Below, piece by piece: positions 1 through 37,807 of a DNA stretch of 37,807 nt; the stretch's first letter is position 1; each line of letters opens with the position of its first letter. The stretch is from the NCBI GenBank assembly GCA_025058225.1, contig JANXEE010000015.1:1-37807 (forward strand), written 5' to 3'. Source of the DNA: Candidatus Calditenuaceae archaeon (GTDB lineage Archaea > Thermoproteota > Nitrososphaeria_A > Caldarchaeales > Calditenuaceae). The notes under the pieces are model-generated. The model saw nothing but the letters and a program-made list of their open reading frames with translations, was not told the DNA's origin and made no database searches. The position numbers and the translations under genes are program-made.

Positions 1-590
1 CCTTTCGGGCCGCCCACGTCTGTTACCGGCCGGTTTCAGGCGCTTTTCACCCCCCTCCCGGGGTACTTTTCACCGTTCGCTCACGCTACTGGTCCGCTAT
101 CGGTCTTGGGACGTATTTAGCCTTGGAGGCCAGTGGCCCCCAACTTCCCACACCATATCCGAGGTGCGGTACTCTGGGTCCGGAGCATCGCCCATCCGAC
201 CTTCGCCTACGGGGCTATCACCCTCTCTGGCCCCCCGTTCCAGGGGAGTTCGGCTCGGCCTTCAGGGCGGGCCTCCGGCCCTTAACCCCACATTCCCCCT
301 GAGTTTCCCCAGGGGGTTCGGTTTGGGCTCCTCCCCTTTCGGTCGCCCCTACTGAGGGAATCTCGTTTGACTTCTTCTCCTCCCCCTACTTGGATGCTTC
401 CGTTCGGGGGGTTACCGATCCCAGGCTTGCGCCCGGGAACGCGGCAGGCCTAAGCCCACCGCGGGATGTCCCATTAGGAGATCTCCGGATCCACCCCTGC
501 CTGCGGGTACCCGGAGCTTATCGCAGCTTGCCACGTCCTTCTTCGGCGCCCAAGCCGAGGCATCCACCGGCCGGCGTACCCCTGCTCGGG
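1..590 (-). rRNA. rrl: 23S ribosomal RNA, 5' portion (cut by window edge)
   Basis: Read on the minus strand, the sequence contains the conserved LSU 5' motif GGTGGATGCC (568 to 559), followed by a GAAGGACGTG block and further conserved domain I sequence. By analogy with E. coli, where this motif starts about 22 nt into the molecule, the mature 5' end should be near 590. The gene runs off the left edge, so only about 590 nt are present. No 16S gene or spacer tRNA lies directly upstream: the next genes are a small divergent ORF and a rhomboid gene. ORF-track proteins in this stretch are rRNA artefacts. The 5' end is accurate to perhaps 10-15 nt. Confidence 0.95.
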
Positions 591-728
591 CCAAGGCGCG
601 TCCTATCTTGCCGCGCTCCAACGCCCTCCCATGACGCGGTCACTGCCGAAGCTCCCGCATCCCGCCGCGGACCATCATCACCCCGCGGCGTTCATGCCAA
701 CTATAGATAAGAAGAGGACTCCCTAATA
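591..728 (-). promoter_or_regulatory. 23S rRNA leader and promoter region
   Basis: On the minus strand this stretch upstream of the 23S gene holds two TATA-like elements (TTTATTAGGG near 726 and CTTATCTATAG near 704). They are followed by GC-rich segments able to form hairpins, including the perfect stem described separately. This fits a promoter plus pre-rRNA leader with processing stems. No tRNA and no protein gene are visible here. The transcription start itself cannot be placed from sequence alone. Confidence 0.5.
663..690 (-). repeat. Perfect 8-bp inverted repeat in 23S leader
   Basis: CGCCGCGG (663-670) and CCGCGGCG (683-690) are exact inverse complements separated by a 12-nt loop. The loop reads GGTGATGATGGT on the rRNA strand. 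It lies about 75-100 nt before the mature 23S end, so it is most simply a pre-rRNA leader hairpin. It has no T-run, so it is not a typical terminator. The loop contains GTGATGA, which matches a C-box consensus, but no convincing D box is placed for a C/D RNA. Confidence 0.5.
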
Positions 729-798
729 AACACAGTGAGCCACAGCCGCCGCGACGGGCTCGCGACAGCGTAATAAGAGGGAGCTACAGGCTGAGTCC

Positions 799-978
799 GT
801 GCCAGAGGTGTGGGAGGTCCTTTCGGCTGTGGCGCTGTTCCTCTTCGTGCTCCTGCTGGCGATGGCGATCGTGGGTCTCGCCGACCTCATGAGGTTGTTG
901 GGTGCGGTGCTGCGTGTCTCGCTCCTGCCCTTGGAAGCCATCGAGGTTGTGGACGAGGTCTGGCATGCCGCTCAATAA
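799..978 (+). CDS. Small hydrophobic membrane protein (hypothetical)
   Basis: A 59-residue ORF beginning with GTG (VPEVWEVLSAVALFLFVL...) is missing from the ORF track. It has one clear hydrophobic helix (about residues 8-30), a second weaker one (32-45) and an acidic tail. A TATA-like TAATAAGAGG centred near 774 lies about 25 nt upstream of the GTG, as expected for a leaderless archaeal transcript. The ORF is divergent from the 23S gene and its last 7 bases overlap the convergent rhomboid gene. I recognise no family. The minus-strand ORFs over the same bases look like shadows. The call rests on hydrophobicity plus promoter spacing. Confidence 0.45.
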   Translation: MPEVWEVLSAVALFLFVLLLAMAIVGLADLMRLLGAVLRVSLLPLEAIEVVDEVWHAAQ

Positions 979-1616
979 TAGATCACATAACTCCTACGGG
1001 ATAGTTGCGATCTGATCACGGCGCCCAGCGTTAAGCCAACGGCCAGGCCGCCTATGTGTGCCGTGTAAGCCACTTGACTGAAGGGTAGTGCCAGAGCCAA
1101 GAGCGTCTGGATGAGACCCATCAGCATAACTGCGACGAACGCCGGCGCCACGATGGGTAAGAAGTAGAAGAACATGGCCAAGGGTCTGGTGGGGAAGAGG
1201 ACCGCGAAGGCCCCCATCGCACCGAAGACCGCACCCGATGCGCCGATTGCCGGCACGAAGGGTGCCCTCGGGTCCAGGGGGGCGGCGTAGAGGATCATGT
1301 AGAAGGTGTATGCTAGGCCTCCCACGAGTCCACTGACGAAGTAGAGGGCCAAGAAAACCTTTCTGCCGGCTACGAGTTCTATGTCCCTACCGAATATGAA
1401 GAGGGCCCACATGTTGAACAGTATGTGTAAGAAGTCCGCGTGAAGGAACATCGACGTCACCAGTCTATAGAACTCGGACCTGAAGACGATTTGATAGGGG
1501 ACAGCACCGAAATTAGCGACGACCCAGACCTGACCCATAGTTATTGAACCTATGAAGGTTATCGAATTGGCGACTATGAGCGAGTACGTCGCGATCGGAA
1601 CGGAGTTCCTCACCAT
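972..1616 (-). CDS. Rhomboid-family intramembrane serine protease
   Basis: This is a 214-residue multi-pass membrane protein that would cleave transmembrane substrates within the bilayer. Visible rhomboid signatures are HILFNMW in TM2, the catalytic serine in GASGAVFG (about residue 127) and the catalytic histidine in AHIGG (about 187), with about six hydrophobic segments between them. Length is typical of compact prokaryotic rhomboids with no extra soluble domain. The track starts at TTG 1619; ATG 1616 immediately follows and is preferred. A TATA-like CCTTAAG lies about 27 nt upstream, suggesting a nearly leaderless mRNA. Substrates cannot be inferred. Its 3' end overlaps the small ORF at 799-978. 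Confidence 0.93.
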   Translation of the reverse strand: MVRNSVPIATYSLIVANSITFIGSITMGQVWVVANFGAVPYQIVFRSEFYRLVTSMFLHADFLHILFNMWALFIFGRDIELVAGRKVFLALYFVSGLVGGLAYTFYMILYAAPLDPRAPFVPAIGASGAVFGAMGAFAVLFPTRPLAMFFYFLPIVAPAFVAVMLMGLIQTLLALALPFSQVAYTAHIGGLAVGLTLGAVIRSQLSRRSYVIYY

Positions 1617-1665
1617 CAAGCATTGTTGAAATCTGCATCAACAACTTAAGGTTACTTCATGGTAG

Positions 1666-2559
1666 TCAAACCGCGACCTTCCTACCCTCGAGGGCGCTTT
1701 TGACCAGTTTAGGTATCTCGCCCGGTGTTAACGCGACCCTTATGGCGGCCGACGTCAGTGCCTTCACCTTGCTCTCGGCGTCCCCGACGCCCATCGAGAT
1801 GATCGCGCCCGCGTGGCCCATCCTCTTCCCCGGTGGAGCCGTCCGCCCGGCGACGTAAGCGACTACCGGCTTCGGGTAATTGGTCTCGACGACCATCCTG
1901 GCCACTCTTTCCTCCGCATCTCCTCCTATCTCACCTATCAGCACGACGCACTCCGTTGCATCGTCGTTCCTGAACATCTCGAGGACCTCAAGGAAGTCCG
2001 TCCCAACGACGGGGTCGCCTCCGATGCCAACGCAGGTGCTCTGTCCTATGCCCGCGCTGGTGAGTTGCATGGCTATCTCGTAAGTCAGCGTCCCGCTCCT
2101 CGACACCATACCCACGACCCCTTTGCTGAAGACGCTGCCAGGCATTATCCCCAACTTACACTCGTTGGGCGTTATGACACCGGGCGTGTTGGCTCCGATT
2201 ATTCTGACCCCCTTCATCCTGGCATAACTGATCAGCTTGACCGCGTCGTGGATCGGTATGCCTTCCGTTATCACCACGATCAGCCTTAAGCCGGCATCGA
2301 TGGCCTCGTGAACCGCGTCGACCGCGAACTTCGCCGGGACGAACACTATCGAAGCGTTGATCTCCGGATGGCTTCTCACAGCTTCCGCGACAGAGTCGTA
2401 GACCGGCACGCCGTGCACCTCGGAACCCCCCTTTCCAGGAGTCACTCCGGCGACGACCTTCGTGCCGTAACGCAGCATCGCCTCGGTGTGGAAGCTGCCC
2501 TCCCTCCCGGTTATGCCCTGCACCAGCACCCTCGTAGAGGAGTTGACCAGTATCGGCAA
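1666..2559 (-). CDS. sucD: Succinate-CoA ligase (succinyl-CoA synthetase) alpha subunit
   Basis: It catalyses succinyl-CoA to succinate with nucleotide phosphorylation, together with a beta subunit that is not in this window. The sequence shows the N-terminal CoA-binding Rossmann fold ([13 protein letters not shown]), the VTPGKGG loop and the phosphohistidine site in GHAGAIIS near the C-terminus. The track starts at TTG 2574. Five codons further in, TTG 2559 gives the usual family beginning ([18 protein letters not shown]), and a TATA-like GGTAAATAG centred near 2585 sits about 26 nt upstream of it, so I choose 2559 (297 aa). sucC is usually adjacent in other genomes, but here an archaellin gene lies upstream. 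It would use succinyl-CoA from the TCA route, complementing the methylcitrate cluster at 24-29 kb. Confidence 0.93.
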
Positions 2560-2677
2560 ACCCGATATACTCAACTTGGGTTCTATTTACCGCTGTCTTG
2601 AGGGGCCAACGTCGAAGTTCTGAACGAACCTGATCACGGCTATGACGATGCTCTTTAGGACAGAATTGGAAAAGCAC

Positions 2678-2685
2678 AAAAAAAA
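2678..2685 (-). terminator. Oligo-T terminator downstream of archaellin
   Basis: Eight T residues on the minus strand (A8 on the plus strand) lie in a TTATTTTTTTTG context about 30 nt after the archaellin stop codon, followed by more T-rich sequence. Archaeal RNA polymerase terminates at oligo-T tracts without needing a hairpin. This is the clearest such tract in the window. Confidence 0.55.
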
Positions 2686-2717
2686 TAATTTGTTAGGTTT
2701 TGGGAGAGCTCGCAGCG

Positions 2718-3293
2718 TCACCCTAGGTCCATTACCGCGTCGAAGACCGGCGGCAACCTCTTCTCGACCTTCAGGACCGATCCCTGCGGCGGCTTGATCT
2801 CGACGGAGAAGGGGTCGTTCGGTCTGAGGTCCTCGAGCTCGGTTATCTCGATCGTTATCTCCCAGAGCTCCGCGTACTCAAGGGCCGTGTCGCCGTCACC
2901 GGTCAGCTGCCTGACAGTCACGTCGGTTCCGTTCGTGATGTAGATGTTGGGGTTGAAGTTGTACGGGTCCCTGTAACTGATCACCAGCTTTCCGGCCCTC
3001 ATGTCGACCGGGTGCTTGCCGACCGCGGACTTGATGTAGATCGTGATGCTCTGGACCTCGCCGCTGCTGGACCTGACGATCACCGAGCCCGCAGGCTCTA
3101 TGCCGCTCAGGGTCTCCTCGAGCCCGGCCTGCATCACCTCGCCCGACTTCTGCGTCGTGAAGAAGCCCATGTTCAGCACCGCGAAGGCGAAGGCCGCCGC
3201 CACCACGACGAACGCTATCAGGATTATCGCCGTCTCCAAGCCCGTCAGCCCCCTTCTGTTTGTCCCCTTCATTTTGTTTATTGCAGTTTTCAT
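2718..3293 (-). CDS. flaB: Archaellin (archaeal flagellin)
   Basis: This 191-residue protein has a class III (type IV pilin-like) signal peptide: a basic leader ending NRRG, then LTGLETAIILIAFVVVAAAF, the hydrophobic helix that packs the filament core. The prepilin-type peptidase would cut after RRG. The remainder is a beta-rich outer domain with one N-x-T sequon (NGTD). The N-terminus strongly resembles archaellins rather than other pilins. It is solitary: no flaC-J genes or second archaellin are nearby, so the motor genes must be elsewhere, or this is a pilin-like adhesin. A TATA-like TTAATATAG lies about 35 nt upstream, and CACTACAAA repeats flank the promoter. Confidence 0.85.
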   Translation of the reverse strand: MKTAINKMKGTNRRGLTGLETAIILIAFVVVAAAFAFAVLNMGFFTTQKSGEVMQAGLEETLSGIEPAGSVIVRSSSGEVQSITIYIKSAVGKHPVDMRAGKLVISYRDPYNFNPNIYITNGTDVTVRQLTGDGDTALEYAELWEITIEITELEDLRPNDPFSVEIKPPQGSVLKVEKRLPPVFDAVMDLG

Positions 3294-3300
3294 TTCGCAC

Positions 3301-3387
3301 TTTGTAGTAGAATGTCCCTCTATATTAAGGTAAGTCGCCTATTAACGAAATATTTTTATACTAACACTACAAACCGATCACTACAAA
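3301..3387. repeat. CACTACAAA repeats in the archaellin/aIF5A intergenic region
   Basis: Two identical CACTACAAA copies (3365-3373 and 3379-3387) are spaced 14 bp start to start. An inverted partial copy TTTGTAGT lies at 3301-3308. They are in the AT-rich stretch between the archaellin start and the aIF5A stop, bracketing two TATA-like elements on the minus strand. They may be binding sites of a regulator of archaellin expression, but no binding protein can be named from the sequence. Confidence 0.4.
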
Positions 3388-3397
3388 ATGAATGCAG

Positions 3398-3796
3398 TCA
3401 CTCCTTCCGAGCCTGGACGATCATGTTCCGTTCCATAATGCGCCAGTATTCGACCGTGATGCCCGGCTGAACCCTACTGGCCAAAGCCTCGTCCTTGGGG
3501 AGAGGTACCTCGACCATCTCGAGCGTCTCGTTGTCCATGACGGTGACAGTTTCTGCGACGCTGACGACCTGACCCGATCTCTTCTCAACTATCGGGACCT
3601 CAATGTACTGATCTGAGGGGCCCACCACGCTCCTCTTGACGCCGTCGAAGATCCCTATCGCTACGAGCCTGATCTTCGCGCTTCCGTGCTTTCCGGGCTT
3701 CGACCTCTCCACCTCAACGACCCTGCACGGTTCTCCATCTATAACGACGTTCGATCCCTCCTTGATCTCGCCGAGCTCGGCCGGTCTGGTGCTCAT
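3398..3796 (-). CDS. eif5a: Translation factor aIF5A
   Basis: It relieves ribosome stalling at difficult peptide junctions and also acts in termination. The 132-residue length is standard for the archaeal factor. An SH3-like N-terminal domain carries the hypusine loop SKPGKHGSAK, with the modified lysine predicted at K36. An OB-fold C-terminal domain follows (from about residue 70). Hypusination requires deoxyhypusine synthase and spermidine; the speD-speE genes at 13.3 kb could supply the latter. The ATG start has a TATA-like TTTATATCC about 27 nt upstream. The gene is divergent from the zinc-ribbon protein at 3887. Confidence 0.97.
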   Translation of the reverse strand: MSTRPAELGEIKEGSNVVIDGEPCRVVEVERSKPGKHGSAKIRLVAIGIFDGVKRSVVGPSDQYIEVPIVEKRSGQVVSVAETVTVMDNETLEMVEVPLPKDEALASRVQPGITVEYWRIMERNMIVQARKE

Positions 3797-3886
3797 TTAC
3801 CCGATATCGCGTCCTTTCTGGATATAAAGGAAACCCCAAACCGTGGAACAGCGGGGTTAATTAGCAGAGGCGCAAACTGGTAGAGA

Positions 3887-4120
3887 ATGTCTGTTAGGCC
3901 GGCCGCAAAGAGGTCGAGGATACCGGAGCACAAACACTGTCCGATCTGCGGTCTGCCGATGGCTGTGGACGCGGATTTCTGCGGTGAGAGCTGCAGGAAG
4001 ACGCATGAGGAGAGGCTCAGGAGGGAGAGAAGGGCCAGGAACTTCTCGCTCCTGATGTACATCGCGATCATGTTGATGCTCTTCCTGTTCCTCTTCGTCC
4101 CTCCACTTCTTCAGAGGTGA
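3887..4120 (+). CDS. Zinc-ribbon membrane protein, DUF2116-like
   Basis: This 77-residue protein contains a CPICG...CGESC zinc-binding cluster in its first 40 residues, a basic stretch (EERLRRERRAR) and one C-terminal transmembrane helix (LLMYIAIMLMLFLFLFVPPLL). This architecture matches the archaeal DUF2116 family (from memory, not searched), whose function is unknown. TTAATTAG about 27 nt upstream of the ATG supports a leaderless start. It is probably tail-anchored with the zinc ribbon in the cytoplasm. Confidence 0.8.
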   Translation: MSVRPAAKRSRIPEHKHCPICGLPMAVDADFCGESCRKTHEERLRRERRARNFSLLMYIAIMLMLFLFLFVPPLLQR

Positions 4121-4146
4121 AAACCGCAGCGGTTCACCGACGCGTT

Positions 4147-4467
4147 TCAGCCACACCTGTGCGTCTTCAGCAGCCTCGACCTGTAGAGAGTTCCCATTGC
4201 CAGGATAGACATGGCACCGAGGAAGAAGGACACGGCGATGATGCCGAATCCTGTGACCAGCCCGAAGGCCGCGATCAGGAAGAGCGACCCGCTGGTGTAC
4301 GTCACCAGTTTAGCCCTCTTCGACGCGATACTATAGAAGCTCCTGTGCATCGATTTGAGGTGCTGGCCCTGCAGAATCGGTACACAAGACGTAAGGCATG
4401 CGTATCTTACAGCCAACCACTCGCCCCTAGGCAGCTCGGCCCCACAGAGGTCGCATCTCCTGACCAA
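4147..4467 (-). CDS. Hypothetical membrane protein with N-terminal CxxC motif
   Basis: This 106-residue ORF starts at TTG. An N-terminal CDLCG motif and a second Cys pair (ACLTSC) may form a zinc site, followed by two hydrophobic helices (about residues 53-75 and 78-92) and a basic, Cys-containing tail. A TATA-like GGCTAAAACT lies about 30 nt upstream. It is convergent with the DUF2116-like gene, and both combine a zinc site with membrane helices. No family is recognised. Real coding status is likely but not certain, because the start codon is weak and the ORF is short. Confidence 0.6.
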   Translation of the reverse strand: MVRRCDLCGAELPRGEWLAVRYACLTSCVPILQGQHLKSMHRSFYSIASKRAKLVTYTSGSLFLIAAFGLVTGFGIIAVSFFLGAMSILAMGTLYRSRLLKTHRCG

Positions 4468-4592
4468 GCTTCTCGGTAATCAGATGGGGGTCCGAGTTTT
4501 AGCCGTTGCTCACTCACCTCTTTTCGATAATTAAAGCAGGCCCGGTTAAACCATGAAATTGATAAAGGACCGTCATTCGATGTATCACTGGC

Positions 4593-6323
4593 ATGACTAA
4601 CATCGTGCTCACCTTCGACCCCTCACTCGGGCACCAGTTTCACAACTTCCCCCTCCTCTCGTTCCTGCCCTGTGCGCCGGTTCGATTCGTTCCGCCGCCG
4701 ATTTATTACTACCTCGCGAAACCAGACGTCCCCGCAGACGAGTACGGACGTGCGATTCTAGCGCCTTATGGAATCCGAAAGTTAGAGGCCTGTCTGTATA
4801 GAAGGACGAGGTACTCGGTCGTGGTCGCGCACCCCAACCACCTCGACCGGCACATCGGCTCCGACACGAAGGTCATCGGGATCAATACGATGGACCCCTT
4901 AGGAATAGGCCCGCTGACGCTGATGTTCAACAACGCCGGTAAGGAGAGGTCCTGGGTCACTGAGGAGTTCGTCAGGCTGGTGAGGAGCGTCAACGTCCTG
5001 AGGCGGGAGAGGTGCCCAAAGGCGAAGGTGGTCATCGGAGGATCGGGCGTCTGGGAGTTCGAGATGATGCCGTGGGCCCTCGACTGGCTCGGGATAGACT
5101 ACGCGGTGGAGGGTGAGATCGACGACATCGCGCACCTGCTCTTCGAGCAGATCGTTGAAGGACATATCGACACGGGAGTCTTCATGTTCGGTCACAAGAG
5201 CACCACCTTCGACGTTGAGGGGAGGCCGAGGGTAAGGTACGTAAGGGACTCCACCGGTCGCTTCATCACGAGGAACCCCTTCTCGAGATATAAGATACCT
5301 CGGGTGGAGGAGATACCGACCATAGTGAACCCGACGATCTCCGGTCAGGCCGAGATTATGAGGGGGTGCGGTCTGGACTGCGACTTCTGCGAGGTCACGA
5401 CCCGGCCCCTGAGGTACTATCCCCCCGAGAAGGTCCTGAAGGAGGTCAAGGTAAACTTGAGGGGCGGTCGGACACATGCCTGGTTCATCACCGACAACCA
5501 GTGGGCCTACATGTTGAAGGACAAGGACTACTGGCCGAACAAGGAGGCGATCTTCGACCTCTACAGGACGGTCGTCTCTTACAACGGCGTGACCGGTGCC
5601 AATCCTATGCACGCCACGCTCGCACCAGTCGCGGCCGATCCGGAGCTGGCTTTTGAGGTATCCAGGATCGTCAGGGCAGGTCCTCACAAGCACATCGGTG
5701 TGCAGATCGGACTCGAGACGGGGAGCGACAAGCTGGTCAAGATGCACGCGTGGAGGAAGGCGCTGCCGTTGAGAGTCGGGGTCGACGGCACCTGGTCAGA
5801 GATCGTGGTGGAGGCGCAGAAGGTCTACAACGCCGCCTACTGGATACCCGCGTACACGATCATACTCGGCATGGCCGGTGAGACTGACGAGGACCTCTGG
5901 GACACTATAGGGCTCATCAACCACATGGCATCGATGAACCTCCACTTCACGGTGACTCCCATGGCCTTAGTGAGCCTCGGGTCCCTCCGTGGCGAGAAGA
6001 AGCTCACCGATGTTTACGCGTCCATGACGCCCTCGCAGGCGGCGCTAATCTACATCTGCTGGAGGAACACTAAGAGAATGGCTGAAGCTCTCGCGTGGAG
6101 AATTGGAAAGGAGAACCCGGTCCTCAGGTCAGTCACGGCCTCGATCCTCGCGCTCGGCGCAAGACTTTGGTTGGGTGCGCTCAAGAGGTACTTCTCAAGG
6201 CTTGGACCCGAATACGAGAGGGCCATGAGCAAGGCGGAGAACTACTCCTCGATCAAGACGATGGGGACTGACTTCGGGAAGTTGAGAGACCGATATAAGC
6301 AGGTCGTGCAGGCCTCCAACTAG
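4593..6323 (+). CDS. Radical SAM protein with N-terminal cobalamin-binding-like domain
   Basis: This 576-residue protein begins with a Rossmann-like segment resembling B12-binding domains of class B radical SAM enzymes (about residues 55-200, including VVIGGSGVWEF). The classical DxHxxG cobalamin ligand is not evident. The radical SAM domain carries the 4Fe-4S motif CGLDCDFC (C259, C263, C266) and continues to about residue 450 (GLETGSDKLVKMHAW). The C-terminus is helical. Such enzymes methylate or join unactivated carbons, and archaeal members include the GDGT ring synthases (Grs), so a membrane-lipid role is conceivable but unproven. ATTGATAAAGG lies about 27 nt before the ATG. It appears to be a single-gene transcript. 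The substrate is unknown. Confidence 0.85.
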   Translation: MTNIVLTFDPSLGHQFHNFPLLSFLPCAPVRFVPPPIYYYLAKPDVPADEYGRAILAPYGIRKLEACLYRRTRYSVVVAHPNHLDRHIGSDTKVIGINTMDPLGIGPLTLMFNNAGKERSWVTEEFVRLVRSVNVLRRERCPKAKVVIGGSGVWEFEMMPWALDWLGIDYAVEGEIDDIAHLLFEQIVEGHIDTGVFMFGHKSTTFDVEGRPRVRYVRDSTGRFITRNPFSRYKIPRVEEIPTIVNPTISGQAEIMRGCGLDCDFCEVTTRPLRYYPPEKVLKEVKVNLRGGRTHAWFITDNQWAYMLKDKDYWPNKEAIFDLYRTVVSYNGVTGANPMHATLAPVAADPELAFEVSRIVRAGPHKHIGVQIGLETGSDKLVKMHAWRKALPLRVGVDGTWSEIVVEAQKVYNAAYWIPAYTIILGMAGETDEDLWDTIGLINHMASMNLHFTVTPMALVSLGSLRGEKKLTDVYASMTPSQAALIYICWRNTKRMAEALAWRIGKENPVLRSVTASILALGARLWLGALKRYFSRLGPEYERAMSKAENYSSIKTMGTDFGKLRDRYKQVVQASN

Positions 6324-6367
6324 CGTTTCATGAACCACTTAAATCCGTGAGGCTATGGTCTCGATCG

Positions 6368-6538
6368 ATGGGTGAAGAGGGCAACAAGTGTTCCCATGAT
6401 GACCTGGAGTGGCTCGGCAGTCAGCGGTCAGATGAAGGGGAGAACAGGTACTACCGGTGCAGGCGGTGCTTGGGGGTGCTGGTTGTGACACCGAAGGGTG
6501 ACAAGGTCTACTACATCCCCGCGAAGAAGGGTGGTTAG
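6368..6538 (+). CDS. Small zinc-ribbon protein (hypothetical)
   Basis: This 56-residue protein starts at ATG 6368, with C(SHDD...) and CRRC as candidate zinc ligands and a C-terminal strand pattern GVLVVTPKGDKVYYI. The track starts earlier at GTG 6347. I prefer the ATG because TTAAATCC centred near 6341 lies about 27 nt upstream, and the added residues look non-conserved. Its stop codon interleaves with the stop of the convergent thrB gene (TTAG). Function unknown; small zinc ribbons of this kind are common nucleic-acid-associated accessory proteins in archaea. Confidence 0.65.
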   Translation: MGEEGNKCSHDDLEWLGSQRSDEGENRYYRCRRCLGVLVVTPKGDKVYYIPAKKGG

Positions 6539-7518
6539 CTTTTCAGGACGGCGCCCGAGTTGTCCGGTCCGGTCCAGTAGACCTCGACGACCTTATGGCC
6601 TCTCCTCTCGAGCGATGCGACCGTCTCGTTTACCGCCAAGTCGATCGGTCTTTTGCCCTCCTCGACACTTTGGCTGTTGGCCCTGTCGTAGAGGAGCAGT
6701 CTGGAGGGCCCTGCTCCGCTTATCGTGAGGGCGACTCCGTATGACCTCAGGAGCTTCAGCTTCTCCTCCTTCAGCTCCTCCCAGCTGCAGTTCCCGTAGA
6801 CGCCGGCCTCGGCCCTGGACCTCTCCACTATCGGGTCGATGGAGACCGCCTTGAGAAGCGTCCTCAAGTCTCCGGAGAGCATCGAGACACACGCCGCTGC
6901 GATCCTCGACGTGACCTCCACGTGCTCAGACATGGTCACCTGCTTCGGGACGTGAGCCCTCGCGATCTCCGTCGATCCCTTCTCCACATCGGGGACCAGC
7001 ACGACCAGGCCCAAGGCCTCTGGCGCCCTGAAGTTGAGGAACTCGGGTCCGGACTCCTCCTGTAAGATCACGTTGAACCCTCCTAGGGCCGACGCGGCCG
7101 CGTTGTCAGCGTGTCCTCCGGGCTCTACCGAGGCCGCCAGCCTCACGACCTCTTCCCTCCGGAGCTCGAAGCCGAGCGCCTTGGACGCCGATAGGACCGC
7201 ACCGACCGCCTCAGCAGCCGAAGAACCGAGACCTTTCCCTACCGGGATGTTCGCCAGTATCTTGATCTTGGCGCCGGTCTGTCGCTTCAGCCTCCGCCTC
7301 AGCTCAATGAAGGCCCTTGCAGCCGAGTTGCTCCCGGGATCTCGGTTGACTCGGTCTCCGTACCTGCCCATCGGCTCAACCTCGACGTCTGTGGTGGAGT
7401 CCGTCAGCTCCACCTCGACCTCGAGCGAGGGGGCTGCTAAGGCCAAAGAGAAGACGTCGTAGCCGGGTCCCAGGTTCGCGCTGCTGGAGGGGACTCTGCA
7501 GGCAGCTCTCCTCAACAT
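6535..7518 (-). CDS. thrB: Homoserine kinase (GHMP kinase family)
   Basis: It phosphorylates L-homoserine using ATP in threonine biosynthesis. At 327 residues it shows the GHMP signatures in order: N-terminal SSSANLGPGYDVFSLAL, the ATP-binding loop IPVGKGLGSSAAEAVGA (about residues 90-106) and the C-terminal glycine-rich motif TISGAGPS. SANLGPGYD is characteristic of ThrB within the GHMP group rather than mevalonate kinase. The ATG at 7518 has AACTAATG about 26 nt upstream. No other threonine-pathway gene is next to it. It is divergent from archease. Confidence 0.92.
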   Translation of the reverse strand: MLRRAACRVPSSSANLGPGYDVFSLALAAPSLEVEVELTDSTTDVEVEPMGRYGDRVNRDPGSNSAARAFIELRRRLKRQTGAKIKILANIPVGKGLGSSAAEAVGAVLSASKALGFELRREEVVRLAASVEPGGHADNAAASALGGFNVILQEESGPEFLNFRAPEALGLVVLVPDVEKGSTEIARAHVPKQVTMSEHVEVTSRIAAACVSMLSGDLRTLLKAVSIDPIVERSRAEAGVYGNCSWEELKEEKLKLLRSYGVALTISGAGPSRLLLYDRANSQSVEEGKRPIDLAVNETVASLERRGHKVVEVYWTGPDNSGAVLKS

Positions 7519-7625
7519 CAGAACGGATGGAGCAGCACGTCATTAGTTCATCCCGTTCAGGGTCGTGACCGACGCACGGGCCCACGGCACAGGGTTATCA
7601 AGGGAGGGCTGAATCTAAAGACGGG

Positions 7626-8063
7626 ATGTCGGGGAGGGGCTTCGAGTTCCTCGAGCACACCAGTGACGTTTACGTCAGGGCCTATGGTAGAAGCGTTTCG
7701 GAGGCCTTCGAGGAGGCGGGCAGGGCGCTGTTCAGCGTGCTGGTGAGGAACCTCGAGACGGTTAAGGGTGTCAGGGAGCTGGAGGTCGGGGCCAGAGGGT
7801 ACGACAAGCATTCACTACTCTACGACTGGCTGGAGAGGATGCTCCTCGTGTTTCAGCTGGAGAAGCTGGTCGCCTCAGAGGTCAAGGTCCTCGAGCTCTC
7901 GACCACCGGGGAGGACCTCGTGATCAGGGGGAGGGTCCGCGGAGAGACCTTCGACCCGAATCGGCATGTCCCCGGGATCGACGTGAAGTCGCCGACCTAC
8001 TGGCTGATGGAGGTGAGCGAGTCCGAGTCCGGAGCGGAGGTGAAGTTCGTCCTCGACATTTGA
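7626..8063 (+). CDS. Archease, tRNA ligase (RtcB) cofactor
   Basis: This 145-residue protein has the archease N-terminus FEFLEHTSDVYVRAYG with the conserved metal-binding aspartate, and the RGRVRGETFDPNRH segment plus C-terminal KFVLDI. Archease activates guanylylation and turnover of the RNA ligase RtcB, which joins tRNA exons after intron removal. The intron-containing tRNA-Phe at 17 kb is a plausible client. RtcB is not in this window. The ATG lies about 30 nt after a TATA-like GGTTATC. The SPOUT methyltransferase starts three bases after its stop, so the two are probably co-transcribed. Confidence 0.93.
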   Translation: MSGRGFEFLEHTSDVYVRAYGRSVSEAFEEAGRALFSVLVRNLETVKGVRELEVGARGYDKHSLLYDWLERMLLVFQLEKLVASEVKVLELSTTGEDLVIRGRVRGETFDPNRHVPGIDVKSPTYWLMEVSESESGAEVKFVLDI

Positions 8064-8066
8064 CGC

Positions 8067-8960
8067 GTGGGAGTTTTGACCGCCGAGCGGCATGCCTTCC
8101 TCCCCAGGCTCCCCGATCCCGTGGTCCACGTCCTTATACCGAGCAGCTTCTCCTCCGAGGCGCCCTCGCTCCTCGAGCAGACGCTCAGGATCGGCAACCT
8201 CGCAAGGGCCCTCGCGACTTACAGGGTCGAGAGGCTGGTCGTCTTCCACGAGGACCCGAGGAGCCCCGAGCGGAACGCGGACCTGATCAAGCTGATCGTG
8301 GAGTACGCGAACACGGCGCCCTACCTGAGGAGGCTGATCTACCCCGTGACGAAGGAGCTGAGGTACGCGGGTGCCCTTCAGCCCCTGAACATCCCGACCC
8401 ACCCGAGGTCGCCCTCGATCCCGGAGGGCGGGGTGGAGCTGAGGGAGGGCCTCGTCATGAAGAGGGGCGAGAGCTACTACGTCGAGGCTGGGCTGAGGAG
8501 GCGGCTGATGCTGAGGTCGCCGAGGAGGCCCCACAGCAGGGTCTACCTGTTGGTGAAGAGGAAGAAGGGCGGGCTCAAGTTCAGGCTGATCTCCAGGACC
8601 AGGTCCGAGTACTTCCTCGGGACCTCGGTCGAGGTGACTTCGCACCCGCTTCCAGAGGTCCTGAAGCGGTACCAGGTCAAGATCGCCGCCAGCAGGATCG
8701 GTGACCTCGTCACGGGGAGCTTCGAGAGGCTCGGGTCGCTGATCGGGGGCGCGAAGGGAGGGAAGGTCGCGGTCGCGTTCGGGTCCTACAGGAGGGGCAT
8801 CTGGGAGATAGCGGAGGTCCAGAACTTCGACCCGAGGGGGGTCTTCGACGCGGTGGTGAACTTCATCCCGGAGCAGGGCGTCTGGACCGTGCGGACCGAG
8901 GAGGCCGTCTGGGCCGTGCTGACGGCCCTCAACCTCCTCGTCTCGAGGCAGGGCCCCTGA
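8067..8960 (+). CDS. Putative SPOUT-superfamily RNA methyltransferase (C9orf114/SPOUT1-like)
   Basis: This 297-residue protein starting at GTG directly follows archease. The N-terminal half looks like a split SPOUT fold (VVHVLIPSSFSSEAPSLLEQTLRIG, then YRVERLVVFHEDPRSPERNADL). An OB-like insert is in the middle (about residues 115-175), and the C-terminal SAM-binding knot region includes KVAVAFGSYRRGIWE and NFIPEQGVWTVRTEEAV. This arrangement fits archaeal and eukaryotic C9orf114-like proteins. The target base is unknown. Pairing with archease points to RNA maturation. Its 3' end overlaps a minus-strand gene fragment by about 30 nt. Confidence 0.82.
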   Translation: MGVLTAERHAFLPRLPDPVVHVLIPSSFSSEAPSLLEQTLRIGNLARALATYRVERLVVFHEDPRSPERNADLIKLIVEYANTAPYLRRLIYPVTKELRYAGALQPLNIPTHPRSPSIPEGGVELREGLVMKRGESYYVEAGLRRRLMLRSPRRPHSRVYLLVKRKKGGLKFRLISRTRSEYFLGTSVEVTSHPLPEVLKRYQVKIAASRIGDLVTGSFERLGSLIGGAKGGKVAVAFGSYRRGIWEIAEVQNFDPRGVFDAVVNFIPEQGVWTVRTEEAVWAVLTALNLLVSRQGP

Positions 8961-9126
8961 GCGACCGCTCGCAGACCGCGGCGAACTCCCTCGGCCCCAA
9001 CGCTCCCATCGAGGAGACCGTTAGGACGCTCGCGAAGGGAGGGACGAGGTCGAAGAGCTCGAGCTCGTGGCCCATGAAGGTCAACCGCTCGCCCTCCCAG
9101 TTCCCCTCGAGACCGCCTGAGTTAAG
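8929..9126 (-). pseudogene. C-terminal fragment of an unidentified gene (or small unassigned protein)
   Basis: A 65-codon minus-strand frame is open from directly before the metalloprotease stop codon to TGA at 8929-8931. It reads ...NWEGERLTFMGHELELFDLVPPFASVL.... The codons are GC-rich like the rest of the window, and the peptide has a normal globular composition. It lacks a convincing start: there is no ATG before the internal FMGH, and an in-frame TAG lies at 9127-9129. I read it as the 3' remainder of a gene whose 5' part was replaced by the AT-richer operon to its right. It could instead be a short intact protein starting at TTG near 9087. I do not recognise the family. It is too short for the ORF track thresholds as an ATG ORF. 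Confidence 0.4.
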
Positions 9127-10120
9127 CTAACTTAGATCCCTTCTTCGCCCTCGTCGACCTCAGCGCCGCCACACTGATCGATATCGCGACTACCCCTAAA
9201 GAAGCCGAAATAGTAACAGCTTCTACGATCGTTCGTCTTACCGTTCTAGTTTCGGCCTCGAGGATGTCCAATCTAGCCAGTAAGGTCTCCAAACTTGTGG
9301 TCATGGATCTAAGCGAGGCCTTCAAATCCTCCATCCTCCCCTCGGCGCTGTGGAAGGATGCCGTTAGATTCTTCACTTCATTCTCTAGCCTGATGTGGGA
9401 GCTCCAGAGGTTATCGACGGCCCTAGAAACTCTCCGAACTTCGTCCGTGACGTAGGTGATGTCATTATCCAGTTTGAGCTTCAGCTTTTCGATTTGGTCC
9501 CTAAGAGACGCCATTTGAGCATAGAACTGGCTGACGGTCACGCTCCACGGCAGCACCACAACATACGGAATCTCGCGGGGCATAGTGTAGTTCATCCAGC
9601 CTACAAGACTGGGGTTGGCGAAATATCGGTAATGAATGGCTAGTAGGTTCAGAGTAGATGGGTAATATTGTGTGTAACCGACAGGGCACATGAGATCACC
9701 AAGATCACCGCATGCTAAGGTGTGTCCTACCCCTAACGTGTGATAGAGTTCGTGCAATATGGTACTTATTCGGTAATCATCGGTAACGTTCACTCTGCCC
9801 ATGCCACAGCCTATTTCAACGACATGAGGTAACATCTCGCCAGATATTAATGCCCCCCCTATCTGTGGTGGGGGTAAGTCGACCACGCGAAAGATCACGT
9901 CTGCAGATCCTTTATCTCCTGTGATCCTGAATTGCACCTTAAACAGATCGTCGTACCCAGTTCCCATTTCAGACAAGAACCTCAGCACGGTATGTCTGTG
10001 AATCGCGAAGGCCTTATCGATCAGAGCGAAAATTCGTTCTGCTTCATTCGGACAAGGTGAGGACGTATCCACGTACACATCTACGGGAAGATTCAGCTCT
10101 CGCCGCATCAAAGACTTCAA
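9122..10120 (-). CDS. Metzincin-like zinc metalloprotease, membrane-tethered (main reading frame)
   Basis: The 332-residue frame holds a zinc protease motif HELYHTLGVGHT (H123, E124, H127, H133), followed by GDLMCPVG, which fits the Met-turn of metzincins of the matrixin type. A long heptad-like region (about 195-300) predicts a coiled-coil stalk, then a C-terminal helix (IVEAVTISASLGVVAISISV) and a basic tail predict a membrane anchor. It would be an ectoprotease anchored at its C-terminus. The track start (TTG 10120) lacks a signal peptide; one is encoded just upstream in a different frame (10044-10190), so the true product probably requires a +1 frame change near 10045-10135. The stretch is visibly more AT-rich than its neighbours. 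It is probably co-transcribed with the gene ending at 10187. Confidence 0.75.
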   Translation of the reverse strand: MKSLMRRELNLPVDVYVDTSSPCPNEAERIFALIDKAFAIHRHTVLRFLSEMGTGYDDLFKVQFRITGDKGSADVIFRVVDLPPPQIGGALISGEMLPHVVEIGCGMGRVNVTDDYRISTILHELYHTLGVGHTLACGDLGDLMCPVGYTQYYPSTLNLLAIHYRYFANPSLVGWMNYTMPREIPYVVVLPWSVTVSQFYAQMASLRDQIEKLKLKLDNDITYVTDEVRRVSRAVDNLWSSHIRLENEVKNLTASFHSAEGRMEDLKASLRSMTTSLETLLARLDILEAETRTVRRTIVEAVTISASLGVVAISISVAALRSTRAKKGSKLA

Positions 10121-10190
10121 TCGTACGATCGCCGGTTATTTGCGGCAACCCAGCAAACACCGCCGCGAGGACCAACAGCATTATCATCAT
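10044..10190 (-). CDS. Signal-peptide frame of the metalloprotease gene (frameshifted 5' end)
   Basis: ATG 10190 opens MMIMLLVLAAVFAGLPQITG, a textbook secretion signal, and continues to a TGA at 10044-10046. The metalloprotease frame lies one base ahead (+1) and overlaps it from 10120. A GGGGGTGAG Shine-Dalgarno-like sequence immediately precedes the ATG ATG ATA ATG cluster, and the ATG overlaps the stop of the upstream frame (10187-10189), typical of translational coupling. I therefore take this as the real start of the protease gene, separated from its body by a +1 frameshift. A sequencing error, a mutation or programmed frameshifting are all possible. An independent 48-residue peptide is less likely. 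Confidence 0.6.
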   Translation of the reverse strand: MMIMLLVLAAVFAGLPQITGDRTIEVFDAARAESSRRCVRGYVLTLSE

Positions 10191-10342
10191 CTCACCCCCT
10201 TGATGAAAACGAAGGCATCGAATGGTTTATAGATCCTTACCCCAGTCATCATGAATGGTCGGGAAGACCCCCCACCTCCTCCGCCGCCGCCTTGCGATAC
10301 ATAAACAGTTTGATATACCGTTACGGTACGTTCAATTTTTTT
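10187..10342 (-). CDS. Third-frame C-terminal continuation of the surface protein (Gly-rich tail)
   Basis: After the A7 tract, the frame +1 to ORF 10332-10602 reads KIERTVTVYQTVYVSQ, then eight consecutive glycines, then SSRPFMMTGVRIYKPFDAFVFIKGVR and TGA. The TVT pattern continues the Val/Thr-rich repeats at the end of the preceding frame (GIERTVTMTEY...VVRTVVTTEV), so the two are parts of one protein. The TGA overlaps the protease signal-peptide ATG. It has no start codon of its own that suits the context. Confidence 0.55.
   Translation of the reverse strand, partial: KKIERTVTVYQTVYVSQGGGGGGGGSSRPFMMTGVRIYKPFDAFVFIKGVR
10191..10226 (-). promoter_or_regulatory. Shine-Dalgarno and possible internal promoter of the protease gene
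   Basis: On the minus strand GGGGGTGAG lies directly before the first of clustered start codons (ATG 10190, 10187 and 10181), complementary to the archaeal 16S 3' end. A TATA-like CTATAAACC lies further upstream (about 10224-10232). Together they support translation starting at the signal-peptide frame rather than at TTG 10120. Confidence 0.5.
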
Positions 10343-10602
10343 GAACTTCAGTTGTAACGACCGTTCGGACCACTTGAACGACCTCGGTGGTCACGCGGAC
10401 TTCCGTCGTCGTCCTGACTACAGTCTGAACTCCCCCACCTGCGCCCGTAATATAATTCGTGACCAGCCTCTCCCTATACTCTGTCATCGTCACGGTCCTC
10501 TCGATTCCTGACCCACCTCCAGCGAAAACCTCCATCAGCGGTTTAACCGTGGCGTTTGAAGATACTGAGAACACGAAGTCCCCACTCGGCGTTGAACTTC
10601 CC
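10332..10602 (-). CDS. Second-frame continuation of the surface protein (Val/Thr-rich stalk)
   Basis: The frame opens immediately after a TAG at 10602-10604 and reads GSSTPSGDFVFSVSSNATVKPL, then a GGGSG linker and a long Val/Thr-rich segment. It ends at TGA 10332, just past the A7 tract. The track starts it at GTG 10574, but the coding signal begins earlier and joins smoothly to the end of ORF 10543-11433 (SNVVL + GSSTPSGDF) if one base in the GGG at 10600-10602 is skipped. Val/Thr-rich low-complexity stalks close to membrane anchors are common in archaeal surface proteins. I therefore treat it as part of the upstream gene rather than a separate one. Confidence 0.6.
10336..10342 (-). other. 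A7 homopolymer at a frame junction (possible slippage site)
   Basis: On the coding (minus) strand the sequence GTTCAAAAAAATTGAAC places seven adenines exactly where the stalk frame meets the Gly-rich tail frame. Losing one A (or adding two) joins QK to IERTVTVYQ. A -1 shift would stop within five codons. Poly-A tracts are prone to replication and transcription slippage. The flanks GTTCAA/TTGAAC are also inverted repeats. Confidence 0.5.
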
Positions 10603-11433
10603 TAACACCACGTTGCTAAGGGACTTCCGAACTGGTTGATCATCGCCCTCGAAAAGGACCTCTCCATCGTAGTCGGCCATCAGGAAAAGCGTGCACGGCT
10701 GGTTAGCACGCAGTCTCTCGAAAACAGCCCTCCCTCCGACAGTTGATTTCTGGAACTCCATCCTGCGAGGTGCGGAGCCTTTCCCCACTTTCTCGTTGAC
10801 CGTGTAGCTGAGGATTTCCGGTGGACTATTACCACACTTCATCACGGCCTTCGAAGTGACCTTGAACTTGTAGTCTGATGGCGTGCCGTTCATGATCGAT
10901 ACCGAGACGACGGGTTGGAACCAAACTCGCCCTTCAAAACCAGTATCCCTATCGTAGAGTTTGAGGGGAGGGAGATCTCTCTTATCGGGCTTGACCCTTA
11001 GCGACATTGGTTCGTTTACAGCTATACCCGACATCACCACCCCAGAAGCGCTCCAAGAATTGAAGACGTATGACCTCCCGTCAGTCCCGGTGTAGCCTAT
11101 TGTGGCGCCCATCCCCACCTGTGTGTCCCTCATCGTGGCCATGTTGAACGAATCATCTATTTGCGAGCCTATGTCCCTGAAGAACTCGCCTATGGACCGA
11201 ACTATGGGGTTGTCCTGTAGCTGTCTTATGGGAGGGCCAGGAGGTGCAGGAGGAGCGGATACGATGACAGTAGATCCGGCTAAGACGGTGATTATCAGAA
11301 AAAGACTGATTTCGATTGTGGTTGCGAGCGCCCTCGCCACCTCCTCAAGGAGCAGCCTCGCTATCTCCATCGACCCGCGAGACCTGTCGTGGACTATCTC
11401 TGCCAGCCTCTCGGCGAGTGCGGGGCCGCTCAT
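10543..11433 (-). CDS. N-terminally anchored surface protein, first frame (hypothetical)
   Basis: The 296-residue frame begins with an amphipathic cytoplasmic segment (residues 1-38). A transmembrane helix (IEISLFLIITVLAGSTVIV, about 41-60), a proline-rich linker (APPAPPGPPI) and a beta-rich domain with several N-x-T/S sequons and two cysteines then follow. The last 18 residues after SNVVLG look non-native; continuation in the +1 frame (10332-10602), and then again at 10342, gives a Val/Thr-rich stalk and a Gly-rich tail for a total of roughly 420 residues. A CTTATAAC box lies about 30 nt before the ATG. It forms an operon with the metalloprotease downstream and could be its substrate, partner or scaffold. 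I recognise no family. Confidence 0.6.
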   Translation of the reverse strand: MSGPALAERLAEIVHDRSRGSMEIARLLLEEVARALATTIEISLFLIITVLAGSTVIVSAPPAPPGPPIRQLQDNPIVRSIGEFFRDIGSQIDDSFNMATMRDTQVGMGATIGYTGTDGRSYVFNSWSASGVVMSGIAVNEPMSLRVKPDKRDLPPLKLYDRDTGFEGRVWFQPVVSVSIMNGTPSDYKFKVTSKAVMKCGNSPPEILSYTVNEKVGKGSAPRRMEFQKSTVGGRAVFERLRANQPCTLFLMADYDGEVLFEGDDQPVRKSLSNVVLGKFNAEWGLRVLSIFKRHG

Positions 11434-11571
11434 CGTTTCCGTATCTTCACGGACTGTTATAAGAAAGCCTCGCGAATGGAGGACGGAGTTCCTCGACCAG
11501 ACACTTGGCGCAGCGCCACCATCGAGCGGCCCAAACCCGAGGACCTCGGTTTAGACGGACTCTCCTTGCGG
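11434..11571. other. Intergenic segment between tusA and the surface-protein operon
   Basis: This 138-bp segment has a minus-strand TATA-like CTTATAAC near 11458 that probably drives the operon ending at 9122. The GC-rich remainder (11470-11571) has short open frames on both strands, none with a start codon and promoter that I would defend. It may hold remnants of the gene fragment seen at 8929-9126, but no continuous frame shows that. Confidence 0.35.
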
Positions 11572-11850
11572 TCACTCGGGCCTCCTCGCCCTTATCACCC
11601 AGACTGAGGGCCCGACCTTCTCGGTCCCCAGGTGCTCATGCCCGTTCTTCGCGATCGACCTGAGCACGTTCTCGACCGAAGGCGGGTTGTCGATCACGAC
11701 CTCGAGTGATGCTCCGGGCTCCAGCTGGCTCAGGGCCTTGGCCGCGAAGAGCTGCGGGTACGGACAGGAGTAGCCCCTCAGGTCGAGCCTGTACCGCCGG
11801 TCGCCGAGCTGAGTGAGGAGATGTGCGGGCAGCTGGACGCGAGCTGTCAC
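11572..11850 (-). CDS. TusA/SirA-family sulfur carrier protein (TsuB-like)
   Basis: This 92-residue protein has the family core LDLRGYSCPYPQLFAAKAL, with the sulfur-carrying cysteine in the CPYP motif (CPxP), followed by a two-strand region (ASLEVVIDNPPSVENVLRSIAKNGHE). Such proteins take persulfide sulfur from a donor and pass it on for tRNA thiolation or sulfur assimilation. It is divergent from a YeeE/YedE-family transporter, and TusA-YeeE pairs (TsuA/TsuB) mediate thiosulfate uptake in bacteria. The GTG start at 11850 has TTTATATTAAG about 25 nt upstream. Partner assignment is inference from neighbourhood. Confidence 0.9.
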   Translation of the reverse strand: MTARVQLPAHLLTQLGDRRYRLDLRGYSCPYPQLFAAKALSQLEPGASLEVVIDNPPSVENVLRSIAKNGHEHLGTEKVGPSVWVIRARRPE

Positions 11851-11928
11851 GGACCCTGTGCGTAATTGGCTTAATATAAACTGTAAATTATCTCCGCATT
11901 AGCGTGGTGTTATAACATACAAATACGT

Positions 11929-11945
11929 CCGGAGGGGCGACCTCC
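11929..11945 (+). repeat. GC-rich inverted repeat before yeeE
   Basis: GGAGG, a short GC loop, and CCTCC form a small hairpin in the leader of the transporter mRNA, just before the Shine-Dalgarno GAGGTGG and ATG 11960. It could affect ribosome access, but it is short, and I give it little weight. Confidence 0.3.
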
Positions 11946-11959
11946 CGAGGTGGAACGGC

Positions 11960-13165
11960 ATGGGAGCTAGGATATACGTCTCCGCAGCGCTGATCGGTGT
12001 CGTCTCGGTCGCGCTGGGCTACTCGATGCACCTGGTCGCCGGAAGGGGGACGATCTGGGGAATCACGACCGGCGAGTCGAAGCTCGGCGGCCTCTTCTGG
12101 AGGGCGATCGGACTTCCCGTCGACCAGCTGACCTACTACAGGCAGTTCAGGCTGATGAACCCCCTCGAGGACCCGACTCAGGCGATCGTCCTATCGGTGC
12201 TGATCGGCGGGCTCTCGGCGTCGATGCTGACCAAGAGTTTCGCGGTAAGGCACTTCCCCAACAGGTGGATGGCGGTCCAGGCGGTGCTGGGAGGGTTCCT
12301 TCTAGGATACGGGGCGAGGCTCGCGTTCGGGTGCAACATCGGCAACTTCCTGTCCGGCTGGGCGACCGGCGGGGTGCACGCGGCCGTCTTCACCGCCACG
12401 CTCCTCCCGGGGACTTGGGCCGGGTTCAGGCTCACCGAGGCCCTCTTCGCCACCAGGGCCGCCCCCAGGAGGTACTCCGTGACGCTGCCCCTCCGGGCCC
12501 AGAGATGGCTCGGGTTAGGAGTCGTCGCTTCGTCGCTCGCCCTCGTGCCGCTCATGAGCCCCCTAGTCGCGGTCTGGTGGGTCGCGGGCATCGCCTTCGG
12601 GGCCCTCGGGTGGGTCTCGAGCATCTGCTTCGCGTCGTGCTACAGGGACATGGTCGCGCCCCGCTACGCGGGCGGCGTCATGGTCAAGGCGGTGGCCATA
12701 GCGCTCCTGACCTACAGCACTGGCGTCCTGGGCCTTCAGCTCTCCGGCGTGCCATTCGCCCTCACCCCTCCACAGGTCGGGGTCCTCCACCTCCTCATCG
12801 GCGGCCTGGTCTTCGGCCTGGGGATAGGCATCGCGGGGTCCTGCATATTCAGCACCGAGTGGCGCACCGGCGGGGGTAGCGTCTACTCCGCGCTCGTCCT
12901 CCTCTCGACGATCGTCCTCGGCATGCCCGCCCTCTCCTTCCATTACGACTGGTGGCTGAACGTGCTCCCCCAAGAGCCGAAGCCCTTCACGCTTTACAGC
13001 TTCAGTCCCCTCCTCGGATATCTGGCACCGCTGTCGTTCTCGATCGCGCTGATGATATACGGGATCTATGCGGATCCGACCACCCGCTACGCGCTGTCCT
13101 CGAGGCTGGGTGCAAGATTTTTCAGTAGGAATCGGCCGACTCCACAAAACGGTGCCTCGATATGA
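11960..13165 (+). CDS. YeeE/YedE-family sulfur-compound transporter (thiosulfate permease TsuA-like)
   Basis: This 401-residue integral membrane protein contains the two internally repeated signatures of the family: GARLAFGCNIGNFLSGWATGG (about residues 117-137) and GLGIGIAGSCIFSTEWRTGGG (about 292-312). Their cysteines pass thiosulfate through the membrane in the bacterial homologue by transient S-S interactions. A third cysteine pair lies in SSICFASCYRDM. About ten hydrophobic segments are visible, and the two-repeat full length matches TsuA rather than half-size YedE. A GAGGTGG Shine-Dalgarno lies 5-12 nt before the ATG, and TATAACATACAAAT lies further upstream. It is divergent from the TusA-like gene and is expected to act with it. 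Confidence 0.9.
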   Translation: MGARIYVSAALIGVVSVALGYSMHLVAGRGTIWGITTGESKLGGLFWRAIGLPVDQLTYYRQFRLMNPLEDPTQAIVLSVLIGGLSASMLTKSFAVRHFPNRWMAVQAVLGGFLLGYGARLAFGCNIGNFLSGWATGGVHAAVFTATLLPGTWAGFRLTEALFATRAAPRRYSVTLPLRAQRWLGLGVVASSLALVPLMSPLVAVWWVAGIAFGALGWVSSICFASCYRDMVAPRYAGGVMVKAVAIALLTYSTGVLGLQLSGVPFALTPPQVGVLHLLIGGLVFGLGIGIAGSCIFSTEWRTGGGSVYSALVLLSTIVLGMPALSFHYDWWLNVLPQEPKPFTLYSFSPLLGYLAPLSFSIALMIYGIYADPTTRYALSSRLGARFFSRNRPTPQNGASI

Positions 13166-13338
13166 GGAGCCTGTGTGCGGGATGCCCTCGTTCTAAAGGC
13201 AACCCGTTAATCGTTTTTCGCGGATCAACCGTACGCAGGTCGGCACAGATCGCATCGAGGGTTGAAGTCACAGGAGCGACAGATCGACGCCCAACAACGA
13301 TAAGTTTTTGAACGTCTCATTTACTATTTAAGCCGAAA

Positions 13339-13773
13339 ATGGGGGCTGGGAGCCAAGAACATCGAGTTCAGAACTTCGATGGTCTCGGGCGTCACGTGAT
13401 CGGGGAGATGTACGGATGCGACCCGGCCCTCCTGGCCGATTTAAAGGCTATATCCAGTGCGGTTATTCGGGGAGCCAAGAGGGCAAACGCGACCGTAGTC
13501 GGTGACTTCGCCAACAAGTATGAGGGTGGCGGAGGCGTCTCCTACGTCCTCGTCGTGAAGGAGAGCCACATCTCGGTACACACATGGCCTGAGCACGGAT
13601 ACGCCGCGGTAGACATCTACACCTGTGGGGATAACGTGGACCCGTGGGCCGCGTTCAACGAGATCCTGAAGGTTCTTAACCCGAAGACCGTCAGCGTTAT
13701 GGAGATCCGGCGCGGCATAGTCGCAAGGGAAGGTTATACCGACCAAAAGGTGAAGTTGGCCGTAAGGGAGTGA
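13339..13773 (+). CDS. speD: Pyruvoyl-dependent S-adenosylmethionine (or arginine) decarboxylase
   Basis: This 144-residue proenzyme self-cleaves between E75 and S76 in VVKESHISVHTWPEHG, converting the serine to the catalytic pyruvoyl group. HTWPE and DIYTCGD are family signatures. AdoMetDC supplies decarboxylated SAM for aminopropyl transfer. Crenarchaeal paralogues of the same fold decarboxylate arginine, so substrate identity is not settled by sequence alone. Overlap with the aminopropyltransferase gene downstream (GTGA) favours a polyamine role either way. Upstream AT-rich DNA contains GATAAGTTTTTG and TATTTAAG promoter-like elements. Spermidine would also feed hypusination of aIF5A. Confidence 0.88.
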   Translation: MGAGSQEHRVQNFDGLGRHVIGEMYGCDPALLADLKAISSAVIRGAKRANATVVGDFANKYEGGGGVSYVLVVKESHISVHTWPEHGYAAVDIYTCGDNVDPWAAFNEILKVLNPKTVSVMEIRRGIVAREGYTDQKVKLAVRE

Positions 13774-14687
13774 GCTTGGGGGACTACTTCCTCTGGGCCT
13801 CGGAGACCGTTACAGAGGGCCTTCTGGAGTACTACGCTATAAGAGGGGTCGTCGCCAGTGCGGCCACCAAATATCAGGAGGTCAAGGTTGTCGACACGGT
13901 GCCTTACGGCAGGTGTCTCGTCATCGACGGTAAGATTCAGTCCTCAGTACTCGACGAACGCGTCTACCACGAGTCCTTGGTTCACCCGGCCATGGTGACG
14001 GTTCCTGATCCGAAGAGGGTTCTCGTGATAGGTGGAGGCGAGGGAGCGACTGCCAGAGAGGTCCTCCGCTGGCGCACCGTTGAGGAGGTTGAGATGGTCG
14101 AGATCGACGGCGAGGTCGTTGACTTCTGCAGGCGTCACATGTCCGAGCTCGGCTCCGGCGCCTTCGAGGACCAGAGGTTCAGGTTGATCCTCTCCGAGGG
14201 CAGGAAATACCTGAGCTCGAAAGCAGACGGAACGTATGACGTGATCGTCGTCGACGCGACAGATCCGACTGAGGGTGCGGCCTCGATCCCCCTGTACACC
14301 TCGGAGTTCTACCGCATGGCATACGGTAAGCTCACCGAAAAGGGCGCGCTGGTCACTCAAGCGACCTCAATCGCACACAACCCCTTCGCGTTCAGGTCGA
14401 TACTCGAGACCGTGAGGACAGTGTTCTCGTCGGTCACGCCCCTCGCGGCATACGTGCTCTCCTTCGCCTCACTGTGGGGTTTCGTGGTCGGGTCCAAAAG
14501 CAGGGACTGTGGTTCTCTGTCGGCGGAAGAGGTCGACTCGGTCCTCAGAGAGAAAGTGAGGGGGCCTTTGACGTTCTATTCGGGTGAGACGCACAGGGCC
14601 ATGATCCAGTTCGCGAAGCTCTACTCCGAGGTTCACCGAAGCGACCACAGGATCATCAGAGACGGTTCACCGGTCATTATACCCTAG
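13770..14687 (+). CDS. speE: Spermidine synthase / aminopropyltransferase
   Basis: This 305-residue protein shows the N-terminal beta-strand domain (VKVVDTVPYGRCLVIDGKIQSS), the strongly conserved YHESLVHPAM, the SAM-binding VLVIGGGEGATAREVLRW (about residues 87-104) and the catalytic VDATDPTEGAA loop. It transfers the aminopropyl group from decarboxylated SAM to putrescine or, in many thermophilic archaea, agmatine. The GTG start overlaps the speD stop, so the two are translationally coupled. Archaeal enzymes are often broad in acceptor use; the exact amine is not readable here. Confidence 0.94.
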   Translation: MSLGDYFLWASETVTEGLLEYYAIRGVVASAATKYQEVKVVDTVPYGRCLVIDGKIQSSVLDERVYHESLVHPAMVTVPDPKRVLVIGGGEGATAREVLRWRTVEEVEMVEIDGEVVDFCRRHMSELGSGAFEDQRFRLILSEGRKYLSSKADGTYDVIVVDATDPTEGAASIPLYTSEFYRMAYGKLTEKGALVTQATSIAHNPFAFRSILETVRTVFSSVTPLAAYVLSFASLWGFVVGSKSRDCGSLSAEEVDSVLREKVRGPLTFYSGETHRAMIQFAKLYSEVHRSDHRIIRDGSPVIIP

Positions 14688-14736
14688 AGTTACTCGAGCA
14701 CCTTTTTCAAATCGATGGGGTCTGTGTGCGCCGGGG

Positions 14737-16512
14737 ATGAAGCTGGTCAGGGTCGACCTCGAGGACCACTCCTCTGAGCTCGTCGACCTCGACCACATAG
14801 CTCAGGACGGTGTGCTGGGAGGCAGGTGCTTGGGAGTCGGGCTGATGGCCCGCAACGCCGCCGTCACGGACCCGCTCGACCCTAAGAGCCCTCTGGTCGT
14901 CTCGGTCGGCAGCCTCTCAGGTACGGGGTTTCCCATGGGCAACAGGCTGACGTTCACCTTCAGGTCCCCGCTCACCGGTACAATCGCCTGGGCCCTAACC
15001 GGAGGTTATGCGGCGGCGGATCTGGCCTCTTTGGGCTATCTGGCTCTCTACATCACCGGCAGATCGGAGGAGCTATGCTACCTCATGGTCACGCCGGAGG
15101 GGATCGGGTTCGTCGGAGCGGAACAGTTCAGGGGCCTCGGTGCCGCAGAGACCTGTCGCGCTCTCAAGGGTGCTCTTGGAGACGTCAGGGTGCTCTCGAT
15201 CGGGCCGGCGGGGGAGAGGCAGGCACCGGTCGCGACCGTAATCAACGACTCGGGCAGGTCGAGCGGAGTCCGGCACGGTGCGGGCGCGGTCTTAGGCTCG
15301 AAGAACCTGAAGGCGATCGTGATCAAGTCCAAGAGGAGGTTCACGAGGTCTCCCGCACAGCCCCTGAAGTTCGCAAAGTTGCTGAGGGCCTTGAGGGCAA
15401 AGGTTGAGGGTTCCAGTCTGCTCGACCTCCAGAGGGGGAGGCTAGCTGTGCACGGGACCGCTATCGCGGTCGAGGCCCTAGGCAGACACGACGCGGTTCC
15501 GGTCAAGAACTACACGAGGACGACGCTACCTCAGTACGAGCTGGTGGGTGGAACCCGTCTCTCGTCGACGGTGCTCGTGAGAAGGCTCACCTGCTCCTCG
15601 TGTCAGGTCTCCTGTAGACGTGAAACCATCGGACAGGGCCTTCGTGGAGAGGGACCCGACTACGCCCAGATCTCTGCGCTCGGCACGAACTGCGTGCTGC
15701 TGGACCTCGAGAAGATCGCGTTCCTTACCCAACTCTGCTACGACGTAGGAGTTGACCCGATAGAGGCAGGCAACACGCTCGCCGTTTACGCGGAGCTCTC
15801 TGAGAAGGGCCTCACGGAGGAGCGCCTGAATTGGGGAGATTGGAAAAGAATGGCCGAGCTAATAGTTTCCATGTCCTCTGAAGCCGGCGTCGGACGGGTT
15901 CTGGCGATGGGCGCTCACCGAACAGCGGAACTCTACGGCGACGTCGACGCGGCACCGACCGTAAAGGGCATCACCGTTCAGAACACAGACCCCAGGGCCG
16001 AGCCCGCGTGGGGGCTCATCAACGCTGTCGAGTCATACGGCGGAGCTGCACACATCTGGGTGTATCCAACGTTGATACGGAGCTTCGGGGATCTTGGGAT
16101 AGAGACGGTTTACTCTGACCTACCGGATTACGACGTGCTGGCCGCGAGGGTTCACGCGAAGAGGGTCGAGGTGGCCTGGCTGGACTCGCTGGGCGTATGC
16201 GCGTTCTCGAGGATCGCGTTGGATGGGCGCGACTACGCAGAGGGTTACTCGGCTCTCTACGGCGTCGAAGTCGAAGACCAGTTCCTGATGGAGGCCGGTC
16301 AGAGAGTGCTGGCCCTCGAGCGTCAACTGAACAGGTCCTACGGGATCGGTGAGGAGGCCGACTGGTTGCCGAAGAGGTTCGTCGAGGAGCCTCTACCGGA
16401 CGGCAAGCACAAGGGCAGCGTCTGCCCTATCGGTGAGCTTCTAAGTCGATACAGGGCGACCTTCAAGGACGTGAGCGTCTCAGGGCTTCTGGCGGCCCTA
16501 CCTAGGATCTAA
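14737..16512 (+). CDS. aor: Aldehyde:ferredoxin oxidoreductase family tungsten enzyme
   Basis: This 591-residue protein matches AOR in length. It shows the N-terminal pterin-binding region (GGRCLGVGLMARN, SVGSLSGTGFPMGNRLTFTF, SPLTGTIAW) and the cluster-binding cysteines C286, C289, C293 (CSSCQVSC) and C488 (GVCAFSR). These ligate a single 4Fe-4S cluster next to tungstopterin. Family members oxidise aldehydes to acids with ferredoxin reduction in the cytoplasm. Which aldehyde is used (AOR, FOR, GAPOR or another WOR) cannot be settled. It follows speE by about 50 nt, so it may be in the same transcript, although a functional link is not evident. Its 3' end overlaps the convergent CBS gene by 11 nt. 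Confidence 0.9.
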   Translation: MKLVRVDLEDHSSELVDLDHIAQDGVLGGRCLGVGLMARNAAVTDPLDPKSPLVVSVGSLSGTGFPMGNRLTFTFRSPLTGTIAWALTGGYAAADLASLGYLALYITGRSEELCYLMVTPEGIGFVGAEQFRGLGAAETCRALKGALGDVRVLSIGPAGERQAPVATVINDSGRSSGVRHGAGAVLGSKNLKAIVIKSKRRFTRSPAQPLKFAKLLRALRAKVEGSSLLDLQRGRLAVHGTAIAVEALGRHDAVPVKNYTRTTLPQYELVGGTRLSSTVLVRRLTCSSCQVSCRRETIGQGLRGEGPDYAQISALGTNCVLLDLEKIAFLTQLCYDVGVDPIEAGNTLAVYAELSEKGLTEERLNWGDWKRMAELIVSMSSEAGVGRVLAMGAHRTAELYGDVDAAPTVKGITVQNTDPRAEPAWGLINAVESYGGAAHIWVYPTLIRSFGDLGIETVYSDLPDYDVLAARVHAKRVEVAWLDSLGVCAFSRIALDGRDYAEGYSALYGVEVEDQFLMEAGQRVLALERQLNRSYGIGEEADWLPKRFVEEPLPDGKHKGSVCPIGELLSRYRATFKDVSVSGLLAALPRI

Positions 16513-16936
16513 TGAAGAGGCTGATCAGCGCGACCGCGTAGTCGAGGACGTCCCTTGCGGAGACCACTCCCACGGGCCTGCCCTCTGCGTCAACGACCGG
16601 GATGTGCCTCACGTTGTGGTCCCTCATCTTCTCTATCACGGACGCTATGTCGTCTTCCGGTGAGGCGGTCAGCAGGTCCTTCGACATGATCGAGCTGACT
16701 GGGTTCTCCCTACCCAAGAGGCCGTGCGATGCGGCGTAGATGACGTCCCTCTCCGTCACTATCCCCACCAGCTTCCCCCTCTGATCAACGATCAGCACGC
16801 TCCCCACGGAGTTCTCCCACATGAGGCTGGGCACCTCGTCGATCTTCGCATCGCTGCTCAGGGTGACCGACGGAGCGCTCATCAGGTCTTTCGTCTTGAT
16901 GGGGACGGTCCTCATGGCCCTCTTGAAGATGGGCAT
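16502..16936 (-). CDS. CBS-domain pair protein
   Basis: This 144-residue protein is composed of two tandem CBS motifs (about residues 14-72 and 80-138). Each has the VGIVTERDV / VGVVSARDV signature that lines an adenosyl-nucleotide pocket. It is a stand-alone Bateman module with no fused catalytic or DNA-binding domain. Such proteins sense AMP, ATP or SAM and regulate partners, but none is indicated here. The C-terminal ALISLFIRS is hydrophobic. ATG start at 16936, preceded by a short AT-poor leader. Confidence 0.88.
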   Translation of the reverse strand: MPIFKRAMRTVPIKTKDLMSAPSVTLSSDAKIDEVPSLMWENSVGSVLIVDQRGKLVGIVTERDVIYAASHGLLGRENPVSSIMSKDLLTASPEDDIASVIEKMRDHNVRHIPVVDAEGRPVGVVSARDVLDYAVALISLFIRS

Positions 16937-16985
16937 GGCATGTCAGCAGCGTACCCGGTTAAAACCTTGTGAGAACGCTATCGCG

Positions 16986-17083
16986 TGCCCCGGGTGGGAC
17001 TTGAACCCACGACCTACCGGTCTCAAACCCTGAGTGGGCGCGGAGGGCTTCAGCCGGTCGCTCTCCCGCTGAGCTACCGGGGC
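16986..17083 (-). tRNA. trnF: tRNA-Phe (GAA) with a 26-nt intron
   Basis: The acceptor arms GCCCCGG / CCGGGGC, the D-arm GCTC...GAGC, the T-arm GTGGG-TTCAAGT-CCCAC and discriminator A form a complete cloverleaf; CCA is not encoded. The anticodon stem ACCGG/CCGGT encloses CT-GAA-G, followed by an extra 26 nt (17022-17047 on the plus strand) before A38. This places an intron at the canonical archaeal 37/38 position and gives anticodon GAA (Phe). The splicing endonuclease and RtcB/archease would mature it. A TATA-like CTTAAATCC lies about 25-30 nt upstream. Confidence 0.93.
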
Positions 17084-17105
17084 CGACCCTCGATTCGATG
17101 CCGTG

Positions 17106-17115
17106 GATTTAAGGG
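17106..17115 (-). promoter_or_regulatory. tRNA-Phe promoter TATA box
   Basis: CCTTAAATCC on the minus strand lies about 25-30 nt before the first base of the tRNA, the spacing expected for archaeal TBP-dependent start selection. Confidence 0.55.
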
Positions 17116-17155
17116 TGAGTTGAGACGCTAAGAAATCCCAAAAACGCGTCCTGAC

Positions 17156-17452
17156 TCAGGAGGTCAAGATGACGAACGCTATCGCGATCCCATAGATCGC
17201 CAGAGCCTCCGCGAACGCGGCGATGATGATCGTTACGGTCCTGAGCTCCGGCCTCTCCGCAGAAGCTGCCAGCCCTGCAGAACCAGCTCTCGAGATGGCG
17301 AAGCCCGACGCGACGACAGCCGCAGCAAACGCGATCGCCGCGGAGAGAGACTTGTCGATCAGACTCGCGGGAGCGGCCTCGGCAGCGAGTGCGACGGGCG
17401 CGATCGACAGCAACCCCAGCAGTACCAACGGCATCACGTATCTCGTTCTCAT
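17156..17452 (-). CDS. atpK: V/A-type ATP synthase subunit K (c-ring proteolipid)
   Basis: This 98-residue hydrophobic protein starts with a leader-like segment (MPLVLLGLLSIAPVALAAEA), then two transmembrane helices forming a hairpin (about 33-58 and 72-97). The ion-carrying glutamate lies in AFAEALAIYG on the second helix. A two-helix, one-carboxylate proteolipid gives a standard c-ring. It is separated from other atp genes, as seen in several archaeal lineages. A TATA-like GGTATAAATG lies upstream. The conserved glutamate alone does not decide Na+ versus H+ coupling. Confidence 0.92.
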   Translation of the reverse strand: MRTRYVMPLVLLGLLSIAPVALAAEAAPASLIDKSLSAAIAFAAAVVASGFAISRAGSAGLAASAERPELRTVTIIIAAFAEALAIYGIAIAFVILTS

Positions 17453-17589
17453 GCTCTTTCACGGATTTTTTAAAATCCCTACATTTATACCCCTCTCGGT
17501 GGACGTGTGGAGGTCCTCATCGCTGACGCTCTCTCTGCTGATAACAGTAATATTCTAGACGGCTCTCGAGGAGACGGGGTAAGCTCGAC

Positions 17590-17907
17590 ATGGAGTACGT
17601 CTACGCGGCGTTGCTCCTTCACAGGCTCGGAAAGCCGATCGACGAGCAGGGATTAAGGAAGGTCATCGAGGCCGCAGGCGGGAACGTCGACGAGCTCAGG
17701 TTGAAGTCTCTGGTTGCTGCGCTGCAGGGCATCAACATCGACGAGGTGCTCAAGTCGGCCGCTGCCGCACCCGTCGTGGCCGCTCCCGCGGCCGGGGGAC
17801 AGACCGCTGCCGCACCCACTCCTGCTGCGGAGGCGCCTAAGGAGGAGAAGAAGGAGGAAAAGAAGGAGGAAGAGGCACTGTCAGGTCTGGCGGCCCTCTT
17901 CGGTTGA
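17590..17907 (+). CDS. rpl12: Ribosomal stalk protein P1 (L12e / aL12)
   Basis: This 105-residue acidic protein has an N-terminal dimerisation domain ([19 protein letters not shown]), a flexible Ala/Pro hinge ([10 protein letters not shown]...) and a lysine/glutamate-rich region. It ends in [10 protein letters not shown], the tail that recruits translation factors to the GTPase centre. It binds the C-terminus of P0, encoded at 20722-21579 on the opposite strand. In many archaea P0 and P1 sit in one L1-L10-L12 operon; here alaS lies between them. alaS follows 44 nt downstream with its own TATA-like element. Confidence 0.97.
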
Positions 17908-17951
17908 GGCCCAGAAACCGTTATACATTCATTTTGTGAGGTCGATCTGGG

Positions 17952-20735
17952 TTGGAGTTCGACGTATCGGCCTACGACATCGAGTACCTACGATCGAGGG
18001 GGTTCTTGAGGAGAAGGTGTAGGGTCTGCGGCAAGCACTTCTGGACCCTCGACCCCGAGAGGGACAACTGCAACGAGGCTCCGTGCGTTCCCTACGAATT
18101 CATCGGAAGGCCCCCGACCCGAAGCAGGTACACGCTCGACGAGATGCGCAGCGCCTTCATCGGGTTCTTCGCGGAACGGGGTCATGAGCCGATCGATCCC
18201 TACCCCGTCGTTCCGAGATGGAGGAGGGATCTGTATCTGGTCTCCGCGAGCGTGGTCGATTTCCAGCCCCACGTGACGTCCGGGCTGATGGAGCCTCCAG
18301 CGAACCCACTCGTAGTCAGCCAACCGTGCATAAGACTGGTCGACGTAGACAAAGTGGGCCTCACGCTCGGTCGTCACATGACGGTCTTCGAGATGGGTGG
18401 TGCTCACGCGTTCAACTTCCCCAACAGGGAGGTCTACTGGAAGGACAAGACCGTCGAGCTCTGCTCCGAGTTCTTGGAGAGCCTCGGAGTAGAAGAGGAG
18501 AAGGTCGTCTATAAGGAGGGTGTGTGGAGCGGCGGTGGCAACGCCGGGCCGTGCTTCGAGGTGAACGTCGGCGGACTCGAAATCGCTACGCTGGTCTTCA
18601 TGAGCTACAAGGTCCTCGACGGTGGACTCGAGGAGCTTCCGGTGAGGACCGTCGACACAGGATACGGCATAGAACGGTTCGCATGGTTGAGCAACGGCAC
18701 ACCGACCGCCTTTGAGGTGGTCTATGCTTCAATCATCTCCGAGGCCGAGAGGCTTCTCGGGTCCTTCAGGGTCGACCCGCACTTCCTGTACCGTTACGGG
18801 AAGTACTCGGCTTGGATACAACCGGGCGGATCGGTAACGATCGCTGAGGCCAGACGCAGGGCCGCGCAGCTCGCAGGTGTTGACCTACGGCCGACGTTGA
18901 AGGACCTCGAGTCGTTGGAGAGGTTCTACGCCTCTCTGGACTACTCGAAGAGCATCGCCTTCATCGTCTCCGAAGGAGTTGTGCCGTCCAACACGAGGGT
19001 CGGTTACTTAGCGAGGCTTCTGATCAGGCGCCTTCACAGGACCCTTCACAGGCTCGACTCGGAGGATAAGCTCCTCGATCTCTTGGACCTGCAGCTCAAG
19101 CACTGGGGGCGGAGATTCAGACAGCTTATCGAGGCTAGGGACGACGTCCTCGAGCTCGTCGACTACGAAGTGAAGAGGTTCTCAGAGACGCTCTCAAAGG
19201 GCTCCGCGTTCTTGGAGAGGACGATGAGGGAGATCAAGTCCACGGGCGGCAAGGTCACGACGGATCTCATGATAAGGCTGTACGACGAGCGCGGCTTACC
19301 TCCGGACCTCGTGAGGGAGTTCGCTATCGCATCGGGAGTTGAGGTCGACGCTCCGGAGAACGTACAGGAGATCGTCGCGAGCATGCACGTCTCCGAGTCC
19401 CCTAAGTCTGATACGGTGGATCAGAGGGGTCTGTTGGTGTCCTCGCTCGTCAAGGCTCTCCCACCAACCGAGAAGCTCTTCTACGTCGACCAATACAAGA
19501 CCGAGTTCGAGGCGAAAGTACTGGCAGCAGAGAGGGGTATGGTCGTGCTGGAGGCGACCTGCTTCTACGCCGAAGGTGGAGGTCAGGTGGCCGACACAGG
19601 CCTTATCGAGCACAGCTCGGGGAGCTGCAAGGTGACGGATGTCCAGTCCTACGACGGGGTCATAGTCCACTTCGTCGAGGGCCGGCTCCCTTCAGTCGGG
19701 GAGGTCGTGAGGGGACGCGTCGATAGGGAGAGGAGGCTCAGCATCATGAGGCATCACACGGCAACCCACATCCTGATCGGTACGGTCAGGAGGGTTCTGG
19801 GCAGACACGCGTGGCAGATGGGTGCGAGGAAGGAGGAGAAGAGGGCGAGGCTCGACGTCAGCCACTACAGGTCTCTCACGGAGGATGAGGTGAAGGAGAT
19901 CGAGCGCGTCGCCAACGAGGTCGTCGCCAAGAGGTTGCCGGTTGAGGTGAGCCTGATGCAGCGTCACGGTGCAGAGCGGACATACGGGTTCACTCTTTAT
20001 CAGGGCGGCGAGGCACCTGCGGGCACCGTACGGGTCGTGAACATACCGGGCTGGGACGCAGAGGCCTGTGGGGGGACGCACTGCAGCAACACCGCCGAGG
20101 TAGGATTCATCAAGGTACTTGGGACGGAGAAGATCGCCGACGGCGTCGTGAGGCTGGAGTACGCGGCTGGCCCTGCCGCACTGGAATACGTCCAGAGCCA
20201 GCTTCACAATCTCAACATCGAGCTGGAGGCCTTGAGGTCGGAGAACAGGGAGCTCAGCCTCTACGCGGGGAAGCTGCTCGAGCAGGTCGAGTCTGAGGAG
20301 CCCAGCGACACCGGTGCAGTTCGGTCCTACCTAAGGGCCCACTACGCTCTGGCAGCGAGGGGTTGGTTCGATTTCAGGAGGTATCAGAAGGAGGAGAGGG
20401 TCGGGAGCCTTAGGGTCGTCTTCGACTACCTGAAGACCATGAACAGCGAGCTGATCTCGGAGATGCTCCAGACAGTCAACCACGTCAAGGAACCGACCGC
20501 GATAGTGCTGTTCAGACAGGAGCCCTCGGGCCTCAGGGTATGGCTCTCTTCCAACAGGCAGGCCGCCTCAATCGGGTTGGAGACAGAGGTCCTGAGGGGT
20601 GCTCTGCGAGACGCGATCGGTGTGGAGGTCATGGAGGTCGGCACCAGGGCCGTTACTTTCGAGGTCCCTCATGTGAAGCTCGGTGACCTCTACAGCAGAC
20701 TGACGAAGGTCATCGCCGAACTCACTGGCCGGTGA
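17952..20735 (+). CDS. alaS: Alanyl-tRNA synthetase
   Basis: This 927-residue class II synthetase is of archaeal type, with the N-terminal zinc-like region CRVCGKHFW...CNEAPC (residues 19-38). The aminoacylation core (RSAFIGFFAERGHEPIDPYPVVPRWRRD, PCIRLVDVDKVG, GGGNAGPCFEV), the editing domain zinc motif HHTATH with CGGTHC, and a C-terminal dimerisation/C-Ala region from about 760 follow. It charges tRNA-Ala at G3:U70. The start is TTG 17952, about 26 nt after GTTATACATT, consistent with a near-leaderless mRNA. The last 14 bases overlap the convergent P0 gene. Confidence 0.97.
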   Translation: MEFDVSAYDIEYLRSRGFLRRRCRVCGKHFWTLDPERDNCNEAPCVPYEFIGRPPTRSRYTLDEMRSAFIGFFAERGHEPIDPYPVVPRWRRDLYLVSASVVDFQPHVTSGLMEPPANPLVVSQPCIRLVDVDKVGLTLGRHMTVFEMGGAHAFNFPNREVYWKDKTVELCSEFLESLGVEEEKVVYKEGVWSGGGNAGPCFEVNVGGLEIATLVFMSYKVLDGGLEELPVRTVDTGYGIERFAWLSNGTPTAFEVVYASIISEAERLLGSFRVDPHFLYRYGKYSAWIQPGGSVTIAEARRRAAQLAGVDLRPTLKDLESLERFYASLDYSKSIAFIVSEGVVPSNTRVGYLARLLIRRLHRTLHRLDSEDKLLDLLDLQLKHWGRRFRQLIEARDDVLELVDYEVKRFSETLSKGSAFLERTMREIKSTGGKVTTDLMIRLYDERGLPPDLVREFAIASGVEVDAPENVQEIVASMHVSESPKSDTVDQRGLLVSSLVKALPPTEKLFYVDQYKTEFEAKVLAAERGMVVLEATCFYAEGGGQVADTGLIEHSSGSCKVTDVQSYDGVIVHFVEGRLPSVGEVVRGRVDRERRLSIMRHHTATHILIGTVRRVLGRHAWQMGARKEEKRARLDVSHYRSLTEDEVKEIERVANEVVAKRLPVEVSLMQRHGAERTYGFTLYQGGEAPAGTVRVVNIPGWDAEACGGTHCSNTAEVGFIKVLGTEKIADGVVRLEYAAGPAALEYVQSQLHNLNIELEALRSENRELSLYAGKLLEQVESEEPSDTGAVRSYLRAHYALAARGWFDFRRYQKEERVGSLRVVFDYLKTMNSELISEMLQTVNHVKEPTAIVLFRQEPSGLRVWLSSNRQAASIGLETEVLRGALRDAIGVEVMEVGTRAVTFEVPHVKLGDLYSRLTKVIAELTGR

Positions 20736-21579
20736 TGGCCGCAAGGGCCCTCGCCTGTGCCTCTGCCTTCTGAAGGATGCCAGCTACCGTATCCGGCGTG
20801 ACGTATCCTGACTCGTATGCCAGCTTGATCGCCCTGAGGTGGGCCACGGCCAGCAGGTCGGGCACTACCTCAGGCTCCGGTATCCCGAGCTCTATCAGCA
20901 GCGCTCTTGCCGTCGAGTGGCAGGATCCCAAGTCCCTCCTCACCGACTCGAGGTCCAGAGAGAGTCGTTCGCCGGGAATGATCAGCTCACCGTCAACGGC
21001 GGCCACCAAGTTCAGTCCCCTGTAGACCGCAGGTATGTCGAGTTTGCTGAGGAGGCTCGCGAGCGGCGGGGATATCACGTCACCCCTCTTCGCGACGACG
21101 CTCTCCCTCGCGATCCATATGGTCCCCCCCTCTATCTTCGTGGGTATTCTGAGCTTTCCGAACTCGGAGAGTATTGGACCAGGAGGGATCCCCGTGTTCA
21201 TCTCGGGCACAGAGACGTCTATGTCCGCGACCTCGCCGGCCTTCGGCGGCGTCAGTATCCTGCTCGCGTCGATCTCCAACTTCAACATGAACGGGTTGGT
21301 TTGAGAGAAAACGAGCGCAACGGGGTGACTGAGGCCCGCCAGGAACTCAGCGATGGCCTTCCTCCCCGATCGTTCAGCCGCCTTGACCGCGAGGTTCTTT
21401 TTCGTGACCCTGATCGTCGCCTTCGTTCGAATTTTGACCCTGAAGCTCTGAAGGACGTTCGTGCTGGTCTTGGTGAGGTTCAGGACCATGACTACCGGAT
21501 TCGACCTCATCAGTTCCTCTAAGTGCTCGATCTCCTTCGCCTTGCGCTCCCTCGGCCTCAGCAGAGCCGTCGCCGACAT
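20722..21579 (-). CDS. rplP0: Ribosomal protein P0 (L10 / uL10)
   Basis: This 285-residue protein carries the rRNA-binding L10 domain (EHLEELMRSNPVVMVLNLTKTSTN, with RVTKKNLAVKA) and the archaeal insertion domain, followed by a helical spine (residues 230-285) that binds P1 dimers. The usual acidic P-tail after the spine is not present: the protein ends QARALAAITGQ without the EEKKEE...LFG tail seen on P1. Other archaeal P0 proteins generally do have that tail, so this is a shortened form. It is convergent with alaS, with a 14-nt overlap. An AT-rich TTTTTAG lies upstream of ATG 21579. Confidence 0.95.
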   Translation of the reverse strand: MSATALLRPRERKAKEIEHLEELMRSNPVVMVLNLTKTSTNVLQSFRVKIRTKATIRVTKKNLAVKAAERSGRKAIAEFLAGLSHPVALVFSQTNPFMLKLEIDASRILTPPKAGEVADIDVSVPEMNTGIPPGPILSEFGKLRIPTKIEGGTIWIARESVVAKRGDVISPPLASLLSKLDIPAVYRGLNLVAAVDGELIIPGERLSLDLESVRRDLGSCHSTARALLIELGIPEPEVVPDLLAVAHLRAIKLAYESGYVTPDTVAGILQKAEAQARALAAITGQ

Positions 21580-21648
21580 CGCCTTCCCTGCTTGAACAGT
21601 CCCAGCTAAAAACGGTTCACGAGGGCGTCCGGTGGTGGATGACTTGCT

Positions 21649-22029
21649 GTGAGCGACTCAAATAGCACCTCGAAGGAGACCTCTCCGATGCCTCTGGGGG
21701 AGAAGGGGCTCCGGGAATGCTGGGAGCGGCTGCGCCTCACGATAGCCGACTTGAGGGCCTTCATAGAGACCGACGATTACGAGTTCGTGAGAAGGGCAGG
21801 TGAGCGGGTCAGAGAGCTCGAGAACAACGAGTACCTGAGCGAACTCTCCGGACTAACGGACCTCATCAGCAACGTGAAGGCCATGAACCAGAAGATCACC
21901 CAATCGAACGGCAAGCTTGACGACGTAGATCACGGGCTGCTCGTTCAGCAGGCGGTCTACTCGATCTCGAGAGCTAACATCCTCTCGGTCGGGATAGAGT
22001 TCAGGTTGAAGCGCGCGAAGGGTGGCTGA
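21649..22029 (+). CDS. Hypothetical helical protein
   Basis: This 126-residue ORF starts at GTG and is predicted to be largely alpha-helical (CWERLRLTIADLRAFIETDDYEFVRRAGERVRELEN and later amphipathic helices), with no transmembrane segment, signal peptide or cysteine pair. It has a Ser/Thr-rich N-terminus that is probably disordered. It is divergent from P0, sharing an AT-containing gap, and its stop TGA directly abuts the nuoH stop (TGATCA). Codon use matches neighbours, so it is probably real. Nothing identifies a family. Confidence 0.65.
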   Translation: MSDSNSTSKETSPMPLGEKGLRECWERLRLTIADLRAFIETDDYEFVRRAGERVRELENNEYLSELSGLTDLISNVKAMNQKITQSNGKLDDVDHGLLVQQAVYSISRANILSVGIEFRLKRAKGG

Positions 22030-23082
22030 TCAGGCCAGGACCCCTGAGAGGTACACGATGACGCCTGTGATCAGCAGGTTCAGCAGCGCCAACGGTATCA
22101 GGTACCTCCATCCCAAGTCCAGGACTCTGTCGATTGAGAGCCTCGGATACGCTCCTCTTACCAGGACCATCAACGTGAAGAGGACCAGTGACTTAACGAT
22201 CACCCAGAAGGGCGCCGAAATCGTATCGGGGACGAACGGCAACGGTGGCCCGTACCAGCCTCCCAGGTAGAGCAGCGAACCCAGAACGCATAGTGCCAAT
22301 ATCTTCTCGTACATGGCGAGCTGGAAGACGACGAAGTGGGCGCCGGAGTACTCGGTCTGCCACCCGAAGACGATCTCGCCCTCCGCGGTGGGGATGTCGA
22401 AGGGCACCCTTTCGGTCTCGGCGAGGGCCGCGGTGAAGAACACAACGAACCCTATCATCTGCGGAAGTATGAAGGGTGCCCTGGCCTGGGCCTCGACTAT
22501 CTTCTGAATGTCGAAGGAGCCGGCCATTAGGACAACGCCCGCAAGGGCTAGGAACAGAGGTATCTCGTATCCGAAGAGCTGGAGGGCCATCCTCGTCAGG
22601 CCGATGAACGGGTACTTGCTCCCGGACGCGTAAGCAGCCAGGAGTATGGGGATCGGTGAGACTGCGATCACTGCGAAGAACAACAACAGTCCTATCTCGC
22701 TCGGATAAATTATCCAACCCGCACCGAAGGGGAGGAAGGCGAATAGCAGCAGGGAGAGAAGCAGAGCCGCTGACGGCATGGTCCAGAAGAGCGGCCTGAT
22801 GGCGGATGAGGGTGTTATTCGCTCCTTCGAGAGGAATTTGACTGCGTCCGCGATCAACTGGAGGACACCTGAGACCTTCCCGACGTGTAATGGCCCTACT
22901 CGCAGCATGACCCTCGCCAGAAGCTTCCTTTCGTACCACACGGCGAACATGCCCAAGATCGTGCTGAACAGGGCACCGGGGAAAACCGCGGCCTTAATGA
23001 AGGCGTCTGAGAAGATCCAACCGAGCAGGGTCCTTATCGGTTCGGGAGCGCTGGCGAGCAATTGGGCCAGCTGTTCGATCAA
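22030..23082 (-). CDS. nuoH: NADH-quinone oxidoreductase (complex I) subunit H
   Basis: This 350-residue multi-pass membrane protein is the heel-forming subunit at the quinone cavity. Conserved stretches include MLRVGPLHVGKVSGVLQLIADAVKFLSKE, the acidic loop ERVPFDIPTAEGEIVFGWQTEYSGAHF and eight or more helices. The EGE motif is the quinone-proximal proton-relay region. It starts at TTG four bases after nuoA and is co-transcribed with it. nuoB, C and D, which usually separate A from H, are absent here. The electron donor is not indicated. Confidence 0.95.
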   Translation of the reverse strand: MIEQLAQLLASAPEPIRTLLGWIFSDAFIKAAVFPGALFSTILGMFAVWYERKLLARVMLRVGPLHVGKVSGVLQLIADAVKFLSKERITPSSAIRPLFWTMPSAALLLSLLLFAFLPFGAGWIIYPSEIGLLLFFAVIAVSPIPILLAAYASGSKYPFIGLTRMALQLFGYEIPLFLALAGVVLMAGSFDIQKIVEAQARAPFILPQMIGFVVFFTAALAETERVPFDIPTAEGEIVFGWQTEYSGAHFVVFQLAMYEKILALCVLGSLLYLGGWYGPPLPFVPDTISAPFWVIVKSLVLFTLMVLVRGAYPRLSIDRVLDLGWRYLIPLALLNLLITGVIVYLSGVLA

Positions 23083-23086
23083 GACC

Positions 23087-23467
23087 TCATCCCCTCCTCC
23101 CAGCCACCTCCTTCAGCTGAGAGCTGGCGTAGAACGACGCCACGGTCGCTAATGCCAACAACAGCAGCAACGACGGTGTCACGCCCGTCTCAACGATGGC
23201 AACCAGCGACACGAAGATCAATATCGCGATGACCGCATAGGCCACGTAGATGATGACGTAGGGGAAGTACTCGACCGGGAACGAGCTCAGGGCTGACCTG
23301 ATGGGCGCCTGACCGGACTCGAAGGCCATCTTCTTCACCCTCGACGACCTCCTAGGCGCTATCAACCAAGAGACCAGGTAGAACACGTCCGGCGCTAAGA
23401 GCACCAGTATCACGTAGAGGATGAAGGGGTCCCAGAGGAACCAGAGTTGCTCCGGCGGTGCGGCCAT
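23087..23467 (-). CDS. nuoA: NADH-quinone oxidoreductase (complex I) subunit A
   Basis: A three-helix protein with the family's FESGQAPI motif (residues 48-55) and the helix bundle FPVEYFPYVIIYVAYAVIAILIF. It helps form the quinone-site entrance next to subunit H. The track starts at GTG 23479; ATG 23467 lies 26-27 nt from a CCTATATTG box, so I prefer the ATG (126 aa). It is directly upstream of nuoH and divergent from the hypothetical gene at 23551. The third acidic residue usual in bacterial NuoA after the motif is not obvious, but the overall fit is good. Confidence 0.9.
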   Translation of the reverse strand: MAAPPEQLWFLWDPFILYVILVLLAPDVFYLVSWLIAPRRSSRVKKMAFESGQAPIRSALSSFPVEYFPYVIIYVAYAVIAILIFVSLVAIVETGVTPSLLLLLALATVASFYASSQLKEVAGRRG

Positions 23468-23550
23468 CTCGTAGTCCACGTGTTTAGATCAATATAGGTA
23501 TGCCTCTTCCAAAAGAACGTTAAAATTAATGGCGTAGGGTCGGATTCCAG

Positions 23551-24168
23551 ATGTCCGAGGCGTTCGAGAAGGCTGTAGAGTGGGTGAGGTCTCAGGTGGC
23601 TCAGGGCACTCCGCTGAGCACGGTGATGAAGGACGTGCCTACCTTCAAGGACGAGAAGTTCACGGTCAACAGGGTCGCCTCCGTGGACCCCTTGATTGTC
23701 GGCTACTCGGACCCGAAGCTCAACATCAAGATCAATGACGCCACGATCAGGGCCGTAACCCGGGTAGCGAAGATGCACGGACTCGACGCGATCCCAACGA
23801 CCAACATGATACTGATTAAGTCCGGAGAGCGAAATGTCGCCTTCGTCTCACCGGACGGCGTCTACTCGTCTGATGGGAGGGTGTTCACGGACCTGATGGT
23901 CACGATTCAGACGCAGCCTGTGGACGCACCATTAAAGGACAGCTGGTTGGACTCAATCACACAGCTGGTCTCGTCCAAGTTGTACGACCTTGTCTTCACG
24001 GCGCTCCTCTTCTTCCTGTTACCGACGACCTTAGCCGCGATATCTTTGATAACGACTCCCTCCCTATGGTTCCCTTATCCCCTGAACATCGTCGTAACGG
24101 TACTGCTCTTTCTGATCTCAGTTTACGTCATCAAGAAGTATCTCAGAGAGAACCCTCTCCGTAGGTGA
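23551..24168 (+). CDS. Hypothetical membrane protein with N-terminal soluble domain
   Basis: A 205-residue protein whose first ~130 residues are soluble and alpha/beta (TVNRVASVDPLIVGYSDPKLNIKI, then FVSPDGVYSSDGRVFTDLM). Two transmembrane helices follow (about 149-172 and 176-195) with a basic tail KKYLRENPLRR. There is no signal peptide, so the soluble part should be cytoplasmic. TTAAAATTAATGG lies about 26 nt before the ATG, supporting a leaderless start. It faces nuoA head to head across AT-rich DNA; a link to complex I is not shown. Family unknown. Confidence 0.7.
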   Translation: MSEAFEKAVEWVRSQVAQGTPLSTVMKDVPTFKDEKFTVNRVASVDPLIVGYSDPKLNIKINDATIRAVTRVAKMHGLDAIPTTNMILIKSGERNVAFVSPDGVYSSDGRVFTDLMVTIQTQPVDAPLKDSWLDSITQLVSSKLYDLVFTALLFFLLPTTLAAISLITTPSLWFPYPLNIVVTVLLFLISVYVIKKYLRENPLRR

Positions 24169-24197
24169 CCATTTCGTCTAGGCCTCCCTTTCGCCTT

Positions 24198-24231
24198 TAC
24201 GATTATCGGCTTCTTTTGGAGCGCAATCGTA
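24198..24231. repeat. Inverted repeat downstream of hypothetical gene
   Basis: TACGATT (24198-24204) and AATCGTA (24225-24231) form a 7-bp perfect stem around a 20-nt loop with CTTCTTTT. It could be a 3'-end hairpin for the 23551 gene or an operator. It has no downstream T-run. Confidence 0.3.
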
Positions 24232-24280
24232 ATCCACAACTTAAAGCAGGTATAAGATTGAGTTGATAAGGTAAGTTCTA

Positions 24281-24308
24281 GAAATTTCCAGTATACAGTT
24301 ATATTACG
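24281..24308 (+). promoter_or_regulatory. Promoter with palindrome upstream of the methylcitrate cluster
   Basis: An 8-bp palindrome GAAATTTC (24281-24288), then GTATAC, lies just before a TATA-like GTTATATTACGG. The element is about 30 nt upstream of ATG 24335. The location upstream of the TATA box suits an activator or repressor site, but the same palindrome is not seen before prpD or the citrate synthase gene. Confidence 0.4.
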
Positions 24309-24334
24309 GTAGAGACCTACAAATTTCAGGAGTC

Positions 24335-25594
24335 ATGAATTGGAAAAGCGAGCGGTGGCACGGAATAGTGCGGCCCTACTCCATTGAGGACGTCGAGCTA
24401 CTGAGAGGCGCATGGCCTCCACACTGCGTCCTCGCGAAATCACTGTCGGAGAAGTTCTGGAACCTACTCAAGACGAGGCCTTACGTCTTCGCGGCCGGCG
24501 CCCTAACCGGTAGCCAAGCTGTACAGATGGTTGATGCTGGGTTTGAGGTGATTTACGTCAGCGGATGGCAGATCGCAGCCGACGCCAACGAGGCCCACTC
24601 GACGTATCCTGACCTAGGTCTTTACCCCAGCAACAGCGGTCCCATACTGGTGAGGAGGATTTTGAGGGCTCTGAGAAGGGCTGACCAGATCAGAGCCCTA
24701 GAGGGCAGGAGCGGTCCTGACTACTTCGTACCCCTCATCGCTGACGGTGAGGCTGGGTTCGGTGGTCCGCTCCACGCATTCGAGCTGGTGAGCGGTTTCA
24801 TCGAGGCTGGAGTGGCATCCGTACACCTAGAGGACCAGCACCCCACGGAGAGGAGGTGCGGCCATCTGGGCGGTAAGGTTTTGGCCCCTCTGAGCAACTT
24901 CAAGAGGGTATTGGTGGCTGCGAGGCTTGCGGCCGACGTTCTTGATGTTCCCTTGGTGCTGATAGCTCGCACCGACGCAGAGGGTGCGTCCTACATCACC
25001 AGCGATCACGATCCGGTCGACAGCAGGTACGTTTACGGAGGGAGGACTCCGGAGGGGTACTTCAAGTTCAGGGGAGGGCTTGATGCAGCCGTCGATAGAG
25101 CGCTGGAGCTCGCACCGTTCGCGGAGATGATTTGGTTCGAGACTAAGAGGCCGAGCCTTGAAGAGGCCAAGGAGTTCGCGGGTAAGGTCCTCTCCCGTTT
25201 TCCGGAGAAGATGTTAGCATACAACCTGTCACCGTCCTTCAATTGGAAGAAGTCGCTGAGCGATGAGGAGATCGCTGAGTTTCAAGACGAGCTAGGTCGC
25301 ATGGGTTACAGGTTCCAGTTCATAACGCTCGCGGGCTTTCACGCACTTAACGCGTCCATGTTTGAGCTCGCAAGGGAGCTCAAGCGGCGGAACATGCCTG
25401 CCTACGTAGCACTCCAAGAGCACGAGTTCGATCTCGAGAGGCACGGTTACAGGGCAGCGAAGCACCAGACCTTCGTCGGCGTTCATTACTACGACAAGGT
25501 GTATGACGTGATCACAGGCGGCGAGGGTTCTGCGAGGGCCATGATGGGGTCGACCGAGGCCGAACAATTCGTGGGTGGGCGCAACAGGCGTTAG
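24335..25594 (+). CDS. aceA: Isocitrate lyase family enzyme, likely 2-methylisocitrate lyase
   Basis: A 419-residue PEP-mutase/ICL superfamily TIM barrel with ICL-type signatures: SGWQIAADANEAHSTYPD, the metal-binding IADGEAGFGG, the catalytic RRCGHLGGK (C175; bacterial ICL has KKCGH) and YNLSPSFNWKKSL with ITLAGFHALN. Length and motifs are those of long isocitrate lyase, not short bacterial PrpB. Because prpD and a citrate/methylcitrate synthase follow and no malate synthase is in the window, the likely job is cleavage of 2-methylisocitrate to pyruvate and succinate; dual activity is known for some ICLs. The gene has its own TATA box. Confidence 0.88.
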   Translation: MNWKSERWHGIVRPYSIEDVELLRGAWPPHCVLAKSLSEKFWNLLKTRPYVFAAGALTGSQAVQMVDAGFEVIYVSGWQIAADANEAHSTYPDLGLYPSNSGPILVRRILRALRRADQIRALEGRSGPDYFVPLIADGEAGFGGPLHAFELVSGFIEAGVASVHLEDQHPTERRCGHLGGKVLAPLSNFKRVLVAARLAADVLDVPLVLIARTDAEGASYITSDHDPVDSRYVYGGRTPEGYFKFRGGLDAAVDRALELAPFAEMIWFETKRPSLEEAKEFAGKVLSRFPEKMLAYNLSPSFNWKKSLSDEEIAEFQDELGRMGYRFQFITLAGFHALNASMFELARELKRRNMPAYVALQEHEFDLERHGYRAAKHQTFVGVHYYDKVYDVITGGEGSARAMMGSTEAEQFVGGRNRR

Positions 25595-25666
25595 AGCTTC
25601 CTCCGAGTCTGATCGGGTTCTATCAACTGTTCGGGTGAAAATGCTGATATTCGGCTGACTGATGGC

Positions 25667-26434
25667 GTGGACGTGCCAGAGCCGGTCTTCATAAGGGCCA
25701 AAAGAGAGCACATAGCAGAGAGGGCGATAGTCGTGGGCGACCCGGCCCGGGCGAGGCAGTTGTCTGAGCAGCTCAACAACTCCAAACTCGTCAATGAGAG
25801 CAGAGGTTTCCTCACCTACACAGGCCACTTCGAGGGCGTTCCAGTGACCGTGTCGTGTCACGGCGTTGGCGGAGCCTCGTCTGCGGGTGTCGTCGAGGAG
25901 CTGATCATGTTGGGGTCAAGGATCATCGTTAGATTGGGTACGACTGGTGCGTTCTTGCGGGGGATGAGGATAGGAGACGTTGTGGTTCCTACGGGTGCCG
26001 CATACGTCAGCGGCCCCTTGCTCCAATACGTCCCTGACGCTCACATCACACCGGTCCCGAGTTTCGAAGTCCAGAAGAAGATCGTGGAGGAGCTCACCTC
26101 GTCCGGTATTAGGCCGTACATCGGGCCGGTCTTCTCCAGTGATGCCTTCTACGCAGAGGACCCAGACTTCGTGAAGAAGTGGGTGTCGAGGGGTTGCATC
26201 TCTGTCGAAATGGAGTGTGCGACGATATTCGGGATCTGCATGCTTAGAGGCGTCAAATCTGGTGCGGCGTTGCTCGTCAGCGACAACTTAGTGGAGCACC
26301 TCCCCATGCATCACGCCGATCAGTTGAGAGAGTATGTGGAGAAGGTGGGTCGTGCTGTGTTCAGGGCGATCGTCTCGGTCGATACGTCGTCAGGGTTCTA
26401 TCACACAACAGCTCCGACTAGGGAAGAGGGGTAA
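25667..26434 (+). CDS. Nucleoside phosphorylase (uridine/purine nucleoside phosphorylase family)
   Basis: This 255-residue protein of the PNP/UDP-1 fold carries the phosphate-binding VVGDPARARQL motif near residue 22, RLGTTGAFLRGM (the base/ribose pocket) and the family signature VEMECATIFGICMLRG. It cleaves nucleosides with phosphate to base and ribose-1-phosphate; sequence alone does not separate uridine from purine or methylthioadenosine use. It sits between the lyase and prpD, an odd companion for propionate metabolism. GTG start; no separate strong promoter is evident, so it may be read through from the lyase gene. Confidence 0.9.
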   Translation: MDVPEPVFIRAKREHIAERAIVVGDPARARQLSEQLNNSKLVNESRGFLTYTGHFEGVPVTVSCHGVGGASSAGVVEELIMLGSRIIVRLGTTGAFLRGMRIGDVVVPTGAAYVSGPLLQYVPDAHITPVPSFEVQKKIVEELTSSGIRPYIGPVFSSDAFYAEDPDFVKKWVSRGCISVEMECATIFGICMLRGVKSGAALLVSDNLVEHLPMHHADQLREYVEKVGRAVFRAIVSVDTSSGFYHTTAPTREEG

Positions 26435-26473
26435 CCGTAGATTATTTATGTAGCTGAGCGTATTATTAATTCG

Positions 26474-27844
26474 ATGTCGTCGAAGAGTGTTGCTGAAAGA
26501 ATCGCAGATTATGTAACATCGCTTGAGTTCAAGGACCTAGTACCGGAACTGAGAAGGGAGGTAAGCAGGAGGGTCGTGGACTCCTTGGCCACGATGTATG
26601 GTGCGGCCTACGCTGAACCGGTTGTTGTCGCTCGGAAGGTGGCAGAGAAGTTCAAGACCGTACAAGGGTCATCGCTTCTCCTGTCAGGTCAAAAGGTCTC
26701 ACCTGACATGGCGGCTTTCGCCAACGGTGTAGCGGTGAGGTATCTCGACTTCAACGACACCTACCTCTCGAAGGAGGCACTTCATCCCAGCGACATGATA
26801 CCAGGGTTGATCGCGTTGGGGGAGTCAGTCGGTGCCTCTGGAAGAGACCTCGTGACCTCGGTTGTGGCGGCGTATGAGGTAGCTCTTGCGCTTGCCGACA
26901 CCGTCACCCTCAGGGACAGGGGCTACGACCACGTTGCTAACATCGCGTTCGGCGCGGCCGCGGGGGCGGCGAAGCTGTTGGAGCTCGACCATGGGAGAAC
27001 CGTGCAGGCGGTCAATATAGCTGGAGTCAACGCGGCTGCCCTCAGACAGACGAGGGCTGGAGAGCTGAGCATGTGGAAGGGGTGTGCCGCGGCTTACGCG
27101 GCTCGACACGGCGTCTTCGCAGCGATGCTGGCCTCAGAGGGTATGACCGGGCCCTCGCCGATCTTCGAGGGTGAGATGGGCTTCTGGAAGGTCGTAGCAG
27201 GTACCTTTCCAAACGTCCCGTCGTTCGGGGGGATGGACGGCGAGCCTTTCAGGACGCACATGACCAGCATCAAGAGGTGGCCGGTAGAGTATCACTCGAT
27301 GTCGGCGGTAGAGGCTGCGATAGAGCTCAGGAGAGAGTTAGCTGATGTCAGCAACGTCAGGAGCGTCGAGATCTTCACCTTCACAGTATCCCACAAGATC
27401 ATCGTCAAGGACCCGGAGAAGTGGAAGCCCAAGACCAGAGAGACCGCAGATCACAGCCTCCCCTACATCACGGCTAGGACGCTGATCGACGGAGACATCT
27501 GGGTCGACTCTTACACGGACGAGAAGCTCAACGACCCGAAGGTCCTAGAGCTCCTAGCGAAGACGCGGGTGGAGGTTGATCCGAAGTACGACGAGATCTA
27601 TCCGTCTGCTGTACCGAACAGAGTAGTCCTGAAGACGCTAGACGGCCGCACCCTCTCCAAGGAGGTCGTCTACCCGATCGGACACTACAGAAACCCGATC
27701 TCCGATGGGCAGCTCGTTGAGAAGTTCAAGCGGCTCGTGAACCCGGTGCTCGGCGTCGAGCGTTCCGAACAGCTCCTGAGGGTAGCGACATCGGTCGAGA
27801 ACGTCAGGTCCGTCTCGGAGTTGACCGAGTTCTATCGAAGATGA
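26474..27844 (+). CDS. prpD: MmgE/PrpD family protein, probable 2-methylcitrate dehydratase
   Basis: A 456-residue two-domain PrpD-fold protein. The helical domain begins VAERIADYVTSLEFKDLVPELRREVSRRVVDSLA, with conserved ANGVAVRYLDFNDTY (residues 78-92), SAVEAAIEL and the DHSLPYITARTLIDG segment near residue 334. It converts 2-methylcitrate to methylaconitate or methylisocitrate. It lies between the ICL-type lyase and the synthase of the same pathway, which supports the assignment over cis-aconitate decarboxylase or unrelated MmgE proteins. TTATTTATG and GTATTATTAATTC lie upstream. Confidence 0.9.
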   Translation: MSSKSVAERIADYVTSLEFKDLVPELRREVSRRVVDSLATMYGAAYAEPVVVARKVAEKFKTVQGSSLLLSGQKVSPDMAAFANGVAVRYLDFNDTYLSKEALHPSDMIPGLIALGESVGASGRDLVTSVVAAYEVALALADTVTLRDRGYDHVANIAFGAAAGAAKLLELDHGRTVQAVNIAGVNAAALRQTRAGELSMWKGCAAAYAARHGVFAAMLASEGMTGPSPIFEGEMGFWKVVAGTFPNVPSFGGMDGEPFRTHMTSIKRWPVEYHSMSAVEAAIELRRELADVSNVRSVEIFTFTVSHKIIVKDPEKWKPKTRETADHSLPYITARTLIDGDIWVDSYTDEKLNDPKVLELLAKTRVEVDPKYDEIYPSAVPNRVVLKTLDGRTLSKEVVYPIGHYRNPISDGQLVEKFKRLVNPVLGVERSEQLLRVATSVENVRSVSELTEFYRR

Positions 27845-27903
27845 GCGTCAATTGTTTTCGGGTGCAAAAATTATTAAGCTCGAGCCTATAATTTAAGACG
27901 ATC

Positions 27904-29040
27904 ATGGAAACGCCTCTGAAGGTCTATAAGGGCTTGGAGGGAATTTATGTCCTTGATAGTTCCCTATCCTTCATAGACACGGAGAACGGGAAGCTTTACT
28001 ACGTTGGTTATGACGTTGAAGAGCTCGTCGCCAGAAGCAATTATGAAGAGGTTGCCTACTTGCTGCTGAACCATAAGCTACCGACTATGTCGGAGTTCAG
28101 CGCTTTCTTGGGGAAGCTCAGGGACGAGATGAGGCTCGGCGAGGAGGAGCTCGAGGTCGTGAGGTTCGTATCCAAGAGGTCCGGCGGGATGGACGCCCTA
28201 GCCGCTTACTTCATTATGACCCAGAAGGACGCGGTCGGTGAAGTAAGTCCCATGGACAGTGCCGTTAGGGCGGTTGGCAAGGCGGGGTCGGTGCTCGGGA
28301 ACGTCATAAGGGTTCAGAGGGGTGATGACACGCTCAACCCTGACCCATCACTGGGCATCGCAGGAAACCTCGTGTACCTTATCACTTCCGAGAAGCCTCA
28401 GCCCTATCAGGTCGAGTTCCTCGACGACATACTGATACTCCATGCGGAGCACGGCGTCCCAGCGTCCACGTTCGGTTCTGTCGTAACGGCCTCCACCCTC
28501 AGCAACGTCTACTCCTCCATAGTCACGGGCATCATGACCTTGAAGGGGCCGCTACACGGCGGTGCGGCAGAGGCTGCATATCAGCAGTTCTTGGAGATTG
28601 GCGACCCTGACAGGGTAGAGTCATGGCTCGAGCGAGCCCTTTCAGAGCGGCGTCGGATCATGGGCTTCGGCCACAGGGTATACAAGATCTATGACCCGAG
28701 GGCGAAGGTCGTCAAGGCGATGGCCGCGAAGGCCTCTGAGATCGCAGGGGGTCACGTGAAGAACCTTTACGAGATAGCACTCAGGCTGGAGGAGGCGGCG
28801 CTCGCCAAACTTGCACCCAAGGGCCTCTTCCCGAACCTCGACTTCTGGACGCCCATGGTCTACACGGCTGTTGGTATCCCCCCGAACTACTTCACCGCAG
28901 TCTTCGCGGTCAGCAGAATAGTCGGCTGGGTAGCCCACCTGTTGGAGTACTGGAAGGACAACAGGCTCATCAGACCTCTGCACAACTACGTTGGCCCACC
29001 GGTCGGGCAGAAGTACGTTCCGATAGAGGCGCGTCACTAG
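27904..29040 (+). CDS. prpC: Citrate synthase family, probable 2-methylcitrate synthase
   Basis: This 378-residue protein carries the three catalytic elements of citrate synthase: [17 protein letters not shown] (His), [15 protein letters not shown] (His) and [18 protein letters not shown] (Asp). It condenses oxaloacetate with acetyl-CoA or propionyl-CoA. Neighbouring prpD and the methylisocitrate-type lyase argue for propionyl-CoA, and archaeal enzymes of this size often accept both. ATTATTAAG lies about 27-30 nt before the ATG. Its TAG stop shares bases with the convergent reductase stop (CTAG at 29037-29040). Confidence 0.92.
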
Positions 29041-30161
29041 AACAGCGCGGCCAGCAGGCCCACGATGAACCGCAGCCCGCTGAGGGAAGGGAGAGACCTC
29101 AAAAGTGAGAGCGCGTGGAAGTCCATGTCACCTAGAACTGACAGCTCCTTTCCTATGCCCGAGTCCGAAGCTAGCTCGATCAGCGCGTCCACTCCGACCC
29201 TCCTATTCAGCTCGTCCCTAAGGAACTTGGTAGCCCTGAGGTCTGCGTAGATCCATCTGACCAGTTTCCTGTAGGTACCGTCCTTACCCTCTTCGAGAAG
29301 AGCGTGTACGTGTCTCGCGGCCGAGAGGGCGCACAGTCCTCCCACCACGACGCCCCCGCCGGTGAGGGGTTTCGTTTGACCGGCACAGTCCCCTACCAAG
29401 ACTACCCGACCATCGAGCCCGATGTCTAAAGGGCCGTCTAGCCACAGCGTGTGGATCTGATAGCCGAGCGTCTTGGCCCCGGCGAACCGCGTGTCCGTGA
29501 ACTTCTTCAGCAGCCCGAGCGTATCACTTCTAGAGGCGAGGCCGATCCTCGCCAGCTCCTCGTTCAAAGGCACCGCATAGGCGAAGTAATCTTCCAAGTA
29601 TGGCTCGAACCATACGTAGACCCGATCCGGGTCAAGTCCGTGGCCCCTGATCAGCGACTGCGCTATCGGGATCGGGGTTGAAGCCCGCAAGGGGCCGTAG
29701 ATCGATCTGGTGAGCGTCCTCCTCATCCCCTCGGCTATGACCGCAGCGTCGAAGCGTCGCCACTCGCCGTTCAAGAGGAGGCTCAGGTTTCCCTGAGCCC
29801 TCACGCTCTCCACCCTGCGTCCTATCTCGATGTCAGCGCCCTTCGATACCGCGAGCTCCGCGAGGTAGCGGTCCAGCTCTTCCCTCCTCGCTACCACGGC
29901 GATCGGTGCGGGCCTCTCCACCAGGAGCTCCTTTCCTCTTGAGGACGTGAAGACTGCACCCCTCACCGCGTTAACGACATAACTGGTTGACCAAGCACCA
30001 ATCTTCCTGAGGCCGGCCAGGCTGTAAAGCCCTGCGCAGTGCTCAGGCCTCCCTATCACCTCGTCTTCCTCGAAAACTGTGACGTCGTGCCCCATCCTGG
30101 AGAGCTCTCTAGCAACGGTTAGTCCAGCTGGCCCTGCACCGACAACGGCGACGCTTCCCAC
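29037..30161 (-). CDS. Geranylgeranyl reductase family FAD-dependent oxidoreductase
   Basis: It shows the N-terminal dinucleotide fold [29 protein letters not shown], the [10 protein letters not shown] segment and a second FAD motif [23 protein letters not shown] typical of GGR-type enzymes. These saturate isoprenoid double bonds of archaeal lipids or quinones. The track start (30248) adds about 29 residues that look non-coding. GTG 30161 places the start right before the Rossmann strand, with a TATA-like CACTAATTTC about 26 nt upstream, so I use it (374 aa). Substrate is uncertain: lipid core, menaquinone side chain or another polyprenyl. Confidence 0.85.
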
Positions 30162-30466
30162 GACCCAGCACCCAAGTGGCCCGAAATTAGTGCTTCGAGG
30201 GTCTCCAGCATGCACTCTGCTCGCGCAGGGGTCTTGCTCTTCCGACACAGGAGGGTCGACTTGCCGACAGTGATGACGCGCTGGAGTCCCGAGGAGGCAC
30301 AGAAGGAGTGGACAGTTGGTCTTCAGAGAGCACGTCTACCCCGAGGGATCGAGATCGGCTGGTAAGCCTCCCAAACGACAGATCCGATGCCGGTCCAACT
30401 TTCGGCTGATGCGGGCGATCACCCTTATGGCTCAGGGCCTTTCAGGCTCAAAATGGGAGGTCTGGG
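30162..30466. other. Intergenic region without a supported gene
   Basis: About 300 bp between the reductase and thiDN. It holds the minus-strand promoter of the reductase (near 30187) and a plus-strand CCTTATGG about 30 nt before thiDN. I looked for a TPP riboswitch ahead of thiDN and saw no THI-box core. A 62-residue plus ORF (30316-30504) has no usable support. A GTGATGA near 30270 lacks a D box at C/D RNA distance. Confidence 0.5.
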
Positions 30467-31831
30467 ATGAGAATACCGAGGGCGCTGACCGTCGCTGGAT
30501 CTGATTCCGGCGGCGGAGCTGGCATACAGGCCGACCTGAAGACGTTCGCGGCGCTAGGCGTACACGGTATGTCAGCAATAACTTCGATCACCGCCCAGAA
30601 CACCTACCAAGTGACGAGGGTTGTGGACCTTGACCCAGACATGGTAGTCGAGCAGATACGTGTCTGCGTTGAAGACATAGGTGTAGACTCGATCAAGACC
30701 GGTATGCTCCACACGTCCGAGATAATTCGGGCCGTTGCCTCTGAACTGAAGAAGATCGGCGTTCCCGTGGTGGTCGACCCTGTGATGGTCGCTAAGAGCG
30801 GTGCTCCCCTGCTCAAGCCAGACGCTATCGAGTCTCTGAAGTCTGAACTTCTACCTGTGGCCGCAGTAGTTACGCCTAATGCTAGGGAGGCCGAGCGGCT
30901 CTGCGGGTTCGAGGTGAGGAGCGTCGAGGATCAGGCGAGGGCTGCGAAAGAGATCGCGCGGATGGGTTGCAGAACGGTCGTCGTGAAGGGGGGGCACGTT
31001 CAAGGACCTAAGGTGGTGGACGTCGTATACCACGAGGGTGAAGTCGTGAAGCTCGAGGGCGAGCGACTCGAGTCCAAGAACACTCACGGCACGGGGTGCG
31101 CATTCGCCTCTGCGATAGCAGCTCACCTCGCTCACGGTCGTGAAGTGGTTGAAGCTGTGAGGCTCGCGAAGGAGTTCGTGGCTGACGCGATAAGGCACGG
31201 CCTCGACTTCGGGCGCGGAGCTGGTCCGATTAACCCCAGCTGGTCCACCCTCCGTAAAGCTCTCCTTCTCGAGTCATGTGAGAACGTGAGGGCCGCCGCG
31301 GAGTATCTGGAGTCTGTTGACGGCGCAGGCGTCTTGTGCCCCGAGTCGATGATCAACCTGGCCGAGGTCGTGCCCTTCGGCGAGCGTATTGAGGACGTGG
31401 TTGGCCTACCCGGACGTATTGTGAGGGTTGGAAACAAGCTCAGGGTCAGTTCCTGTCCCATGCCCGGTGGTTCGAAACACCTCGCATCGGCCGTCCTGAC
31501 CGCGCACTCTTTCGACAAGAGGTTCAGGGCCGCAATGAACGTGAGGTTCGATGAAGGGATCGTTGAGGCCGCCAGACATCTGGGACTCTCCGTGTCAAGT
31601 TACGACAGGTCAAAGGAGCCACCGTCCATCAAGGCGATAGAGGGAATGACCATCAGGTGGGGTGTTTCCGAAGCCTTTAAGGCAGCTGGCAGAGTGACGG
31701 ACATAATATATCATAAGGGCGATTTTGGAAAAGAGCCCATGATACTTATATTAGGTTCAGATGCCATAGATGTTGTAAAAAAGTTTCATAACATATTTAA
31801 TAGGTACTTTTCCCAGAAGACAAAGGAATAA
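30467..31831 (+). CDS. thiDN: Bifunctional HMP(-P) kinase / thiamine-phosphate synthase ThiDN
   Basis: This 454-residue fusion has ThiD at about 1-260 ([31 protein letters not shown], and the ATP/anion-hole [20 protein letters not shown]). ThiN occupies about 285-450 ([56 protein letters not shown]). ThiD phosphorylates hydroxymethylpyrimidine twice; archaeal ThiN then couples it to the thiazole phosphate, replacing ThiE. The last 50 codons are noticeably AT-richer. ATG start; no TPP riboswitch was seen upstream. The DAO-type oxidase downstream is not clearly linked. Confidence 0.95.
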
Positions 31832-31870
31832 GTCTGGGAATTCCTATCCAAGGCGCGTTATATTTTAGGC

Positions 31871-31884
31871 GCTGGCTTTTTATT
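31871..31884 (+). terminator. T-rich tract downstream of thiDN
   Basis: CTTTTTATT follows the GC-rich GGCGCTGG about 45 nt after the thiDN stop, consistent with archaeal U-tract termination. It is shorter than the tract after the archaellin, so the call is tentative. Confidence 0.35.
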
Positions 31885-31963
31885 GTATCATCTTGCCACA
31901 CTGTGAATAATATAAGAGCGTATAGTTATATTCGATCAGGAATAAAACAATTCGGGAGAAGGT

Positions 31964-33100
31964 ATGGCATCGTATGAAATGATGATCATAGGAGGTGGAG
32001 CTGTTGGGCTCGCAACCGCGTACCTCGCGGCGGAGGCAGGGTTCAGGGTGGCTCTGGTAGAACGCGAAAACGTCCTGAGCGGTGCGACAGGATTTAGTGC
32101 TGGGATAGTTACGACGCAGTTGAGTTTAGAGGAGGACGTTAAGCTCGCGAAGAGGACGATCGAGATTCTTGAGAAGGTCCAGAGGACTTCGGAGGTAGAG
32201 TTCATGAGTGAGACGGGGTTCGTGACCGTGGAACCATACTGGATGGTGGATGAGTCCGTGAAGGTTCTGTCGTCGCAGGGTGTGAAATACGAGGTGCTCG
32301 ACGAAGACGGAGTGCGTGGAGTGGTCCCGTTTCTGTCCGTCAAGGACCACGAGAAAGGCGTCTACACCTGCATGGACAAGGTGGTGGATCTGGACCGATT
32401 GGGGAAGGCCTACTCGAGGCTGTTGAGATCAATGGGTGTCGACGTTTACTCGCGGATCAGAATAAATGGGGTTCTCAGGTCTGGAGATTCGGTCGAGGGG
32501 CTGCATCTCGACGGAGTAGGACAGATACGTGCCGATAACCTCGTCTTCGCAGCCGGTCCATGGAACAAGGAGCTCATGTCGGAGCTCGGGATATACGAGG
32601 TGCCCACAGTGATTTACAAGTGTCAGGTCGTCAAGGTCAGAACTACCGCCCCGTGTCAGTACGTCCCCTTTTACGTCTCCGAGAACCACCTCTACATGCG
32701 CCGGGACATCGGAGGGACTTCAATCGCCGGAAACGGGTACTCAAAGGTCGTCGAGAGGGTTGAGGGTGCCATCGGGCCCGTCGAGGCCGAGTACGTCCAC
32801 CACATCGCGGATCTGCTGCTGGAGAGGGTGAGTGTACCGGAGTCAATTCTCGTAGCTGGGGGGTGGAGCGGGCCTTGTAGCTCTACGTATGACGGCATGC
32901 CCCTCATCGGTAGAGTGTCAGGGACGAGCAACTGCTTCATCGTCGACGGGCTCGACGGGTACGGTCTCATGAGGTCCGCCGGGGTAGCAGAGCTGCTCCT
33001 GGAGTCTGTGGTCACCGGAAGAGAGGTTGAATGGGCCACCCCTTCGAGGCAGATGGTCTCCAAAGACGGCACTGAGGTCGTGGAGCTTCATTCGATCTAG
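31964..33100 (+). CDS. FAD-dependent oxidoreductase, DAO family
   Basis: A 378-residue D-amino-acid-oxidase-fold protein with IIGGGAVGLATAYLAAEAGFRVALVE at the N-terminus, SGATGFSAGIVT (the FAD-contact loop) and a C-terminal DGLDGYGLMRSAGVAELL. Relatives include glycine/sarcosine oxidase, glycerol-3-phosphate dehydrogenase and proline dehydrogenase subunits. The substrate is not predictable. ThiO-like glycine oxidase is tempting beside thiDN, but archaea usually make thiazole with Thi4, so I do not assert it. Two TATA-like boxes and a GGGAGAAGG ribosome site precede the ATG. Its stop interleaves with the convergent gene (CTAG). Confidence 0.87.
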   Translation: MASYEMMIIGGGAVGLATAYLAAEAGFRVALVERENVLSGATGFSAGIVTTQLSLEEDVKLAKRTIEILEKVQRTSEVEFMSETGFVTVEPYWMVDESVKVLSSQGVKYEVLDEDGVRGVVPFLSVKDHEKGVYTCMDKVVDLDRLGKAYSRLLRSMGVDVYSRIRINGVLRSGDSVEGLHLDGVGQIRADNLVFAAGPWNKELMSELGIYEVPTVIYKCQVVKVRTTAPCQYVPFYVSENHLYMRRDIGGTSIAGNGYSKVVERVEGAIGPVEAEYVHHIADLLLERVSVPESILVAGGWSGPCSSTYDGMPLIGRVSGTSNCFIVDGLDGYGLMRSAGVAELLLESVVTGREVEWATPSRQMVSKDGTEVVELHSI

Positions 33101-33297
33101 TGAAGGCCGTGCCTCTTCCCTTTCAGCACCGAAACTAGATGTCTCGCCTTTCTCGGATCATCGGCGACGTGAATGACCGTCGAATCGCTGATGGTGATGC
33201 TCTGACCGCAGTAGGGGCATCTGTGGACCTTCTTGGCCCTCGTGACCGAAAACCCCGAGCACTGGGGGCACCTCACGACATAGCAGGGGTCAGCCAT
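33097..33297 (-). CDS. Zinc-ribbon protein, DUF1922-like
   Basis: A 66-residue protein with two Cys pairs (CPQC and CPYC) in a rubredoxin-like knuckle, then ADDPRKARHLVSVLKGKRHG, a pattern I associate with archaeal DUF1922 (recognised by eye, not searched). ATG 33297 is preferred to GTG 33306 because GGTTATTTCC lies about 27-30 nt upstream. Function unknown. Convergent with the DAO gene and close to the HIT gene's 5' end on the other strand. Confidence 0.75.
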   Translation of the reverse strand: MADPCYVVRCPQCSGFSVTRAKKVHRCPYCGQSITISDSTVIHVADDPRKARHLVSVLKGKRHGLH

Positions 33298-33385
33298 ACT
33301 CTCCACACCCTCCCCGATGCAGGAAATAACCGTGTACAGCTGTCCCGAGTCAAGCTTTATGGATGTGGCCTTGCGATCGGGGGGC

Positions 33386-33901
33386 GTGGAGAGGCTCTGG
33401 GCTCCGTGGAGGATGGGCTACATAGAGCGTGCCGTGAAATCGGGAGCGAAGGAAGGGTGCGTGTTCTGTGAGAAATTCAACGAAAGCGACGACAGGCGTA
33501 ACCTGATCCTCATCAGGGGAAGGAGGGCCTTCGTCGTTCTGAACGCCTTTCCCTACAACACGGGCCACCTCATGGTCGCGACGGTGAGGCACACAGGCGA
33601 CATCACCAGGCTCAGAGACGATGAGCTGACGGAGATGATGGAGTTGACCAGGCTCTCGGTGGGGCTACTCAACAGGGCTTACAGGCCTTCGGGTTTCAAC
33701 GTTGGTATGAACCTCGGTAAGGCCGCAGGAGCTGGGATCGAGGACCACATTCACATGCACGTGGTGCCTAGATGGGTAGGAGACACGAACTTCATGCCTG
33801 TAATAGGCGAGACCAAAATACTGCCCGAACTCCTTAATGGCACTTACGAGCGGCTGCTGGGAGTCCTACCTGAACAATTCAGGAAGAACCTGAGGCTTTG
33901 A
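33386..33901 (+). CDS. HIT-family nucleotide hydrolase/transferase
   Basis: A histidine-triad protein with HIHMHVVPRW as the catalytic motif, GCVFC and CEK... at the N-terminus, and the LNAFPYNTGHLMV segment common to the Ap4A-phosphorylase/FHIT-like branch. It would act on AMP-linked substrates. The track starts at ATG 33317. Known archaeal members begin at about LWAPWRMGYI, and GTG 33386 gives VERLWAPWR with a TTTAT box about 28 nt upstream, so I use GTG (171 aa). ATG 33317 is the alternative (194 aa). Confidence 0.88.
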   Translation: MERLWAPWRMGYIERAVKSGAKEGCVFCEKFNESDDRRNLILIRGRRAFVVLNAFPYNTGHLMVATVRHTGDITRLRDDELTEMMELTRLSVGLLNRAYRPSGFNVGMNLGKAAGAGIEDHIHMHVVPRWVGDTNFMPVIGETKILPELLNGTYERLLGVLPEQFRKNLRL

Positions 33902-33972
33902 CCTTCAAAAATTAGAACCGGCTGTTCGGTTACACGTATCACTTAATTTTTGGAGAGGTTCCGAGAGGTGGG

Positions 33973-34692
33973 ATGACGTCCCGCAGGACCGTCATGTCGA
34001 CGCAGAACGTGACCGCCGCGATCGACGTCCTCACCTTTCTCAAGAGCAGGTACAACTACCAGAAGCTCTCGAGGCTCTTTGGGATACCACAGTCAACGCT
34101 CGTCAGGTATCTTCACAGGAAGACGGCCCCGAGGCCGAGGGTAGCCAGGGAGATTCTGAGGCGGGCCCTCGAGCTCATCCGACCGGAGGAGCTGGTGAGG
34201 GAGTACGTCGCACAGGATGGCGATCGCGGGCTCATCAGACTGGCCTCCGATGGTCAGGCCCTGAAGGTGCTCGCATACCACGCGGTAGGAACCTTTGAGG
34301 GGACGAGGGTCATGGCTGCGGTGAACCTCGATCCTCCCGCGATCCCACTCGCGGTTGCGTTCTCGCTCACCACCGGATGTGATCTGGCGATCGTAAACGA
34401 ACGGCCGATGTGCGAAGTCGACAAGTACATCTGCGTGACTTACAGGCCGGAGAGCGATTTCTCATCGAGACACCTCTGGATCCCCTCCTTCATCAAGCGC
34501 TACAAGGACGGGGTCGCGCTTTTCGCGAGCTCGGTCTCCTCGCCGAGCCCTCTCACGGAGTTCCTGACCACTATTCAAAACCACGGCATCAAGTGCTCGG
34601 GGATCTACTCGCTGTACGTGCGGGAGGGCATCTGGAACTCGATCAGGTTTCCTGTTGGTTGCAGGAGGAGAGCGGTTCTCGCGGAGAGGTGA
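33973..34692 (+). CDS. HTH regulator with C-terminal phosphoribosyltransferase-like domain
   Basis: This 239-residue protein has an N-terminal helix-turn-helix (YNYQKLSRLFGIPQSTLVRYLHRK, about residues 27-50) followed by a domain with PRTase-like alternation (GTRVMAAVNLDPPAIPLAVAFSLTTGCDLAIVNERP). It resembles archaeal HTH-PRTase regulators such as GfcR, but the PRPP-binding acidic loop (DD...TG) is not evident, so it may bind a nucleotide without catalysis. It probably regulates nucleotide or sugar metabolism. TTAATTTTTGG lies about 26 nt before the ATG. No neighbour clearly marks its target. Confidence 0.7.
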   Translation: MTSRRTVMSTQNVTAAIDVLTFLKSRYNYQKLSRLFGIPQSTLVRYLHRKTAPRPRVAREILRRALELIRPEELVREYVAQDGDRGLIRLASDGQALKVLAYHAVGTFEGTRVMAAVNLDPPAIPLAVAFSLTTGCDLAIVNERPMCEVDKYICVTYRPESDFSSRHLWIPSFIKRYKDGVALFASSVSSPSPLTEFLTTIQNHGIKCSGIYSLYVREGIWNSIRFPVGCRRRAVLAER

Positions 34693-34708
34693 AATTGAGG
34701 GCCCGGCC

Positions 34709-35050
34709 TCAGGAGTACTCCCGCCAGGTGTGTCCGCACTTCGTGCACCTGAAGAACTGCGTCATGGGCTCGTCCGCAGACCTCGTCTGAACGGTCCACC
34801 AATAGGCCTCCCTGTTCCCACACTGCGGGCAGACTACGTCGGTGGACTTGGGGTGAACCGATGACTCCTCGGCCGAGTCCTCCACCAATATGCCGGTCCT
34901 CTGTCTGCTCATCGGCTTGTTTGGGGATCGGAGCTTGATCTCGACGGTTCCGCCGACCTTCTTGTAGCCACATCGCTTGCAGACCAGCGCCACACCACCA
35001 CTCGCCCGCGCGGTCGTCATGAAGCTGCCGCACCTCGGACAGAACTCCAT
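34709..35050 (-). CDS. tfs: Transcription factor S (TFS, TFIIS-like)
   Basis: This 113-residue protein has an N-terminal zinc ribbon (CPRC...CKRC) and a C-terminal one (CPQC...CTKC) with the catalytic RSADEP loop that reaches the polymerase active site to trigger cleavage of backtracked RNA. Length is standard for archaeal TFS; the intact DE pair argues against a TFS4-type inhibitor. AAATATATG lies about 27 nt upstream of the ATG, a clear leaderless promoter. It is convergent with the HTH regulator (16-nt gap). Confidence 0.96.
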   Translation of the reverse strand: MEFCPRCGSFMTTARASGGVALVCKRCGYKKVGGTVEIKLRSPNKPMSRQRTGILVEDSAEESSVHPKSTDVVCPQCGNREAYWWTVQTRSADEPMTQFFRCTKCGHTWREYS

Positions 35051-35073
35051 TCCCTTTTCACCCGTGCTCCTTG

Positions 35074-35084
35074 ACTCATATATT
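35074..35084 (-). promoter_or_regulatory. TFS promoter TATA box
   Basis: CAAATATATG on the minus strand is centred about 27 nt before ATG 35050, so transcription should begin at or next to the start codon. It is among the cleanest leaderless promoters in the window. Confidence 0.55.
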
Positions 35085-35168
35085 TGCTTGCACCGCGAGT
35101 CGTCGGTCGCTGACTTTGCGTAAGTTTATCTTACCGGAGAGCCAGTTGGTCGGCGAAAGGCGTTGAGG

Positions 35169-36704
35169 ATGCATGCCAAAGGGAGGTTCGTCCTCAGCTC
35201 CCAACCAGCCGTTGACGTCGAGGGGCTCGGGAAGGTGTTAGGTGAAGTTAACGCGGCACTCTCTAAGGGTGTGTCGCCTGAGAGGGCCACAGAGGGTGCG
35301 AGGTTAATAAGGTTCGAGATCAGGGGCAACGAAGTCGCTTTCGAGGTCGAGTCCGGGAGCGCCGTCTGGGCAACCGACGCTGTCCTGAGAGCGAAGAACG
35401 CCATCGCCGAGGCCCTAGGGAGGTCCTACAGAGTGGGGGTTAGAGGGACCGTGGTGGACGAGCTGACGGTTCAGCTGGAGAAGGGCTTCGACCTTCGGAG
35501 GGCGGAGAAGGAACTCGAGGGTGTCGCTGCGGTGGAGGGGCAGGGTGGGGTGTTGATGGTGAGGTTCACCGGCCTAACCGAGAGGGAGCTCCAGGACAAG
35601 GTCGTCGAGAGGGCCCTGAGGAGGGTGAGGGTCGCTGCGGTGGCGGAGGAGATCGTTGTGCCTGCAACCTTCGGTACGGTTCTCAGGCAGGGCATCGAGA
35701 AGCCGCAGAAGGTGACCGAGGACATCGGTCAGGCCGCTGAAGCACGCGGGTGGATAAAGAGGTTCCCCGGAAGGGGTCAATGGATCTACTCACCTCCCAT
35801 GGCATCCCTCATCAGGTCCGTAGTTCAACTGATAATCGAGCGGGTCTGCGTCCCACTCGGTTTTCAGGAATGGGTCTTCCCGAGACTGCTGCCGATGGAG
35901 GTCTTCCAGAGGCTCTCCACCTACGTCGAGCACCTCCCGGAGGGGCTCTTTTACGTCTGTCCTCCGCCCAGAGACCCTGCAGCCTTCGCGGAGTTCAAGC
36001 GTGAGTACTCTCTTCGGAGGGAGCTGAGGGTCGACCTGCTGAGGGGCGCGCTGGAGGATCCGAGGTACGTGTTGGACGCGGTGCAGTGCCCGCCCTTCTA
36101 TCAGTTCTTCAGCCAAGAGTACGTCAAACTCGAGGACCTGCCGGTGAAGGCGTTCGACGTCATGGGAGGGTGGACTTGGCGCAACGAAGCGGGCGGGGTC
36201 GAGGGTATCGTCAGGACCAACGAGTTCATGAGGATGGAGATGGTCTTTCTGGCCTCACCTGAGGACGCCGTCGAGCTCAGGGACTCGGTCATAGATAGGG
36301 TCGTTGAGCTGGTAGACAAGGAGCTGGACCTCGAATGGCGGGTCGTCGCCGGTGCGCCGTTCTACCTCTCTCCCGAGGAGGCGAAGAAGAGGGTGATAGA
36401 CGTCTCTACCTCTGCGAAGATCCCCACACTCGACGTGGAAGTCTACATGGCCTACAGGGGCGAGAGGGAGAGGGCCGAGTGGCTTGAGATCACCGCAGCT
36501 ACTGTTCACAGAGACTTCTACGTTAACGCCTTCAGAATAAAAGAGGTGAAGGAGAGACCTATCTGGACCGGATGCGTCGGTAACGGAATCACGAGGTGGG
36601 CAGCTGCCGTTTTAGCGCGACACGGATTCGAGGTCGATGAATGGCCTAAGGCCATCAGGGATAGGATGAGGTACGTTCCGAGCGTCCCGAGGGTCGTGAG
36701 GTGA
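35169..36704 (+). CDS. serS: Seryl-tRNA synthetase, rare methanogen type
   Basis: This is a class II synthetase of about 511 residues that differs from the common bacterial-type SerRS: it lacks the N-terminal coiled-coil arm and instead has an alpha/beta N-terminal domain (1-165). The catalytic part has C307 (DAVQCPPFYQFF), a glutamate in TNEFMRMEMVF (352 or 357) and C469 (WTGCVGNGITRW), matching the Cys-Glu-Cys zinc set of Methanosarcina barkeri SerRS (C306, E355, C461), where the zinc binds the serine amino group. ATG 35169 is preferred over TTG 35163. GTTTATCTTA lies upstream. hmgA follows 6 nt downstream. Confidence 0.88.
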   Translation: MHAKGRFVLSSQPAVDVEGLGKVLGEVNAALSKGVSPERATEGARLIRFEIRGNEVAFEVESGSAVWATDAVLRAKNAIAEALGRSYRVGVRGTVVDELTVQLEKGFDLRRAEKELEGVAAVEGQGGVLMVRFTGLTERELQDKVVERALRRVRVAAVAEEIVVPATFGTVLRQGIEKPQKVTEDIGQAAEARGWIKRFPGRGQWIYSPPMASLIRSVVQLIIERVCVPLGFQEWVFPRLLPMEVFQRLSTYVEHLPEGLFYVCPPPRDPAAFAEFKREYSLRRELRVDLLRGALEDPRYVLDAVQCPPFYQFFSQEYVKLEDLPVKAFDVMGGWTWRNEAGGVEGIVRTNEFMRMEMVFLASPEDAVELRDSVIDRVVELVDKELDLEWRVVAGAPFYLSPEEAKKRVIDVSTSAKIPTLDVEVYMAYRGERERAEWLEITAATVHRDFYVNAFRIKEVKERPIWTGCVGNGITRWAAAVLARHGFEVDEWPKAIRDRMRYVPSVPRVVR

Positions 36705-36710
36705 CGTCGC

Positions 36711-37807
36711 GTGGGTGATGTGCGAGTCGTAGGTCTGGAGGACCTTCTCAGCGGAAGGGTGAAGCTTCACATGCTCGACGAGCTCGTGGGTGCGAGGGAG
36801 GCGACACGGCTCAGAAGGAAGTACCTCGAGCAGCAGGCTGGGATTGAGCTCTCACAGCTCGATGTCGACCTGCCATACGAAGGCGTGGTGGGCCGCAACT
36901 GCGAGAACACGATAGGCGGTGTCACGATACCGTTGGGCGTGGCCGGACCGCTCCCGATCGAAGGCGAGCACTTCAGGGGGAGCACCTACGTACCTTTAGC
37001 CACAACCGAGGGCGCCCTAGTTGCGACCGTCAACAGGGGAGCAGCCGCGATAAGGTCCTCTGGAGCAGTCAAGGTGAGGGTCCTAGATGACAAGATGACT
37101 AGAGCCCCTGTCCTCGAGACGCCGGGGGTGGAGTGGAGCTTCAGGCTCACCAAGTGGGTCGAGCAGAACTTCCAGCTCCTCCGTGAGGCGTTCAGGTCCG
37201 CAACCAATCACGGCGACCTCAGGGGAATCAAGCCGTTCGTCGCAGGGAAGTTCGTCTTCCTCAGGATGGAGGCCACAACTGGTGACGCGATGGGCATGAA
37301 CATGGTCACCAAGGCCGCAGAGCGCGTGGTGGAGGAGGTCGTCTCGAGGCTCGATTGGGTGAAGCACGTATCCCTCAGCGGCAACCTCTGCACCGACAAG
37401 AAACCCGCAGCGGTCAACTGGGTAATGGGTCGTGGCAAGACCGTATCGGCCGAGGCCGTCATCAAGCGAGACGTAGTGGGTTCCGTGCTGAAGACGACGC
37501 CTGAGGCCGTGATGAAGGTCGTCTCGGCGAAGCTCTACGTCGGGTCCGCGCTCGCTGGGGCGCTCGGAGGCTTCAACGCCCACGTAGCGAACGTGATAGC
37601 TGCGGTCTTCATCGCCACGGGTCAGGACTTAGCGCAGGTCGTCGAGTCGAGCGAGTCGATCACCTACGCCGACATCACCCCAGCCGGAGACCTCTACTTC
37701 AGCCTCACCATCCCTAGCCTCGAGGTCGGTACCGTGGGTGGAGGGACGTGGCTACCCGCTCAACGCGCTGCACTCTCAATAATGGGTGTGGCCGGGCCCG
37801 GTGACCC
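36711..37807 (+). CDS. hmgA: HMG-CoA reductase (3' end beyond window)
   Basis: The GTG start at 36711 opens a frame that continues past the window edge (365 codons seen, class I length about 410). Signatures: ENTIGGVTIPLGVAGPL, the catalytic TTEGALVATVNRG (Glu), GDAMGMNMVTKA (the NADPH/CoA site), SGNLCTDKKPAAVNW (Lys) and GGFNAHVANVIAAVFIATGQDLAQ (Asp). It reduces HMG-CoA to mevalonate for isoprenoid lipids. There is no membrane anchor at the N-terminus, as usual in archaea. It is not in the ORF track because it has no stop in the window. It probably shares a transcript with serS. Confidence 0.96.
   Translation, partial: MGDVRVVGLEDLLSGRVKLHMLDELVGAREATRLRRKYLEQQAGIELSQLDVDLPYEGVVGRNCENTIGGVTIPLGVAGPLPIEGEHFRGSTYVPLATTEGALVATVNRGAAAIRSSGAVKVRVLDDKMTRAPVLETPGVEWSFRLTKWVEQNFQLLREAFRSATNHGDLRGIKPFVAGKFVFLRMEATTGDAMGMNMVTKAAERVVEEVVSRLDWVKHVSLSGNLCTDKKPAAVNWVMGRGKTVSAEAVIKRDVVGSVLKTTPEAVMKVVSAKLYVGSALAGALGGFNAHVANVIAAVFIATGQDLAQVVESSESITYADITPAGDLYFSLTIPSLEVGTVGGGTWLPAQRAALSIMGVAGPGD

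Follow-up and report, generated by a model that had tools for sequence, protein, structure and literature searches.

A serS gene at positions 35,169 to 36,704 (+) of the window, the whole 37,807-nucleotide stretch of DNA analysed here, raises a question of origin. Its product is the type-2 (rare, methanogenic-type) seryl-tRNA synthetase (SerRS), and its host belongs to Calditenuaceae, a family of Caldarchaeales (the former Aigarchaeota). The rare form was described from euryarchaeal methanogens in 2011 and again in 2015 (PMC3191353, PMC4427996), the later paper adding at least one Thermoplasmatales-related lineage, and a 2024 review called it "confined only to methanogenic archaea" (PMC10817482). 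Our explanation, in which we have good confidence, is that the gene encodes a working, probably the only, SerRS of the host, that it is a TACK-archaeal inheritance not derived from methanogens, and that it is interchangeable with the common form of the enzyme.

The serS gene and its product

The gene is single and intact. The open frame runs from 35,163 to 36,704 (+); the start is an in-frame ATG at 35,169, with a TTG at 35,163 as an alternative start, and the stop is the TGA at 36,702–36,704. A frame of 939 residues was discarded because this TGA ends the frame and the HMG-CoA reductase gene comes next in the same frame. The 511-residue product was searched against the NCBIfam profiles and matched NF002120 with 463.5 bits over positions 9–515 of 518 and TIGR00415 (serS_MJ) with 407 bits over positions 24–512 of 518. 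Both scores are under the curated equivalog cut-offs, 611 and 489.55, respectively. The N-terminal tRNA-binding domain, PF18490 (tRNA_bind_4), covers residues 2–154 (35,172–35,630, +; E 2e-27, 96.5 bits). The class II catalytic core, PF00587, covers residues 298–484 (36,060–36,620, +), and its motif 2 Arg338 and motif 3 Arg476 are invariant in 88 of 88 aligned type-2 sequences. Searched against PDB sequences, the product matched two type-2 SerRSs, 3w3s from M. kandleri (1.4e-92) and 2cim from M. barkeri (4.8e-76). The common SerRS, in contrast, has no PF18490 domain and carries a coiled-coil arm in its place. A common-type identity was rejected for the window protein, which scored 27.8 bits with TIGR00414, where the cut-off is 301.65, and had no match to PF02403.

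Alignment with the M. barkeri enzyme gives three predicted zinc ligands, Cys307 (codon 36,087–36,089), Glu357 (36,237–36,239) and Cys469 (36,573–36,575; all +), which correspond to Cys306, Glu355 and Cys461 of M. barkeri. This Cys/Glu/Cys set is invariant in all 88 type-2 sequences. The cysteine of the YVC motif (residue 264) had been considered as a ligand and was dropped, as the M. barkeri numbering points to Cys307. An AlphaFold model computed from a 30-sequence input had a mean pLDDT of 87.3 and a pTM of 0.66, and its N-domain was mixed alpha/beta without a coiled coil. The nine best Foldseek matches of the model in the PDB were all type-2 SerRSs, the closest being 3w3s and 2cja. The TM-scores were moderate (0.64–0.78 by query length), which would fit two domains that are arranged differently relative to each other. 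The preliminary description had assigned the protein to the methanogen-type class with a Cys-Glu-Cys zinc set and no coiled-coil arm. The profiles, PF18490, the PDB matches and the model agree with the class, the alignment agrees with the zinc set, and the missing PF02403 and the alpha/beta N-domain agree with the absence of the arm.

The window protein was compared with the type-2 SerRSs of methanogens (M. barkeri 2cim/2cja/2cjb, M. kandleri 3w3s and M. jannaschii serS). The domain order, the N-domain, the Cys/Glu/Cys site, the motif 2 and 3 arginines and the overall fold are the same, at 35% identity to M. kandleri and about 28% to M. barkeri in structure alignments. The loop that holds Trp396 and Gln400 in M. 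barkeri reads PFYLSP in the window protein, with Phe as in M. kandleri. On the other hand, the window protein lies in a separate TACK clade and below the NCBIfam cut-offs, and its host has no detected mcrA. The serine mechanism at zinc has been established for M. barkeri SerRS (PMC7373986). By homology to the solved enzymes, serine would displace a zinc-bound water, the class II core would adenylate it, and tRNA-Ser, bound through the N-domain, would then receive it. We infer catalysis and zinc binding, and the product would be the cell's working SerRS of the type-2 kind.

The 3-hydroxy-3-methylglutaryl-CoA (HMG-CoA) reductase gene (36,711–37,807, +) lies 6 bases downstream of serS, passes the window end and stops at contig position 37,943. 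The two genes are probably co-transcribed. The same order, with type-2 serS directly upstream of HMG-CoA reductase, is repeated in two further genomes of the genus (G001 and G003). The upstream neighbour is a divergent gene for transcription factor S (TFS_arch; 34,709–35,050, −). Elsewhere in the window, an intron-containing tRNA-Phe(GAA) gene was found at 16,985–17,083 (−) by an Rfam RF00005 covariance-model search and by intron-aware ARAGORN; a default ARAGORN scan of the window reported no tRNA.

Two forms of SerRS in Caldarchaeales

The closest sequences to the window SerRS come from the Calditenuaceae MAG SKYB91, at 91% identity, and from Candidatus Calditenuis fumarioli, at 75%. Pelearchaeum, Geocrenenecus, Wolframiiraptor and Benthortus are further Caldarchaeales with the type-2 form. 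Both forms of SerRS occur, in different genomes, within each of three families of the order. In Calditenuaceae (f1), the type-2 form was found in g1 and the common form in g3 and g4. In Wolframiiraptoraceae (f3), g10, g12, g13 and g14 carry the type-2 form and g6 the common one, and in Caldarchaeaceae (f4) the type-2 form belongs to g8 and g11 and the common form to g7 and g9. On the RpoB tree, this pattern takes at least three changes of SerRS type within Caldarchaeales, even when well-supported branches only are trusted. The common SerRS (TIGR00414/PF02403), which is the bacterial, archaeal and eukaryotic enzyme found here in Calditenuaceae g3/g4 and Caldarchaeum, carries out the same reaction on the same tRNA-Ser and substitutes for the type-2 form genome by genome. 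In the tree of the common form, the sequences of Calditenuaceae and Caldarchaeaceae fall in one clade (100/99) and those of f3 g6 in another (100/99). On this grouping, both forms look native to Caldarchaeales.

The genomic positions of the two genes, with neighbour names assigned by NCBIfam, bear on the replacement. In Caldarchaeaceae, type-2 and common serS are both placed between Nnr (NAD(P)HX epimerase) and serine hydroxymethyltransferase (SHMT); they are oppositely oriented within this slot, and in g7 and g9 a few extra genes separate the common serS from SHMT. Common serS also adjoins SHMT in f1 g3 and f3 g6, where a YchF-type GTPase lies on the other side. In the type-2 genomes of Wolframiiraptoraceae (g10, g13 and g14), the gap between SHMT and the GTPase is mostly 75–300 bases, up to about 730 in G026, and holds no serS; the type-2 gene is located away from this junction. 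An empty junction is what would be expected after loss of the common gene following, or together with, establishment of the type-2 gene. The best SHMT match in the Wolframiiraptor-like f3 g12 and in f2, another family of Caldarchaeales, was 41–46% identical to the query, and that in other Caldarchaeales 66–75%; SHMT may also have been replaced in those lineages. In the window's family, the common serS of g4 lies three genes downstream of HMG-CoA reductase (HMGR, aIF2-alpha, HD protein, serS). The recurrence of HMG-CoA reductase near serS is suggestive, and a weaker coincidence than the other synteny. Class I HMG-CoA reductase itself was found at E ≤ 1e-40 in most Calditenuaceae genomes, in f2 and in f4 g8/g11, and in none of the Wolframiiraptoraceae genomes nor in f4 g7/g9, many of them more than 90% complete. 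It may be a further gene that exists in two interchangeable versions in the order.

A main tree of the type-2 form was built from 72 sequences by maximum likelihood (LG+C20 PMSF, unrooted). The window sequence falls in a Caldarchaeales clade formed by Calditenuaceae, Wolframiiraptoraceae and Caldarchaeaceae (100/99), which was retained in a quick 88-row tree. Within it, Calditenuaceae groups with Wolframiiraptoraceae apart from Caldarchaeaceae, with support of only 97/82, and this order matches that of the RpoB tree (88/93). We infer the order of gain and loss from these trees and positions. The type-2 gene would have been present in the ancestor of the three families, or have moved only among them; the two forms would be interchangeable, each lineage having kept one and lost the other. 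The other reading with appreciable weight, which we consider possible though short of an even chance, is that the two genes behave as homeoalleles. The type-2 gene would then have been unfixed in the ancestor of Caldarchaeales and repeatedly exchanged within the order, displacing or displaced by the common form, a pattern described for SerRS in methanogens (PMC3191353). The mutually exclusive patchwork, which reaches the genus level inside all three families, speaks for it. The type-2 loci also differ among the three families and are less conserved than the SHMT-adjacent common serS, and such differing loci could reflect repeated acquisition. However, the type-2 sequences cluster by family, and the families follow the RpoB order. 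In Wolframiiraptoraceae, moreover, g10 and g12 share the PCNA-serS-F10 locus, whose serS-F10 side is also conserved in g14.

The family f2 brings a foreign lineage into the order, again a point for exchange. Two of its genomes, G012 and G015 (L131 and L132), have very divergent type-2 SerRSs on long branches with f10, f19 and M. barkeri, and the AU test rejects their union with the other Caldarchaeales (p 1.9e-5). They represent a second, independent type-2 lineage in the same order, to be read with caution given the long branch. This lineage is clearly distinct; therefore, at least one transfer happened.

The tRNA substrate is consistent with a ready exchange. G73, G30:C40 and G1:C72 are listed as identity elements for recognition by type-2 SerRS (PMC9976931). 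The host tRNA-Ser(TGA) has all three together with a long variable arm, and so do all five tRNA-Ser genes compared, from type-2 genomes (one from the host, two from G001) and from common-type genomes (one each from G005 and G006). The tRNA-Ser(GCT) genes of G001 (type-2) and G005 (common) have near-identical anticodon and variable arms. No co-change of tRNA-Ser with SerRS type was seen among these five genes only, and an unchanged tRNA-Ser fits an easy enzyme replacement.

Distribution and origin of the type-2 form

Among 398 evenly drawn Thermoproteota genomes, the type-2 form was found in 64, the common form in 312 and both in none. About 50 genomes with both would be expected under independence (Fisher p 2e-55). 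Neither form was detected at the thresholds used in 22 genomes, and several among those listed are incomplete. The host genome itself consists of 33 contigs of 1.17 Mb in total and is estimated to be 73% complete. The search for a bacterial-type serS that the preliminary description proposed gave none in this 73%-complete genome, no PF02403 domain being detected. It is improbable that a common-type serS lies in the unsequenced 27% and that the type-2 gene is accessory or has another job. The incompleteness of the genome leaves room for such a gene, and M. barkeri has both forms (PMC3191353, PMC9976931). Nevertheless, the common form was present in none of the 64 type-2 genomes, including G001, which belongs to the host's genus and is 91% complete. 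Type-2 serS thus probably encodes the sole SerRS of the organism.

The claim of a non-methanogenic host also stood, mcrA being found neither in the host genome (73% complete) nor in its order Caldarchaeales. Because the genome is only 73% complete, the absences of mcrA and of common serS rest mainly on the relatives. Across Thermoproteota, mcrA was undetected in 59 of the 64 type-2 genomes. It was present in 27 of the 398, comprising 5 with the type-2 form (families f33 and f36), 19 with the common form (all f8) and 3 with neither. There was no association between mcrA and the type-2 form within Thermoproteota (5/64 versus 19/312, p 0.58), and the SerRS type in this phylum is independent of methanogenesis.

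The type-2 form is also found further afield. In 84,980 species genomes that were scanned, 343 type-2 loci were found, and the best 80 of these include Caldarchaeales, Nezhaarchaeota, Bathyarchaeota, Hecatellales, Hadarchaeota, Methanoliparia and classical methanogens. The type-2 SerRSs of other Caldarchaeales, Nezhaarchaeota, Bathyarchaeia and Hadarchaeota are of the same family as the window protein (about 36–91% identical), although gene neighbourhoods in these TACK and Hadarchaeota lineages are lineage-specific. The NF002120 cut-off of 611 was reached by none of the 121 relatives tested and by only 5 of the 398 Thermoproteota, and the relatives with the gene have the same structural features as the window protein despite their lower scores. 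The cut-off was probably shaped by training sequences from methanogens, not by function; it is a naming threshold and not a defining feature. That nearly all Thermoproteota miss it is a plausible reason why the wider presence was overlooked.

In the 72-row tree, a single clan (100/99) unites the methanogens Methanopyri, Methanobacteria, Methanococci and Methanoliparia, and the window sequence lies outside it. The Caldarchaeales clade sits instead in a separate clan of 28 rows (100/100) with Nezhaarchaeota, Guaymas Thermoprotei, Bathyarchaeota and one record labelled Aenigmatarchaeota (L080). That record, whose SerRS groups with TACK sequences, could be mis-binned or a transfer. M. barkeri is placed on a long branch outside the methanogen clan, near f10, f19 and f2, and in the quick 88-row tree the TACK families f36, f49 and f60 also join the methanogen group, which is less firmly supported there (93). 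That Calditenuaceae recently received serS horizontally from a methanogen would suit an enzyme type described from methanogens in a host that is not one. Such a transfer is nonetheless very improbable, as all of the closest relatives belong to TACK archaea and the methanogens form their own clan. The AU test rejects the union of the window's genus with methanogens (p 3.8e-51), which refutes the transfer under the model used, and likewise that of all three Caldarchaeales families with methanogens (p 2.6e-13). The phylogeny proposed in the preliminary description therefore places the protein within the type-2 family and outside the methanogen clan. Nor is the enzyme a local oddity, with 64 of 398 Thermoproteota carrying the form. 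Likewise, of the deeper ancestry or transfer then suggested, transfer from methanogens is rejected and an older TACK presence with repeated replacement is supported. Finally, PRK07080 and PDB 3mey give weaker matches, which point to amino acid:[carrier protein] ligases, relatives of class II SerRS without tRNA charging. It is hardly credible that the window protein is one of these, since PRK07080 reaches 67 bits against a cut-off of 357 over residues 296–501 only, such proteins have about 320–346 residues and match the catalytic half only while the window protein has a full tRNA-binding domain, and no other SerRS was found in the host genome.

Implications for SerRS evolution

The protein itself belongs to a known enzyme type. 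What appears to be new is the breadth of its distribution, its strict exclusivity with the common form and the same-slot replacement. In open-access texts other than preprints, no report of type-2 SerRS across TACK archaea was found, and none on the aminoacyl-tRNA synthetases of Calditenuis. AARS Online labels the family SerRS-A, archaeal-like; given this label, the wider presence may already be known to database curators.

In the 2011 and 2015 papers, the type-2 gene was argued to have been transferred from a lineage older than LUCA and to have survived in methanogens (PMC3191353, PMC4427996), an argument that is underlain by a methanogen-only distribution. The type-2 form occurs across TACK archaea and Hadarchaeota, is exclusive with the common form and is independent of mcrA within Thermoproteota, and the premise of methanogen restriction is thereby removed. 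As a tentative and rather doubtful extension, type-2 SerRS might be an old archaeal enzyme that predates the split of TACK and euryarchaeal lineages, not a pre-LUCA import. The common form would have repeatedly displaced it, and the methanogen restriction would be an artefact of sampling and annotation. The type-2 trees are unrooted and silent on the archaeal ancestor, in which the presence of the type-2 form is now a testable question. Because either form, same-slot replacements and empty sites exist among close relatives, Caldarchaeales is a natural test case for the non-orthologous swap of an essential translation enzyme.
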